This document shows, in pieces, positions 1 to 64,000 of a stretch of 64,000 bases of DNA (positions are counted from its first letter, which is position 1; each line of letters starts with the position of its first letter). The notes beneath the pieces were generated by a model, which was not told the origin of the DNA, did no database searches, and saw only the letters and a list, made by a program, of their open reading frames with translations. Origin of the DNA: an uncultured Opitutales bacterium (GTDB taxonomy: Bacteria; Verrucomicrobiota; Verrucomicrobiia; Opitutales; Intestinicryptomonadaceae); the NCBI GenBank assembly GCA_944390805.1, contig CALXQW010000027.1:1-64000 (forward strand). Reading direction: 5' to 3'. Position numbers and translations under genes: made by a program.

Positions 1-2
1 TT

Positions 3-179
3 GAAAAAATACAGTGTATTGAGGTAACTTTTTCCTTCTTCAATTTATTGAAATCAAAAAAAATTGATCTCAGTAAAACAATAGTAGATTCCGAAACAAT
101 CAGATTGGAAGGGGAAGAACTAAACGCTTGGCTAAAATTCGTACAGAGTTTATCGCCTACCGCGGAAAATGCCAATTGA
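3..179 (+). CDS. Possible C-terminal end of a gene cut by the window edge, function unknown
   Basis: A reading frame is open from the left edge for 58 codons and ends at TGA 177-179. The residues look like a soluble, charged protein end (it closes with SLSPTAENAN) and include a mix of hydrophobic and charged positions, but I do not recognise a family. No start is visible, so it would be the 3' end of a gene beginning outside the window. It lies in AT-rich DNA, where a frame of this length can also occur by chance. Confidence is low. Confidence 0.3.
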   Translation, partial: EKIQCIEVTFSFFNLLKSKKIDLSKTIVDSETIRLEGEELNAWLKFVQSLSPTAENAN

Positions 180-317
180 GATAAAAACGATGTGCATATA
201 CTATCAGTATATTTATAGAGAAAACTTGAAAGATTTTCCCTAATATAGTTTTATAGATATTTAATCTTTCCGATTGGAATATTATTCCTTGTCTAAAAAG
301 CTTTAATTTCTTTTGCT

Positions 318-536
318 ATGATAGTAAGCGCTATTCAGAAATCAAATTCAATTTATATCTATAAAGATAAGGGGCCGGTTATGGTTCGCAGTGGGTTTCT
401 CGTCAGTTTTACTGCTACAACTTATTCATATGTTGCCACAAAAACCACTAAGCTAATTATAGTATGTGATGAAAATGGGCGCAGGATAAAAAGTTTTAAC
501 GCTCCAAATGCAATAAAATCTGGTTTGGGCTGGTGA
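318..536 (+). CDS. Small hypothetical protein, 72 aa
   Basis: A 72-residue frame with no obvious Shine-Dalgarno sequence. It predicts short alternating hydrophobic and polar stretches (IYIYKDKG, SGFLVSFTAT, LIIVCDENGRRIKS) that would suit a small beta-rich protein. From memory this pattern, a 'GxLxxFT' strand followed by a 'DExGRxI' turn, resembles short beta-repeat hypothetical proteins seen in gut bacteria, but that is only an impression. It stands alone in AT-rich DNA with no operon partner. It may be a real small gene or the remnant of a longer one. Confidence 0.35.
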   Translation: MIVSAIQKSNSIYIYKDKGPVMVRSGFLVSFTATTYSYVATKTTKLIIVCDENGRRIKSFNAPNAIKSGLGW

Positions 537-693
537 ATTATCTTAATTTAGCAGAAAAGATATAGAAAAAGTTGTTAATATGCAAACAACTTGAATCATG
601 AGAGTTAAATAACTTAGAAAACTTACCTGCATAGAAAAAAACTAAAAGGCTTCTATAAACGCATAGCCGGAAAATAATACTCTATTTATAAAC

Positions 694-825
694 ATGATAT
701 ATAACTCTGATGGCCGTTTGCAAAATGAATGTGAAAGAAGAATATTAAAATCTATCGCCAATGGGAAAGATCCTTTTAATTTGCAAGTTTCTATCGGGGC
801 ATTTTATTCTAATCTAAATAATTAA
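694..825 (+). CDS. Very small open frame, 43 aa, possibly a gene remnant
   Basis: ATG at 694 to TAA at 823-825 gives 43 residues with a charged first half (RLQNECERRILKS) and a hydrophobic end. No ribosome binding site is visible. The composition looks protein-like, so this could be a fragment of a degraded gene in the same AT-rich stretch as the two preceding small frames. The rest of 540-950 shows nothing else that I can support as coding. Confidence 0.18.
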   Translation: MIYNSDGRLQNECERRILKSIANGKDPFNLQVSIGAFYSNLNN

Positions 826-953
826 AGTTATAAAATCTCTCGCATTTAAATATCATCTAATTGACCTGCGCTAAAAGGCCACTCCAAGCCATAGGGTTTA
901 ACTTGGAAAAATTAGTAGAGATAGAACTTGAGATATAGAATCAGCAGTTATAT

Positions 954-2348
954 CTATTTGCCATTGTAAGAAGCCGATAATACGCTTTCTCCGTTAGGAT
1001 CCTGACCTATAATTCTGAATATCTCTGCAAGGGCATCTTGGCAATCGTACTTTGCAGACACCGCATCAGCCTGGGCCGATGTATACGATACTTGAGCATC
1101 TGTACGCTCAAGAGAAGAAGCCTTGCCTACATTAAAACGCTCTGTAACAAGCTCTAGATTTTCCTTTGCAACCTTCTCCGACGCAAGGGCAACTTCATAT
1201 TGCTTCTTTGCTTTATTCAAATTTAGGCGCGCTGTTGTAAGTTCAGCGTAGACACTCTGTTCGTATTCAGAAATCATACTTCTGGCAGTTCTCAGCTGTG
1301 ATACAGCCTGATTTATTGCATTTATATTTCTCTCTCCGTTAAATATATTCTGAGTCAATTCAGCACCACCGCTTAAATTCCAAACGGCAGGCCAACCTTG
1401 AGAAATTCCTGAAGCTATTGCTTCTGCGCTGACACTTATCGTGGGATAAAGCTCTGCTATCTGTTCGTCTATATAAAGCTTTGCAGCCTCTGCGGTGGCC
1501 CTTAATACCCCCAAAGCCGGATCATTCTTGCGAACAATCTCCATCAGGGAATCTACGTCCAAAGTTATATCTGGCATTTGCCCATCGCCGGTAGAAAAAT
1601 CTAAGGCTTTGTCAAAGCCAAGAGTCTTGACGAGTTCGGCCTGCGCAGTACGGACATTGTTTGCAGATGTTATCTGGTCTAACACTGAAGAATCGTAATC
1701 AACCCTTGCCTTTGAACAATCGTACTTTGTTCCTTTGCCGTGCTCGTACTTGGCTAACATGTGATCAAGATGCTCCTTATATTGCTCAACCGCCTGTTCC
1801 GCAACTATGTTAAGTTCTATTCTTCTCTTTAGCTCAAAGAACGCCTTTCTCACGTTGTACACTGAATTTATGCGCGCAAGAACAAGCTCTTTTTCAGCGG
1901 CTACAACATTTTGAATCTCTTGGGCAACTTTTGCATCGGTCTTTCCAAAGTCATATATAAGCAGTTTAAAGTCAACCATGCCATATCCATTTCCATCAAA
2001 GTGCGATGTCTGCGGACGTTTAAACTCATTTGAAGTTAACGCCTCATATCCGGCGGTAAGATCGAGAGTTGGCAGATAGTCGGCCTTAACTATCTTCAGT
2101 TGAAATCTCGCCGACTCAAGACTCTGCTTTGCCTGAAATACCATAGGGCTCGCCCGCAGGGCAACTTTCTCGAGCGCATCTAAATCATACGACGCCCCCT
2201 TGACCATTCCAACCTCCTTTGGAGAGACAGTACGTTCCCCCTCCATAAGTGAAGTTCCCTTTTGTGCCTCCCTAGCCTCTTCTACAGTCGAACACGAGCT
2301 CAACAGCGTAGCCGACACTAAAAATGTATATATAAATATGTTTCTCAT
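954..2348 (-). CDS. TolC-family outer-membrane efflux lipoprotein
   Basis: Outer-membrane channel (OMF/OEP family) expected to form the exit duct for the RND pump encoded just upstream. I place the start at ATG 2348, not further upstream, because this gives a lipoprotein signal (hydrophobic run then LLSSC, Cys19) and a 4-nt ATGA overlap with the stop of the RND gene, the usual sign of translational coupling. The 464-residue mature body shows the two long helical OEP repeats, the second near 'LYPTISVSAEA', with Ala/Gln-rich coiled segments and the typical 'TERFNVGKASSLE' motif near the end. Last gene of the marR-MFP-RND-OMF operon. Substrate unknown. Confidence 0.9.
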   Translation of the reverse strand: MRNIFIYTFLVSATLLSSCSTVEEAREAQKGTSLMEGERTVSPKEVGMVKGASYDLDALEKVALRASPMVFQAKQSLESARFQLKIVKADYLPTLDLTAGYEALTSNEFKRPQTSHFDGNGYGMVDFKLLIYDFGKTDAKVAQEIQNVVAAEKELVLARINSVYNVRKAFFELKRRIELNIVAEQAVEQYKEHLDHMLAKYEHGKGTKYDCSKARVDYDSSVLDQITSANNVRTAQAELVKTLGFDKALDFSTGDGQMPDITLDVDSLMEIVRKNDPALGVLRATAEAAKLYIDEQIAELYPTISVSAEAIASGISQGWPAVWNLSGGAELTQNIFNGERNINAINQAVSQLRTARSMISEYEQSVYAELTTARLNLNKAKKQYEVALASEKVAKENLELVTERFNVGKASSLERTDAQVSYTSAQADAVSAKYDCQDALAEIFRIIGQDPNGESVLSASYNGK

Positions 2349-5300
2349 CGCATTTTTATCCCCGTGCGAGAATCGAAATACTCGCGAATGTTTTGCACAA
2401 GCGCATACAGACACGGAGTCATCACAACTCCTAAACACGTTGCAACCACCATTCCCGAGAACGTAGTTATGCCTATCGCGCGCCTGCTAGCTGCGCCAGC
2501 TCCCGTTGCTATTACAAGCGGAAGCACGCCAAATACAAATGAAAGCGCCGTCATCATAACAGCCCTAAAGCGCTGGGAGGCACCGTTTATAGCAGCCTGT
2601 TTTATCGATACTCCCGTGGCTCTTTCCTGCTTGGAAAATTCCACCATCAAAATTGCATTCTTAGCAGCTAACCCTACAAGCATAACCATGCCAAGCTGGG
2701 CATATATGCTAAAACTTTCACCTGCTATAAGCAATCCGGCAATGGCTCCCATAATTGGCGCGCATACCGTCATCATTATCGGCACAGGAATTGTCCAACT
2801 CTCATACTGGGCAACAAGGAACAAATATGCAAACAGTATAGCCAGCGCCATAAGCTGTATGATTTTGTTTTCATTTTGCTTCTCCTGATAGCTCATGCCT
2901 GTCCACTCAACAGAATATCCTGTCGGAAGCTTTTCAGACTCTATCATGCTCATTATCTTACCGGATGAAACGCTGGAATCTGTCATCACGTTTATCTCCG
3001 TCGACAATAACTTATTGAACATATTTATCTGCTTTGGCGCAGAACCAAGTTTCAACCCGGCCAACGACGCAAGAGGCACGGTCTCGCCGTCTGTCGTAGG
3101 GATTTGCAGCTCCATAACGTCTCTTAAGTCGGAACGCATTCCCTTTTCCGCCTGCATATTAACCTCGAAGACATCTCCGAGTATGTTGAAGTCGTTTATA
3201 TAAAACGACGCTATATTATTCTGCAAAGCCGAGAATATCGAGCTTATAGGAACCCTTAAAGTTTCCGCCTTTTCCCTGTCTATATCCACAGTAAGCTGGG
3301 GAATTTCGCTGGAGTTTGTAGTCATAGAACTTATCACTCCAGGGTAAGAAGCAATTTTTGCCGCGAACTTCTTTGCCTCTTGCATAATTTCCTTTGAAGA
3401 TACCTCTCCGGATGCAGTAAGCACAAACGTTATTCCGCCCGTCATTCCAAGACCCATTATTGCTGGAGGAGTAAAGCATATTACTTTTGCCTCTGGAATT
3501 TGAACGGACAATCCCTGTACTTTGCCCAAAATTGCATCGAGGCTAAGCTCGTCGGATTTCCTCTCGGACCAATCGTCAAGCTCTATTATAAGCATTGCGG
3601 TATTCTCTCCGTCGCCGCTTATCATTCCACGGCCGTTTACGACCATGCAATTCTTTACGCCATCGAGCTCGCCAATAAGCTTTGAGAACTTTTCCGTTGT
3701 CTTCATCGTCCTCGAAAGCGTAGCTCCAGGAGAGAGTTCTATATCGCACATTATAGTTCCCTTGTCCTCCCTTGGAATAAAAGATGAGTTTAGGAATCCA
3801 AACAGAAAATACGCAGCACCAACAACCACAATAAAGATTCCCGTAGTAAGAAGATTTCTTCCTGCAATGGCTGAAACTATCTTTACGTATGAATTTTTAG
3901 AGCCGTCTATCACAAAATTTACAGGCTTAAAAATTTTTCTCTCAGAGCCCGACCCCGGACGCAGAATTATAGCGCACAAAGCCGGGCTCAATGTCAGCGC
4001 AACAACTGTTGAAAGACTGAGAGCTATGCACATTGTCACAGCAAACTGGGTGTAGATCTCACCTACCATTCCACCGTAAAACGCCAAAGGCACATAGCAG
4101 GCTATCGTAACAAGAGTTGTTGCAATCACCGCCCCGCTTATTTGCTTCATGGATTTTATACTGGCGCTCTTCGCATCAAGCCCCTCTCTTTGCATTACAG
4201 ACTGGCAATTCTCAACAACAACTATAGCATCGTCCACAAGCGAACCAATAACCAGTATCAATCCGAACATCGTAAGCAGATTTATACTGTAGCCAAGGGC
4301 GTATATAGCGGTAAATGTGCCTATCAAGGAAATAGGAATTGCCACAGACGGAATTATTGTAGCCCGCCAATCCTGCAGGAAGATATATGTTATAAGTATA
4401 ACTAGAATAAGGGCTGAAACTAATGTTACAAAAATCTCCTCCATGGAGATTATTATAAATTTTGTAGGGTCGTACGCCGTACTCCATGTAACTCCGCCGG
4501 GGAAAGACTTTTCAAGCCGCGCAAGCTCCGCCTTAACTCCATTTATAGTTTCCAGAGCATTTGCGTCTGTGCTCCTAAACACACCTAACCCTACTGAAGA
4601 CTTCCCGTTAAATTTGCTGTTGGAACTATAAGACTCTGCACCAAGCTCTATTCTTGCAATATCCTTTAAGCGAAGTATATTTCCGTCGGAATCGCTCCTG
4701 ACTATTATATTTTCAAACTCCTCTACAGTTTTAAGGCGCCCTTTAACGTCAACTTTAAACTGCATGTATTCATTTCCGCCCTCAGAACCGAGAGTTCCAG
4801 CAGCAGCCTGAAGATTCTGGCTTTCAACAGCAGCCTGAATGTCGGCAGTGGATATTCCCAAGCCTCCCATTCTAATTGGATCTATCCATATTCTCATGGA
4901 ATATGTCATCGCGCCGAAGGCGTCGGCAGAGGAAACTCCCTTCACCCTGCTTATGGCGTCGGATATAGTTGTTGAGGCGTAGTTGTTCAGCTGCATTTCA
5001 GACATGTTTGACCCGTCTGTCTGCAGCTGAAACATTGCTAACAAATCTCCAGAACGCTTGCGCACATTTATTCCGGTGCGCTGAACTTCGCTTGGCAGTT
5101 TAGCTTCGGAGCGCTTCACGGCATTTTGAACTTCAACCATGGCTATATCCTGGTTTGTACCGGTTTCAAACGTAAGGGAGCATGAATATGATCCCGTATT
5201 TGAACATTCCGAAGAAAAATACAGCAAGTCATCTAGCCCGTTAAACTCCGATTCCAAAACAAGTGCAACCGTATCTCTCATGACTTCCGCACTCGCTCCG

Positions 5301-5452
5301 CTGTACGTTGCAAACACATTTATCTGCGGCGGAGAAATCTCGGGATATTCCGCTATGGGCAATTTGAACATCGTAAGCATGCCCATTATCACAAGCAACA
5401 AGCTTACCACTGCGGCAAATCTAGGCCGCTCTATAAAAAATTTAGAGAACAT
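2345..5452 (-). CDS. RND-family (HAE1) inner-membrane multidrug efflux transporter
   Basis: Proton-driven transporter of the AcrB/MexB class, 1035 residues, the normal length for HAE1 proteins. It has the N-terminal membrane helix, two large periplasmic loops and twelve predicted membrane segments. The proton-relay Asp pair is at residues 407-408 in 'GSLVDDAIVVVEN', the same positions as in AcrB, and the helix-10 Lys is in 'GLAAKNAILMVEF'. It probably exports hydrophobic or amphipathic compounds together with the adaptor encoded 12 nt upstream and the OMF overlapping its 3' end. The actual substrates cannot be told from sequence. Confidence 0.95.
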   Translation of the reverse strand: MFSKFFIERPRFAAVVSLLLVIMGMLTMFKLPIAEYPEISPPQINVFATYSGASAEVMRDTVALVLESEFNGLDDLLYFSSECSNTGSYSCSLTFETGTNQDIAMVEVQNAVKRSEAKLPSEVQRTGINVRKRSGDLLAMFQLQTDGSNMSEMQLNNYASTTISDAISRVKGVSSADAFGAMTYSMRIWIDPIRMGGLGISTADIQAAVESQNLQAAAGTLGSEGGNEYMQFKVDVKGRLKTVEEFENIIVRSDSDGNILRLKDIARIELGAESYSSNSKFNGKSSVGLGVFRSTDANALETINGVKAELARLEKSFPGGVTWSTAYDPTKFIIISMEEIFVTLVSALILVILITYIFLQDWRATIIPSVAIPISLIGTFTAIYALGYSINLLTMFGLILVIGSLVDDAIVVVENCQSVMQREGLDAKSASIKSMKQISGAVIATTLVTIACYVPLAFYGGMVGEIYTQFAVTMCIALSLSTVVALTLSPALCAIILRPGSGSERKIFKPVNFVIDGSKNSYVKIVSAIAGRNLLTTGIFIVVVGAAYFLFGFLNSSFIPREDKGTIMCDIELSPGATLSRTMKTTEKFSKLIGELDGVKNCMVVNGRGMISGDGENTAMLIIELDDWSERKSDELSLDAILGKVQGLSVQIPEAKVICFTPPAIMGLGMTGGITFVLTASGEVSSKEIMQEAKKFAAKIASYPGVISSMTTNSSEIPQLTVDIDREKAETLRVPISSIFSALQNNIASFYINDFNILGDVFEVNMQAEKGMRSDLRDVMELQIPTTDGETVPLASLAGLKLGSAPKQINMFNKLLSTEINVMTDSSVSSGKIMSMIESEKLPTGYSVEWTGMSYQEKQNENKIIQLMALAILFAYLFLVAQYESWTIPVPIMMTVCAPIMGAIAGLLIAGESFSIYAQLGMVMLVGLAAKNAILMVEFSKQERATGVSIKQAAINGASQRFRAVMMTALSFVFGVLPLVIATGAGAASRRAIGITTFSGMVVATCLGVVMTPCLYALVQNIREYFDSRTGIKMR

Positions 5453-5464
5453 TTCCCCTATCCC

Positions 5465-6562
5465 CTATTTTGCTACTTCTATCTTTACGTTTTCCACAAC
5501 TTTGTGCGGGCCGTCTGAGACAACTCTTTCCCCCTCCGACAGTCCGGAATTTATAAATTGAACCCCGCCGGAAGCCCTTCCTAAAACCACATTTCTGCGG
5601 TGCGGAATATCGTTCTCGTCAACCACATACACATATGACGATTCCTCATCGTGAAGCAACGCCGATATCGGCACACACACCTTAGATTTATCGTCCTTGC
5701 GCCTCAGATAGACTGCAACCGTATTGTTGGGCAATAGCTTGGCTTTAGGATTTTTAAACTTGGCAAAAATCGGGACGGTATCCGTAGATTTTACAGCCTC
5801 GTTATTTATAAATTCAATTTCTCCTTCTTCATCGTAAAAAGTGTCGTCTGCCAATTTTATCTTTACAGTGCATGCGCGCCTCAATGTTTCAAGATCTGAG
5901 AAGTTCTCAAGGAAGTCCCTGCTGCTCATTGAAAATTTAATCCTTATTGGGTCAAGCTGCACTATTGTAGCTAAAATTCCGGACGAAGGCGTTATGTAGT
6001 TTCCCTCTGTGTAGTTCGTAAGCCCTATTGCCCCGGATATTGGAGAATATATCTTGCAGTGCTTTAGATCGTCCTCCGACAATATCAAGTCAGCCTCTGC
6101 ACCAAGCAGCGCAGCCTGATATGATTTGTACTGGCTTAAGGAACTCTCCATCTCATCTTTTGTGGATACGCCTTTTTTAAATAGTTCGTTGGTGCGCTCG
6201 TAATCATTTCTGGCGTAGATAAGTTTTGCCTCGTATTCCTCTATTTTAGATTTATCGCTTTTATACATGGCAACATAGCGGGTATCGTCGAAGGTATACA
6301 GCAGCCTGCCTTTTTCTATATATTCACCTTCTTTAAATCCAACTTTTGTCAGGTCGGCAGATATTCTTGAAGTGATATTTACAGTTGCTATCGGAATAAC
6401 CTGCGCAGTGTATCTAAATGTTTCCGGTTCTCCTGCCCGCCCGGCCTTTGCCACCGGAACGCATATTCTAGCGCCTCCCTGCGGAGCTCCAAAACAGATG
6501 CACGAAAATGCATACAAAAAGGCAGATATTGTTATCCCTGCCACTATTTTCCTTGCTATCAT
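5465..6562 (-). CDS. RND efflux periplasmic adaptor (membrane fusion protein)
   Basis: A 365-residue adaptor of the AcrA/HlyD type that joins the RND transporter to the outer-membrane channel. It starts with a hydrophobic export signal (MIARKIVAGITISAFLYAFS). Next come the first half of a lipoyl-like beta domain ('ISADLTKVGFKEGEYIEKGRLLYTFD', read in parts), a helical hairpin around residues 100-160, the second lipoyl half ('IYSPISGAIG') and the beta-barrel and membrane-proximal domains. Its ATG overlaps the marR stop by 4 nt, and the RND gene follows after 12 nt, so the three are translated as a unit. Confidence 0.92.
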   Translation of the reverse strand: MIARKIVAGITISAFLYAFSCICFGAPQGGARICVPVAKAGRAGEPETFRYTAQVIPIATVNITSRISADLTKVGFKEGEYIEKGRLLYTFDDTRYVAMYKSDKSKIEEYEAKLIYARNDYERTNELFKKGVSTKDEMESSLSQYKSYQAALLGAEADLILSEDDLKHCKIYSPISGAIGLTNYTEGNYITPSSGILATIVQLDPIRIKFSMSSRDFLENFSDLETLRRACTVKIKLADDTFYDEEGEIEFINNEAVKSTDTVPIFAKFKNPKAKLLPNNTVAVYLRRKDDKSKVCVPISALLHDEESSYVYVVDENDIPHRRNVVLGRASGGVQFINSGLSEGERVVSDGPHKVVENVKIEVAK

Positions 6563-7011
6563 GACAATTCCCTTTCCAAACCGTCTTGTACCTTGACCAA
6601 TATTCTCTTTAAAGAATCCCTATCCTTCTCCGAAAGCCCTTCAAATACCGGAAATATATAAGTTGATATAATATTTTCAACGGCGCTTTTGACGCGCAAA
6701 AGTTTTTTTGTACCGCAAATATAAACAATTCTCGCGTCTTTTTTATCGTGCCATTTGCGCAGATACCCGCGTCTGATTAGCCCAGATACCGACTGCGACG
6801 CCGCGCTCTTTGAAACCCTCAATCTTTCTATAAGATTTCCCATCGAAACTTCGCCCTCACTAAAGACATAATGAATAATCTCTATCTGGTTTATAGTAAG
6901 GCCGCTCATTCTACGCTTATCCTTATGTGCAACAAACCTCTTCATCTTTTCGGAGCAAGAATGCATCAACAAAAAGAGCTCTTCAGACTGAGCGAATTTT
7001 CTCCCCGGCAT
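6559..7011 (-). CDS. MarR-family transcriptional regulator of the efflux operon
   Basis: A 150-residue winged-helix regulator. The recognition helix region reads 'LIERLRVSKSAASQSVSGLIRRGYLRKW', followed by the wing 'DKKDARIVYI' (Asp-Lys-Lys-Asp-Ala-Arg, the classic DxRxxx wing of MarR proteins), then the C-terminal dimerisation helices ('GLSEKDRDSLKRILVKVQDGLE'). It is the first gene of an operon with an RND pump. A perfect 6-4-6 palindrome lies 17 nt upstream of its start, so autorepression relieved by a pump substrate is the likely mode. Confidence 0.88.
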   Translation of the reverse strand: MPGRKFAQSEELFLLMHSCSEKMKRFVAHKDKRRMSGLTINQIEIIHYVFSEGEVSMGNLIERLRVSKSAASQSVSGLIRRGYLRKWHDKKDARIVYICGTKKLLRVKSAVENIISTYIFPVFEGLSEKDRDSLKRILVKVQDGLERELS

Positions 7012-7027
7012 AACTTCTACAAAATTA

Positions 7028-7066
7028 GTTTAGAATACTAAACATATTTTTCATAAGACAAGTCAA
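7028..7066 (-). promoter_or_regulatory. Candidate MarR operator and promoter for the efflux operon
   Basis: On the minus strand a TTGACT hexamer (7061-7066) is followed by an AT-rich spacer and then the perfect palindrome GTTTAG-AATA-CTAAAC (7028-7043). A repressor bound there would cover the -10 region. MarR dimers typically bind palindromes of this size. No exact TATAAT is present, so the -10 assignment is uncertain. Confidence 0.5.
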
Positions 7067-7183
7067 CAAAAAAGAAGTTCCGCATAAAAATATAGTATCT
7101 TTTTCTTGCACAAAAATACCTTATCATGGGCACAAGAACTGCAAATACGGCCATGCTAAAGTACAATCTTACTCTGCCTCAGA

Positions 7184-8242
7184 CTACTTTGAAGACTTAA
7201 GTGCAAGCTGCCCGCATGCCGCGTCTATATCGGAGCCTTTCTCCCTGCGCAATGTGCATGAGACTTTTGCGTCCTTAAGAATCTTTGCAAAAGCCAGCCT
7301 ATTCTTCAAAGGGCTTCTACGCCACTCAAGCCCGCTTACAGTGTTGTAGGGAATCAAATTGACATGCGCGTGGAGCTTTTTTGCAATTTTTGCAAGAGCC
7401 CTTGCTTGTTCCGGAGTGTCGTTTACACCCTCTATGAGGATAAACTCAAGCGTTGTCATTCTTCCGCAATTCTTTGAAAATTCCCCTATTGCCGGAACAA
7501 GCTTTTCAAGCGGAAATCTTTTATTTACCGGCATTATACGGCTGCGGACCTCGTCGGTTGCCCCATGCAGGCTGACAGCAAGCCTAAAGGGGAAGTCCAT
7601 GCGGGCTATCTGCAATATTTTATCTGCCAAACCGCATGTTGAAAGAGTTATCCTACGCGCCCCAAAATTAAACCGGTCGGCATCGTTTAGAATCTTCAGG
7701 GCCATCATTACATTGTCGAAATTTGCAAGAGGCTCTCCCATTCCCATCACGACAATATTCTCAAACAAAAACTTTCCAGATACAGAATCAACAAAAGAAA
7801 GCGCCTGGGAAAGTATCTCCGAGTATGTTAAATTGCGCTTGAATCCGCGCATTGTAGATGCGCAAAACTTGCAGCCTTGCGCACAACCAACCTGAGTGCT
7901 AAGGCACAGGGTTTTCCTTGTTCCGCCAGATTCGTCTGGGGCCTCCAATATCACACATTCAACATAGCGCCCGTCGGAAAGCTCAAACAGAAACTTGCCA
8001 GTATCGTCGGCTGAACGCCTGTCGCCAACAAGCTTTCCACTGGTAAACTCAAACTTTTTATCCAGAAACTCCCTGAGCGCAAGCGGCAAAGATGTCATTT
8101 TTGCCGGCTCAAAAACTTTTCTTAAATATACATTCTGCCATATCTGCCTGGCGCGGTATTTCTCAAAACCACCACCTATAAGCAGAGCCTCCAAAGACGG
8201 CATATCCTCGCCGAAAAACGAAGTTTTCCCATCGGAAGGCAT
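7184..8242 (-). CDS. rlmN: Dual-specificity RNA methyltransferase RlmN
   Basis: Radical-SAM enzyme that methylates C2 of adenine in 23S rRNA (A2503 in E. coli) and in some tRNAs. The iron-sulfur motif CxxxCxxC is in 'CAQGCKFC'. The methyl-carrying and resolving cysteines correspond to 'RREKGSDIDAACGQL' near the C-terminus and the conserved Cys in 'LSTCGLADK'. The open frame extends to 8311, but I choose ATG 8242 because it clears the stop of the upstream lipoprotein gene (8259) and has AAGG upstream. This gives 352 residues, normal for the family. Last gene of a long minus-strand run beginning with parA. Confidence 0.93.
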   Translation of the reverse strand: MPSDGKTSFFGEDMPSLEALLIGGGFEKYRARQIWQNVYLRKVFEPAKMTSLPLALREFLDKKFEFTSGKLVGDRRSADDTGKFLFELSDGRYVECVILEAPDESGGTRKTLCLSTQVGCAQGCKFCASTMRGFKRNLTYSEILSQALSFVDSVSGKFLFENIVVMGMGEPLANFDNVMMALKILNDADRFNFGARRITLSTCGLADKILQIARMDFPFRLAVSLHGATDEVRSRIMPVNKRFPLEKLVPAIGEFSKNCGRMTTLEFILIEGVNDTPEQARALAKIAKKLHAHVNLIPYNTVSGLEWRRSPLKNRLAFAKILKDAKVSCTLRREKGSDIDAACGQLALKSSK

Positions 8243-8258
8243 TGTTGATAAGACCTTG

Positions 8259-8486
8259 TTAAAACTGTCCCGGATTCTCTGGCCGCCATGTATCGGACTG
8301 CCTTCCGGCATTTCCCTCGCGAACCTTCCTGAAATACTCTCCGGAATCCCTTGTATCGCCGCTTAGAACGGAACCTATCGGAGTTTGCCTTGCGTCGTTG
8401 CCAACTTCACTCTCGCAACCCGCAAAAAGCAAAATTGCCATCGCCGCCGCAAACAATACGGCCATTGTGTGTGTATTTTTTAACAT
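8259..8486 (-). CDS. Small lipoprotein, 75 aa, unknown function
   Basis: The N-terminal region has a hydrophobic stretch ending in 'LLFAGC', a good lipobox, so the mature protein would be a roughly 50-residue hydrophilic lipoprotein starting at Cys24. The mature part is rich in Gly, Arg and Asp and shows no domain that I recognise. An internal ATG at 8465 is an alternative start and would keep the lipobox. It lies between an 86-codon unknown frame and rlmN and is probably co-transcribed with both. Confidence 0.6.
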   Translation of the reverse strand: MLKNTHTMAVLFAAAMAILLFAGCESEVGNDARQTPIGSVLSGDTRDSGEYFRKVREGNAGRQSDTWRPENPGQF

Positions 8487-8510
8487 ATCGGCTGTATCTT
8501 CTTTTTGATG

Positions 8511-8747
8511 TTATCTTTCTCCTATAAGAATGCGCCCCTTGTACGACCACCTCGCCTGGGAAATTCCGTCTTTGCCCACATACTTTATACGCTCAAACGT
8601 AAGATTAAGCCCCGTCTTCCCCTCTACGGGAATATCCACCGTCTGCGATTTATACCCCTTCGCCTCCGGAAGCTTCTTTGAGCATTCGGCTATATTGGAA
8701 ATAGTCGGAACAAATTTCAGGTGGTTATGATGAGTATCATTGTCCAT
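8511..8747 (-). CDS. Small conserved-looking hypothetical protein, about 78 aa
   Basis: No family recognised. The protein is soluble and basic, with a predicted beta-rich second half ('VDIPVEGKTGLNLTFERIKYVG' in parts) and the end 'WSYKGRILIGER'. The open frame can be extended to a TTG at 8771, but ATG 8747 is the more usual codon; neither has a strong ribosome binding site. It sits between the CNNM/CorC gene and a small lipoprotein gene in the same orientation with short gaps, which supports it being a real gene in that operon. Confidence 0.5.
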   Translation of the reverse strand: MDNDTHHNHLKFVPTISNIAECSKKLPEAKGYKSQTVDIPVEGKTGLNLTFERIKYVGKDGISQARWSYKGRILIGER

Positions 8748-8792
8748 TTGTTTCAAAGTAAAAATCGGCAAATCCTACATGCAAGACTATTT

Positions 8793-9857
8793 TTAAGACT
8801 TTTGAGCCTGCATGGCGTTTTTCTTTGAAAGAGCGTACTGCTTTCGGCGGGCAAGCTCCCTCATGTCCACAGCAATATCGTCGCTTTCAAATATCTCGGA
8901 CCCAAGCAGTCTTTCAAAAATGTCCTCCATAGTAACCACTCCAGTAAAAGATTCAAATTCGTCCACAACTATACCTATATGCTGGTGGGTCTTTATAAAC
9001 TGAACAAGCGTACCAAGCGCACTGCCGTTCTCGGGAACAAATAATACTGGCTGCTTCAACTCTGATATTTTCATCTTGTCTTTGTCCTGTGCTTTGGCGG
9101 TAAGTAAGTCTCTGCGTCTGACAATTCCAGTTATATTGTCCAATACCTCTTTATATACGGGCATTCTGCCAAAGGGTATAGTCTTACCGTCGGAGAATAC
9201 CTCAGCTATTGTTGATTCCTCATCTAAAGCCCTAACTACTGTTCTGGGCGTCATGATTTCAGATATCTCAACATCGTCGAGCGTAAGCGTATTTTGAATC
9301 AGATTCTTTTCCTCCACGCTCAACAAGCCGTCTTTTGCCCCCTTTTCGGCAAGAAGCATTATTTCGTCGTCGCTTGCAGCCTGGTTTGTATCACCACGCT
9401 TAGATGCAATAATTCCTATAAAAAATCTGAAAAATTTAGATATGGGGCTCATAGCCGTCCTTATCCAAAGAAGCGGATATATCAGCCAATTTTGAACAAA
9501 GGGCCTATAAAATACCCCCATATTTTTAGGCAACACTTCAGAAAACACCAATATGGCAATTGTTAGCGCCGCCGGGAAAGCGTACTTCGACCAGAATCCA
9601 GAACCGAACACAGCCGCAAAAAGCACGCCAGATAGAGTCGCCCCAAAGGTATTTGCTATGGTATTGAGTGCAAGTATTGCCGAAGATGTCTCCTCTATCT
9701 GCGTTACAAACCTCTCAAGCAAGGCTCCCTTGCGCGGATTCTTCTTCTTTAAAGCCTCTATCTCAACAGGAGTTGTACTGAAGACCATAGCCTCCAATGT
9801 TGAGCAGAACGCCGATATGGACAGCGTCAAAAACAATGTTATAAATAGAAATATCAT
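8793..9857 (-). CDS. CNNM/CorC-type membrane protein with CBS pair
   Basis: DUF21 membrane domain (residues about 1-150, four hydrophobic segments including 'LVFSEVLPKNMG', the family signature) followed by a CBS pair ('MTPRTVVRALDEES' and 'FVPENGSALGTLVQF'). This family is linked to Mg2+/Co2+ transport or resistance. I set the start at ATG 9857 because a GGAGG lies 8 nt upstream; a TTG two codons earlier is too close to it. The protein ends soon after the second CBS motif ('GVVTMEDIFERLLG') and lacks the C-terminal CorC_HlyC domain usual in longer bacterial members. It is 22-28 nt downstream of the peptidyl-prolyl isomerase gene. Confidence 0.88.
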   Translation of the reverse strand: MIFLFITLFLTLSISAFCSTLEAMVFSTTPVEIEALKKKNPRKGALLERFVTQIEETSSAILALNTIANTFGATLSGVLFAAVFGSGFWSKYAFPAALTIAILVFSEVLPKNMGVFYRPFVQNWLIYPLLWIRTAMSPISKFFRFFIGIIASKRGDTNQAASDDEIMLLAEKGAKDGLLSVEEKNLIQNTLTLDDVEISEIMTPRTVVRALDEESTIAEVFSDGKTIPFGRMPVYKEVLDNITGIVRRRDLLTAKAQDKDKMKISELKQPVLFVPENGSALGTLVQFIKTHQHIGIVVDEFESFTGVVTMEDIFERLLGSEIFESDDIAVDMRELARRKQYALSKKNAMQAQKS

Positions 9858-9885
9858 ATGCAATACCTCCGCCTGGGCGCGCGTG

Positions 9886-10878
9886 TTAATCGTAATACTT
9901 TACATACGCCTTCTTGCGGAGCGACTCCAACCATTTCTGATAGGTTATCTTTTGATTTTGCTCTACGAGTATCCATTCTATTTGGTCTCGAACCTCGTCT
10001 ATGGGCTGAATTCCCTCTTTCTTTGTCTCAAACACCTTGAATATAAATATTATTCCGCCGGTTTCTATAGGGTCGCTTACTTCGCCCTCTTTAAGCTTAA
10101 ATACGGCCTCGTCTATAACAGGGGTAAAATCGCCCTTCTTGATGATGCCAAGATCTCCGCCCTTAGACGCTCCTGCATCTTGGCTGTATCTTTTTGCGAG
10201 CTCAGCAAAATCCTCTCCGGCTCTGGCTTTTTTTACAATGTCCGCAGCAAGTTTCTTTGTATTTTCCGGATTTGGTGAACGAGAAAGGTTTATCATAATC
10301 TGGCTTACGCGCGCCGATGCCGGAGAATACCACTTGTTTTTATTTTGCTCGTAGTAGTCTTTTATTTTTGTGGGGCTTACCTCAGATACAGTCATGCGCT
10401 TTTGCTGCTGCATGCTCGAGACTATCAAAGATTCCTCAAACTCTTCCCTAACTTGCTTTACCGTCTTATTTTGGCTTTGCACATATTTTAGGAACTCAGC
10501 TCTGTCTCCGCCGAACTCCCTTTGCAAATAGTCTTCAAAGTAAGAATCCAAAGTGGACTGCGGAATCTGAAAGTTCTTGTCTTTAAAATCTTTTATTATC
10601 AGCTCCCTATCCACAAGGTTCTGCACAACCTCTACGAAAAGTCTATTTACCTCATTATTAAATTCCATCTGGTTGCGGGCTCTCGCCTGGATTTGGGGAA
10701 TCATCGGGGCAAGCTCCTTCATTATCTCATCTCTTGTGATGATTTTATCCTCCACTATGGCAACTATTGAATTTGTGCCTAAAAGCCGGGTGCCTGCCGC
10801 AGAAAAGCCCTGCGCGAGCAAGTTACCCCCCGCGAATGCAAGTATTATTCCGGAAATTAAAATTATTTTCTTTATCAT
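9886..10878 (-). CDS. Periplasmic SurA/PpiC-type peptidyl-prolyl isomerase
   Basis: A 330-residue exported foldase. A signal peptide (MIKKIILISGIILAFAGGNLLAQ, read in parts) precedes a SurA N-terminal-like helical region ('VAIVEDKIITRDEIM') and a single parvulin domain ('ASARVSQIMINL' through 'GGDLGIIKKGDFTPVIDEAVFKLKEGEVSDPIET'). SurA of E. coli has two parvulin domains; only one is present here, as in many non-proteobacteria. It probably assists outer-membrane protein folding. The ATG overlaps the mfd stop by 4 nt, so the two are translationally coupled. Confidence 0.85.
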   Translation of the reverse strand: MIKKIILISGIILAFAGGNLLAQGFSAAGTRLLGTNSIVAIVEDKIITRDEIMKELAPMIPQIQARARNQMEFNNEVNRLFVEVVQNLVDRELIIKDFKDKNFQIPQSTLDSYFEDYLQREFGGDRAEFLKYVQSQNKTVKQVREEFEESLIVSSMQQQKRMTVSEVSPTKIKDYYEQNKNKWYSPASARVSQIMINLSRSPNPENTKKLAADIVKKARAGEDFAELAKRYSQDAGASKGGDLGIIKKGDFTPVIDEAVFKLKEGEVSDPIETGGIIFIFKVFETKKEGIQPIDEVRDQIEWILVEQNQKITYQKWLESLRKKAYVKYYD

Positions 10879-13800
10879 TTCTGCTTATTGTTCGATGCTT
10901 TCGCCGCGGCGGACGAATAGATATTCTTCAAAATATATTTAATCTCCACAAGTTTGTCTTCCGGTTTCGATTTCGTCAAGCGGGGAAAATGCCCGAACAC
11001 TTTAAAATATTCCGGAGCCGCAGAGGTTCCACCCGTGCGCAATTTCAGTCTATCCCCTTCAGTCTCGACACTCAACACGCCCGCCGACTCCGCCAGCACG
11101 CGTATTCGCGACATCTCAAACAGAGCAGCCGTCTCCGGCGGAGGCGTTCCAAACCTATCTATAGTACTCGCCAGCAGCTCTTCTAACTCCTGCTCAGAAA
11201 CCGCAAGCGATATTCTCCTGTACAAATCTATGCGCAACTGCACCTGCGATATATATTTTGGCGAGATAAACGCATTCATCTCACCCCCGCGCGACGCTTC
11301 CGCCTCCCTTATTCTTATCTCCTGAAAATAGTTTTCAGCCTTGCCCACTCCCTGCGACGGCTTAACGCCCAATCCTGTCTGAATAAAGTCCAGATATACT
11401 TCCGCCCGCACAGCGCTTGCGTTTTTGTCTCCTTTAAGCCTTGCTATGCTCTGTTTAAGCAGCCTGCAATACATGTCGAAACCAACTCCTGCAATATGCC
11501 CGCTTTGCTTTGCTCCAAGCAGATTTCCGCATCCTCTAAGCTGAAGGTCTCTGGTTGCTATTCTAAATCCAGCACCTACTGTATTGTACTGGCGTATGGC
11601 TCCAAGTCTCTTGCGCGCGCCTTCCACAATTTTGGCGTGGCGGTGCAGCAATAGATACGCATACGCCCTGCGCGTAAAGCGCCCAACTCTGCCCCTTAAC
11701 TGATATAGCTGCGCCAAGCCGAATTTATCGGCACCCTCTATTATTATCGTATTGCAATTTGGAATATCCAAGCCCGACTCTATTATTGTGGTGCACACGA
11801 GAATATCAAATTTTCCGTCTATGAAGCGCCCCATCAAATTTTCCAGTTCCCGCTCGTCCATTTGACCGTGCCCAACGCCAACTCTCAAGTTTGGAAACAA
11901 TTTTTTAATTCTATCTGCCGTCTCCTCTATGCTCTTTACCCTGTTGTGCAGATAAAATACCTGCCCTCCGCGGGCAACTTCCGCGTTTATCGCCTCAACT
12001 ACGGTCTGGTCTGAATACTCCTTAACTATAGTCTCCACCGGGAATCGATTTTTCGGCGGAGTTTCTATAAGGCTAATTTTCTTTGCGCCCATCATTGCAA
12101 AGTAGAGAGTTCTGGGAATGGGCGTTGCCGACATTGTCAACACGTCTATACTCTCCTTCAGGCGCTTTATCTTCTCCTTATGCTTTACCCCAAAGCGGTG
12201 TTCCTCGTCTATTACAAGCAGGCCCAAATCTTTAAAAGAGACCTTGTCGGAAAGCAGGGCATGAGTTCCTATAACCACGTCTATTTTGCCCGACGCAAGC
12301 TGTTCCCTTATTTTTGCCGCCTCGCGCGGAGTGCGGAAGCGCGATAGCATCTCTACTACAATCGGGTACCCCGCCATTCGCTCTTTAAAATTCTTGAAAT
12401 GCTGCTGGCATAGTATGGTTGTAGGGCAAAGTATTGCCGCCTGCTTGCCCGCAAGCGCGCATTTGAAAGCCGCGCGCATTGCAACCTCAGTTTTGCCAAA
12501 GCCGACATCCGCGCATATCAGCCTTTCCATAGGCTTGGAATCCTCCATATCGGCCTTAACCTCGTTTATAGCGCGGAGCTGGTCTTTCGTCTCAACAAAT
12601 GGGAAGGAATCTTCAAAGCTCTTCTGCCATTTATCGTCTTGAGGGAAGGAGAATCCTTCAGACACTTCGCGTTTTGACTGCATGTCCAAAAGTTCCGACG
12701 CATAATCCAAAGCCGCCATCTCCGCCGCCGTGCGCACCTTTATCCACGATTTGGAATCCAGCCTAGACAATTTCGGCTGGGCCTTTTCCAGCCCTATATA
12801 CCGGCTTATCAGATAAGATTTGTGCAAAGGTAAATACAAGTACGCTTGGTCTTCAAACTCGAGCTTTATCACCTCCTGCTTTACGCCGCCCATCTGGAGC
12901 TCTACAACTCCATGATATCTGCAGACTCCCTGCCCAAGATGCACAACATAATCGCCCTCACCCAATTCTGAGAAGTCGAGCAGCTGGTCTACCTGCGCCC
13001 TCCTGCTCAAAACTTTTCTGCGCGGCGCAAGATTAACTTTTACCCTCCGGCCGAAAAACTCGTATGAGCTTACAAACACCACTCCCGTTTGCTTTCCGGG
13101 CTTTTCCCGACCTGCCAGCAACAGCGGATAATAGGACTCTTTCCCGCCATACTCACCTGAAGAATCTTTTTTGCGGTATTCAAATATAAATCCCTCGCCG
13201 TTTATGGAAGATACAAAATTGCACGGAAAGTAATCTCCCGCACGCTCGGCGAACAGTTCCTTTATGCGTTTTTGCTCGGATTCCGAAGCCGCCTCCATGA
13301 AAACTTCATATCCGCCTCTTGCCCATGAGATTATTTTATCTATGAATTTTCCTCTCAGCGAGCTTTCCGCCTCATAGGCTTCATAGCCTATCAAATCCAC
13401 ACATGATGGAGGCCTGAACTCGGACAAATCCTGCGAGAACATCTCCGCCGATTCGCACCCGTCAAACATTCCCGAATGCGCATTTATAGCCGACACCCCC
13501 AAAATTTTCCCATTTGTTGCGTCGGCAGATTCCAGCACAGATTTAAGATTGCTCTTTGGCGATTTTATATTTTCAAACTCAAAGAAGGCATCTCCAAATT
13601 TAGAAGCAAGCTCCGATGGCTCAATCATAAACCAATTTATGCGCTTGCCCTTGAAGTAATCCAAAACGCGCCCGTCCGACTCCGCCTGAGTTGCGGAATC
13701 TATCCTTACGCTTTGCATGGTTCCGTCGCTCAGTTGGGTATCGGGATCAAAAGTTCTAATCTTGTCAACGCAATCCCCAAACAGGTCTATTCTAACCGGA

Positions 13801-14357
13801 CTCTGCGCCGCAATCGGATAGACGTCTATAATTCCTCCCCTAACCGCAAACTGTCCCGGAGACTCGCACAAAACCTCATTGTAATACCCAAATAAAATCA
13901 AAGTTTTCTTCAAGTCATCCAAAGACACTTTCCCGCCAACTTCTATATTTACAAAATCTGACGCTTCAGGCTTTGGAGCCTTTGAAAGTATTGAATCCGG
14001 CGTGGCTAGAACTATTGTCTTTTGCGTCGATTGAGAACTGGCAAGACGCACCGCATTCAAAGTGCCTATGCGCTCGCAAGAGGCGTCAAAGCGGTCGGCA
14101 TCCTGGCCTTGCGCCTCCTCTATCTGGGGAAGAACCCTAACGCGGACGTCGGCTTTGTCTATGTCAAGATAAGCCTTCAAGCGCATATAAAAAAGTTCAG
14201 CGTCGCTCTGAGACGGCAAAACAACAACGCTCAAGTCGGCATTGCTCATGGCGAAATCGCCGCAGACCGCCTCGCGCGCAACAAATGCAGCCTGCGCCGG
14301 AGACGCAACACCGTAAAAAAATTTTGAACCTGCCCTATTGGCTTTTAGAATGTTCAT
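10875..14357 (-). CDS. mfd: Transcription-repair coupling factor Mfd
   Basis: An ATP-dependent translocase, 1160 residues, that displaces RNA polymerase stalled at lesions and recruits UvrA. Domains seen in order: UvrB-like N-terminal module, RNA-polymerase-interacting CarD-like domain ('LGEGDYVVHLGQGVCRYHG'), helicase core with Walker A 'DVGFGKTEVA' and the DEEH box 'VIDEEHRFG', motif VI 'QLRGRVGRF', and the C-terminal TRCF domain. Its start lies inside the end of rnc (23-nt overlap), and its stop overlaps the ppiC start, so it sits in a tightly packed operon. Confidence 0.96.
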   Translation of the reverse strand: MNILKANRAGSKFFYGVASPAQAAFVAREAVCGDFAMSNADLSVVVLPSQSDAELFYMRLKAYLDIDKADVRVRVLPQIEEAQGQDADRFDASCERIGTLNAVRLASSQSTQKTIVLATPDSILSKAPKPEASDFVNIEVGGKVSLDDLKKTLILFGYYNEVLCESPGQFAVRGGIIDVYPIAAQSPVRIDLFGDCVDKIRTFDPDTQLSDGTMQSVRIDSATQAESDGRVLDYFKGKRINWFMIEPSELASKFGDAFFEFENIKSPKSNLKSVLESADATNGKILGVSAINAHSGMFDGCESAEMFSQDLSEFRPPSCVDLIGYEAYEAESSLRGKFIDKIISWARGGYEVFMEAASESEQKRIKELFAERAGDYFPCNFVSSINGEGFIFEYRKKDSSGEYGGKESYYPLLLAGREKPGKQTGVVFVSSYEFFGRRVKVNLAPRRKVLSRRAQVDQLLDFSELGEGDYVVHLGQGVCRYHGVVELQMGGVKQEVIKLEFEDQAYLYLPLHKSYLISRYIGLEKAQPKLSRLDSKSWIKVRTAAEMAALDYASELLDMQSKREVSEGFSFPQDDKWQKSFEDSFPFVETKDQLRAINEVKADMEDSKPMERLICADVGFGKTEVAMRAAFKCALAGKQAAILCPTTILCQQHFKNFKERMAGYPIVVEMLSRFRTPREAAKIREQLASGKIDVVIGTHALLSDKVSFKDLGLLVIDEEHRFGVKHKEKIKRLKESIDVLTMSATPIPRTLYFAMMGAKKISLIETPPKNRFPVETIVKEYSDQTVVEAINAEVARGGQVFYLHNRVKSIEETADRIKKLFPNLRVGVGHGQMDERELENLMGRFIDGKFDILVCTTIIESGLDIPNCNTIIIEGADKFGLAQLYQLRGRVGRFTRRAYAYLLLHRHAKIVEGARKRLGAIRQYNTVGAGFRIATRDLQLRGCGNLLGAKQSGHIAGVGFDMYCRLLKQSIARLKGDKNASAVRAEVYLDFIQTGLGVKPSQGVGKAENYFQEIRIREAEASRGGEMNAFISPKYISQVQLRIDLYRRISLAVSEQELEELLASTIDRFGTPPPETAALFEMSRIRVLAESAGVLSVETEGDRLKLRTGGTSAAPEYFKVFGHFPRLTKSKPEDKLVEIKYILKNIYSSAAAKASNNKQK

Positions 14358-15138
14358 CTAAATATTTCTTAAGAGCAAGAGCCGCAGCCTGAGACTCCGC
14401 ATGCTTCTTTGAGCTGGCGCTCGCCGAAGCGTAAACTTTCCCGTTTATCAAAACCGCCGATTCAAACTTCTTGTCGTGGTCGGGGCCCGACTGGCCTATA
14501 AGCTCGTACGACACCTTATCTCCATTCTTTACAGCGGCCTCCTGCAAAGCCCCTTTTGGGTTCTGATTGACCACAAGAGTGTCTATATCCGGCCTTTCCC
14601 TACCGTACCACCCCAGAACAACCTTCTTTGCAGTATCAAAATTGGAATCCATATATATTGCCCCAACTATGGCCTCGAAAGAATCCTCCCATGCGCTTCT
14701 GGCCTTCCTTAAGCTCTCGCAGCCTTTTGGCAAAATGAGACATTCAGGAATTTTCATCTGCTCTGACAAATCCGCAAGAAAACTTCCGCGAGTAAGGGCT
14801 ATTCTTGCCTTTGTAAGCTCTCCCTCCTCGCGATCGGGAAAGCTTCTGTAAACTTCGTCGCTTATTATTACCTGCAGCACGGCGTCCCCAAGAAACTCAA
14901 GCCTCTGATTGGAAGAAATTCTCCCCCCTGCAGAATTTATAGCTCCTGGGTGGGTTAGAGCCTGCTTGAGCAGATTCTTGTCGCGAAACTTGTACTTTAA
15001 ATTGGCCTCCAAATTTTCAAAGCGCTTCTCCAACTTCTTCAACTCAAGCTTGCCAGCCTTCTTCTTGGCTTTGGCTCTGCGCACGGCCTTCGCGGTCTTA
15101 GGATTAAATATCCCCTTTATGTAGCTTTTTAGCTTCAT
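14335..15138 (-). CDS. rnc: Ribonuclease III
   Basis: A double-stranded RNA endonuclease, 267 residues. The catalytic domain carries the family signature 'NQRLEFLGDAVLQ', and the second acidic site is in 'WEDSFEAIVGAIYMD'. The C-terminal dsRNA-binding domain runs from 'NPKGALQEAAVKNG' to 'KHAESQAAALALKKY'. A basic N-terminal extension of about 45 residues (KAVRRAKAKKKAGK) precedes the conserved start of the fold and is longer than in E. coli. It overlaps mfd by 23 nt and lies 33 nt downstream of parA. Confidence 0.95.
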   Translation of the reverse strand: MKLKSYIKGIFNPKTAKAVRRAKAKKKAGKLELKKLEKRFENLEANLKYKFRDKNLLKQALTHPGAINSAGGRISSNQRLEFLGDAVLQVIISDEVYRSFPDREEGELTKARIALTRGSFLADLSEQMKIPECLILPKGCESLRKARSAWEDSFEAIVGAIYMDSNFDTAKKVVLGWYGRERPDIDTLVVNQNPKGALQEAAVKNGDKVSYELIGQSGPDHDKKFESAVLINGKVYASASASSKKHAESQAAALALKKYLDEHSKSQ

Positions 15139-15171
15139 GCAATCTCTCTAACCCTGCAGGAAATTTTTCCT

Positions 15172-15948
15172 TCAAAGCCCAAACTTCTTTGAAACCTCCT
15201 TTGCGAGCTTATCGTATGCGCTCGCGCCGTCATTCCAGCGGGCGTATTCAAATATGGTCTTGCCGAAACTTGGGGCCTCCGCAAGACGCACTGTTCTGGG
15301 TATCATGGTCTTGAAAACCGCATTACCCAAAAATCCCCTGACCTCGCGCTCAACCTGTTTTGACAAATTCGTACGAGGATCGAACATAGTAAGAACAACG
15401 CCACCCAAACTCAAATTTTCAGAAACTCCCGCCTCTTTGAGCTGGTCTACAACCCCCAATATCTGACCCAAGCCCTCCATGGCAAGATACTCGCACTGCA
15501 ATGCTATTATAAGATAGTCCGACGCCGCCAGCGAATTCATGGAAAGTATCCCCAATGACGGCGGAGCATCTATTACTATTGCGTCAAATTCGCCCGACTC
15601 CTTTACCGGCTTAAGGCACTCGTTGAGACGCAGCAGATAATTCTCCTGGTTGGACAGTTCCACCTCAACAGCAGACAAGTCCATCTCCGACGGAATTATC
15701 CAAAGGTTATCCCTGCTTGTCTTAACTATTTTATCTGCCGCTTTCTCCTCTCCGAGAAGCGCCTTATATAGGCTTGCGCCCGGTTTTTTATCGTACCCGA
15801 GGGCGCTTGTGGCATTTGCCTGCTGGTCCATATCGACAAGCAGAGTTTTAAGTTTTCTTCTGGCCAAACCGGCGGACAAATTCACCGCCGTCGTGGTTTT
15901 ACCCACGCCCCCTTTTTGATTTGCTATGGAAAAGACTTTTGCGGACAT
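15172..15948 (-). CDS. parA: ParA/Soj-family chromosome partitioning ATPase
   Basis: A 258-residue ParA ATPase with the deviant Walker A 'KGGVGKTTTAVNLS', the A' motif 'LLVDMDQQANAT' and Walker B 'FDAIVIDAPPSLG'. In chromosomal loci parA is normally followed by parB, but here rnc follows after 33 nt and no parB or parS-like site is seen nearby. It may still work with a ParB encoded elsewhere. It appears to be the first gene of the parA-rnc-mfd-ppiC run. Confidence 0.92.
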   Translation of the reverse strand: MSAKVFSIANQKGGVGKTTTAVNLSAGLARRKLKTLLVDMDQQANATSALGYDKKPGASLYKALLGEEKAADKIVKTSRDNLWIIPSEMDLSAVEVELSNQENYLLRLNECLKPVKESGEFDAIVIDAPPSLGILSMNSLAASDYLIIALQCEYLAMEGLGQILGVVDQLKEAGVSENLSLGGVVLTMFDPRTNLSKQVEREVRGFLGNAVFKTMIPRTVRLAEAPSFGKTIFEYARWNDGASAYDKLAKEVSKKFGL

Positions 15949-16110
15949 ATTTTTTATTCTTGCATATTCGCCGCGCGTTTAAAGAAAAATTTTCAGCCAT
16001 TTTTTCAAAAATTGGCATTGTACGCGCATTTGACTGCATCAGTAGAAACTCTGCAAATTGCCTATACTCCCAAATAAGAAGTATCGCATATATTCCGCTC
16101 AATATAAGGG

Positions 16111-17295
16111 CTATATTGTAGACGGGCCAAATTTTTTCTGGTAGTGCCTTGCAATCAAGGACAACGCCGCACCAAGGAAGCCGCCCACAATGATTGTCAT
16201 AGCAAAGGCATGCTTTACAGAGCCAAATCCAGTAAGGGACACTGCAATTGATCCAAGGAAGAACGGCAGCGAGCCCAACAGGGCAGCGGCTGTTCCGGCG
16301 TTTTTGCGCTGGCTGTCGAGAACTATTGCCGCCGCCGCGGGAGCCGCCACTCCAAACAAGCACATCATAATAAATAAAAGAGACTCAACCACAACCACAT
16401 CAGCGCCTCCACATACAACAAATGCCTCAACAAGTGCAACAGCAAAGGCCCCTACTCCACTGAAGACAACCGCAGTGCGCCTGCGTCTAAATTTTGAAGA
16501 CAACATTGCTCCCAAACCTATTCCGGCTGCGTTAAGGGCAAAAATTCCGCTGAATGATATGGCATTTAGCCCGTAAATTTCCTGAAATATGTATGGGGAA
16601 GATGATATATACACAAAAAGTATTATGGCCATGGCTCCTTGTTGAAGGATATAATACAGGGCAACCTTGTCTAAAAACACGTTTTTATATAGTTTAAATA
16701 TGGCCAGGGCAGACAATTTTGAGCGTCGAGACTCCTCCAAAGACTCACCCAATCTGTAAGATAGCAGAAGCAAAAACACTCCGAGAACCGACAATATAAC
16801 AAATACGAATCTCCAACTTGCAAATGTAAGCGTAATACCTCCGGCTATTGGAGCTGCCACAGGAGCTATGCTGTGAACTGCCGCAACAAGGGCCAAGAAT
16901 TTTGCAAGTTCCATTCCCGAGTAATTGTCTGACGGAATTGAGCGCGACAGCACTATTCCGCCCGCTCCTGCTATCCCCTGAAAGAACCTCATCGCCACAA
17001 AGAAATAAATGTTAGTTGCAAACACGCATGCAACCGACGCTACAACAAACATCCACATAGATATAAGCAGCGGTATACGCCTGCCGAATTTATCGCTCAG
17101 CGGGCCTATCACAATCTGGCCTGCGGCAAGCCCTATCATGCATACGCTCATGCTTGTTTGAATCCAGAATTGAGACGTTGAAAACGCCTTAGACAAACTC
17201 GGCAACGCCGGCAGATACATATCCGTAACAAATGGGCCGAATGCCGACAATCCACCCAGCGTTATGAGAAACAAAATTCTATTTAACTTATCCAT
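16111..17295 (-). CDS. Bcr/CflA-family drug-resistance MFS transporter
   Basis: A 12-segment major facilitator with the Bcr/CflA N-terminal pattern 'FVTDMYLPALPSL' in helix 1 and the loop 2-3 motif 'GPLSDKFGRRIPLL'. Helix 5 carries the antiporter motif-C-like 'IAPVAAPIAGG'. Members export chloramphenicol, bicyclomycin or sulfonamide-like compounds; the substrate here is unknown. I chose ATG 17295 because the 14 extra codons upstream are Cys-rich and do not match the family start. The 5' flank holds a tRNA terminator. Monocistronic. Confidence 0.9.
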   Translation of the reverse strand: MDKLNRILFLITLGGLSAFGPFVTDMYLPALPSLSKAFSTSQFWIQTSMSVCMIGLAAGQIVIGPLSDKFGRRIPLLISMWMFVVASVACVFATNIYFFVAMRFFQGIAGAGGIVLSRSIPSDNYSGMELAKFLALVAAVHSIAPVAAPIAGGITLTFASWRFVFVILSVLGVFLLLLSYRLGESLEESRRSKLSALAIFKLYKNVFLDKVALYYILQQGAMAIILFVYISSSPYIFQEIYGLNAISFSGIFALNAAGIGLGAMLSSKFRRRRTAVVFSGVGAFAVALVEAFVVCGGADVVVVESLLFIMMCLFGVAAPAAAAIVLDSQRKNAGTAAALLGSLPFFLGSIAVSLTGFGSVKHAFAMTIIVGGFLGAALSLIARHYQKKFGPSTI

Positions 17296-17458
17296 TAAAA
17301 AATTTTTACATTGTCTGCATTCTAAAAAAATACGCAAGGTATTTTAAAAGCTTTTATAGTTTTACATTTTTATATTGCAGACTTTCTAAAATAGCCGAGT
17401 TTTCGATGGAAATAAATCAAGACAAAAAACATTCGGATAATTTAAAGTTTGCCATTTA

Positions 17459-17497
17459 TAAAAAAATAAACGGGCGCCATTCTTACAATAGCACCCG
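17459..17497 (-). terminator. Rho-independent terminator after tRNA-Arg
   Basis: On the minus strand the stem CGGGTGC / GCGCCCG (17491-17497 with 17471-17477, one G-T pair, 13-nt loop) is followed by a T-rich run (TTTATTTTTTT). It lies about 20 nt downstream of the tRNA gene and fits as its terminator. Confidence 0.7.
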
Positions 17498-17516
17498 CTT
17501 ATTCTAAGAAGAAGAG

Positions 17517-17588
17517 CATCCCCGCAGGGAGTCGAACCCTGATTAACGGTACCGGAAACCGTTGCTCTATCCATTGAACTACGGGGAC
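17517..17588 (-). tRNA. tRNA-Arg (anticodon CCG)
   Basis: A full cloverleaf can be drawn: acceptor stem GTCCCCG / CGGGGAT, U8-A9, D arm GTTC / GAGC, anticodon stem ACGGT / ACCGT with the 7-nt loop TTCCGGT (anticodon CCG, reading CGG) and T arm CAGGG-TTCGACT-CCCTG. The discriminator base is G and CCA is not encoded. The length is 72 nt without CCA. A hairpin terminator follows. Confidence 0.95.
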
Positions 17589-17682
17589 GTATCTCTTCTG
17601 GGAGAATCCTTGTTTCTCCCCTAAATATAAGTATTTTCTTTTTGCATCATGCCAATCTTTAGGCAACAACAAAATATTTTGG

Positions 17683-19413
17683 CTACCTTAAAATTTTGCC
17701 TGTTGCAGCTTCTATAATCCTGAAATTCTCAACATGGTACGACGGATCCGCCCGGAACGTCAGCTTTATGTTGAAAGTTTTCTCAAGATTTATCAGATGC
17801 TCGTAATCGTCCGTCTGAAGCCGTTTTAGATTGTCTGGATGCAGCATGACAAGAATATCAACAGTTTTGTCGGAATCGGCATGAGCAGAACGTACCGCGC
17901 GAGCGGCCGCCACTATCTTGCGCTGAATTTCAATGCTCATTGTACGAGCACCTTTCACAACGCCCTTTCCACCGCAATACGGACACGCATTGTACAATCC
18001 GCCCGCATTGCTCATGTGATGCCTCTGGCGTGTCATCTGAATTATGCCCAGCTGAGATATTGGCAGAACCTGGCTCTTTGCCTTGTCTTTCTCCATCTCT
18101 TCCTTGAGCTTCTTGTAAACGGCAAGCCTGTCTTTACGGCTCTTCATATCAACCGTATCTATGATTATAAGCCCGCCTATGTTTCTTAACCTAAGCTGGC
18201 GTGCGGCCTCCGTGACGGCTTCAAGATTTGCCTGAACAATAAAGTCTTTGCCGTCTGCGCTCGTGCCCTTGTGGGAACCCGTGTTTACGTCTATGGCCGT
18301 TAGCGCCTCCGTCTCCTCTATTACTATCTCGCCGCCCGACGGCAACGGAACTCTGCGCTGGAATGTCTGCGCTATCTGCTTTTCTATATTGTAGCGCTCG
18401 AATATGGGAATGTTGTCTTTGTAAAGCTGAATCTTGCTTTTGCCCCTGCGCGATATCTGCGAGACCGATTTTATTATCCTGTCGTAGTCCTCCTTGCTGT
18501 CTATGAGGATTCTATCAGTTTCCTCCGTAAGGAAGTCTCTAACCGTACGCTCTATAATATCTGGCTCCTTGTATATCAGGCAGGGAGCCGGGGTATTCTC
18601 TATGCGCTGCTGAATTTCCTTCCAGATGTACAAGAGCATGTTCAAATCACGCACAAAATACGTCCACCTCTTGCCCTCTCCTGCCGTGCGGACTATCACA
18701 CCCATGCCCTCGGGTATCTTCATTGAGCGCAAAATTTTCTTTATGCGTTCGCGCTCGCGCTTGTCTTCTATCTTGCGCGATATTCCGCACTGCCCCGCAT
18801 ACGGCATCAACACCAGATACCTTCCGGGAAGTGCTATATTCGTGGTTACCCTCGGCCCCTTAGTGCCTATCTGGGTCTTGGTTATCTGCACGATTATCTC
18901 TGTTCCTATCGGAAACTTCTCGGGAATATCCTTAGTGGAGAATTTTGCATTCTGCTTCTGTGCCTTACTGCGGTTCTCGCGGACTATCTCATAGGAATTG
19001 TCGTTCGCCGCCGACGGGAATATGTCCCAATAGTGCAAAAACGCGTTCTTCGGCTGTCCTATATCCACAAAAGCCGCCTTCAGCCCGGCCTCAAGATTCT
19101 GTATCTTCCCCTTGAATATGGCGCCAACCATGCTTTCGTCGCCGGCACGCTCCATCTCGAACTTCTGCATAAGCCCATTTACAAGCAGCGCTACGCGCTT
19201 TTCAAGAGGCTCTACATTTATTACTATCTCGCGATAGGTATCGTCTTCATGCTTGAGCATCCGTATAATTTTCTCGAGCAACGGACGCTTCTTTGCGCGA
19301 AGTTTCGCCTCGGCATTGAGCTGTTCTACGGAGACTGGTTCCACCACCTCTTCAGGGGGTCTTTTTGTAAGGTCGTTGTTTAATTCGTCCGATTCTACTT
19401 TTTCTTCTCTCAC
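17683..19413 (-). CDS. rng: Ribonuclease E/G family endoribonuclease
   Basis: A 576-residue RNase E/G protein. An S1 RNA-binding domain ('[23 protein letters not shown]', in parts) is followed by the 5' sensor region and the DNase I-like catalytic domain with the two metal-binding Asp residues in '[12 protein letters not shown]' and '[14 protein letters not shown]'. The zinc-link motif is 'CPYCGGKG'. It lacks the long C-terminal scaffold arm of RNase E, so it is closer to RNase G in length. A charged N-terminal extension of about 50 residues precedes the conserved region. The start codon is GTG. It lies 36 nt downstream of rodA, which often pairs with rng in other bacteria. Confidence 0.93.
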
Positions 19414-19449
19414 GGTTATGAGTCCGTTCTATTTTTGGCGACCCTTCCT

Positions 19450-20718
19450 TTAGACGTCGAAATTCTGTCTGTGCCTGTAAACGCTCTGAACCAGGCCCAA
19501 CAAAATGCAACAAGTCAATACAAAGGATCCGCCATAGCTTAACATTGGCAGGGGTACGCCCGTAATCGGCATTATTCCGATTGTCATACCCACGTTTATA
19601 AAAATATGCGTCATGAGCATAGCGGCTATGCCCACACAAAGATACTGTCCGAAGCTGTCCCGCGCGACTGCCGCCGCCCGCAGACACCCTATTACCACCA
19701 CCGCTCCCAGCAGAGCTATCACCGTTGCGCCTCCCGCAAATCCAGATTCCTCGGCTATAACCGAGAATATGAAATCGTTATACGCCACAGAACTTGGCAA
19801 ATATCCAAGCTTTGCCTGAGTTCCCTCCGCAATGCCTTTGCCCCACAATCCGCCCGTACCGACGGATATGAGGCTCTGTCTCTGGTTCCAGCTGACATCG
19901 CGCCCGCGCGGATCTACAATATCCGGCGCCACAAACGCCAAAATTCTATTGCGCTGATAGTCTTTCAGCGGAAATAGCGTATTTGAGCCGTATGCGTTCT
20001 GGCGCGCTGCTTCAGTTGCCTCCATGTTGTTTTCCGAAAGAAATACGCTGTACGAATATATATCTAAAGCCACCACCGACACGCAAAGTGCAAACGCCGC
20101 AAATGTTGCGGCGAAGAACTTTTTTGATAGCTTTGAGACGTACAACATCGAAAACACCATAGGTGGAAATACAAGGGTAGAGCCTAAGTCAGGCTGGGAA
20201 AAAATCAACAAAATTGGAATAAAAAATACCACAGCCATCTTTACGAGCGTCTTAAACGAACTCTTAAAAGACCCCATTTTCGCTCTTGAGAGCATAGCCG
20301 CGCACATTATGCAAGTTCCAATCTTGGCTATCTCGGAGGGCTGTATAGAAAATACTTTAAGGTTTATCCAACGGGTTGAATTGTAGCGGCTTTCCACAAA
20401 TGGAATAGGCACCCCGAAACATTCTTTAAGAGTTAGCGGAACAAGCAGCGCCAGACAAATAAGATATATTATGTGCGCATGCTCCATAAAGAACGAGTAG
20501 TCCATTTTGGCTATGATCATGTACACAACCGCTCCTATACACACATACGCCCCCTGCCTTATCCAAAACTGTCGGGAAATTGGAATTTCATCTATGTTGT
20601 AGCTTTGGGCGGAATATATAAAAATTATCCCTATCGCAAAGAGCAATGCCATGCATATAGGGGTGATTATATCGTACCCGCTCTTTGGCTTCAATGAATT
20701 ATCGGAAAATTCCGCCAT
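19450..20718 (-). CDS. rodA: Rod-shape-determining SEDS glycosyltransferase RodA
   Basis: A polytopic SEDS-family peptidoglycan polymerase, 422 residues, with about ten membrane segments. Diagnostic motifs are 'FSQPDLGSTLVFPPM' in the loop region and 'GVPLPMLSYGGSF' near the end. The second copy of the family expected in the division cluster (ftsW) would lie beyond the right edge of this window. I chose ATG 20718; a TTG six codons upstream extends the frame. GAGG stands 12 nt ahead of the ATG, slightly far. The 293 bases upstream (20719-21011) hold no convincing gene. Confidence 0.92.
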   Translation of the reverse strand: MAEFSDNSLKPKSGYDIITPICMALLFAIGIIFIYSAQSYNIDEIPISRQFWIRQGAYVCIGAVVYMIIAKMDYSFFMEHAHIIYLICLALLVPLTLKECFGVPIPFVESRYNSTRWINLKVFSIQPSEIAKIGTCIMCAAMLSRAKMGSFKSSFKTLVKMAVVFFIPILLIFSQPDLGSTLVFPPMVFSMLYVSKLSKKFFAATFAAFALCVSVVALDIYSYSVFLSENNMEATEAARQNAYGSNTLFPLKDYQRNRILAFVAPDIVDPRGRDVSWNQRQSLISVGTGGLWGKGIAEGTQAKLGYLPSSVAYNDFIFSVIAEESGFAGGATVIALLGAVVVIGCLRAAAVARDSFGQYLCVGIAAMLMTHIFINVGMTIGIMPITGVPLPMLSYGGSFVLTCCILLGLVQSVYRHRQNFDV

Positions 20719-21011
20719 TTTTATATAATTCCTCAATATCTATCCATCACCCCAAAACGCCAAGCACGGCAACAACACCTATGGAATAGGCAATGCCCAA
20801 ATTCTGAAAATAACACCCTTTTTGCCCAAGGATAAAAAACATGCCAGGGCAATCCGCTGTGCAAATTCAAAAGTGTGCGCCGCAAAAACGCTTATTAGGC
20901 TTTTGTAAAAATTAGCAAACTCATTAAATGCCGCATATTTTCCAATGGCAAGTTTTAAACACAACCACTTGAAAATACGCCCAAGATATTTAGGATTTAA
21001 ACGAGATATTA

Positions 21012-24000
21012 TTAGTCCATAATAGAGGGCATATTGGCAGTATATTTTCTTATTTCAGCCTCAGAGATTCCCCTCCTTGAAGAATAATCTTTAAACTGGT
21101 CGTCGCCTATCTTTCCAAGCCCCAGATATCTTGCATTGGGAGAACCTATCCACACTCCGCAAACAGTGGAATGGGGAATCATTGCGTAATTCTCGGTTAG
21201 CTTTGCCCCCAATAGCTTTTCTGCATCTAAGAGTCTCCACAATATCTGCTTCTGGCTGTGGTCCGGATACGACGGATACCCAACCGCCGGACGTATTCCT
21301 TTTATTCCTCCATTCCTGGCAGATAAGATATCATTTACATACCATGCAGCCGCCTCGGCAAGACGGTCGCACAAAGTTGACACCAAAAGCCCCTCATAGC
21401 TTTTTGCGTCTGAAATTCCGCAAATAGCAAGAGCTCCGTCAAAATCTACCGAAGTGCAAAAAAGTGCTACCCTATCTTCCAAGCCCGACTCCATCGGAGC
21501 TACAAAATCGGCATAGCACGAACATTCCCCGTTGCTATCCTTTGTCTGGTTTCTAAAAAAGTACAGTATTGCCTCCACACAACCGCAGTTTTTGTCCGGA
21601 CAAAGCAACTGAATATCGTCTCCCCTTGAACGAGCCCTAAATATTCTGTAGGCAACTTTAACAAGGGAATGCTTAGACATTTTTTCCAGCATGACCTTTG
21701 CATCGCAGATGAGCTTGCGGGCTTCCTCGCCTTTAGTTGGGTCGTCGAGTATTTTTGGATAGGCCGCTCCTTTTATTGCCCACGCCCGGAGAAATTCCGT
21801 AAAGTTTATTCTCTCCGCCAGTGCGCTAAAATCTGGAACTTCAACCAATATTCCGGAAGGTTCCGGCATGGGCGTTGAAGCGTCTCTTGGTGAGTATCTT
21901 ACCCTAAACTTTCTCGCCTCAGAAATTCCCAATAACTTTGAGGCAGACTTAGACTCTTTCTGCTTTTCAAATTCTTCCCTGAGCTTTTCCTGTTTAAATT
22001 TCAGACTCCGCGCATACGCCTGGGCCTCGTCTCCATTGGCGCACATTTTTGCGCATACCCCCGAAACAAGCGAGGCGTCCGCAACGCGTTGTATAGCGCC
22101 TGAATAAAGCGGAGCAAGCTTTACCGCCGTATGCAAATCTCCCGTGGTAGCGCCCCCTATTATCACCGGAACTTTCACGCCCTCGCTCTCAAAGAGCCTT
22201 GCCACAACTGCAATTTCCTCAAGCGACGGTGTTATAAGCGCGCTTAGCCCAACAACATCAGGCTTGTATTCCCTTACCGCCTGAAGAATCTTCTCCGGCG
22301 GGCACATAACACCCAAATCTATAACCTCGTATCCATTGCACGCCAAGACCACGCCCACTATATTTTTGCCTATGTCGTGAACGTCTCCTTTAACAGTTGC
22401 CAAAACCGCCTTTTTACGGTTTGACGAAGCCGACGCCTTAGGCATGAATTTTTCAAGAACTGCCACGGCCTTTTTCATCACTCGCGCGCTTTTTACAACC
22501 TGCGGCAGAAACATTTTTCCCTCGCCGAACAGCTCTCCTACAAGCTTCATAGCGTCCATAAGAGGGCCTTCTACAACGGCGAGAGCATCTTTCTTATCGT
22601 TGTAAAAGTGCATTACAACCTGCTCTATACGGTCTTCCCGGCCCTTGGTAAAGCACGAGTATAACTTCTCTTCCCACGTCAGAGAATCGAAATCGTCGTG
22701 GGCCTGCTCCGATTGAGATGAATCTTTCTTAAAGCTCGGGGCCGCTTCTATGAGCTTCTCCGCAGCATCTGGAGACGTATTTAGTATGGCGGCTTCAAGA
22801 AGGGCACGCTTGTCGGCTGGAATATCTTCGTACGGAGGCAGCACTCCAGCGTTTACTATGCCCATACTCAATCCCGCTGCTATTGCGTGGTACAAAAATA
22901 CGGAATGCATAGCCTCCCTGAGCGGATTGTTTCCCCTGAAGGAAAAGCTCAAGTTGCTGACTCCTGCGCTTGTTCGCGCCCCCGGGCAAAGCGTCTTTAA
23001 GCGGCGCACAGCCTCTATAAAATTTGCCCCATAGGCGTCGTGCTCCTTAAGACCAGTACATATGGACAGCACGTTTACGTCGAATATAATATCCTCAGGA
23101 GCCATACCCACCTGCTCGGTGAGTATCTTGTATGAGCGCACGGAAATATTTACTTTGTCCTCCATGCTTGCCGCCTGTCCATTCTCGTCGAAGGCCATTA
23201 CTACCACGGCGGCGCCAAACTTCATTATTTCCGATGCCTTACTTATAAATGTCTCCGGGCCCTCCTTCAGGCTTATAGAATTTACTATGCATTTGCCCTG
23301 GGTATTCTTTAGGCCAGCCAAAACTGTGTTCCAATCCGACGAATCTATAACAAAGGGCACTTTTGAAATTTCCGGCTCGGCGGAAGCCAAACGCAGGAAT
23401 TTCTCCATGCACTTCTCAGAATCGAGCATGGACTCGTCAAAATTTAAATCTATCGCATTTGCGCCGTTTTCAACCTGCTTTCTTGCAACCTCCAATGCTC
23501 CTTCAAAGTTGTCGGCCGCAATCAGCTTTCTGAAAGCCGCAGAACCCATCACATTGGCCCTTTCGCCTATTAGCATAAAGGGCGCATTCTTCTCCGGCAA
23601 GAAGAAGGGCTCCAATCCGGATACACTGAAGGTAAAATCTTCCGGCTTTCTTTTTCTTGGCGGACAATTTCTGCAAAGCTCCACTATCTTGGCTATGTGC
23701 GCAGGCGTAGTTCCGCAGCATCCGCCTATCAGGTTCAATTTTCCCTCTGCGGCGTATTCGTGCAGATACTTTGCCGTTATTTCCGGGGTTTGGTCGTAGC
23801 CGAATTCCGAAAGCGGATTAGGCAAACCGGCGTTCGGATAACAATGCACATAACATGTAGCAAGCCTGTCGAAGGCCTCTATATACGGGCGCATTTTCTC
23901 CGCTCCAAGACCGCAATTAAGCCCCACAAACAGCGGGCGTGCATGCTCTACGCTAACATAGAATGCCTCCACAGTCTGCCCGCTCAAAAGCCTGCCTGCG

Positions 24001-24683
24001 GCGTCGGAAACAGTGCAGCTTATGCCTATTGGCATGCGCTCCTTTCTCGATTCCACAAGCTCCAAATATGCATGCAGCGCGGCCTTTACATTTAAGGTGT
24101 CGAAATTTGTCTCCAAGAGGAGCAAATCAACTCCTCCGTCCCACAGAGCCTCCATCTGCTCCTTGTAGGCGGCGCAGACCTCATCGAAAGAATAGTCTCG
24201 CCTCGACGCATCGAGCACGTCAGGCGACATTGAAAGAGACTTGTTCAGCGGCCCTACCGACCCCGCAACAAACCTCATTTTACCGTCTCCCGCCTCAAGC
24301 TCAACCTCCGCGGCAACTTTTCTCAAGAGCTTCGCAGCCGCAAGATTTATCTGGCGGGCCATGTCTCCAAGCGAGTATTCATCTTGGACAAGGCGCGTTG
24401 CGCTGAATGTATTTGTTGTAACTATGTCTGCGCCGGCGCGGTAATAGTCGGCATGAATCTTTGCAAGTATATCGGGCCGGGTCAGATTTAAAAGGTCGTT
24501 GTTGCCCTTTAGCTGAAACGAACACGCCTCTAAACGCGGATTCCCGCGTCTAAAATCCTCTTCGTCAAGCCCCTCTCTCTGTATGAGAGTTCCCATTCCG
24601 CCGTCGAGAAACACTATCCTCTCGGCAAAGATTTTCTTAAGCGCCTCCGATCTTGCGGAAGCTGGATATTTAAAAATGTCCAT
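21012..24683 (-). CDS. metH: Cobalamin-dependent methionine synthase
   Basis: 5-methyltetrahydrofolate:homocysteine methyltransferase, about 1223 residues, with all modules in order. The homocysteine domain has zinc cysteines in 'GLNCGLG' and 'GGCCGTTPAHI'; then comes the pterin-binding domain ('LIGERANVMGSAAFRKL'), the cap and B12 domain with the His ligand motif 'DVHDIGKNIVG', and the reactivation domain with 'RPAVGYPSYPDHSQKQ'. ATG 24683 is chosen over a TTG five codons earlier. It follows hprK after 71 nt and may be read from the lptB-hprK transcript. No cobalamin or SAM riboswitch fits in that gap, so regulation is not evident. Confidence 0.96.
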   Translation of the reverse strand: MDIFKYPASARSEALKKIFAERIVFLDGGMGTLIQREGLDEEDFRRGNPRLEACSFQLKGNNDLLNLTRPDILAKIHADYYRAGADIVTTNTFSATRLVQDEYSLGDMARQINLAAAKLLRKVAAEVELEAGDGKMRFVAGSVGPLNKSLSMSPDVLDASRRDYSFDEVCAAYKEQMEALWDGGVDLLLLETNFDTLNVKAALHAYLELVESRKERMPIGISCTVSDAAGRLLSGQTVEAFYVSVEHARPLFVGLNCGLGAEKMRPYIEAFDRLATCYVHCYPNAGLPNPLSEFGYDQTPEITAKYLHEYAAEGKLNLIGGCCGTTPAHIAKIVELCRNCPPRKRKPEDFTFSVSGLEPFFLPEKNAPFMLIGERANVMGSAAFRKLIAADNFEGALEVARKQVENGANAIDLNFDESMLDSEKCMEKFLRLASAEPEISKVPFVIDSSDWNTVLAGLKNTQGKCIVNSISLKEGPETFISKASEIMKFGAAVVVMAFDENGQAASMEDKVNISVRSYKILTEQVGMAPEDIIFDVNVLSICTGLKEHDAYGANFIEAVRRLKTLCPGARTSAGVSNLSFSFRGNNPLREAMHSVFLYHAIAAGLSMGIVNAGVLPPYEDIPADKRALLEAAILNTSPDAAEKLIEAAPSFKKDSSQSEQAHDDFDSLTWEEKLYSCFTKGREDRIEQVVMHFYNDKKDALAVVEGPLMDAMKLVGELFGEGKMFLPQVVKSARVMKKAVAVLEKFMPKASASSNRKKAVLATVKGDVHDIGKNIVGVVLACNGYEVIDLGVMCPPEKILQAVREYKPDVVGLSALITPSLEEIAVVARLFESEGVKVPVIIGGATTGDLHTAVKLAPLYSGAIQRVADASLVSGVCAKMCANGDEAQAYARSLKFKQEKLREEFEKQKESKSASKLLGISEARKFRVRYSPRDASTPMPEPSGILVEVPDFSALAERINFTEFLRAWAIKGAAYPKILDDPTKGEEARKLICDAKVMLEKMSKHSLVKVAYRIFRARSRGDDIQLLCPDKNCGCVEAILYFFRNQTKDSNGECSCYADFVAPMESGLEDRVALFCTSVDFDGALAICGISDAKSYEGLLVSTLCDRLAEAAAWYVNDILSARNGGIKGIRPAVGYPSYPDHSQKQILWRLLDAEKLLGAKLTENYAMIPHSTVCGVWIGSPNARYLGLGKIGDDQFKDYSSRRGISEAEIRKYTANMPSIMD

Positions 24684-24754
24684 CTCGGATTTGTCCAATA
24701 ATTACATTCGCCCGCCTATATATAACGACCGAATAAGATCTCCTTTATTATGCC

Positions 24755-25720
24755 TTATTTCTCGCCCTTTGAAACCATATATGCTATGAGCCTGTCATTT
24801 AGCTCCTTTGCGCTGTCGTGCCCCATGGCGCGCAGTGCCTGCACCATGGCCGCAACTTCCACCAGCCTTGCCATATCTCGCCCAGGCCTTACTGGAATTT
24901 CTATATGGGGAATCTTAACATCCAGAATGTCGGAATAATGATGCTCAAGACCTGTGCGCTCCTCGACCATTCCAGGCTTCCATTCCACAAAATTTACTAT
25001 CAAATCTACGCTGCTTTCCAACCTTACGCATTTTATGCCAAAGAGCTCAGCCACGTTTATTATTCCTATGCCGCGGCATTCCATGTAGCCGCGATTCAAG
25101 TCGTTGGAGCGGCCAAATATCTTCCCGTTGATGCGCTCGCAATAGGTCACATCGTCTGCAACAAGAGAATGCCCTCGCTCTATTAGCGCAAGGGCGCACT
25201 CGCTCTTTCCTATGCCGCTTACACCGCAGATGAGAGTTCCTATTCCCTTTATATCTATCAGCGTTCCGTGAACCAACGTTCGCGGAGCAAATTTAGACTC
25301 TAACAAGACAGTCGCCTGCGCTGTAAACTGGCGCGAGCTTAACGATGTGGAAAATGTTGGAACATCGTATTTATCAAACAATCTCAGCGTTGTTTTAGAC
25401 GGAGAAAGCGAGCGTGATACAACAACACACGGAATATTCTGCTTTATTATAGCCTCTATAATCTTACGCCTCCTCGGAATGGGCTGATCTTTCAAGTATG
25501 CAGCTTCCCCGGCCCCAAACAGCTGAATGCGATTGTAGGCAAAATTCTTAAAATATCCGGTTATAGCAAGAGACGGCCTATTTACACTCGGCTCCGGAAT
25601 CATTCTGTCCAACCCCTTTACCCCGCCTATTATCTCAAGACTTAAGGAATCTTTGAACGACTCGTAAAAATCCCTTACGGAAATCTTACCCGAAGACTTG
25701 GCTGGAGAACTCTTTATCAT
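24755..25720 (-). CDS. hprK: HPr kinase/phosphorylase
   Basis: A 321-residue bifunctional kinase/phosphorylase that modifies a seryl residue of HPr-like proteins. The P-loop is '[14 protein letters not shown]', the catalytic Asp pair is in 'LVADDV', and the family signature is '[13 protein letters not shown]'. The N-terminal regulatory domain is present ('[18 protein letters not shown]', in parts). It begins 5 nt after lptB, an arrangement also common in other Gram-negatives, where hprK often sits in a cluster with lpt genes and an EIIA-Ntr type PTS. No HPr or PTS gene is in this window. Confidence 0.95.
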
Positions 25721-25725
25721 AATCT

Positions 25726-26466
25726 TTACATCGTGAAATTTTCACCCAAATAGAATTTTCGGCTTTGCTCGTCGTTTACGAGAAAGTCGCTCGTGCCCTC
25801 GCAAAGAACGCGCCCCTCGTGTATCAGATAAGCTCTGTCAACAACACTCAAGGTCTCCCTGACGTTGTGGTCGGTAATAAGCACTCCTATGTTTTTTTTC
25901 TTCAGGCCCCTTATTATATCCTGCACCTCCGCAACGCTTATTGGGTCTACACCGCTGAAAGGCTCGTCCATGAGCAGAAACTGGGGCCTTGCGGTCAACG
26001 CGCGCGTTATCTCAAGCCTTCTGCGCTCTCCACCCGAGAGGGTGTAGGCCTTCTGCTTGGCAAGATGCCCAAGGTTGAGCTCGTCAAGCATGGATGAGAC
26101 AAACCCCTTAAGCTCTTTCTTTGGTATGGGAAGAGTCTCCGCAACGGCCATGATGTTGTCGTAAACGCTCAGCTTCCTGAAAACCGACGCCTCTTGGGGC
26201 AAATACCCTATTCCCATTCTGGAACGCATATACATCGGCACATCGGTTATATCCTTTCCGTCAAGAAAGACCTTTCCGCTCGTCGCTGGAACCAGCCCCA
26301 TTATCATATAAAAGCTAGTTGTCTTCCCGGCTCCATTCGGCCCCAGAAGGCCTACAACCTCACCCGCGTCCAAACGCAGATTAACGCCGCGCACCACCGC
26401 TCTGTGCCCGTATTCCTTCACCAGGTTTTCCGTGCGTATAAATGCCTTATTCTCGGATTTGTCCAT
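25726..26466 (-). CDS. lptB: LPS export ABC transporter ATP-binding protein LptB
   Basis: ATPase of the LptBFGC complex that drives lipopolysaccharide transport to the outer membrane. Walker A '[16 protein letters not shown]', signature '[12 protein letters not shown]', Walker B '[14 protein letters not shown]' and the switch His in '[11 protein letters not shown]' are all intact. The tyrosine-rich Q-loop segment '[17 protein letters not shown]' is typical of LptB. The frame runs 61 codons further upstream, but that part is not family-like, so I use ATG 26466, giving 246 residues, the usual size. lptA and lptC are not adjacent; hprK follows. Confidence 0.94.
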
Positions 26467-26846
26467 TTGCGAAGATATTTGAAAAAAAGCCCCCGCCTTG
26501 CAAATAAAAATTAACGCTTTATCTCTTAAAATGCACAACCTGCACAATTTTATAAGATATATTTCTATTAAATGACAGATTCTTTTATCTCCTTGATTCT
26601 TTTTACATGCAAAATGAAAATCTTGCGACTCTAAAACGCTAGAATCCACAAAAGTTTACATTGTGCCTCTTAGCGCCACGCACAATTACGCAATCTGTCC
26701 AGCAAAAATAACACCACTTATAATTAAAAAAAAGCGCGCGGAAACACGAAGTCTCCGCACGCCCCTCTAACCTCAATACATGTTAAACACACATACTCAA
26801 AATAACATACACGCCAACCAATTACAAATAATTATAGCCTATATTA
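26467..26846 (-). other. Intergenic region upstream of lptB
   Basis: About 380 bases without a supported gene. It holds the terminator of the upstream Cys-rich gene (26724-26762) and, presumably, the lptB promoter in the AT-rich part (26467-26700). I could not assign clear -35/-10 boxes and saw no RNA gene. Confidence 0.5.
26724..26762 (-). terminator. Terminator of the Cys-repeat protein gene
   Basis: On the minus strand GCGTGCGGA pairs with TCCGCGCGC (26754-26762 with 26734-26742, one mismatch) around an 11-nt loop and is followed by a run of T (complement of 26724-26733). It is about 85 nt downstream of the stop of the small secreted protein. Confidence 0.75.
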
Positions 26847-27140
26847 TTATCTGCCGCATCCTTTGCGAACTTTGCATCTCTGTTTTGCCTTAGGACAGTC
26901 CTGCGGATTTGCCGGACAGTTTTGAGCCGCCACAGAACAGTTCTGTTGGACTACCGGACAATTCTGCGCCACAGGGCAGTTTTGAACCCCTGGGCAATTC
27001 TGATTTGCCGCCGGGCAGTTTTGGGCTACCGGACAGTTATTCTGGTTGTTGCAATTTACAGTCTGCGTATCCGAATTCTGTGCATACGCGCCAAATCCGA
27101 ATCCGAGAAGAATTGTAGCAATCAAATAAGCTTTCCTCAT
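26847..27140 (-). CDS. Secreted cysteine-repeat protein (Asn-Cys-Pro repeats), unknown function
   Basis: A 97-residue protein with a clean Sec signal peptide (MRKAYLIATILLGFGFGAYA, cleavage before QN). The mature 77 residues carry 11 cysteines, and the ten from the second onward are spaced every 6 or 7 residues. Most of them sit in the unit [QN]-N-C-P-x-x, for example 'QNCPVAQNCPAANQNCPG'. The C-terminus turns basic ('KAKQRCKVRKGCGR'). A good Shine-Dalgarno (AGAGG) precedes the ATG and a strong terminator follows, so it is expressed as a single gene. I do not recognise the family. The regular Cys spacing would suit a disulfide-laddered or metal-binding repeat; that is inference. Confidence 0.75.
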   Translation of the reverse strand: MRKAYLIATILLGFGFGAYAQNSDTQTVNCNNQNNCPVAQNCPAANQNCPGVQNCPVAQNCPVVQQNCSVAAQNCPANPQDCPKAKQRCKVRKGCGR

Positions 27141-27502
27141 ATATAATACCTCTTTTAATTGAACTGTACCGTTTATAGACGCCGTTTTTTATTACTTGTT
27201 TCGTAATAATGTCTTTTTTTTTAAGCACGCTCACCATCAGAAATATATACAGACAAACAAAAACAGTTATAAGTTTATGATTATAAATTATATAATAAAT
27301 AAAATAAAACAGTTAAAAAAATTCTTACCCGCTAAAAAAATTTCTCTTTTTATCACTAAAGAGATCTAAATTTACCTTAAAAAATAAGATAAAATGCCAT
27401 AATAAATATTTTAAGGCTACAAAAACAAATATGCTTCCCTAATGCGTAAAACTACATTTTGGGAAGCATATAAGAAACACCCACCAGCGGTGCAAAAAGA
27501 AA
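27141..27502 (-). other. AT-rich intergenic region upstream of the Cys-repeat gene
   Basis: About 360 bases of very AT-rich DNA. The part near 27141-27250 should hold the promoter of the secreted Cys-repeat protein: TATAAA occurs about 35 nt upstream of its ATG on the minus strand, without a clear -35. The far end carries the thioesterase terminator. No gene seen. Confidence 0.45.
27421..27470 (-). terminator. Terminator of the thioesterase gene
   Basis: Perfect 10-bp inverted repeat TATGCTTCCC / GGGAAGCATA (27430-27439 and 27461-27470) with a 21-nt loop. On the minus strand it is followed by TTTGTTTTT. It lies about 30 nt past the thioesterase stop. Confidence 0.7.
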
Positions 27503-27889
27503 TTACTTTTTAAGCTGTTTATAGACAACTCTCGCCTGCATCGTAGCGCGAATCTCCCCGCTTTCAACCTCAGATATAACCACATCTACAACCGCTGTTT
27601 TCGGTGTCTTGGCGGAAACTTTGGCTTCGGCAATAAGTTTTTTGCCATCTTTTGCGGGAGTTAAAAAATTTATTATGGAATGGCTACTTATCGCAGCAAT
27701 ATCGTCGGTATTAGATGCTACCGCGCTTGCATAATCGGCAAGAGAAAATAGCCAGCCTCCGTGAACTATGCCCACCCCGTTTAAACAGTCGCCATTAGGC
27801 TCAGCGGATATGGTTGCGCAGTCCTCTGACTCTTTTTCAACTTTAAAATTCAAATATTGGGCAAATTTATCGTACTTAGTGTTGGACAT
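27503..27889 (-). CDS. PaaI-type hotdog-fold thioesterase
   Basis: A 128-residue acyl-CoA thioesterase of the PaaI/HGG family. The signature 'GIVHGGWLFSLADYASAVA' contains the HGG turn and the catalytic Asp of the hotdog helix. The N-terminal 'FKVEKESEDCATISAEPNG' and the C-terminal strands complete the single hotdog domain. PaaI enzymes rescue CoA from ring-hydroxylated phenylacetyl-CoA, but related proteins act on many acyl-CoAs, and no paa genes are nearby. It stands alone with its own terminator. Substrate unknown. Confidence 0.85.
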   Translation of the reverse strand: MSNTKYDKFAQYLNFKVEKESEDCATISAEPNGDCLNGVGIVHGGWLFSLADYASAVASNTDDIAAISSHSIINFLTPAKDGKKLIAEAKVSAKTPKTAVVDVVISEVESGEIRATMQARVVYKQLKK

Positions 27890-28006
27890 AACTTATCTGT
27901 TTCTAATTTTGGAAATATTATATACCTAATCTTATCTTAAAAAATACAGGTAAATAAAAATACCAATATTTTCCTTTTTCAAAATCCCTTTTAAATAGGC
28001 GCATAT

Positions 28007-28052
28007 AAAAAAAACCGCGCGCACAAGGCAAAATAAATTCCTCAGCGCGCGG
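28007..28052 (-). terminator. Terminator of the ispA-fabV-ilvE operon
   Basis: Perfect 8-bp stem CCGCGCGC / GCGCGCGG (28015-28022 and 28045-28052) with a 22-nt loop. On the minus strand eight T follow (complement of 28007-28014). It starts about 20 nt after the ilvE stop. Confidence 0.85.
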
Positions 28053-28071
28053 CAAAACCGTATATTTACAG

Positions 28072-28938
28072 TTAAATCTTCACGCCTTCAACAGATACTA
28101 TCTTGTTGAACGCAGATATGAGCCTCTTTGTAATCTCTCCAGGTTTGCCAGTGCCAATGGGCCTCTTGTCGAGCTCAACGAGGGGTATTATCTTGGCGGC
28201 GGTTCCAGTGAGGAAACATTCGTCGGCTGTCCAGACATCGTAGCGGGTAAAATCGCGCTCAACCATCTTGAAACCTTCCTTCTCGGCAAGCTCCATAACG
28301 GCTCTGCGAGTCATTCCGCTCAGATTGCCAGCGCTTGTGGGAGGCGTGTAAACAACGCCGTCGGAAACTATAAACACATTGTCTCCGCTGCATTCGGCAA
28401 CATTGCCCTCCTGATTCAAAAGCAGGCACTCACTATAACCAAGATTCTGCGCCTCTATCTTTGCAAGTATGTTGTTAAGATAGTTCAGGCTCTTTACCAT
28501 TGGCGGAAGCGCCGCATGGCTGTTGCGCCTTGTTGGAACGGTTATTGCCTTAAGACCGTTGGTGTAAAGCTCGTCAGGATAGAGCTGTATCTGGTCGGCA
28601 ATAATTACAAGCTGAGGATCAGAACATGTCAGTGGAGAAAGCCCCAATGCGCCCTTCCCACGAGAAACCACCAACCTAATGTATCCGTCTGTCAATTTGT
28701 TTTCGCGGCAGGAGGCGCAAACCGCGTCCATAACTTCCTGCTTGCTCCAGGGCATATCAAGACATATCGCACGGGCCGATTTAAAAAGCCTGTCTATGTG
28801 CATAGGCAATCTAAATACATTTCCGCTGTACAGCCTGATTCCCTCAAATATGCCGTCGCCGTAAAGGAAACCGTGGTCGAATACAGATACTTTTGCCTCG
28901 TCCTTATCGTAAAACTTTCCGTTTATATACACTTTCAT
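28072..28938 (-). CDS. ilvE: Branched-chain amino acid aminotransferase (class IV)
   Basis: A PLP-dependent fold type IV aminotransferase, 288 residues, that interconverts Leu/Ile/Val with their 2-oxo acids. Family features are 'VFDHGFLYGDGIFEGIR', the PLP-Lys segment 'MVKSLNYLNNILAKIEA', the Glu in 'NVAECSGDNVFIV' and the 'FLTGTAAKIIPL' phosphate-binding turn. D-amino-acid transaminase and aminodeoxychorismate lyase share the fold, but 'YIRLVVSRGKGALGL' favours IlvE. It is the last gene of the ispA-fabV-ilvE run, 25 nt after fabV. Confidence 0.88.
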   Translation of the reverse strand: MKVYINGKFYDKDEAKVSVFDHGFLYGDGIFEGIRLYSGNVFRLPMHIDRLFKSARAICLDMPWSKQEVMDAVCASCRENKLTDGYIRLVVSRGKGALGLSPLTCSDPQLVIIADQIQLYPDELYTNGLKAITVPTRRNSHAALPPMVKSLNYLNNILAKIEAQNLGYSECLLLNQEGNVAECSGDNVFIVSDGVVYTPPTSAGNLSGMTRRAVMELAEKEGFKMVERDFTRYDVWTADECFLTGTAAKIIPLVELDKRPIGTGKPGEITKRLISAFNKIVSVEGVKI

Positions 28939-28963
28939 TGTTCTTTTCCTTCTGTTATAAAAA

Positions 28964-30157
28964 TCAATCTATAGATACGTTTATGTCGGAATCCTTATTG
29001 TAGTCAACTCCGTCAACACCAAATCCGAACAATCCCAAAAACGCCTTCTTATAACCTTCAAAATCGGTAAGTTCTCCGAGATTTTCAGTTGTAACCTTGG
29101 GCCATATTTCAAATACCTGCTTTTGAACCTCATCGGAGAGCTCATAATTGTCCATTCTAACTCTCCCTTCATCGTCGAAATCGGCAAAGGAATCGTTGTA
29201 AAGCTGCGTGGCAAAGAGCCTCTGCATCTGCGCGGTGCAATCTTCATGGCAGCCCATCTTCTTCATAACCTTGTATAAAATGGATATGTAAAGAGGAACC
29301 ACCGGTATTGCGCTGCTAGCCTGCGTTACAAGAGCCTTGTTTGCCGAAATAAACGCCTTGCCCCTGTGAAGCTTCAGCTGAGCATCTATCTCCATGGCGG
29401 CGCGCTCAAGATCCTTCTTTGCCTGCCCTATGGAACCTTCCCGATATATCGGATAGGTCAACTCAGGCCCTATGTAGGAATACGCAACGCTTGCGCAGCC
29501 TTCAGCAATAACGCCGGCCTTGTCGAGAGCCTCCATCCAAAGCTTCCAGTCTTCGCCCCCCATAACTTTTACAGTGTCGGAAATTTCCTTATCTGTAGCA
29601 ACGGGAACTTCAACATCTATTATCTGCGCCTTGTCCGTATCCAAAGACTTGTTTACACAAGGTTTGCCCACCGTCTTTAAAACACTCTTGTACACCTCTC
29701 CTGTTTTGGGGTCTGTACGGCGCGGAGACGCAAGGGAATAGACAACCAAATCAACCTTGCCAAGCGGGCTTTTCTTTATAGCCTCTATGGCCTTCTGCTT
29801 TACCTCGTCGGAGAAAGCGTCGCCATTTATATTGGCAGCATAAAGACCAGCCTCGCGCGCGCGGCGCGTAAATGCAGCTGTATTGTACCATCCGGCGCTC
29901 GCAGGTCTTTCTCTTTCTACATCTGGCCCGCGCTCAAAAAACACCCCAACGGTATCCGCACCGCAACCGAAACTTGCAACAATGCGGCTGGCGAGCCCAT
30001 ATCCCGTGGACGAACCTATTATAAGCGCACTCTTGCAGCCATTTTTTATGGCGCCTTTTGATTTTACAAAAGCTATTGCATCGTCGACATTCTTCGCGCA
30101 GCCTTCAGGATGCGCCGTAAGACAGATAAAGCCTTTTATGCGTGGGGTTATTTTCAT
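28964..30157 (-). CDS. fabV: FabV-type trans-2-enoyl-ACP/CoA reductase (NADH)
   Basis: A 397-residue enoyl reductase of the FabV/TER family. The N-terminus 'ITPRIKGFICLTAHPEGCAKNV' matches the family. The dinucleotide-binding motif is 'IGSSTGYGLASRI'. The active-site Tyr-x8-Lys is in 'YREGSIGQAK', downstream of 'SYIGPELTYPI'. FabV catalyses the last step of fatty acid elongation and is intrinsically resistant to triclosan; TER relatives reduce crotonyl-CoA in fermentation. The choice between the two roles cannot be made from sequence, but no fabI is seen in the window. It lies 12 nt downstream of ispA. Confidence 0.92.
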   Translation of the reverse strand: MKITPRIKGFICLTAHPEGCAKNVDDAIAFVKSKGAIKNGCKSALIIGSSTGYGLASRIVASFGCGADTVGVFFERGPDVERERPASAGWYNTAAFTRRAREAGLYAANINGDAFSDEVKQKAIEAIKKSPLGKVDLVVYSLASPRRTDPKTGEVYKSVLKTVGKPCVNKSLDTDKAQIIDVEVPVATDKEISDTVKVMGGEDWKLWMEALDKAGVIAEGCASVAYSYIGPELTYPIYREGSIGQAKKDLERAAMEIDAQLKLHRGKAFISANKALVTQASSAIPVVPLYISILYKVMKKMGCHEDCTAQMQRLFATQLYNDSFADFDDEGRVRMDNYELSDEVQKQVFEIWPKVTTENLGELTDFEGYKKAFLGLFGFGVDGVDYNKDSDINVSID

Positions 30158-30169
30158 AATAAAATCTCC

Positions 30170-31063
30170 TTAATAAATTCTATTTTGCATGTATTCTATC
30201 AGGGCCTTGAAAAAGTCCGCCGATCCACTCAAAGCTCCGCAAAGCTCAACAGCCTCTCGGCTGAGCTTCTCAGCAATCTTGCGCGACTCTTCTATTCCGT
30301 ACAAGCTAACATAAGTCATTTTCTCGTTGCGCTCGTCGAGCCCAACGGGCTTGCCCATGGTTTTAGCATCGCTCGTTGCGTCTAGAATATCGTCTATAAC
30401 CTGGAAAGCCAAGCCTACTTTTGCCCCTATCTGGCGGGCAGCCTCAAGCCTCTGGGCATTGCAGCCGCTCGACAGCCTTACACCCATTGTAACCGCCGAG
30501 GTTATCAGAGCAGCTGTCTTGTTTGCATGTATGAAATTGAGCCTGTCAACCGTCATCTTACCCTCGCGCTCGCCAAGTATGTCCTCAACTTGGCCGCCTA
30601 TGAGCTTTCTGCTCGACGCGGCGTCGCCCAAGTCGCAAACTAAGTCTGTGGCAACCTGCGGATGATCTTTATAGGCGTCTGCCAAAAGCCAAAGGGCGTG
30701 TGTAAGAAGAGCGTCTCCGGCAAGGAGGGCTATGGGCTCGTCGAACTTTTTATGGCATGTTGGAACTCCGCGCCTGAGGTCGGAATTATCCATGCATGGA
30801 AGATCGTCGTGAATGAGCGAATAGGTATGCAAAGACTCTATTGCCACACATGCGGGCATTGGGTCGAGTTCCGACGGGAAAAGTTCGTAGGCCGCCATAA
30901 GCAGTATGGGCCTCAGACGCTTCCCGCCCACTTTCATGCTATATAGCATGGCTTCGTGCACTATATGCGGGCGCGTATCCGCCTTTGGAAGATATACATC
31001 TATTGCCTCCTCGACCTTTTTGCGTTTTTCATCGAGGAGCCGCTTAAATTCGTCCTTGGTCAT
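30170..31063 (-). CDS. ispA: Short-chain polyprenyl (farnesyl/geranylgeranyl) diphosphate synthase
   Basis: A prenyltransferase of the IspA type, about 297 residues. The first Asp-rich motif 'HDDLPCMDNSDLRRG' has the DDxxxxD spacing of bacterial short-chain enzymes and the second is 'VIDDILDATSD'. 'GGKRLRPILLMAAYEL' binds the diphosphate. It makes the C15 or C20 precursor for undecaprenyl carriers and quinones. I use ATG 31063; the open frame has six more codons from a TTG. First gene of a three-gene operon, divergent from the DUF1015 gene. Confidence 0.9.
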   Translation of the reverse strand: MTKDEFKRLLDEKRKKVEEAIDVYLPKADTRPHIVHEAMLYSMKVGGKRLRPILLMAAYELFPSELDPMPACVAIESLHTYSLIHDDLPCMDNSDLRRGVPTCHKKFDEPIALLAGDALLTHALWLLADAYKDHPQVATDLVCDLGDAASSRKLIGGQVEDILGEREGKMTVDRLNFIHANKTAALITSAVTMGVRLSSGCNAQRLEAARQIGAKVGLAFQVIDDILDATSDAKTMGKPVGLDERNEKMTYVSLYGIEESRKIAEKLSREAVELCGALSGSADFFKALIEYMQNRIY

Positions 31064-31195
31064 AAGTTTACACAGTTGCACTTAATACACCTTTTGTAAA
31101 GATATAAATTTTAACCTTTCCCGTCAATATCGGGTGAGTAAAATAGATATATGATTCCTTGCAAAACGGTGTAATTTGTGTATGTAGTCTTTTGC

Positions 31196-32422
31196 ATGAA
31201 AATAAAAGCTTTCAAAGGTTTAAGACCAATTCCATCCGAGGCAAAGGACATAGCCAGCCTGCCCTACGACGTTGTAAATTTTGAACAGGCCTGCCAGCAG
31301 GCCGAGGGCAAACCGCTGAGTTTTATGCGCGTTGTGCGTTCTGAGCTTGAATTGCCCTTGGGAACAGATCCGTATTCTCAAGAGGTGTATCTGCACGCCA
31401 AGGAGAACTTCCAGAAGCTTGTAGACGGCGGACATCTTGTAAGGGAGGACAAGCCCTGCATGTATTTATACAGGCAGCAGATGGGGCCATTTTCCCAGAC
31501 TGGCTTGGTTGCCACATGCTCTGCGGAAGATTACGATGCCGACGTTATAAAGAAACATGAGAAGACGCGCAAAGCCAAGGAGGACGACCGCTACAACCTT
31601 ACAAAGACCCTTAGAGTTAACACAGGCCCCGTATTCTTGACTGTCAAGGACGGCACCGAGTTAGACAAGATTGTTGAGGACAAGAAAGACTCCGACGCAT
31701 TGTTTGACTTTGTTGCCGACGACGGCATACGCCACAGCGTATGGAAGATTTCCGACGACGCACTTTTAGACAAGATAGTTAAGATATTTGGCAATATAGA
31801 CTGCGCCTACGTTGCCGACGGGCATCATAGGAGCGCCAGCAACGCGCGTTGCGCCAGAGATCTCAAGGCGGCTAATTCCGCGCATACGGGCAACGAGGAC
31901 TACAACTGGTTTTTATCTGTTATATTTCCAGCCGGGCAGTTGCACATACTTCCCTACAACAGGGTTGTTAAAGACTTAAACGGAAATACGGAAGCGGAAT
32001 TTTTGGAAAAGCTTTCCAAGGTATGCGAGGTTGTAAAAGACGGCTGCAAGGAGCCGCGCAAGCCTAAGGAAGTGTCAATGTATCTTGGCAAGAACTGGTA
32101 CACGCTGAAGTTTGGCAACACAGAAGGTCTCGATGCAGTGCGCGGATTGGACGTATCATTGCTTCAGGAGAGGGTTCTTTCTCCATTGCTTGCAATAGGA
32201 GACCCGCGCACGGACGAGCGAATAGATTTTGTAGGCGGCATAAAGGGAACTGCCGAGCTTGAGAGGCTGGTTGATTCCGGCAAAGCTGCGGTTGCATTTT
32301 CCATGCATCCAGTAACAGTAAAACAGCTTATGGACATAGCAGATGCCGGGCAGATAATGCCGCCAAAGAGCACTTGGTTTGAGCCGAAGTTGCGTTCCGG
32401 ATTATTCGTGCACACCTTCTAA
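31196..32422 (+). CDS. DUF1015 family protein
   Basis: A 408-residue protein of the uncharacterised DUF1015 family. It shows the typical N-terminus 'KAFKGLRPIPSEAKDIASLPYDVV', the 'YLYRQQMGPFSQTGLVA' strand and the central 'YVADGHHRSASNARCARD' motif (Asp-Gly-His-His-Arg), which recalls the GxHR turn of the ParB/sulfiredoxin fold. The biochemical role is not established. Family members often lie next to serine biosynthesis genes in other genomes; none is here. A GH20-like gene starts 6 nt after its stop, so the two form one transcript. ATG 31196 is chosen over a GTG six codons earlier. Confidence 0.85.
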   Translation: MKIKAFKGLRPIPSEAKDIASLPYDVVNFEQACQQAEGKPLSFMRVVRSELELPLGTDPYSQEVYLHAKENFQKLVDGGHLVREDKPCMYLYRQQMGPFSQTGLVATCSAEDYDADVIKKHEKTRKAKEDDRYNLTKTLRVNTGPVFLTVKDGTELDKIVEDKKDSDALFDFVADDGIRHSVWKISDDALLDKIVKIFGNIDCAYVADGHHRSASNARCARDLKAANSAHTGNEDYNWFLSVIFPAGQLHILPYNRVVKDLNGNTEAEFLEKLSKVCEVVKDGCKEPRKPKEVSMYLGKNWYTLKFGNTEGLDAVRGLDVSLLQERVLSPLLAIGDPRTDERIDFVGGIKGTAELERLVDSGKAAVAFSMHPVTVKQLMDIADAGQIMPPKSTWFEPKLRSGLFVHTF

Positions 32423-32428
32423 AAGGGC

Positions 32429-34192
32429 ATGGAAAGCGCAGAAGCAGGAAAGTCTATTTTGCTTATTCCCGAGCCGAAGAAATGCAAGCTCGGGAATGGG
32501 TATCTGCCATGGAACAAGGCAAAGTTTTCCTGCGACAAAGATGGCATGCCATCTGGCGAAAACCTCGTTTGCGTATGTCCCGACGAGAGCCTAAAGGAGC
32601 AGCAGTACAATCTTTCCATAGGGGACTTTGGCATTTCAATTTTTGCCGGAAGCGCAAAAGGAGCAAAGCTTGCGCTTCAGACTTTAAGGCAAATAGCGAT
32701 GCAGTCTGACGGGTTGGGGCTGCCCTACCTTGAGATATCAGACTGGCCAGACCTTTCAACGAGGGGTTTCATGCTCGACATAAGCCGCTGCAAGGTTCCC
32801 ACCATGCAGACTTTGGGGTTTCTTGTCGATATACTTGCGCTGTTTAAGTTCAATCGCCTTGAGCTTTACACAGAGCATACTTTTGCTTACAAAGACCGCG
32901 AGATAGTCTGGGCTGGAGCATCGCCCATGACGCCTGCTGAATACCGTATGTTGGACGGTTTGTGCAGGGCTGCCGGCATAGAGCTAGTTGCAAACCAGAA
33001 CAGTTTGGGGCACATGGAGCGCTGGCTCAGGTATCCGGAGTTTCAATATCTGGCGGAGAGCAAGGCGCCTTTTGTTGATCCGCTGGGGACAGTCAGGAAG
33101 TTTCCAACCACTCTTTATCCGGACGAGACCGCACTGGAGTTTATGGACGGCCTATACGCGAATTTGCTTCCGAATTTCACTTCGGACAAATTCAACGTTG
33201 GTTGCGACGAACCTTGGGAGCTTGGCATGGGCAGAAGTTCCGCCGAAGTTGCCGAGTTTGGCAAATACACTGTATATTTAAAATATTTGCTTGGGCTAAA
33301 CTCGCTTTGCAAGAAGTACGGAAAGAAGATGTACTTTTGGGCGGACGTCATAATGAAAGATCCAACATATGCCGCAAAGTTGGACTCTAGCGCCTCTCCC
33401 ATACTTTGGGGATACGATTACGACACAACTTTCGATAAAGACTGCGCTTATCTTTCATCACTCGGTTTAAATTACCTTGTAGCTCCAGGGAGCAACACAT
33501 GGAACAGTTTTGGTATAAGGCTTGAGACTGCCGCAAAAAATATAGCCGAGGCTGCTGAAGCTGCTAAGAAGCACGGCGCTGAGGGGCTGATGCTCACAAA
33601 TTGGGGGGACGGCGGCAACCACCAGCCATATTGCGCGATGTATCCTGCCCTGCTATGCGCAGCAAGCGCCTCATGGTGTGGGCAGACCAGGCTTGAACCC
33701 AAAAAACTTGCGGAGGGCATGAGCAAATTAATGTTCCGCGATGCAACCGGAAAGCTAGCCGCAGCCATAATGGAAATGGGCCGGATAGACCCGGCAAAGA
33801 ATTTGAGGAGCTACCACCATAGGCTTTTCTTTGCGGAGGATTCCGAAATAGACTCGCTGCGTTCAGATACGAACTCCATTGCGCTTGATTATATGGAGCA
33901 AACTTGGGCAGCGGCCATGAGGGAGCTTTCGCAATGCGCGCCTAAAAGTCCAGACGGGAAGATATGCATAGCAGAGGTAAAGCTCGGTTTGGACATGACC
34001 GCTTTTGCCATAAACCGCGCCAAGAACGATCCACACACAAAGACTTCTAACGCCAGAAGGAATCTAAAACTGATAGCCGCGGAATTTGCAAATGTATGGC
34101 TTGCACGCGCCAGATACGGCGGCTTGGAAGAGGCTCTATGCCGCATACAAAATGTAAAGCCGGAGCTCTTTGTTCACCAATATAACGTATAG
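32429..34192 (+). CDS. Cytoplasmic GH20-like beta-N-acetylhexosaminidase
   Basis: A glycoside hydrolase of the GH20 type, 587 residues, without a signal peptide. The N-terminal alpha/beta domain ends at 'AKLALQTLRQIAMQSDG'. The TIM barrel begins with 'RGFMLDISRCKVPTMQTLGFLVDILALFKFN' (in parts), and the catalytic Asp-Glu pair is in 'FNVGCDEPWELGMGRS', as in GH20 enzymes that use substrate-assisted catalysis. A C-terminal helical extension of about 120 residues follows. It would remove terminal N-acetylhexosamines from imported oligosaccharides. Linkage specificity cannot be told. It is paired with the DUF1015 gene, 6 nt upstream. Confidence 0.82.
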   Translation: MESAEAGKSILLIPEPKKCKLGNGYLPWNKAKFSCDKDGMPSGENLVCVCPDESLKEQQYNLSIGDFGISIFAGSAKGAKLALQTLRQIAMQSDGLGLPYLEISDWPDLSTRGFMLDISRCKVPTMQTLGFLVDILALFKFNRLELYTEHTFAYKDREIVWAGASPMTPAEYRMLDGLCRAAGIELVANQNSLGHMERWLRYPEFQYLAESKAPFVDPLGTVRKFPTTLYPDETALEFMDGLYANLLPNFTSDKFNVGCDEPWELGMGRSSAEVAEFGKYTVYLKYLLGLNSLCKKYGKKMYFWADVIMKDPTYAAKLDSSASPILWGYDYDTTFDKDCAYLSSLGLNYLVAPGSNTWNSFGIRLETAAKNIAEAAEAAKKHGAEGLMLTNWGDGGNHQPYCAMYPALLCAASASWCGQTRLEPKKLAEGMSKLMFRDATGKLAAAIMEMGRIDPAKNLRSYHHRLFFAEDSEIDSLRSDTNSIALDYMEQTWAAAMRELSQCAPKSPDGKICIAEVKLGLDMTAFAINRAKNDPHTKTSNARRNLKLIAAEFANVWLARARYGGLEEALCRIQNVKPELFVHQYNV

Positions 34193-34514
34193 CAAGAAAA
34201 GTTGCTGAATATAAATTGTCTATAAGTTGCGTAATTTGCTTTAAGGCGTTTGTTTGATCATAGATATAATAAAAAAAGCATTCCCCATAACCACTTATAA
34301 GGTGTGGCGCAAATAGCTTTGAAAATTATTTCTTAACTCCACCAGCCATGCGCGCACAATTTACTCTTCGAGAAATTCAACAAATATATACATAATATTT
34401 GTTTTATTCAAAAGCACTATGGCGAAAAATTCCTCACTATAAGAGGCGTATAAAGTAAGATTTTGTTGCGCATTAGATTTTAGAAAAATATATTATCCCG
34501 AAAAAATTTTTCCG
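34193..34514. other. Intergenic region between GH20-like and symporter genes
   Basis: About 320 AT-rich bases. I see no reliable gene, RNA or strong terminator. It presumably holds the 3' end of the DUF1015-GH20 transcript and the symporter promoter, but no convincing boxes or ribosome binding site stand out. Confidence 0.4.
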
Positions 34515-35795
34515 ATGCGTAAATTTCTGAAAAAATTGCACTGGCAGGTGGCAATCGCTCTTGTTTTGGCGATAGTACTCGCTGTCTTCATGAGGTGGAC
34601 AGGGCTCGACAAAACGCCATTTGGGGAAAGCACAGAAGAGTTTCTCTCCTTTATAGGCAAGCTCTTCATGAGGATACTCTCCATGATAGTTGTTCCTCTT
34701 GTATTTACGAGCGTCGTATGCGGCAGCATGAGCCTTGGCGGAGGAAAGCGTTTTCTTAGAATAGGCATAAAAACAGTTGTTTTTTATCTTGCAACAGGAG
34801 TTGCTGCAATAATATTAACGCTGCTCCTGGTAAATTTTATAAGCCCAGGAAGCGTATCAGCAGATGCTGCAAGAGGCATACTGGGAGATGCCGTCGGAGC
34901 AGCTCCGCAAATTAAGGCGGGAAAATTTGATTTGTCTGAATTTGTATTAAGAATGTTTCCGCCGAATATAATTCAGGCGGCGGCCGACAACACTCAGCTG
35001 TTGGGGCTTATAATTTTTGCCGTCTGCATAGGGGTGTTTGTCAATCTTATGCCGGAGAGACAATCGCACATACTAAAAGATTTCTTTAACGCCATCAACG
35101 CGCTATTTGAAAAAATTACCGGAGCAGTGATGCGCCTGCTGCCCATAGGGGTATTCGGTCTGACGGCGCCAGTTTGCATGAGGGCGGGCGGAGACGTAAT
35201 TGCACCGGTTTTTATGTTTTTTATAACAGTATGCCTTGCACTTATACTGCACATGTTTGTGGTGATGTCCATTATACTGCGCGTGTGGGGCATTTCTCCC
35301 ATAGCGCATCTTAAGGCTATGATGCCCTCTATACTTGCATCGTTTTCAACATCGTCGAGCGTGGCGGCACTTCCGGTTACACTTGAGTGCGTGGAAAACT
35401 CCGCCGGGGTACCAAAGAACATATCTGGCTTCACAGTGCCTTTAGGAGCCACTGTCAATATGAACGGAAGCGCTCTTTATGAATGCGCAGCAGTAATGTT
35501 TATATCCCAGTTATACGTTTCTGCGGGTGGTGAACCGCTTGGAATAGCTATGCAGTTTGGAATAATGGTGCTTGCCCTGCTCACCTCAATAGGCGTTGCC
35601 GGCATACCGTCGGCAAGCCTTGTAGCGATAGTGCTAATAATGGGAGTTGTTGGTATACCAGCAGAAGCCGTAGGGGTAATCTGGATGACAGACAGAATTC
35701 TAGATATGATGCGCACAAGCGTAAACGTCTATGGAGACACTTGCGCAGCTGTATGTATAGCCAAGAGCGAGAATTTTCCAGTTTACAAAGACTGA
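34515..35795 (+). CDS. Dicarboxylate/amino acid:cation symporter (DAACS family)
   Basis: A 426-residue secondary transporter of the GltP/DctA family. The re-entrant hairpin motif is 'FSTSSSVAALPVTLECVE', and the cation/substrate-binding helix has 'VPLGATVNMNGSALYE'; both are diagnostic. HP2 is near 'GVAGIPSASLVAIVLI', and the substrate Asp and Arg/Asn positions fall in 'WMTDRILDMMRTSVNVYGD'. It probably imports glutamate, aspartate or C4-dicarboxylates with Na+ or H+. C4-dicarboxylate uptake would suit the neighbouring succinate/propionate mutase genes, which converge on the same terminator. Substrate is not certain. Confidence 0.92.
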   Translation: MRKFLKKLHWQVAIALVLAIVLAVFMRWTGLDKTPFGESTEEFLSFIGKLFMRILSMIVVPLVFTSVVCGSMSLGGGKRFLRIGIKTVVFYLATGVAAIILTLLLVNFISPGSVSADAARGILGDAVGAAPQIKAGKFDLSEFVLRMFPPNIIQAAADNTQLLGLIIFAVCIGVFVNLMPERQSHILKDFFNAINALFEKITGAVMRLLPIGVFGLTAPVCMRAGGDVIAPVFMFFITVCLALILHMFVVMSIILRVWGISPIAHLKAMMPSILASFSTSSSVAALPVTLECVENSAGVPKNISGFTVPLGATVNMNGSALYECAAVMFISQLYVSAGGEPLGIAMQFGIMVLALLTSIGVAGIPSASLVAIVLIMGVVGIPAEAVGVIWMTDRILDMMRTSVNVYGDTCAAVCIAKSENFPVYKD

Positions 35796-35982
35796 CACAC
35801 CCATTTCTGCACAGTCTGCAAAGTGGCTATACTGCGTACCGATAAAAGTCTATCCTACAATAATCCAGATATAAATATATAAAATTTTCCGCATATTTTC
35901 CTGTATAAGCTAACAACAGCAAAATTAGGTTAAAGAAATAAAATCTTTACCAGTAAGATAGATAACAAAAAATATAGCAGAA

Positions 35983-36028
35983 ACAAAAAGCCCCCGCGGA
36001 GATTCTTTCCAGACGGGGGCTTTGTTTT
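35983..36028. terminator. Bidirectional terminator between the symporter and mutB
   Basis: Perfect 9-bp stem AAGCCCCCG / CGGGGGCTT (35988-35996 and 36014-36022). It is followed by TTTGTTTTT on the plus strand and by TTTTTG on the minus strand, so it can end both converging transcripts. Confidence 0.88.
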
Positions 36029-36063
36029 TACATGCGCAACCGCGCAAGTGTCAGATAAATAAA

Positions 36064-38247
<2,184 letters not shown>

Positions 38248-38274
38248 CTTAAAAATACTCCTAATTTTTGAGGT

Positions 38275-40356
38275 TTAGAGCACGCCGAGTTTCGTAAGGA
38301 ACGCCTTGAGCGTCTCGAAATTGTTGCTCTTTATGTTTATCGCACCGTCGAGCCCCGCCTGCTTGTACGATTCCTCGCACTCCGGCGCGGGTATGCCCGC
38401 AAGATACACCTCAGAACCGGCAACCGCCGCCTTAAGAGCCTTGGTGGTGTCGGGAACTATCGCCGGATAGGTATCGTCCGTAGAGCAGATTACGGCAAAC
38501 TTCGCGCCGCTTTCCGCAAAGGCCTTCGCCGCCGCATCGGCGGAATCGAACCCATTTGGATATACCACTTCAAATCCGGCAACCTCAAAGAACCCACGGA
38601 TAAAGTCCGCCCTAACCTTGTGCTGAACAAGCGGCCCCATTGTTGCAAGGAATACCTTAGGCCCAAATCCGTTGGCCTTCTTGTATTCCTCGCTCTTCGC
38701 GCGCAGATTCTCGTAATGAGACATTGCCCTCTCCGCAGGAAGCGCCTTTACGGTAGTCTTAGACTGGCATTTGCATATAGCCTTTGTCAGCGCCGTAAGA
38801 CCCGCCCCCTGCTTAGCTGCCTCAACAAGCTTTTCTATCTTACCGCCGAGCTTTTCAGCATCGCAAGATACGGAAACTTCCTTTATCTGCTCCTTTGCCT
38901 TCGCAGCAAGCTTCTCGGCATTTTCTGCACACTTGCACGATGGCTTTTCAAGCGGCTTTTCAGACATGTTTGCATACATGTTTGTGCCTACAACCGCGCT
39001 GCGGCGGGTGTCGTAGCCTTTTTTGCGGAGGGCAAATGTTGCTGCTATGCTATCCTGCACAAAACCAGCCTCCAATGCCTTAACCATTCCGCCAAGCTCC
39101 TCTACCTTCGAGAATATCTCCCAGGCCTTCTTGGCTACCTCCTGCGTGAGATTCTCCAAGTAGAACGATCCACCAGCTGGATCTATAACGTCGAGCAGAT
39201 TGCACTCTTCCTGCAAAATTATCTGCTGGTTGCGGGAAATTCTCATGGAGAACTCGTCTGGCTTGCGGATTATCTCGTCGAAAGCGCCTACCGTCATGGA
39301 ATCGGCCGACCCAAGCGCACCAGAGAACGCCTCTGTCGCCGTGCGAAGCATATTTACATACGGATCGTAAACCGTCTTGTTAAACTTAGCCGTGCGGACG
39401 TTCAAACGCATCTTGCGTGCCTCGTCGTCTCCGCCAAACTCGGAAATTATCTTGCTCCATATCTGGCGAGCCGCACGCAACTTGGCTATCTCCATAAAGA
39501 AGTTAGAACCCAAGGACAGGCGGAATCTAACAGACTTTGCCGCCGTATTTATATCTATGCCCCTCTCGAGCATAGCCCTTATATATTCAACCGCCGTTGC
39601 AAACGCAAATGCAAGCTCCTCTACGGCGCTCGCCCCGGCGTTGGAATAGCACATAGCATCAACGCCTATAGCACCCATCTTCGGGAAGTTCTTCGCATTG
39701 AAATCAACAAGATCGGCCATCTCGTCGAAAGCGCAAGAAAGGCTGCGGGCTATCTCTCCCTTTGCCGCTAAAACCGATATCGGATCAAAATATATGCCGC
39801 CAGAAAGCTGCTTGCCGCCCTTTGCGGCATAAAGCATTGCTGCAACTCCCGCAGCCGCAGACCCGGTATGAATGTTTATATCCACACAATCCGTGCAGAC
39901 ATCCTTGAGGGCAACCTCAAAGTCTTTAGCAGTTGAAACAGAAAGCCTCCTGCCACAAGCTCTGCCAGATTTATCGGAAGCAGCGTCTATGCCGTTGGCT
40001 GCGGCATCATTTAAAACTATCTCTACTCCCGTTTGCCCTTTTGAAAGAGCTTCCAGAAGAAGCTTGTTAAAGTCTTCAGGCTCGCTTGCGGGAATCTCCT
40101 GCGATATTACCCAAGGCTGGGCGCGGTACGATGCCGAAGACGTCCCCCTAAGATAGTCTCCAAAACCCGGCAGAGAATCAGCCGCAGCGGGCAAATCCTC
40201 CATATTGTATATGGGCTTGAGAGTTATACCCTCGGGTGTTTTCGTGTACATCTTCTTGTCGAACGGAGCGCCTTTTAGCAGCTTTTCGGCGGCGGCTTTC
40301 CATTCCTCGTAAGAAGACGCTTTGAACTCTTCAAACAATGGTTTGTTCTCTTTCAT
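38275..40356 (-). CDS. mutA: Methylmalonyl-CoA mutase, small (non-catalytic) subunit
   Basis: The beta partner of MutB in the heterodimeric mutase, 693 residues. It keeps the barrel and the B12-like domain, but the latter reads 'ATMGPLVQHKVRADF' where the catalytic subunit has DxHxxG, so it should not bind cobalamin, as expected for MutA. The C-terminus 'YLAGIPAPECEESYKQAGLDG' matches small subunits. The ATG at 40356 has no Shine-Dalgarno directly ahead of it; a strong GGAGG lies about 75 nt upstream inside a hairpin. First gene of the mutA-mutB operon. Confidence 0.94.
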   Translation of the reverse strand: MKENKPLFEEFKASSYEEWKAAAEKLLKGAPFDKKMYTKTPEGITLKPIYNMEDLPAAADSLPGFGDYLRGTSSASYRAQPWVISQEIPASEPEDFNKLLLEALSKGQTGVEIVLNDAAANGIDAASDKSGRACGRRLSVSTAKDFEVALKDVCTDCVDINIHTGSAAAGVAAMLYAAKGGKQLSGGIYFDPISVLAAKGEIARSLSCAFDEMADLVDFNAKNFPKMGAIGVDAMCYSNAGASAVEELAFAFATAVEYIRAMLERGIDINTAAKSVRFRLSLGSNFFMEIAKLRAARQIWSKIISEFGGDDEARKMRLNVRTAKFNKTVYDPYVNMLRTATEAFSGALGSADSMTVGAFDEIIRKPDEFSMRISRNQQIILQEECNLLDVIDPAGGSFYLENLTQEVAKKAWEIFSKVEELGGMVKALEAGFVQDSIAATFALRKKGYDTRRSAVVGTNMYANMSEKPLEKPSCKCAENAEKLAAKAKEQIKEVSVSCDAEKLGGKIEKLVEAAKQGAGLTALTKAICKCQSKTTVKALPAERAMSHYENLRAKSEEYKKANGFGPKVFLATMGPLVQHKVRADFIRGFFEVAGFEVVYPNGFDSADAAAKAFAESGAKFAVICSTDDTYPAIVPDTTKALKAAVAGSEVYLAGIPAPECEESYKQAGLDGAINIKSNNFETLKAFLTKLGVL

Positions 40357-40399
40357 TATTGCTGTTTTTTCGGTTAAAATACATTCGGATAAAACACAA

Positions 40400-40433
40400 A
40401 GGTTCGCCGCATAACCTATGCAAGCGAATACCT
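40400..40433 (-). promoter_or_regulatory. Hairpin in the mutA leader that includes a Shine-Dalgarno-like GGAGG
   Basis: On the minus strand AGG-TA-TTCGC-TT-GCATA-GGT-TATGC-G-GCGAA-CCT folds into three stacked stems (40431-40433 with 40400-40402; 40424-40428 with 40403-40407; 40417-40421 with 40409-40413). The GGAGG at 40431-40435 forms its base. It lies 45-80 nt upstream of the mutA ATG and could be an RNA control element. A 30-codon leader frame starting with TTG after the GGAGG and ending by overlap with mutA is also possible. Confidence 0.4.
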
Positions 40434-40463
40434 CCTGTCTTGTCGGAAAAAAGCCTCTGGATT

Positions 40464-40495
40464 TTTATACCAATTTAAATCCCAAATTTTGTCAA
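40464..40495 (-). promoter_or_regulatory. Candidate promoter of mutA-mutB
   Basis: On the minus strand TTGACA (40490-40495) is followed, after a 20-nt spacer, by TATAAA (40464-40469). The spacer is longer than ideal; GGTATA gives 18. Transcription would begin near 40457, giving a leader of about 100 nt that contains the hairpin at 40400-40433. Confidence 0.45.
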
Positions 40496-40772
40496 TTCTT
40501 TTTAACCCAAACTGAATCTTATAATACCCTTTATTCTCATCTGTACAACGGAAGATCTTCCCCCTTACTCAAACAAAAAAATACCCTCTTTAAGGAATCA
40601 AATTCACCTCAATATCGGCACTCAAAAAAACAACAAAAATACACAAAAATATCTCAGACAAAAGATACGCCCCTTGCCTCATTAAAAAACTATAAAAATT
40701 TCCCCTCTTAAAAAAATCGGCTCAACATTCTTTGGATTTCTCAATAATCTTGGCGCGCAACAAAACCACCAC

Positions 40773-40808
40773 AAAAAAAGCCCGGCAGAATAGCATTCCG
40801 CCGAGCTT
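40773..40808 (-). terminator. Terminator of groES-groEL
   Basis: On the minus strand AAGCTCGGCGGAAT pairs imperfectly with ATTCTGCCGGGCTT (14-nt arms, loop GCT), followed by a run of T. It begins about 30 nt after the groEL stop. Confidence 0.82.
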
Positions 40809-40840
40809 AGAAAATAACGGACTAAATATCCGGCAACAGA

Positions 40841-42487
<1,647 letters not shown>

Positions 42488-42507
42488 TTACCTTTCCTAT
42501 TATAAAA

Positions 42508-42801
42508 TTATTTAAGAACCGCAAGTATGTCGTCCTCGCGAAGGAGCATATAGGTGTCGTCGCCAAGCTTAACTTCGGTGCCGCCGTACTTTGAAATGAG
42601 AACATGGTCTCCCACCTTCACCTCAAAATCCACCTTCTTGCCGTCAACGGTCTTGCCCGTGCCAACAGCTACAACTTCAGCCTCCTGCGACTTTTCCTTT
42701 GCGGTATCAGGAATTATGATTCCGCCCTTGATTTGTTCTTTTTCTTCTGCCTGTTTGACCAATACACGGTCTCCCAACGGTTGTAGTTTTATCTTTGCCA
42801 T
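42508..42801 (-). CDS. groES: Co-chaperonin GroES
   Basis: The 10-kDa lid of the GroEL chamber, 97 residues, full length. The N-terminus '[34 protein letters not shown]' (in parts) includes the mobile loop with 'GGIIIP', which docks on GroEL, and the C-terminus '[31 protein letters not shown]' is typical. It is 29 nt upstream of groEL and co-transcribed with it. No CIRCE repeat (TTAGCACTC/GAGTGCTAA) is visible ahead of it. Confidence 0.97.
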
Positions 42802-42843
42802 AATTTTTTATTCTCTTGTTGAATTTTTAAATGTTTTGCCCGT

Positions 42844-42902
42844 AAAAAAGGCTGCGGGCAACAAAAATCGTTGCCCGCTCCCCGTTTTCGGACGATACGG
42901 GG
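42844..42902 (-). terminator. Terminator of dnaK, double hairpin
   Basis: Perfect 9-bp stem GCGGGCAAC / GTTGCCCGC (42854-42862 and 42870-42878, 7-nt loop), followed on the minus strand by AGCC and six T (complement of 42844-42849). A second perfect stem CCCCGT / ACGGGG (42880-42885 and 42897-42902) stands just before it. It separates dnaK from groES-groEL. Confidence 0.85.
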
Positions 42903-42917
42903 AAATCGCCCAAAATA

Positions 42918-44879
42918 TTATTGCTTCTTGTCTTTGTCGTCGTCGACAACCTCAAAGTCTGCATCTACCGGCTGACCGGACGCCTGCCCCGCGGATGAAT
43001 CCGCACCTGCGGCCTGCTGTGCACTTTGCCCCGCCTCAGCAGAAGCTCCCGCATTTGCAGAACCCTGCTGCGCTGCCGCTATCTGGCTTGCAAAACTCTG
43101 GAACAAATCTGTCAACTTCTTAGTGGCTGCCTTGTAATCGTCCTTGCTGCTCGTGGAAGCCTCAAGAACTTTCTTAGCCTCGGCTATCTCGGCGTCAAGC
43201 TTGCCTTTGACATCAGCCGGAAGCTTGTCTCCAAGCTCCTTGAGCTGCTTTTCTATCTGATAGATGATGTTGTCCAGCTCGTTCTTGGCCTCGACTCCCT
43301 CCTTCATGCGGGTATCCTCCGCCGCGTGGAGCTCAGCCTCCTTACGAAGCCTCTCAACCTCGTCTTTGCTAAGAGTGCTGCTACCAGTTATAGAGATCTT
43401 CTGCTCCTTGCCAGTACCCTTATCCTTTGCGCTTACGTTCAATATACCGTTTGCGTCTATATCAAAGGTTACCTCAATTTGCGGAACCCCTCTCGGAGCT
43501 GGAGCTATGCCATCAAGCCTGAAGTTGCCTATCTGCTTGTTGCCACTTACCATGGGCCTCTCGCCCTGGAATATCTTGATGTCAACTGCCGTCTGATTGT
43601 CGGAGTATGTGGAGAATATCTGCGTGGCCTTTTTAGGAATTGTAGTGTTGCGCTCTATCATAGGTGTCGCAACGCCACCAGCTGTTTCTATAGAAAGCGT
43701 AAGCGGAGTTACATCGAGCAACAGTACATCGCGCACATCACCCTGCAAAACACCACCCTGAATGGCCGCGCCCATAGCAACAACCTCATCAGGATTTACA
43801 CCCTTGTTCGCCTCTTTGCCAGCAAGCTTATTAGCCTCCTCAACAACTCTCGGCATACGGGTCATACCGCCTACCAGAACCAGCTCGTTAATGTCGCTCC
43901 TCGAAAGACCAGAATCCTTCAAGCACGCTTCAAACGGCGCATCGGTACGCTCTACAAGAGAATCTGTAAGCTGCTCGAGCTTTGCCCTTGTCAGCGTTAC
44001 ATTCAAATGCTTCGGACCAGTAGCATCAGCTGTTATAAACGGCAGATTGATGTCTGTCTGCTGCGAGGTAGACAACGCTATCTTAGCCTTCTCTGCCTCT
44101 TCCTTCAAACGCTGCAACGCCATAGGATCTGCACGCAAATCCACGCCGTTTGCCTTTTTGAAGTCATCAACCAACCAGTTGATTATCACCTCATCGAAAT
44201 TATCTCCACCAAGATGGGTGTCTCCATTGGTGGCCTTAACCTCAAACACACCGTCGCCTATCTCCAAAATGGAAATATCGTATGTGCCGCCACCCAAGTC
44301 GTAAACAGCTATGCGCTCGTCATTCTTCTTGTCCAAACCGTATGCCAGCGCGGCTGCGGTAGGCTCGTTTATTATACGCATAACCTCAAGACCAGCTATA
44401 GTGCCTGCGTCCTTTGTTGCTTGCCTTTGGGCATCGTTAAAATACGCAGGAACTGTAATTACTGCTTTTGTTATCTTTTCACCCAAGTAGCTCTCGGCAT
44501 CAGCCTTAAGCTGCTGAAGTACCATAGCGGAAATCTGCTCCGGAGTAAATCTCTCCGTCTTTCCGCCAACTTGGCACTCTATCATAGCAGCGCCATTCGG
44601 CCCCTCAACAACCTTATATGGCAGGGTCTTTGCCTCTTCCCTTACCTCGGAAAATTTTCTGCCTATAAGTCTCTTTGCCGAATAAATGGTGTTGCCAGGA
44701 TTGGTCACCGCCTGACGCTTTGCCGCCTGGCCTACCAATCTTTCGCCCGTCTTTGTAAATGCCACTACGGACGGAGTGGTTCTTGCACCTTCCCTATTCG
44801 GAATGACGGAGGCCTCGCCGCCTTCCATCACTGCCATGCAGGAATTTGTAGTACCTAAATCAATACCTAAGATTTTCAT
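42918..44879 (-). CDS. dnaK: Chaperone protein DnaK (Hsp70)
   Basis: A 653-residue Hsp70. The nucleotide-binding domain starts '[20 protein letters not shown]' and has '[20 protein letters not shown]'. The linker '[19 protein letters not shown]' leads into the substrate-binding beta domain and the helical lid. The tail is Ala/Gln/Gly-rich and ends in the EEVD-like acidic stretch '[12 protein letters not shown]'. grpE and dnaJ are not adjacent. It has its own terminator, so it is separately transcribed from groES-groEL. A 610-codon open frame on the opposite strand is a shadow of its codon use. Confidence 0.97.
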
Positions 44880-45113
44880 GATACTTCCTTTATCAGCATT
44901 TCATGTGCCAACTTTAACTCTTTTTTATATGTAAATAATTATCATACACTAATAATATCTTCACCCCGCTATAATATTCACCTTTAGAGACAATCTATTT
45001 ACACAAGAGACATTTTGACTCACCCAAAATGTCCCACAGCCCACTACTTCATGCTGCCCCACTAATATACTATATATAATGATACCATACGCCCACCAAT
45101 TAGCTTAACATAC
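44880..45113 (-). other. Upstream region of dnaK
   Basis: An AT-rich regulatory region without a gene, about 235 bases to the rubrerythrin terminator. It holds the 9-7-9 inverted repeat at 45009-45033 and several AT-rich -10-like hexamers, none with a matching -35 that I trust. No CIRCE element. Confidence 0.5.
45009..45033 (-). promoter_or_regulatory. Perfect inverted repeat upstream of dnaK
   Basis: GACATTTTG-N7-CAAAATGTC, a perfect 9-bp palindrome with a 7-nt spacer, 130-154 nt upstream of the dnaK start. No T-run follows it on either strand, so it is not a typical terminator. Its size is like that of an operator (CIRCE is 9-9-9), but the sequence is different. It may bind a heat-shock or other regulator. 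Confidence 0.4.
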
Positions 45114-45146
45114 AAAAAAGGCTGTTCCCAATTAAGGAAACAGCCC
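45114..45146 (-). terminator. Terminator downstream of perR-rubrerythrin
   Basis: On the minus strand GGCTGTTTCC pairs with GGGAACAGCC (45136-45145 with 45120-45129, 6-nt loop) and is followed by six T (complement of 45114-45119). It is about 130 nt past the rubrerythrin stop. Confidence 0.78.
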
Positions 45147-45278
45147 TCAGACTACATAATAATTTTACTCTTATCAAATTACATAAGCATTGCCCCAAAT
45201 CCCCTGAGAAATATATAGACAAATCTCATATTCCCCAAAAGACCTGCACTGAAGGGACAATGCCGGGGGAAAACTATA

Positions 45279-45854
45279 TTAGAAATTGTCGCAGAGAAGT
45301 TCAAAGTAAGACTGCGGATGCGCACATGCCGGGCACATCTTGGGAGCTTCTTTTCCCGTATAAATATATCCGCAGTTTCCGCACTTCCACTTAGTCTCGG
45401 AAAGTTTCACAAAGACTTCGCCTTTCTCCACATTGGCAAAGAGCTTGCGATAACGCTCCTCGTGGTGCTTCTCAACTTCGGCGATTTTTTCAAATACAAC
45501 GGCAATCTCCGCAAATCCCTCCTCTTTTGCAACCTTGGCAAACTCGGGATAAAGCTGGGACCACTCCTCGTTTTCACCAGCAGCAGCAGCCTGAAGATTC
45601 TCGGCAGTGGTGCCTATCTTGCCGGCAGGAAATGTTGCCGTAATCTCAACATCTCCGCCCTCGAGAAACTTAAAGAAACGCTTTGCATGCTCCTTTTCGT
45701 TATCTGCAGTCTCCGCGAATATGTTAGATATCTGAACAAAGCCCTCTTTTTTCGCCACACTTGCAAAGTAAGTATAACGATTGCGCGCCTGGGATTCTCC
45801 GGCAAATGCCTTTAAGAGGTTCTTTTCTGTCTGAGTATTTTTTAACGATTTCAT
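45279..45854 (-). CDS. rbr: Rubrerythrin
   Basis: A non-haem di-iron peroxidase of anaerobes that reduces hydrogen peroxide, 191 residues. The four-helix ferritin-like domain has its Glu ligands in '[16 protein letters not shown]', '[14 protein letters not shown]' and '[13 protein letters not shown]'. The C-terminal rubredoxin domain has two CxxC knuckles in '[12 protein letters not shown]' and 'KMCPACAHP'. I place the start at ATG 45854, where it overlaps the perR stop by 4 nt (ATGA). The frame is open 55 codons further upstream, but that part is antisense-like and lies within perR. Confidence 0.95.
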
Positions 45855-46264
45855 TTTTTCTCTTCTTTCTTTTTTGTTGGGGAAAGTTTTTTTCTGCACT
45901 CCGGACATAGCCCCTTTAGAACTATTCGCCCTGAGTCCACAGAAAATCCACTCAATCTTTCTATCGACATTACATCTATATTTACAAGCCCACTGCCAAC
46001 ATCTTCTATCTGCCCACAATTTTCACATATTATATGAAAATGCGGCTCCGTATTATGGTCAAACCTATCTGCGTCTGAAGGCAGCTTTACCTTTGAAATT
46101 TCTCCTTTTTGTGCAAGCAGATTTAAATTCCTATAAACAGTGCCTAAACTTATATTGGGAAAGCTCTTCCGGACATTCACATATACAATATCAGCCGACG
46201 GGTGCTTTACCTTTGCACTCCTCAAAAAATTCACTATAGCTTCACGTTGTCTTGAATAGTTCAT
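45851..46264 (-). CDS. perR: Fur-family peroxide-sensing repressor (PerR-type)
   Basis: A 137-residue Fur-family metalloregulator. Winged helix '[34 protein letters not shown]' (in parts), sensor segment '[17 protein letters not shown]' with His and Asp ligands, and a structural zinc site formed by CxxC pairs 'CENC' and 'CPEC'. The Asp in 'DADRFDHN' and direct coupling to rubrerythrin favour a peroxide-responsive PerR over an iron-responsive Fur; this is inference. A perfect palindrome overlaps its probable promoter. Confidence 0.9.
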
Positions 46265-46286
46265 ATTTTTATAAAAACAGTAATTG

Positions 46287-46307
46287 TTATTATTTTTAAT
46301 AAGTCAA
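46287..46307 (-). promoter_or_regulatory. Candidate PerR operator and promoter
   Basis: On the minus strand TTGACT (46302-46307) is directly followed by the perfect palindrome TTATTA-AAAA-TAATAA (46287-46302). Its AT-rich content and size resemble PerR boxes. It lies 22 nt upstream of the perR start, in the spacer between -35 and -10, and fits autoregulation of perR-rbr. Confidence 0.5.
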
Positions 46308-46445
46308 TACTTTTTATAAAAATTTTTTAAATTTTTCCAAGATTCCATTCTATAAAATGGCATATACAATATAAGAATATTTATACGCGTAAAAATATAT
46401 AAAAATCTCTTTTAAAATTTATAAACTAAGGTAGATTATCTCTCC

Positions 46446-46775
46446 ATGCTCATACCCGATTCATTAAAAAGAAGCTATATATCCTCATACATAAAACGTA
46501 AATTCGCCGACATTATAGACGGCGATTTAGATTTTGATTTAGACACCAAGAACAAATCTGCAAGTCTTAGTGTAAAGCTCGTTGGAGAAGATTCCTCCAT
46601 AAAGCTGAATGTTCTAAAATACGAGATAATATCCGATCCTAGCGTTTACGAGGGAAGCTATTTTATAAAAATAAGCAATATTTCCTGTTCAAAGAAGTGG
46701 CTGGAAGATTTACTCAAAAGATTTGTAAAAGACAAAAACATTCCAATTCCTGAAGAATACGCCGTATATCTGTAA
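46446..46775 (+). CDS. Hypothetical protein, 109 aa
   Basis: Unrecognised. A soluble, charged protein with a helical start ('LKRSYISSYIKRKFADIIDG'), a beta-rich middle ('KSASLSVKLVGEDSSIKLNVLKYEI') and an amphipathic helix ('KKWLEDLLKRFVKD') before 'IPIPEEYAVYL'. There is no signal peptide or membrane segment. It stands alone on the plus strand between the perR promoter and a hairpin terminator, and its base composition resembles that of the surrounding genes. Probably a real gene with a lineage-restricted family; function unknown. Confidence 0.6.
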   Translation: MLIPDSLKRSYISSYIKRKFADIIDGDLDFDLDTKNKSASLSVKLVGEDSSIKLNVLKYEIISDPSVYEGSYFIKISNISCSKKWLEDLLKRFVKDKNIPIPEEYAVYL

Positions 46776-46880
46776 GCAGACAATATTTTATAAGAAAAAT
46801 TACAGTGGCAGAATATAGGCCGTAATAATAATACTGCAAAGGCAGATTGCATCTGTCTATCAGCAGTAAGTTTTCATAGA

Positions 46881-46908
46881 AATACCGCTATCTTGCAATA
46901 GCGGTATT
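46881..46908. terminator. Hairpin terminator between a hypothetical gene and a lipoprotein gene
   Basis: Perfect 11-bp stem AATACCGCTAT / ATAGCGGTATT (46881-46891 and 46898-46908, 6-nt loop). The T-runs on both sides are short and broken, so it is probably a weak bidirectional terminator for the converging genes. Confidence 0.6.
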
Positions 46909-47003
46909 CTTATACTGCACTATCATAAAAATGCAGATTAAAAGATATAAAAATAGATTATTTTAGCCTCTTTAGGATAGCTCCTAAAGATATAAAGAAT
47001 GCG

Positions 47004-47684
47004 CTACTTTGCCTTCTGGGCAGAATCTTTAGCCTGGGCTGAGGCAGAATTGGCATCTTGCACGGCAGGTTGAGGCTGTTTTTCTACCTTTATGTGGGCA
47101 AACGGATTTGCTTCCTCTTCAGCCTTGCGCTTGCGCTCCTCGCGGAGTTTTGTAAGGATATCCGGATACTTCTCCGGAGGAAACTCCGACAAGCACCAGT
47201 AAACTTGGTTTGCTATGGTTCCTTCGTTCAAATTGCTTGAAGTAAGCTCTATAGGACCAAATCCACGCCATACCCAATCTTCCCTATTTGGGAAATATAT
47301 TTGTATTTCAAGCATGCAGTACGCGCCAAAATTATCCTGCCCAATAGACAGGGCCCTCGTTCCCAAAAGGTTTGGCTCCTGGCGCTCCGACCTCAGCACA
47401 GTATTCCACTGCGGACGTATCAGCATCTGGGCGCTTTTTCTATCTGCCGCGGGAACATATCCCTCTGCCTTCATCTTCTCGGTTATTTTAGCAACCACAA
47501 CCGCATCGAGAGGCTCGCGCGAGCCTATGGAGTAAAACACTCTGTCGGCGCCTGTGGGCTGGTCTACATAGAATGTTTTTATATCGGCAAAGCTTATGCC
47601 GTCTTTCATTTCCTGGGTCGATGAGCATCCGCAAAACAGCGCAAGCACAACCGACGCGCAAAGAGCAATAAACATATTTTTCAT
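47004..47684 (-). CDS. Predicted outer-membrane or periplasmic lipoprotein, DUF4136-like
   Basis: A 226-residue lipoprotein. The signal 'MKNMFIALCASVVLALFCGC' ends in an FCGC lipobox. The mature part begins 'SSTQEMKDGISFADIKTFYVDQP', has 'VVVAKITEKMKAEGYVPA', and reads like DUF4136 proteins ('IKTFYV...', paired beta and helix units), an assignment I make only tentatively. The last 45 residues are low-complexity Lys/Glu/Ala/Gln. ATG 47684 is used because the frame further upstream has no matching features. Function unknown. Confidence 0.7.
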   Translation of the reverse strand: MKNMFIALCASVVLALFCGCSSTQEMKDGISFADIKTFYVDQPTGADRVFYSIGSREPLDAVVVAKITEKMKAEGYVPAADRKSAQMLIRPQWNTVLRSERQEPNLLGTRALSIGQDNFGAYCMLEIQIYFPNREDWVWRGFGPIELTSSNLNEGTIANQVYWCLSEFPPEKYPDILTKLREERKRKAEEEANPFAHIKVEKQPQPAVQDANSASAQAKDSAQKAK

Positions 47685-47750
47685 ACCTGCATTATTGCGC
47701 AAAGCCGCTCGCCATTCAACAATAATCGTCTTGAAGATAGGCAATATTGT

Positions 47751-47781
47751 TTGACACGGACTTCTTCAAAATCATCATGAT
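47751..47781 (+). promoter_or_regulatory. Candidate promoter of the ABM-biotin operon
   Basis: TTGACA (47751-47756) followed after 19 nt by CATGAT (47776-47781). The -10 is weak and the spacer long. It lies about 60 nt ahead of the ABM gene and may drive it together with the bio genes. No BirA-type operator was seen. Confidence 0.35.
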
Positions 47782-47841
47782 AAGATTCTTTTTTCTGAAT
47801 ATAGGCGGAAAGATTTATCACTTTGAAAGGGCAAGAATACG

Positions 47842-48141
47842 ATGTCAAAGAACATAATAGTAAGAGCCTCCCTCTCCGTGAAGGAGGAATGCGTTGAAGA
47901 ATTTATAAAGACGCTCTCGGCTGTGGCGGAGGCGTCGCGCTTGGAGGAAGGCTGCCTTGAGTACGACTTTCTCCGCGACGTGAACAATCCAAACACATTT
48001 ATGTTTTTCGAGCTGTACAGAGACTCGAACGCCTACCAGACTCACAGACAAATGCCTTATATGCTTCAGATGCGCCCCAAGCGCGACGCCATGGTGGAAA
48101 AGTATCTTGGAGTTAGGGTATTTGAAGCCGAGGAGCAATAA
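47842..48141 (+). CDS. Antibiotic biosynthesis monooxygenase (ABM) domain protein
   Basis: A single-domain ABM fold protein, 99 residues, of the YgiN/LsrG type. 'IIVRASLSVKEECVEEFIKTLSAVAEASRLEEGCLEYDF' (in parts) is the first alpha-beta unit and 'TFMFFELYRDSNAYQTHRQMPYM' the second, containing the family His. Members act on quinones or other small substrates; others have no known activity. It is 36 nt upstream of bioB in the same direction, so it may be read with the biotin operon. A role in biotin synthesis is not implied. Confidence 0.8.
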   Translation: MSKNIIVRASLSVKEECVEEFIKTLSAVAEASRLEEGCLEYDFLRDVNNPNTFMFFELYRDSNAYQTHRQMPYMLQMRPKRDAMVEKYLGVRVFEAEEQ

Positions 48142-48177
48142 GAAAATATCTATTAGAAATTAGGGACATATACAGAT

Positions 48178-49128
48178 ATGGAAATTTCCTCAAAATTGGG
48201 GCCGGAAGCGCTGGAGCGCATGCATGAGGCTCTTGATCTTGCAAAGAGAGTCAATACACAGGAGTTTTTAGCCAGGGCCGACGAGTTAAGGAAGAAGGCA
48301 TTTGGAAACAAATTTGAAACCTGCTCCATAATGAACGCTCGTTCCGGAAGATGCCCGGAAAACTGCAAATGGTGCGCGCAATCGGCGCACAACCACACAG
48401 ACGCAGAGGTATATCCTCTTGTTTCTGCACAAGAGGCAATTGATTTTGCAAAGGTTTTCAGCGATGCCGGCGTAAAGAGATTCTCACTTGTTACAAGTGG
48501 GCGCACGCTGTCAGACAGCGATGTAGCAAAGACGGCAGAAATCTTCAAGCGTTTGAAGAAAGAGATGAATATAGGGCTATGCGGGTCGCTCGGCTTGCTA
48601 ACAAAGAGCCAGCTTCAAATCCTGAAGGACGCCGGAATGACGCGCTACCACTGCAATCTTGAGACCGCCCCGTCAAATTTTGCAAATCTGTGCACTACAC
48701 ATACGATGGAGGACAAGCTTCAAACCATATACTGGGCAAAGGAGATAGGCTTGCAGATATGTTCGGGTGGGATAATCGGCATGGGAGAGACTTTTGAACA
48801 GCGTGCGGAGCTTGCCGCAAAGTTGTGGGAGATAGGCGCTATGTCTATACCCGTAAACATTCTAATTCCAATAAAGGGAACTCCGCTCTACGGCACACCA
48901 GACCTGCCCGATGAAGAAATTTTAAAGAGCCTTGCAATATTCCGCATAATAAACCCAGACGCGCAAATCAGGTTTGCCGGCGGGCGGTTAAAAATAAGGC
49001 ACATACAGCGCGAGGCCTTAAAATGCGGAGTAAGCGCCGCTCTTGTTGGGGACATGCTGACAACCGCCGGAGCAGGAATGAAGGACGATTTCGACATGCT
49101 TGCGGAATTGGGATATGAATATAGATAG
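48178..49128 (+). CDS. bioB: Biotin synthase
   Basis: A radical-SAM enzyme that inserts sulfur into dethiobiotin, 316 residues. The SAM-cluster motif CxxxCxxC is in '[15 protein letters not shown]'. Further conserved Cys for the 2Fe-2S cluster appear in '[11 protein letters not shown]' and '[12 protein letters not shown]', and the Arg ligand segment is near '[10 protein letters not shown]'. Its 3' end overlaps the bioA start by 14 nt. It opens the bioB-bioA-bioF-bioGC-bioD operon. Confidence 0.95.
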
Positions 49129-50395
49129 TTTGCTTAGATTCGACCGGGAGCATTTGTGGCATCCCTATACGTCGATGACGCATCCGCTTAAGACTTATCC
49201 GGTGGAGTCGGCGCACGGCGCGCTGATAAGGCTTGCCGACGGCAGGGAGCTTGTAGATGGAATGTCGTCGTGGTGGGCGGCCGCCTACGGGTACAACAAT
49301 CCAAGACTAAATGCTGCGGCAAAGTCGCAGATGGAGAAGACCAGCCACATAATGTTTGGCGGGCTTACGCACGCAGGCGCGGTAAGGCTTGGAATGGAGC
49401 TTTTAAAGATAGTGCCAAAAGGTCTTGATAAAATATTTTACTGCGATTCAGGCTCGGTCTCCGTTGAGGTTGCAATGAAGATGGCCTTGCAGTATTGGCA
49501 TGCCCAGGGAAAGCCAAATAAGAGGAGCTTTGCAACTATAAGGGGCGGATACCACGGAGACACATGGCATGCAATGAGCGTGTGCGATCCTGTAACAGGA
49601 ATGCACAACATATTTTCCGGGGCGCTTTCAATTCAACATTTTGCCGACAGGCCACGCACAAGATTTGGGGAAGATTTCGACCAGACCGACATTCTTAGCC
49701 TGAAGAATATAATTGAAAGCAATGCCGATACTCTTGCCGCCTTAATACTTGAGCCCATAGTGCAGGGCGCCGGTGGAATGTGGTTTTACTCTCCTGAATT
49801 TCTAAAGCAAGCCGCCGCTCTTTGCAGGGAAAACGGCGTGCTTTTCATAGCCGACGAAATCGCCACAGGTTTCATGCGCACAGGCAAGATGTTCGCATGC
49901 GAATGGGCGGGGGTATCGCCCGACATAATGTGCGTAGGCAAGGCAATAACAGGCGGATATATGAGTTTTGCGGCAACCCTCGCCACGGAGGAAGTTGCGC
50001 TTGGAATATCCAAAGGAATTCCGTCGGAATTTATGCACGGGCCAACATTCATGGCAAATCCGCTTGCCTGCGCGGTTGCCTGCGAGGCCGTAAAAATGGC
50101 CCAAGAACCAGAAACTTGCGCAAACGTAAAGAGAATAGAGGCCCATCTAAGTTCTACCCTTCCAAAGGCCGCCGCATACAATGGGGTTGCCGATGTCAGG
50201 GTACTTGGCGCTATAGGGGTTATAGAGACAAAGAAGCCTGTCGACATGCAAAGCATACAGGAAGCCTTCGTAAACAGAGGGGTATGGATAAGGCCTTTTG
50301 GAAGGCTGGTTTACGCAATGCCTCCGTACATAACAACAGACTCGCAGCTTGACAAACTCACATCGGCCATGCTCGATATAGCGAAAGGTTTATAG
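49115..50395 (+). CDS. bioA: Adenosylmethionine-8-amino-7-oxononanoate aminotransferase
   Basis: A PLP enzyme making 7,8-diaminopelargonate from KAPA with SAM as amino donor, 426 residues. The N-terminal '[12 protein letters not shown]' is specific for BioA. The SAM-binding Tyr region is '[16 protein letters not shown]', the PLP Asp is in '[14 protein letters not shown]', and the Schiff-base Lys is in '[12 protein letters not shown]'. ATG 49115 is chosen, inside the end of bioB; the frame is open five codons earlier without a family match. Confidence 0.95.
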
Positions 50396-50406
50396 GAGTA
50401 AATGCC

Positions 50407-51588
50407 GTGAATGAAACTTTGGAGAGATTGAAGGAGGATGGGCTTTTGCGCAGCCTTGCCGACTGTAGAAACATCGGGACACACCTGTGTCTGCCGGACG
50501 GATCGGAATATCTGAATTTTTCCTCCAACGATTATCTTGGATTATCCGCCATGCCCGAACTTCAGGACGAATTTTTAATGCGCATAACCGAGACGGACCG
50601 CAAAAGCTTTCTATTTGGATCTACATCAAGCCGGCTGATAACAGGAAATTTCACGGAGTTTGGAGAGTTTGAAGAGCAGATATGCTCAGCCTATGGGAGA
50701 GATTCCGCTCTAGTATTCAACAGCGGCTACCACGCAAACACCGGCATACTTCCGGCACTTGCGGGCCCAGACGATCTAATCTTGGCAGACAAGCTTGTAC
50801 ATGCGAGCATAATAGACGCCTTAAAATTGTCCAAATGCAAATTTCTGCGCTATTCCCACAATGACATTGAACATCTTGAAAAGCTTCTCAAATTAAACCG
50901 AGACAAATTTAAAAGAATATTCATAGCAACGGAATCTGTCTTCAGCATGGACGGAGACTTTGCTGACTTAAAGGAGCTTGTAAATATAAAGGAGCGCTAC
51001 GGCGCATTTTTATACGTCGATGAGGCACATGCAGTTGGAGTATTCGGCAAAAGCGGGCTTGGTCTTTGCGAGGAGCTCTCTCTGATAGAGAGCATAGACA
51101 TAATCATGTGCACACTTGGCAAGGCACTTGCCGGAGAGGGCGCATACGCGGTGTGTTCAAAAGACGCGCACGACATGCTTGTGAATTTCTGCCGCAGCCT
51201 TATATTTACTACCGCAATGCCCCCCATAAATGTCATGTGGGACAAATTCGCCTTTTCAAAGATGAGAGATATGAGCAGCAAGCGCGCAGAACTAAGGGAT
51301 AACATGGCGGCATTGAGAAAGCTCGTTCCCGCATTGCGTGGCCAAAGCCAGATAGCGCCGCTTGTCATAGGTTCAAACGCCGACACTCTGGCGTTTTCCG
51401 ACGGGCTGAAGAGGCGCGGCATTTGGGCAAGTCCCATAAGGCACCCTACTGTTCCCGCCGAAACTGCCAGAATAAGATTCTCCGCTGGAGCCGCCCACAG
51501 CAGGCTCGATATAGACACTCTTGCCAGTGCCATATGCGACACCGCCCGTGAACTTGGCATAGATATTTTCACCGGAGGCAAACAGTGA
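50407..51588 (+). CDS. bioF: 8-amino-7-oxononanoate synthase
   Basis: A PLP alpha-oxoamine synthase that condenses pimeloyl-ACP with alanine, 393 residues. The glycine loop and 'FSSNDYLGLSAMPEL', 'VFNSGYHANTGILPAL', the Asp/His pair in 'YVDEAHAVGVFG' and the PLP Lys in 'GKALAGEGAY' are typical. The start is GTG 50407, supported by AGGAG 8 nt upstream; nearby ATG codons are out of frame. Its TGA overlaps the GTG start of the next gene by 4 nt. Confidence 0.93.
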   Translation: MNETLERLKEDGLLRSLADCRNIGTHLCLPDGSEYLNFSSNDYLGLSAMPELQDEFLMRITETDRKSFLFGSTSSRLITGNFTEFGEFEEQICSAYGRDSALVFNSGYHANTGILPALAGPDDLILADKLVHASIIDALKLSKCKFLRYSHNDIEHLEKLLKLNRDKFKRIFIATESVFSMDGDFADLKELVNIKERYGAFLYVDEAHAVGVFGKSGLGLCEELSLIESIDIIMCTLGKALAGEGAYAVCSKDAHDMLVNFCRSLIFTTAMPPINVMWDKFAFSKMRDMSSKRAELRDNMAALRKLVPALRGQSQIAPLVIGSNADTLAFSDGLKRRGIWASPIRHPTVPAETARIRFSAGAAHSRLDIDTLASAICDTARELGIDIFTGGKQ

Positions 51589-52979
51589 GAAGCGTCTGGA
51601 TAAAAAAAAGCGGGGCAAAACGCCTGGTGGTGCTTTTTGGAGGCTGGGGATTTTCGGAAAACTGCCTTAATCCGGACGCATTCAAAGACGCAGATCTGCT
51701 TTTTTTTCACGACTACCGTACTTTGGAAATGCCTTCCCTGCCCGATTTTGCCCCATATGACAAAGTGTATCTTGCTGCATGGTCTTTTGGTGTATGGGTT
51801 GCAAACATGTTCTTCGACAGGTTTCCGAAGAGAAAGATATCTATAGCAATCAACGGATCTTGGGATCCCGTATCAGACACGCGCGGAATACCTGAAGATA
51901 TTTTCCGAGCAACGTTGAATTCTTACGACGAGCGCGCAAAGAAGAAGTTTTTAGCAAGAATATTTGGATCTTACAGCCGCATGGAGGAGCTTTTAAAATA
52001 TGCACCCCATGCTCCGGCAGATGATCAGAAACTTGAACTTGCCGCATTGGACAGATTCTTTAAGGAAAATCCGCAGACGCCAAAGGATTGGACTCGTGCC
52101 ATAGCCTCGCCAGCCGACAAGATCTTCCCTATATCCTCAATGCGCAATGCATGGGGCGATAAGTTGGAAATCTCCGGAAATGCACATTATCCGGCTGAAA
52201 TTTTTCTGGTAGATTTTTTCAAGAATTGCGAAGACATCTTCAATCTTAGAAACTCATTTCAAAGGGCATCAAAAAGCTATGCGGAAAATGCCGTTGTGCA
52301 AAAGTCGATAGCGCTTAATCTATCAAAAATGATATCGGAGGTCGCCGAAAAAGGTGCCGAGCGCATAATAGAACTTGGAAGCGGCACAGGATTTCTTACA
52401 AAACAGCTTTTAGAGGCTTTTCCGTCGGCGAGAATAGATGCAATAGACCTTTGCCAAAGCCCAGAAGACCCAATCTTAAAAGAGGCCGGACAAAGGATTT
52501 GTTTCATATCGGCAGACGCGCAGAGCGTTGCATTTGCAAAAAATGTAGACATAATATCATCGGCATCTTTTCTGCAATGGATATCCAACCGGCGACAATT
52601 GTTTTGCAAATGCAAAAACTCCTTAAAGGAAGGGGGCATACTTGCATTTTCAACATTTGGGCCAAACAATCTCATACAGATAAAGAGTCTGTGTTCAAGC
52701 GGACTTGAATACGCATCTTTAGAGACGCTAAAAGAGGAGCTTCAGACCTGCGGCTTTGAAATTTTGCTTGCAAAAGAGCAGAATCAAGAACTTCTATTTC
52801 CAACAGTAAAAGACGTTTTGAAACATATAAAGCTAACCGGCGTAAACGGGGCGCACAAGCGTTTCTGGACACCCCGAACCTTCGAGAGGTTCCGCCGCGA
52901 ATACGCCGCCAGATATTCCGCAGGCAGCGGAGTTTATCTGACGTACAATCCAATATACATCATAGCAAAAAAAGGTTAA
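51585..52979 (+). CDS. bioC: BioG-BioC fusion: pimeloyl-ACP methyl ester esterase and malonyl-ACP O-methyltransferase
   Basis: A 464-residue two-domain protein. Residues 1-215 are a DUF452/BioG alpha/beta hydrolase with the nucleophile Ser67 in 'AAWSFGVWV' and likely Asp178 and His201. Residues from about 222 ('LRNSFQRASKSYAENAVVQ') to the end are a BioC methyltransferase with the SAM motif 'LGSGTGFLTKQLL' (265-273). BioC methylates malonyl-ACP so that fatty acid synthesis can build the pimelate chain; BioG removes the methyl group at the end. The first and last enzymes are thus on one chain. Such fusions are known in other phyla. It begins at GTG 51585 and ends 2 nt before bioD. Confidence 0.9.
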   Translation: MRSVWIKKSGAKRLVVLFGGWGFSENCLNPDAFKDADLLFFHDYRTLEMPSLPDFAPYDKVYLAAWSFGVWVANMFFDRFPKRKISIAINGSWDPVSDTRGIPEDIFRATLNSYDERAKKKFLARIFGSYSRMEELLKYAPHAPADDQKLELAALDRFFKENPQTPKDWTRAIASPADKIFPISSMRNAWGDKLEISGNAHYPAEIFLVDFFKNCEDIFNLRNSFQRASKSYAENAVVQKSIALNLSKMISEVAEKGAERIIELGSGTGFLTKQLLEAFPSARIDAIDLCQSPEDPILKEAGQRICFISADAQSVAFAKNVDIISSASFLQWISNRRQLFCKCKNSLKEGGILAFSTFGPNNLIQIKSLCSSGLEYASLETLKEELQTCGFEILLAKEQNQELLFPTVKDVLKHIKLTGVNGAHKRFWTPRTFERFRREYAARYSAGSGVYLTYNPIYIIAKKG

Positions 52980-52981
52980 TT

Positions 52982-53620
52982 ATGGCAGTTTATTTCATTT
53001 CCGGCAGCGACACCGACGTGGGCAAATCTGTTGCGACAGGCTGGCTTGCAAAGCGGGCGCTTGAAAATGGGGCAAAGATAACCACACAAAAGCTCATACA
53101 GACAGGCTGCGAGGGGATCTCTGAAGACATACTGACACACAGGCGAATAATGGGAATAGCTCCCGATAAGTTTGACACCGATTTTACAACGTGTCCGTGT
53201 GTTTACAGCTATCCGTGTTCGCCGCATCTTGCCGCTATAAAGGACAACAAGCCAATAGACTTTGCCAAGATTTTGCGCTGCACCAAAAAGCTCGAGAAAC
53301 ATTTTGATACAGTACTTCTCGAGGGAGCTGGCGGATTGATGGTTCCGCTTACGGAAAATTTTCTTACCATAGATTATATAGCTGCGGAAGGATACCCTGT
53401 AATACTTGTGGTATCCGGAAAACTCGGGGGCATAAACCATGCGCTTCTTTCACTTGATGCATGCAAAAGACGCGGAATAGAGGTTGCGCAGGTTGTATTT
53501 AACGAGCATGGCTCGCCAGACAAATTCATATCGGAAGACGCAAAGAAAATAATATCTTCAAGGCTAAAAAGCCTCTATCCGGACGCCTTATTTGAAGTCA
53601 TGCCGGAATTGGAATTTTAA
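52982..53620 (+). CDS. bioD: ATP-dependent dethiobiotin synthetase
   Basis: Closes the ureido ring of dethiobiotin using CO2 and ATP, 212 residues. The P-loop is 'ISGSDTDVGKSVATGWLA', the substrate Lys/Thr region is 'TTQKLIQTGCEG', and the 'LLEGAGGLMVPLT' motif binds Mg-ATP. The length is normal for BioD. It is the last gene of the operon and is followed after about 100 nt by a strong terminator. With bioB, bioA, bioF and bioGC the pathway from malonyl-ACP to biotin is complete. Confidence 0.95.
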   Translation: MAVYFISGSDTDVGKSVATGWLAKRALENGAKITTQKLIQTGCEGISEDILTHRRIMGIAPDKFDTDFTTCPCVYSYPCSPHLAAIKDNKPIDFAKILRCTKKLEKHFDTVLLEGAGGLMVPLTENFLTIDYIAAEGYPVILVVSGKLGGINHALLSLDACKRRGIEVAQVVFNEHGSPDKFISEDAKKIISSRLKSLYPDALFEVMPELEF

Positions 53621-53717
53621 AAGTTTTAGATAAAAAAACTTCATGCCGGCAGAAGCATTGCAAAGCAAAACCATATGCTGCCAATGAAAAAGCTTCGCCC
53701 TAAAAAAAGTGTTATAA

Positions 53718-53758
53718 AAAAGCGGGCCGCAATCCAAAGGATACGCGGCCCGTTTTTT
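53718..53758. terminator. Bidirectional terminator between bioD and the esterase gene
   Basis: Perfect 8-bp stem CGGGCCGC / GCGGCCCG (53723-53730 and 53745-53752), followed on the plus strand by TTTTTT (53753-53758) and preceded by an A-run, so it can also end the converging minus-strand gene. Confidence 0.88.
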
Positions 53759-53789
53759 AATGCAATTTTTAGCCTATAGAAAATGCAGC

Positions 53790-55376
53790 CTACTTGATGA
53801 TTTCCGTGTTGAACGGAGCGGCAGGAAGGGAATCTTTGTTAAAGAGGCAAGCGTTGTCGCGCGAGGCCGCGCTAAACAGGTATCTGGCCTCGGTGATTTT
53901 AGATTTTGACAAAGACTTGTCCGCAGGAACGAGTGTGATGAAGTCGCCCGATATTGAAGCGGAAGCGGGAGTCCATTCTCCTGCGGCTTTAACCTCAAAT
54001 CCGCGGGGCTCGCCCTTAAACATCAACCCGCGCCCGCCAGTTTTCATCTTAATGCGCGCAGTGCCGCCCTTGAAAGTTGCCGACTCAAAGATTGGGCTTA
54101 ATGAGTATTTATCTGAAACCTTGTAAACTCTGTCTAATGCGGCAAGAGCGCAGCGGCGTCCAACAGGCTCCTTGTCTGTTGGGTGAATGTCGGAGTCGTT
54201 TCCGGTGTCGGCGCTCACAACCATATAGCAATTTGGAACTTTCCTAAATACAAGTTCCTGCTTAAGCCTTGCAATATCCCAAGTCTTTACCTTGCCATAG
54301 CTTGGAAGCTGCACAAATACAAACGGCATGGATGGATTCTTCCACAAGGTTCTGTATATATCTATGAAACCTTCAAACTGTTCAGATAAAGTCTCAAGGC
54401 TAACCCCGTATGCGTCGGCTTCGGCCTCGTACCACAGAACTCCCTTTATGGCAAATCCAACAGCCGGATTTATACGCGTGTTAAAAAGAGCCTGGGGGCT
54501 TCTGTGCCCTTCAGGAAAACTTGGCCTGAGAGCGCGCAAAGAACCGGCGTATTTTTCGGTACGGGGCGCTTTGGGCTTTTTGCCTCCGTCGCGCTTGTAA
54601 ACGGCAAGGGCGGCCTCGTACTTTTTATTGAGCTTTTCGGCTTTGAGTTTTTCGGCCTCTATGTCAAATTTCGATAATCTGTCGGCATGGTCGGCAAGGA
54701 TGGAGTCGAAATTTCTGCGCTTTTTCATCTCGTCCATAGGCAGCCAGGTACGCATGGGAGCGCTTCCAACTGCAGTGGAAATCAGCCCCACGGGAACATT
54801 CAATCCGCCAAGTAGACCCTCTCCAAAAAAGAACGCAACTGAATTGAAGCCTCCGGCAACTTCAGGAGAACAGACCACCCATTGGGAACCTTCTACAAAA
54901 TCGTCAAACGGAGTTTCTGAAACCGTCGCCGAACCCTGTTTAAAATATCGAAGCAGAGGATAATCTGCGCGTTTTTCCACATCTGAAAAAGTGGATACAC
55001 CCTTAAGGGAAAACGCCATGTTAGACTGGCCGCCTGTAAGCCAAACCTCCCCAACGAGAGCTCCTTTTGCGCTCTTGGATAATTTTCCGTTTTCAAAGAA
55101 GTTCATATCGGAAGGTTTGGAGTTCGCCTCAAACGGGCCTATAAAAAGCTCCCACGAGCCAGACGAATCAGACTTTGTCTTTGCGCTTTTCCCAAGAAAT
55201 TCAACCGAGATTTCCGCATTTGGAGAAGCCTTTCCCCACACCTTTACCGGAGTATTTCGCTGCAGCACCATATTGTCTGAAAACAGCTTGTTTGGAACAA
55301 CTTCTGCACAAAGATCTGAGAGTAGAAATGCCGACAGCGCAAAACATAAAAGTTTCTTTTTATAAAATGTATCCAT
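53790..55376 (-). CDS. Secreted sialate O-acetylesterase (SGNH family)
   Basis: An exported 528-residue esterase of the sialate 9-O-acetylesterase family. The signal peptide is 'MDTFYKKKLLCFALSAFLLS', with a likely site near 'DLCA-EVV'. The N-terminal strand region has 'LFSDNMVLQRNTPVKVWGKA'. The catalytic Ser is in 'VWLTGGQSNMAFS' and the Asp/His pair in 'DSDIHPTDKEPVGRR'. The block usually reading WYQGE is 'LWYEAEADAY' here. It removes acetyl groups from mucin sialic acids or from related O-acetylated sugars. It is monocistronic and divergent from mraZ. Confidence 0.88.
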   Translation of the reverse strand: MDTFYKKKLLCFALSAFLLSDLCAEVVPNKLFSDNMVLQRNTPVKVWGKASPNAEISVEFLGKSAKTKSDSSGSWELFIGPFEANSKPSDMNFFENGKLSKSAKGALVGEVWLTGGQSNMAFSLKGVSTFSDVEKRADYPLLRYFKQGSATVSETPFDDFVEGSQWVVCSPEVAGGFNSVAFFFGEGLLGGLNVPVGLISTAVGSAPMRTWLPMDEMKKRRNFDSILADHADRLSKFDIEAEKLKAEKLNKKYEAALAVYKRDGGKKPKAPRTEKYAGSLRALRPSFPEGHRSPQALFNTRINPAVGFAIKGVLWYEAEADAYGVSLETLSEQFEGFIDIYRTLWKNPSMPFVFVQLPSYGKVKTWDIARLKQELVFRKVPNCYMVVSADTGNDSDIHPTDKEPVGRRCALAALDRVYKVSDKYSLSPIFESATFKGGTARIKMKTGGRGLMFKGEPRGFEVKAAGEWTPASASISGDFITLVPADKSLSKSKITEARYLFSAASRDNACLFNKDSLPAAPFNTEIIK

Positions 55377-55523
55377 GAAAAAATCTTTATGAATTAAATA
55401 AAAATTTTCAAATGATTTTCCCCTTTAGGCCTGCTCGATAGAGCTAAGAAGTGTAAATTTTACACAAGATACTTATATTCATAAAAATATTTTTTCAAAA
55501 AAAATAAAAAATTTTTCAAAAAG

Positions 55524-55588
55524 TGGCAAACTTTACTTGACAATGGGTGAAAGTGGGCAATTATGGGTATCAATGGCAAATAAAGGGT
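55524..55588 (+). promoter_or_regulatory. mraZ promoter with ten-base-phased MraZ boxes
   Basis: TGGG-type boxes recur exactly every 10 bases: TGGGT (55544), TGGGC (55554), TGGGT (55564), TGGCA (55574), AGGGT (55584), with one more TGGCA in phase at 55524. MraZ is known to bind direct TGGGN repeats with this spacing. The -35 TTGACA (55537-55542) stands right before the first perfect box, and the likely -10 (TTATGG, about 55561) lies among them, so bound MraZ would block transcription of its own cluster. Confidence 0.82.
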
Positions 55589-55593
55589 GATTA

Positions 55594-56052
55594 ATGGCGG
55601 ACGCATTGACAGACGGAGTTTTCTACGTTGGGGAGTTTGAAAAACCTCTCGACGACAAGAGGCGTCTGACTGTGCCGTCAAAATGGCGATTCAAGGGAGA
55701 TGACTCCGATGTTGCATATTTGGCCATACCCAACGTAAACGGATCAATTTCGGTCTATCCGCCTTCGATGATAGCAAAGTTGATGGAGACGGTGTCGAAA
55801 GTGGGGATGTCGAATCCGTCGGCGCAGAGGCAGATACTTCGTTTGTTCGGCAGCGGCGATCGTTTTGGATGCGACAAACAGGGGCGCATAGTTTTGTCGG
55901 AGAAGCTGATGAAGCATGCGGGGATAGAGAAAGAGACCGTTGCCGCCGGGGCCTTAACGCACTTTCAAATTTGGAATCCCGAGCGCTACAAGAAATATCT
56001 TGAGGAGGGCGACGAGTCTCCCGAAAGCATTTTGGAGAAGCTTGGGCTTTAA
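55594..56052 (+). CDS. mraZ: Transcriptional regulator MraZ
   Basis: An AbrB/SpoVT-fold regulator of the division and cell wall cluster, 152 residues. It has two copies of the DxxGR unit: 'PLDDKRRLTVPSKWR' and 'CDKQGRIVLSEKLMKHA'. 'RLFGSGDRF' precedes the second. It forms a ring that binds TGGGN repeats, which lie directly upstream of this gene. It starts the dcw cluster: mraZ, a 57-aa frame, rsmH, ftsL, ftsI, murE, murF, mraY, murD. Confidence 0.95.
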   Translation: MADALTDGVFYVGEFEKPLDDKRRLTVPSKWRFKGDDSDVAYLAIPNVNGSISVYPPSMIAKLMETVSKVGMSNPSAQRQILRLFGSGDRFGCDKQGRIVLSEKLMKHAGIEKETVAAGALTHFQIWNPERYKKYLEEGDESPESILEKLGL

Positions 56053-56067
56053 ACCGAGGAAACTTTT

Positions 56068-56241
56068 ATGGAAACCAACCGCACAATATTCGACAGCCCC
56101 GCAATAGCTGAAAGACTTATAAGTTATTTCACGGAGCCGCAAAAAGGCGGGAAAAATTTTTCAATCAAAGAAGGAACAAAAGATACAAAAAAGGCAACCG
56201 CCGAGGAGTCGGCAAGAAACCATGACGGAAAGCGTCCGTGA
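56068..56241 (+). CDS. Small unrecognised protein, 57 aa, between mraZ and rsmH
   Basis: ATG 56068 to TGA 56239-56241, preceded by a strong GAGGAA seven to eight bases upstream. It starts 15 nt after the mraZ stop and overlaps the rsmH start (56222) by 20 nt, the packing of a true operon member. The product is hydrophilic: an N-terminal amphipathic helix ('SPAIAERLISYFTE'), then a Lys/Glu/Thr-rich tail ('KEGTKDTKKATAEESARNHD'). No membrane segment or known domain. mraZ and rsmH are usually adjacent, so this is an unusual insertion. It may only couple translation of rsmH, but the binding site and composition favour a real product. Confidence 0.6.
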   Translation: METNRTIFDSPAIAERLISYFTEPQKGGKNFSIKEGTKDTKKATAEESARNHDGKRP

Positions 56242-57160
56242 AAGTCTGAATAAGGGGCACATACCCGTTTTGCTGCGAGAAAGCATATCATTGCTCTCGC
56301 CTGCCGACGGACGCACATATCTTGACTGCACATTCGGAGCCGGCGGACATTCAAGGGCCATTCTTCAGAGCGCTAACTGCCGCGTAGAGGCTCTCGACCG
56401 CGATCCAGACGCAGCTGTGCGCGCGGAGGAATTCAAGAAGGAATTCGGCGCGCGTTTTTCGTTCTTTGAGAGAAACTTTTCACAACTGGACAAACAAAGC
56501 ACAAACGGGTACGCCGGAGTTCTGATGGACCTCGGCGTATCTTCCTTTCAGCTCGATGAGGGGCGCCGCGGATTTTCCATATTGAGAGACGGCCCCCTCG
56601 ACATGCGCATGAATCCCAACGAGGGACTCTCCGCCAAGGAGCTAATAGAGAGTCTCGATGAAGACTCGCTTGCCAAGATACTGCGCGACTACGGCGAAGA
56701 ACCCCGTTTCAGGAAGGTTGCAAAGGCTGTTAAAGAGGCGTCTCAAAACGGTGAGTTAAACTCGACAGCAGATTTGGCGCAAATTGTTGCAAGAGCCATA
56801 GGCCCTGCCGGAAGAGGAATGCGGATAAACCCTGCAACAAAGACCTTCCAGGCGCTCCGCATAGCTGTAAATGACGAACTAGGAGAAGTTGAGAGGGCGC
56901 TTCCGAAAGCTTTCGACAAGCTCGCTCCAGGCGGAGTGCTTGCGGTGATAAGCTTTCATTCGCTCGAGGACAGAATTGTAAAAAGATTTTTTAAGAAAAT
57001 GGCAGGCCGCCCAGTCGATTCTAACGACAGAAGCTTCGTTCAAGACAGGGTAAAGCTTGCCGAACTGCTAACCAACAAACCCGTCGTAGCCGGCGCGGGC
57101 GAAATAGAAAAAAACCCAAGAAGCCGCAGTGCAAAGCTGCGCGCAATAAGAAAGCTCTAA
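56222..57160 (+). CDS. rsmH: 16S rRNA (cytosine-1402-N4)-methyltransferase RsmH (MraW)
   Basis: A SAM-dependent enzyme that methylates C1402 of 16S rRNA, 312 residues. The N-terminus 'HIPVLLRESISLLSPADGRTYLDCTFGAGGHS' (in parts) contains the SAM motif. 'GVLMDLGVSSFQLDEGRRGFSI' and 'PLDMRMNP' are family signatures. The end reads 'NPRSRSAKLRAIRKL', the invariant C-terminal box. It follows the small 57-aa frame with a 20-nt overlap and precedes ftsL by one base. Confidence 0.95.
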   Translation: MTESVRESLNKGHIPVLLRESISLLSPADGRTYLDCTFGAGGHSRAILQSANCRVEALDRDPDAAVRAEEFKKEFGARFSFFERNFSQLDKQSTNGYAGVLMDLGVSSFQLDEGRRGFSILRDGPLDMRMNPNEGLSAKELIESLDEDSLAKILRDYGEEPRFRKVAKAVKEASQNGELNSTADLAQIVARAIGPAGRGMRINPATKTFQALRIAVNDELGEVERALPKAFDKLAPGGVLAVISFHSLEDRIVKRFFKKMAGRPVDSNDRSFVQDRVKLAELLTNKPVVAGAGEIEKNPRSRSAKLRAIRKL

Positions 57161-57161
57161 G

Positions 57162-57539
57162 ATGAAAACCAAAAACCGACAGATACTGGTTCTATCCGGA
57201 CTGCTTCTCGCCCTTGCGATATCCGTAGGGGCCGGCGGTTTTTCGTTGGCCATGCTCAGACAGCAGAAGGCCGACATAGCTGCGCGCATAAAGAGCTGCG
57301 AAATGCAAATAGAGAACATCAGAAGGCTAAACGAGAATCTCAACGCGCAAATTGCTGCGGCGCAAAATCCGCAAGCGCTGCGCGCCATGGCCAAGACTGC
57401 GCTCGCCCAGCCGGAGTTCGGCGCGGTGGTCTGGGCGTACGAGAAGTTCGAAAATGCCGTAGTGGAACGCCCGCGCGACGAAAAGGTGCTCATATCTTTC
57501 AAAACCCCGCAGCTTGGCACATCTAAAAATATCAGGTAA
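57162..57539 (+). CDS. ftsL: FtsL-like divisome protein
   Basis: A 125-residue bitopic membrane protein in the ftsL position between rsmH and ftsI. A short cytoplasmic start is followed by one membrane helix ('ILVLSGLLLALAISVGAGGF') and a coiled coil ('LRQQKADIAARIKSCEMQIENIRRLNENLNAQIAA', in parts), then a C-terminal part. FtsL sequence is poorly conserved, so the call rests on topology, coiled coil and gene order. It would join FtsI-FtsW with FtsB at the septum. Confidence 0.75.
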   Translation: MKTKNRQILVLSGLLLALAISVGAGGFSLAMLRQQKADIAARIKSCEMQIENIRRLNENLNAQIAAAQNPQALRAMAKTALAQPEFGAVVWAYEKFENAVVERPRDEKVLISFKTPQLGTSKNIR

Positions 57540-57542
57540 AAA

Positions 57543-59351
57543 ATGAAACGCAAAACAAGAAGAACGGCGCCCTACTCCTCTTTTATACAGAGGTGGAGAT
57601 TTCTTTTAGTCGGAGTGCTGCTGTGCGCGGCATTCGGGGCGGTGTTTTGTCGTCTTTACGTTTTGCACATAGTCAAGGAGAAGTGGAGCGAGCAGATTAT
57701 ATCAAAAGCCCGCAACCGCTTTGACAAGATAGATGCTCGCCGCGGAGATATTGTAGATTCGAGGGGGAATCTTCTTGCCACAAGCCGCCCCGTAATAGAG
57801 CTTGGTGTGGATCCCGAAAGATTAGAGGGAACGCCCGAGGAAAATGAAGCCCTCCAGCAGCTTGCCGCAATGATAGAGATGCCCTTCCCCGAACTTCTGA
57901 AGAAGTGCGAGAAGGAGACCGTAGTATATGAGGACGAGGACGGCACACAGATGCGCAAGGTACGCTGGCGCAAGATTGCCGAGAATATAGACGACCCCAC
58001 TTACGAGAGAATCCGCGAGCTTAAAATAAAGGCGGTCTACGGGAACAGGAAATATGTAAGGGTATATCCAGCCGGGGCGCTTACGGCCCATGCCGTAGGT
58101 TTTCTGAACAAGGAGTTTGTAGCCCAGATGGGTGCCGAGAAGAAGTGCGACTATTACCTGCGCGGGCAGGACGGCTGGCGCGAGACGGAAAGGGACGGTC
58201 GCCGCCGCGAGGCCGCCCAGTTCAGGACGCGCGAAGTTGAGCCCAAAGACGGAATGAATGTCGAGATGACCATAGACCTGATCATTCAGGAGATGGCGCA
58301 AAGAGAACTTAAGGACATAGTTGAAAAGTACGATCCCGACAGTGCCACTATAATAGTTGGAGAGCCCTCTACCGGTTATCTTTTGGCGATGGCAAGCTAT
58401 CCGAATTTCGACCCAAACAACTACAACAAATATCCGCAAGACGCTCTCCGCAACAGGGCCATATGCGACCAGTTTGAGCCCGGTTCAACCTTCAAGTGCG
58501 TGCCAATAGCCGCCGCCTTGAACGAATCTATCGTTACCGAAAACGACTCTTTCGACTGCAAGAGCCCGAGCGTATCCTACAAGGGCAGAATACTCAGGCT
58601 GCCCAAAGATTCCCATCCGCACGACCGTCTAACCGTGCGCGAGATAACCCAAAAAAGCTCCAACAGGGGCGTTGCCCAGCTGGCGGTTTTAATGGGAGAA
58701 AACATGCTTTACAAATATGCAAAAGCCTTTGGCTATGGGTCTAAGACTGGCATAGGACTCTCCGGAGAGATAAACGGAACTTTGCACGAGGTAAAGGATT
58801 GGGACGGTCTGACAATAACAAGATTGCCAATGGGACACGCCGTGGCGGCAACTCCGATACAGGTTCACTGCGCGATGAGCACCATAGCCAACCAGGGCAT
58901 ATACATGCGTCCACAGATTATAAAGAGGGTGTACGATGCGGAAAGCTCAATAAACTTTCCTCCGGTGGCGGAAAGGCGCGTCATATCAACAAAGACTGCC
59001 CTATTGCTCGGCGACATACTCTGCGATGTAGTCGGAGAGGGAGGCACTGCAAGAAGGGCTGAAATACCCGGATACAAGGTTGCCGGCAAAACGGGGACCT
59101 CGCAAAAGATTATAAACGGAAGATACAGCAATACAAAGCATGTTGGATCTATGACGGGATTCTTCCCCGCGCAGCGTCCAAGGGTTGTCATAACCGTGGT
59201 GGTAGACAATCCGAAGATGAGGGGAATAGGCTACGGCGGCGTGGTTGCCGCTCCGGTATTTTCGAGGATAGGTTCGCAGGTTGCGAACTATTTGGGAATT
59301 CAAACAGACAGCGACTTTGAGAAGATGGTCGCATGGAGACAGTCCAGATAA
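57543..59351 (+). CDS. ftsI: Division-specific transpeptidase FtsI (PBP3-type)
   Basis: A class B penicillin-binding protein, 602 residues, that cross-links septal peptidoglycan. One N-terminal membrane helix (residues 20-42) is followed by the pedestal domain ('RRGDIVDSRGNLLATS') and the transpeptidase domain. The catalytic motifs are SxxK 'STFK' (315-318), SxN 'SSN' (372-374) and KTG (516-518). No PASTA repeats. It is 3 nt after ftsL and its stop is 1 nt before the murE start. Confidence 0.94.
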   Translation: MKRKTRRTAPYSSFIQRWRFLLVGVLLCAAFGAVFCRLYVLHIVKEKWSEQIISKARNRFDKIDARRGDIVDSRGNLLATSRPVIELGVDPERLEGTPEENEALQQLAAMIEMPFPELLKKCEKETVVYEDEDGTQMRKVRWRKIAENIDDPTYERIRELKIKAVYGNRKYVRVYPAGALTAHAVGFLNKEFVAQMGAEKKCDYYLRGQDGWRETERDGRRREAAQFRTREVEPKDGMNVEMTIDLIIQEMAQRELKDIVEKYDPDSATIIVGEPSTGYLLAMASYPNFDPNNYNKYPQDALRNRAICDQFEPGSTFKCVPIAAALNESIVTENDSFDCKSPSVSYKGRILRLPKDSHPHDRLTVREITQKSSNRGVAQLAVLMGENMLYKYAKAFGYGSKTGIGLSGEINGTLHEVKDWDGLTITRLPMGHAVAATPIQVHCAMSTIANQGIYMRPQIIKRVYDAESSINFPPVAERRVISTKTALLLGDILCDVVGEGGTARRAEIPGYKVAGKTGTSQKIINGRYSNTKHVGSMTGFFPAQRPRVVITVVVDNPKMRGIGYGGVVAAPVFSRIGSQVANYLGIQTDSDFEKMVAWRQSR

Positions 59352-59352
59352 A

Positions 59353-60933
59353 ATGATAAGCTTGGAACAATTCGCATCTTTGGTATGTCTGGGCGGCATG
59401 GGAAACCCTTTCGGAAGAATGGCATTTTCAAATTCCGAAGGCGGCTCTCCCAAACGCACGGTTGATTTCATTGCGCAGGCGGTGCAATGCAAGAAGGTCA
59501 CGGGAGACACTTCCGCGGAGATAAAAATGCTCATGAACGACAGCCGCAGGGTGTCGGCGGGCGCTGTATTTTTTGCCGTAAACGGCAACAATACCGACGG
59601 CAACATATATGTAGAGGAGGCCGTACACAGGGGAGCTGTCGCGATAGTTTCCGAAAGGCCCGCGCCAGAGAAATACTTTCCTGCGGCATGGCTTGAAGTT
59701 GACGACATCGCCCTTGCGATGTCCCGCGCGGCGAAGAAATATTACGACAAGCCCGATGAAGCCATGCGCGTTTACGCCGTAACCGGAACAAACGGAAAGA
59801 CCAGCGTAACATGGCTCATACAGCACATGCTTGCGCATCTTTCAGAGAAATGCGGTCTTATAGGCACCATTCATTACGATCTGGGCGGGCGCTGCCTTCC
59901 GGCCGGCCGAACAACCCCAGAGAGCCTCGCAGTATACGCAATGTTAAACCAGATGCGTTATGCTGGTTGCAAAAGTGTTGCTATGGAGGTTAGCTCACAT
60001 GCCATATGCCAGAAGCGCGTGGGCGGATTGGACATGGACTGCGCATGCTTTTTGAATCTCACGCAAGACCACATAGACTACCACAAAACCATGGAGGATT
60101 ACTTTGAGGCAAAGGCCTCGCTCTTCACCGGAGCCACTGGATCAAAGCCCAAGGTTGCCGTGCTGAATTTCGACGATCCCCACGGAGTGGAAATTGCCCG
60201 TAGAATAAAGGGAGAAGTACCTGTTGTTAGCTTTGCAATAGACGACAATACCGCAACAATCAGGGCTGAAGACTTAAAACTGGATTCCGCCTCGTCATCA
60301 TTTACCCTCGTATGGCCCGGCGGCAGGATAAAGGTATTCTCAAGGCTACCTGGACACTACAATGTATCAAATGTTCTTGCGGCGCTTGCGTGCTTGTATT
60401 CGCAGGGGGTAGACATAGCTTCAGCCGCGGCTGCACTGCGCGATTTCAAAGGAGTTCCAGGGCGTATGGAGAAAGTATCCGGCAACGCCAAGTTCGATAT
60501 ATTTGTAGACTACGCCCATACCGACGACGCCTTGAGGAACGGTCTGTCCATGCTCCGCAAGATAGCCAAAGGCAGGCTTCTTGTTGTATTTGGCTGCGGC
60601 GGGCGGCGCGACAGGACAAAACGCCCGAAGATGGTGCAGGCAGTGCAGGAATTTGCCGACATAGCCTGGGCAACGTCGGATAATCCGCGCGGGGAAAATA
60701 TAAATCAAATTTTCGACGACATGCGCAAAGGCATAACCGCTCCTGATAAAATTGCCTTTGTTGAGGACAGGCGCAGGGCAATAAATTTGGCGATAGAAGC
60801 CGCCTCCGAGGGCGACTGCATTCTCATAGCCGGCAAGGGGCACGAGGCCTTTCAGGAGCTTGGCGAGACAATAATTCCCTTCGACGACAAGCGCGTTGCC
60901 GAAGAGCTCTTAACGCTAAAAGGTCTTGTCTGA
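59353..60933 (+). CDS. murE: UDP-MurNAc-tripeptide synthetase MurE (meso-DAP type)
   Basis: Adds the third stem-peptide residue, 526 residues. ATP loop 'GTNGKTSVTWLIQHML', central-domain 'SSHAICQKRV', and 'VDYAHTDDALRNGLSML'. The amino-acid selectivity motif reads 'SDNPRGEN', the DNPR form associated with meso-diaminopimelate. The frame opens 24 codons earlier inside ftsI, but ATG 59353, one base after the ftsI stop, gives the family-like start. It lies in the dcw operon. Confidence 0.94.
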   Translation: MISLEQFASLVCLGGMGNPFGRMAFSNSEGGSPKRTVDFIAQAVQCKKVTGDTSAEIKMLMNDSRRVSAGAVFFAVNGNNTDGNIYVEEAVHRGAVAIVSERPAPEKYFPAAWLEVDDIALAMSRAAKKYYDKPDEAMRVYAVTGTNGKTSVTWLIQHMLAHLSEKCGLIGTIHYDLGGRCLPAGRTTPESLAVYAMLNQMRYAGCKSVAMEVSSHAICQKRVGGLDMDCACFLNLTQDHIDYHKTMEDYFEAKASLFTGATGSKPKVAVLNFDDPHGVEIARRIKGEVPVVSFAIDDNTATIRAEDLKLDSASSSFTLVWPGGRIKVFSRLPGHYNVSNVLAALACLYSQGVDIASAAAALRDFKGVPGRMEKVSGNAKFDIFVDYAHTDDALRNGLSMLRKIAKGRLLVVFGCGGRRDRTKRPKMVQAVQEFADIAWATSDNPRGENINQIFDDMRKGITAPDKIAFVEDRRRAINLAIEAASEGDCILIAGKGHEAFQELGETIIPFDDKRVAEELLTLKGLV

Positions 60934-60974
60934 TTGCAAGAACATGGGTAAAAAATCTATAAACTGTAAAAAAA

Positions 60975-62597
60975 ATGCCTCTTTTTAAAATAGACGACAT
61001 GCAACTCTGGACCGGCGGAAAATGGTTCGGCCTGTCCGACAAGAAGCCCGAGATAAGGGCGTTTTCAACCGATTCTCGCAACATGCCGCCTTATGCGGCT
61101 TTCGTTGCCCTGAAAGCTGCCCGCGATGGGCATGATTTCATAGACGACGCCGTAAAGAACGGTGCAAAAGCCGTAATAGCAAGCAGGCAAATAGAGAATT
61201 GCCCGGTTCCGGTTCTGGTTGTGCAAGACACATTGAAGGCCTTTCAGACTATAGCAAAATTTCACAGGTTGCGCTTCGACCATCCGGTGGTTGGCATAAC
61301 GGGTTCGTGCGGCAAGACCTCCACAAAAGAGTTTCTAGCAAATCTTGTGGCGTGGAAGAATCCGTTGGCGTCGGAGAAGAATTTCAACAATGAAATAGGA
61401 GTGGCGCTGTCGCTGACAGCTATAGACACAAAGCAAAACCAGTGCGCAATAATAGAGGCTGGAGTCTCCAAGCCTGGAGACATGGAAGTTCTCGCAAAAA
61501 TGATAGAGCCAGATTTGGCCATAGTTACAAATGTAGCTCTTGCGCATCTTGAAGGATTTAAAGACATACGTGCGGTTGCCGCGGAAAAAGCGGTACTTCC
61601 AGCACACGCCATGGCGGGTGGATGGTGCCTCATGCCGCACGAGCTCATAAGCTGGAAGGCATTTGAGAATCTAACCTGCAAGAAGGCTGTGCTTGCGCCT
61701 GTGGACGCGGGGGAAGTTAAGGCGGATCTCGTATTTAGATATGCCGTTTCAGAATCTGAAAATAACGGATCGAGAAATCTGGAACTTTCAATCGAGGGCG
61801 GAGACGAATATTGTTTTGCGCTGCCGGAACTAAGCGAAGGAACAACCCTTGATTTGATATTGGCCATATCGGCCGCCCTTATGCTCGGCACCCGAGAGGA
61901 GCAGATAGCCATGAGGACAGAATCCATACGCCCGCTTCCGATGAGGGGTTCCATTGTAAGAACGGAAAATTGCGCGTACTATCTTGACTGCTACAACGCA
62001 TCACCCACTTCAATGAAAGACGCGCTTTCCCATTTTGCAGATGCATGTGCAGATTTCCAGGACAAGCTGTATGTGCTTGGAGAGATGGCTGAACTAGGGT
62101 TGGCGTCGCTCAGACACCATAAGGACATAGCAAAGTTTGTGCCCTATTCGGAGACATCGCGGATATGCCTTGTTGGAAGCCGTAGCCAAGATTATAAGAG
62201 CGGCCTTCTTGAAAATGGGTGGCCGGAAGACCGCATAAGGATTATAGAAAATTTGCAGGAGCTTGCAGATATAATATCAAACTTTAGCGGAGCCATATTC
62301 GTTAAGGGAAGCCGCATATGCCGCCTTGAAGAAGCCCTGCCCCAGTCTGTAATAGATGCAGCAAACGGCGTGGAGGCGCAGGAACCTGAGGCAGACTCTC
62401 TTCCCATTGAGGATTCTGGGCCTCTTATAACAGATTTAGGAGAGCGCCCTGAAATTGAGGACGACAGAAAGATGGACGACGACGATTCTGAAGACCTCGA
62501 CCAGCACGCGCAGATACTTCCGGAATCGGACGAGTTTGAAGACGACCAGCCCGATAATGCCAGTTCTGACTCCGACGACGAGAGGGAGAATATTTAA
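60975..62597 (+). CDS. murF: UDP-MurNAc-pentapeptide synthetase MurF with acidic C-terminal tail
   Basis: Adds D-Ala-D-Ala to the UDP-MurNAc-tripeptide. N-terminal 'FSTDSRNMPPYAAFVAL', ATP loop 'GITGSCGKTSTKEFL', 'NFNNEIGVALSL' and 'DCYNASPTSMKDAL' are all typical. The enzyme body ends near residue 465. The last 75 residues are a disordered-looking tail with many Asp and Glu ('DDDDSEDLDQ', 'DEFEDDQPDNASSDSDDE') that MurF enzymes do not normally have, which brings the protein to 540 residues against about 450. The tail may be an interaction arm. mraY starts 3 nt later. Confidence 0.92.
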   Translation: MPLFKIDDMQLWTGGKWFGLSDKKPEIRAFSTDSRNMPPYAAFVALKAARDGHDFIDDAVKNGAKAVIASRQIENCPVPVLVVQDTLKAFQTIAKFHRLRFDHPVVGITGSCGKTSTKEFLANLVAWKNPLASEKNFNNEIGVALSLTAIDTKQNQCAIIEAGVSKPGDMEVLAKMIEPDLAIVTNVALAHLEGFKDIRAVAAEKAVLPAHAMAGGWCLMPHELISWKAFENLTCKKAVLAPVDAGEVKADLVFRYAVSESENNGSRNLELSIEGGDEYCFALPELSEGTTLDLILAISAALMLGTREEQIAMRTESIRPLPMRGSIVRTENCAYYLDCYNASPTSMKDALSHFADACADFQDKLYVLGEMAELGLASLRHHKDIAKFVPYSETSRICLVGSRSQDYKSGLLENGWPEDRIRIIENLQELADIISNFSGAIFVKGSRICRLEEALPQSVIDAANGVEAQEPEADSLPIEDSGPLITDLGERPEIEDDRKMDDDDSEDLDQHAQILPESDEFEDDQPDNASSDSDDERENI

Positions 62598-62599
62598 AA

Positions 62600-63700
62600 A
62601 TGTTTCCAGAACTTTCCGATTTAGAAACCTATTTTGGTCCGTTAAGACTTTTCAGGTATCTTTCCGTGCGCTGCGCTCTTGCATGCGCGTGCGCTTTTAT
62701 AACGGGAATGCTAGTTGCGCCGCACATAATAGTTCTGATGCGCAGACTAAAATTTGGTCAAAGTTTCAGAACGGCGGAACAAGTCGGCGTATTGGCGCAG
62801 CTGCATGAAGGCAAAAAAGGAACCCCTGTTATGGGTGGGCTGATCATATTTGCCGGAGTGATGGTATCCACACTGCTGTTCGCAAAATTCAATACGCTAG
62901 TAATAACGGCGATGTTCGTTTATATAGTGCTAACGGCTCTGGGTGCAACGGACGATTTTCTAAAGATAAAAAGGAGAACCAGCGACGGGGTATCCGCAAA
63001 GGTAAAGCTTCTTGTGCAATTTATAACAACGGCGGTAGCAATAGCCATACTGTACACATCAGAGACCTACGCGCAGTCAATGAGAGAACTGTGGATACCC
63101 TTCTTAAAGACGCCCCTGATAGAGTATATGCCTCTTTGGTTTGCGTTTCCATTTTTGTTCTTTGTGATAGCAGGCTCAAGCAACGCTATAAATGTTACGG
63201 ACGGGGTTGACGGACTTGCCATTGGTTGCACGATATCTGTTGCCCTCGTGTATGCGGTTTTTGCCTATGTTACGGGAAATTCAATAGCGTGCGAATATCT
63301 ATTCATACACATGGTTCCCGAATGCGGAGAACTTGCGGTAATATGTTTTGCACTAGTTGGGGCTTCGATGGCATTTCTTTGGTACAATGCAAATCCGGCG
63401 GACATATTTATGGGAGACACCGGATCTTTAGCTCTCGGAGGGCTCATAGGGGCAATAGCATTTATGACACACCAGCCAATCACCCTCGTGATAGTAGGTG
63501 GAGTTTTTGTGATGGAGACTATGTCTGTAATTCTTCAGGTGTCATCGTTTAAGTTAAGAAAGAAGAGAATATTTAAGATGTCTCCAATACACCACCACTT
63601 TGAGATAATTGGCTGGAAGGAAAACAGGCTTGTTGTGCGTTTTTGGATTATGTCTTTGATATTCGCATTGGCCGGGCTTGCCACGCTTAAACTCAGATAG
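62600..63700 (+). CDS. mraY: Phospho-N-acetylmuramoyl-pentapeptide transferase MraY
   Basis: An integral membrane enzyme that makes lipid I from UDP-MurNAc-pentapeptide and undecaprenyl phosphate, 366 residues, about ten helices. Key motifs are 'GTPVMGGLIIFAG', the Mg-binding Asp pair in 'GATDDFLKIKRR', 'NAINVTDGVDGLAIG', 'FMGDTGSLALGG' and 'PIHHHFEIIGWKE' with the HHH loop. It begins 3 nt after murF and is followed by murD after 12 nt. Confidence 0.96.
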   Translation: MFPELSDLETYFGPLRLFRYLSVRCALACACAFITGMLVAPHIIVLMRRLKFGQSFRTAEQVGVLAQLHEGKKGTPVMGGLIIFAGVMVSTLLFAKFNTLVITAMFVYIVLTALGATDDFLKIKRRTSDGVSAKVKLLVQFITTAVAIAILYTSETYAQSMRELWIPFLKTPLIEYMPLWFAFPFLFFVIAGSSNAINVTDGVDGLAIGCTISVALVYAVFAYVTGNSIACEYLFIHMVPECGELAVICFALVGASMAFLWYNANPADIFMGDTGSLALGGLIGAIAFMTHQPITLVIVGGVFVMETMSVILQVSSFKLRKKRIFKMSPIHHHFEIIGWKENRLVVRFWIMSLIFALAGLATLKLR

Positions 63701-63712
63701 AGAAATTGTTTC

Positions 63713-64000
63713 ATGCAAGAAGATGTCCAAAAGCTATTAAAATCTGGCCCTGTTGCCCTATTTGGAACAGGGGCTAGCGCGCGCGCCGCAGCAAGGCTGC
63801 TGGACAAAATCGGCACACAGTATACATATTATTCTGAAAATGCAAATTCCGGCGCGGAAGAATTCAACCAAGACGCGGCAAAGAAGCACTCTTTTGTGGT
63901 ATATTCGCCCGCATTTAGGCCCGACCACAAATGGCTAAATCTTGCGAGAGAAAACGGAGCTATAACACTTTGCGAGCCGGATTTCGCCTCTTTGTTTTGG
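63713..64000 (+). CDS. murD: UDP-MurNAc-alanine:D-glutamate ligase MurD, N-terminal part (cut by window end)
   Basis: The first 96 codons of a gene that continues beyond the right edge. The N-terminal Rossmann-like domain begins 'GPVALFGTGASARAAARLLDKIG' (in parts), and 'VVYSPAFRPDHKWLNLARENGAI' is the MurD-type segment that usually reads SPGxxxxxP. The position directly after mraY is where murD normally lies. The ATP-binding domain is not in view, so the family call relies on the N-terminal fold and gene order. Confidence 0.82.
   Translation, partial: MQEDVQKLLKSGPVALFGTGASARAAARLLDKIGTQYTYYSENANSGAEEFNQDAAKKHSFVVYSPAFRPDHKWLNLARENGAITLCEPDFASLFW

Follow-up and report, generated by a model that had tools for sequence, protein, structure and literature searches.

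The gene at positions 26847-27140 of the window, by which we mean the whole stretch of 64,000 nucleotides that was analysed, encodes an exported Cys-Pro repeat protein and stands alone among housekeeping genes with a terminator of its own. The features of the locus are:

25726-26460, minus strand: LptB-type LPS export ATPase, downstream neighbour
26728-26768, minus strand: intrinsic terminator hairpin followed by a T run (from folding; conserved in the ortholog)
26847-27140, minus strand: Cys-Pro repeat exported protein, 97 aa (ORF with ATG start; syntenic ortholog with dN/dS 0.074)
26850-26891, minus strand: basic tail KAKQRCKVRKGCGR, which holds the last two Cys (ORF; two Cys and net positive charge also in the ortholog)
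26892-27056, minus strand: Asn-Cys-Pro array, residues 29-83, nine Cys (ORF, Cys counts and shuffling)
27081-27140, minus strand: signal peptide, residues 1-20, with predicted cleavage between AYA and QN (sequence reading: MRK, hydrophobic core, AYA)
27149-27156, minus strand: ribosome-binding site AAAAGAGG (from sequence; GAGG also in the ortholog)
27189-27209, no strand assigned: inverted repeat TTATTAC-N7-GTAATAA upstream of the start (from sequence; weak fold, z -2.0)
27503-27889, minus strand: hotdog thioesterase (PF03061), upstream neighbour, a housekeeping gene and not part of a system
28072-28938, minus strand: branched-chain aminotransferase, upstream neighbour

The protein consists of the signal peptide MRKAYLIATILLGFGFGAYA followed by the mature chain QNSD...GCGR, whose 77 residues include 11 Cys, seven Cys-Pro and eight Asn-Cys dipeptides. 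The mature chain is hydrophilic, ends in a basic tail and counts 14 Asn, 12 Gln, 11 Cys and eight each of Pro, Val and Ala, with neither His nor aromatic residues. Consecutive Cys are 6 or 7 residues apart at all ten intervals (6,6,7,6,6,7,7,7,7,6), and neither CxC nor CxxC occurs in the protein. Reading the ORF confirmed the signal peptide, the 77-residue mature part, the 11 Cys, their 6-7 residue spacing and the basic tail that an earlier note on this DNA had described; its statement that most units take the form [QN]NCPxx applies to seven of the 11 Cys at best and fails for Cys 1, Cys 7 (Cys-Ser) and the final pair, none of which precedes Pro. Of 200,000 random shuffles of the mature residues, one attained the Cys-Pro count and none the all-6/7 spacing or the Asn-Cys count. 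Cys makes up 11.3% of the protein, versus 0-3.7% of the window's other listed ORFs. TRF detected no DNA-level tandem array in the gene, so the repeat did not arise by recent expansion of the DNA.

The expression signals support the good ribosome-binding site and dedicated terminator reported earlier, as GAGG is positioned 8 nt upstream of the ATG and the terminator hairpin (26768-26728) has 18 bp and a folding energy of -27.3 kcal/mol (z -5.4; equalled by 0 of 200 shuffles). The inverted repeat at 27189-27209, whose right arm is one base different in the ortholog, is possibly an operator. A shared operator or regulon was sought genome-wide using a 6-base spacer (the repeat has 7) and rejected, since the search returned only two-mismatch chance matches; these were fewer than in the reversed-pattern control. 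The genes adjoining the Cys-Pro gene include no metal transporter and no metal-responsive regulator, and the observation that no obvious modification enzyme adjoins it holds for its neighbours in the window.

Selection, relatives and family searches

A syntenic ortholog lies in G001, a second genome of the genus (contig L047), between the thioesterase and lptB genes. The two proteins are 81% identical with synonymous sites nearly saturated, and the dN/dS of 0.074 compares with 0.007-0.041 for the neighbouring genes; the Cys-Pro gene evolves faster than its neighbours, yet purifying selection on it is clear. Every one of the 11 Cys is present in the ortholog while 18 other residues differ, five Cys codons carry synonymous changes, and two one-residue indels turn spacings of 7 into 6. 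The start region and the terminator are also conserved. With a syntenic ortholog that retains every Cys at this dN/dS, the ORF is a real, selected gene. That the Cys are kept while their spacing slips is easier to reconcile with a flexible multi-thiol ligand than with a rigid repeat fold.

Relatives were sought with a first profile of four members (G000, G001, G003 and G015, the latter two from a single-sequence search). Within the GTDB family it picked up further exported Cys-Pro proteins in G004, G007, G014 and G002, and one in G005 came from a wider profile. Such proteins occur in nine of the 18 readable genomes of this family (Opitutales), not counting G009, which yielded zero candidates in every search and was treated as unread rather than negative. 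At the level of the order, a profile search at E<=0.001 matched 6/18 family genomes versus 0/254 others (Fisher p about 3e-8), a comparison that somewhat favours the family because the profile was built from its members. The phylum sample (n=387) gave one plausible analog, a Cys-rich lipoprotein in G277; the product of L044:1501-1773 (plus strand), from another family of the phylum, is a possible analog of 90 aa with a lipobox and 13 Cys. No relatives were found in phages, plasmids or viral contigs.

The family members carry 7-16 Cys and 3-10 Cys-Pro each, and they differ in length, Cys number, spacing and neighbours while the exported Cys-Pro-rich design is constant. Homologues across relatives and variants with different repeat numbers, both of which the earlier note had proposed to look for, are therefore present. 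Lipoboxes (LTAC) are clear in G003 and G004 and probable in G002; several relatives are predicted lipoproteins with CC at the cleavage site, whereas the window member lacks a lipobox. Outside the genus, a simple repeat is all that the matches share, and there shared descent is likely and independent expansion possible. In the G002 member the Cys-Pro stretch sits as a linker between the lipobox and a D-lyxose isomerase-like domain (PDB 7nzo, E 4.5e-18). At L036:922-1704 (minus strand), the gene for a lipoprotein with a Cys-Pro stretch fused to a D-lyxose isomerase-like domain adjoins a gene for an FGE-sulfatase domain protein.

Several other matches were discarded. Among the weak matches L005-L030 in other genomes (E 0.0002-0.8), the two inspected, L005 and L006, lay out of frame or proved unrelated; the match in G016 (L042) is out of frame in an acetolactate-synthase-like gene, that in G013 (L043) lies inside an EF-hand-like protein, and the phylum matches L045 and L046 come from repeats read in other frames.

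The view that this pattern belongs to no known family stands across searches of Pfam, NCBIfam, PHROG, PADLOC and PDB. Pfam gave no convincing match (window protein to E<=10; relatives to E<=1), NCBIfam and PADLOC gave nothing convincing, and no metallothionein family was matched in Pfam or NCBIfam. Matches to PDB profiles (Nab2, p300) had E values of 0.15 or worse and those to PHROG were weak (best E 0.003), and both were rejected. AlphaFold, run on seven mature members with a shallow alignment and with metals and disulfides not modelled, returned no fold and a pLDDT of 34.5 throughout; the prediction gives no support for a folded Cys ladder. We regard the Cys-Pro protein as a lineage-restricted form of secreted Cys-rich protein.

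Redox setting and alternative roles

DsbA and VKOR domains were found in 0/19 family genomes, with control genomes positive for both; several of the 19 are incomplete, and G009 among them is probably unread. Given these concordant negatives, a standard oxidising pathway, for which DsbA and VKOR were searched, is unlikely in the family's genomes. DsbD_TM was found in 17 of the 19, including G000. According to PMC12453122, obligate anaerobes tend to keep Cys out of the proteins that they export, and we assume an anaerobic lifestyle for this lineage; an exported, conserved product that is one-seventh Cys, in genomes with no recognised disulfide-making enzyme (DsbA, VKOR), is an exception that begs a reason.

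This setting bears on the proposal of a disulfide-ladder surface peptide, in which Cys paired within or between chains would give the envelope a tough layer or stack into a Cys-ladder beta-helix; the models are chlamydial OmcA and beetle antifreeze proteins. The 6-7 spacing does resemble the 6-residue Cys spacing of the antifreeze repeats, some relatives are predicted lipoproteins like OmcA, and an odd number of Cys would leave one for intermolecular bonding. The lack of DsbA and VKOR and the presence of DsbD nevertheless weaken the proposal, as do a spacing that is irregular and slips between 6 and 7 in orthologs, the lack of a predicted fold or of any member matching those families in Pfam, and, for a ladder, the odd Cys number itself, and we regard disulfide-linked structure as unlikely. 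OmcA, a 9 kDa Cys-rich outer-membrane lipoprotein from the same superphylum, is likewise small and exported, but it has no sequence match to the window member, which lacks a lipobox and belongs to a family whose genomes yielded neither oxidising enzyme. The beetle antifreeze repeat is TCTxSxNCxxAx (PMC8038014). Although these too are exported repeat proteins with a Cys every six residues, that 12-residue repeat does not occur in the window protein, which has no TxT face.

A Sec signal peptide, a repeated Cys motif and small size are also the design of bufferins and oxazolins (PMC12452194), peptides modified by MNIO enzymes, and the product could be the precursor of a Cys-modified peptide (RiPP) such as a bufferin-type copper metallophore. 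A match to the BufA2 model points the same way, but at 9.8 bits it is far below the cut-off of 60, the motif is NCPxxx rather than EGKCG, and the MNIO enzyme (PF05114) was found in 0/19 family genomes while two control genomes were positive. With no modification enzyme beside the gene in the window either, the idea of a substrate of a modifying system loses ground as far as MNIO enzymes are concerned, and we hold a RiPP precursor to be decidedly improbable.

Cys-Pro is, in addition, the best-known haem-regulatory motif (PMC6356037), and ferrochelatase is present in 16/19 family genomes, so haem is probably made. The dipeptide alone is reported to be insufficient, however, as alanine-flanked Cys-Pro nonapeptides bound no haem (PMC6356037). 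In the window protein, with its seven Cys-Pro, 8 of the 11 stretches centred on Cys are without net charge, and His and Tyr are missing from all of them; we consider haem binding through such motifs very improbable.

Finally, the chain might be a low-complexity hydrophilic spacer or cell-envelope filler whose Cys have little importance as ligands, a role akin to that of the linker in the G002 member. Yet Cys is the best-kept residue between the orthologs (11/11, against 18 changes elsewhere), and anaerobes are said to avoid exported Cys (PMC12453122); we consider a spacer quite improbable.

A possible metal-binding polythiol

The best fit, which we put forward tentatively, is an exported metal-binding polythiol whose chain is disordered and whose thiols are reduced. 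The small protein would be exported via Sec to the periplasm or the medium, a lipobox anchoring some of its relatives to a membrane. Its hydrophilic mature chain, with no aromatic residues, would stay disordered until ligand is bound, presenting 11 thiols 6-7 residues apart, most of them set by the following proline. In a cell with no recognised thiol oxidase these would remain reduced and could coordinate metal ions of the soft or borderline class, such as Zn(II) or Cu(I), with several thiols per ion, so that the protein would buffer metal outside the cytoplasm in the manner of a metallothionein. We infer the reduced state, the metal binding, the choice of metal and the location.

Several lines of evidence argue for metal binding. 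The Cys are kept over their spacing, the relatives vary around a constant design and no fold is predicted; DsbA and VKOR were not found, DsbD_TM is widespread, and Cys-rich export runs against the trend among anaerobes; and in one genus, g3, the gene adjoins a gamma carbonic anhydrase gene. With no DsbA, VKOR or MNIO and with DsbD in most genomes, a disulfide ladder or an MNIO-made metallophore is less likely than a reduced metal-binding polythiol, which leaves the metal-binding peptide as the best remaining of the three roles offered by the earlier note, although it is not proven. Against metal binding stand the lack of an adjacent metal transporter or regulator, the restriction of the carbonic anhydrase link to g3, and the absence from the window protein of His, CxC and CxxC, Cys motifs of the latter kind being found in many metallothioneins.

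Metallothioneins of the SmtA/BmtA type have His and clustered Cys motifs. They are small, Cys-rich and hydrophilic like the window protein, which differs in being exported, in its evenly spaced Cys-Pro and in having no family match; PMC8790569 describes the bacterial metallothioneins as cytosolic. It is possible, if rather doubtful, that we are dealing with a family of exported, unfolded Cys-Pro polythiols, confined to a single Opitutales lineage, that hold metal in a periplasm with no recognised thiol oxidase and are unlike described families. Should the protein prove to buffer metal, it would be a simple counterpart to bufferins that needs no enzyme.

In genus g3 the Cys-Pro gene lies 29-88 bp downstream of the gamma carbonic anhydrase gene in 3/3 genomes, an arrangement seen only there and absent in the window's genus; because gamma carbonic anhydrase is a metalloenzyme, the adjacency points to metal, in g3 only. 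The gamma carbonic anhydrase ortholog of G007 (192 aa), which the Cys-Pro gene directly follows just as it does those at L003 and L041, has no Cys/His-rich extension. Tails containing 12-13 Cys and 10-14 His occur on two of the three g3 enzymes. The gamma carbonic anhydrases at L003:1757-2620 and L041:1800-2705 (both minus strand) have a C-terminal extension of ~100 residues that is rich first in Cys and His and then in Lys and Ala.
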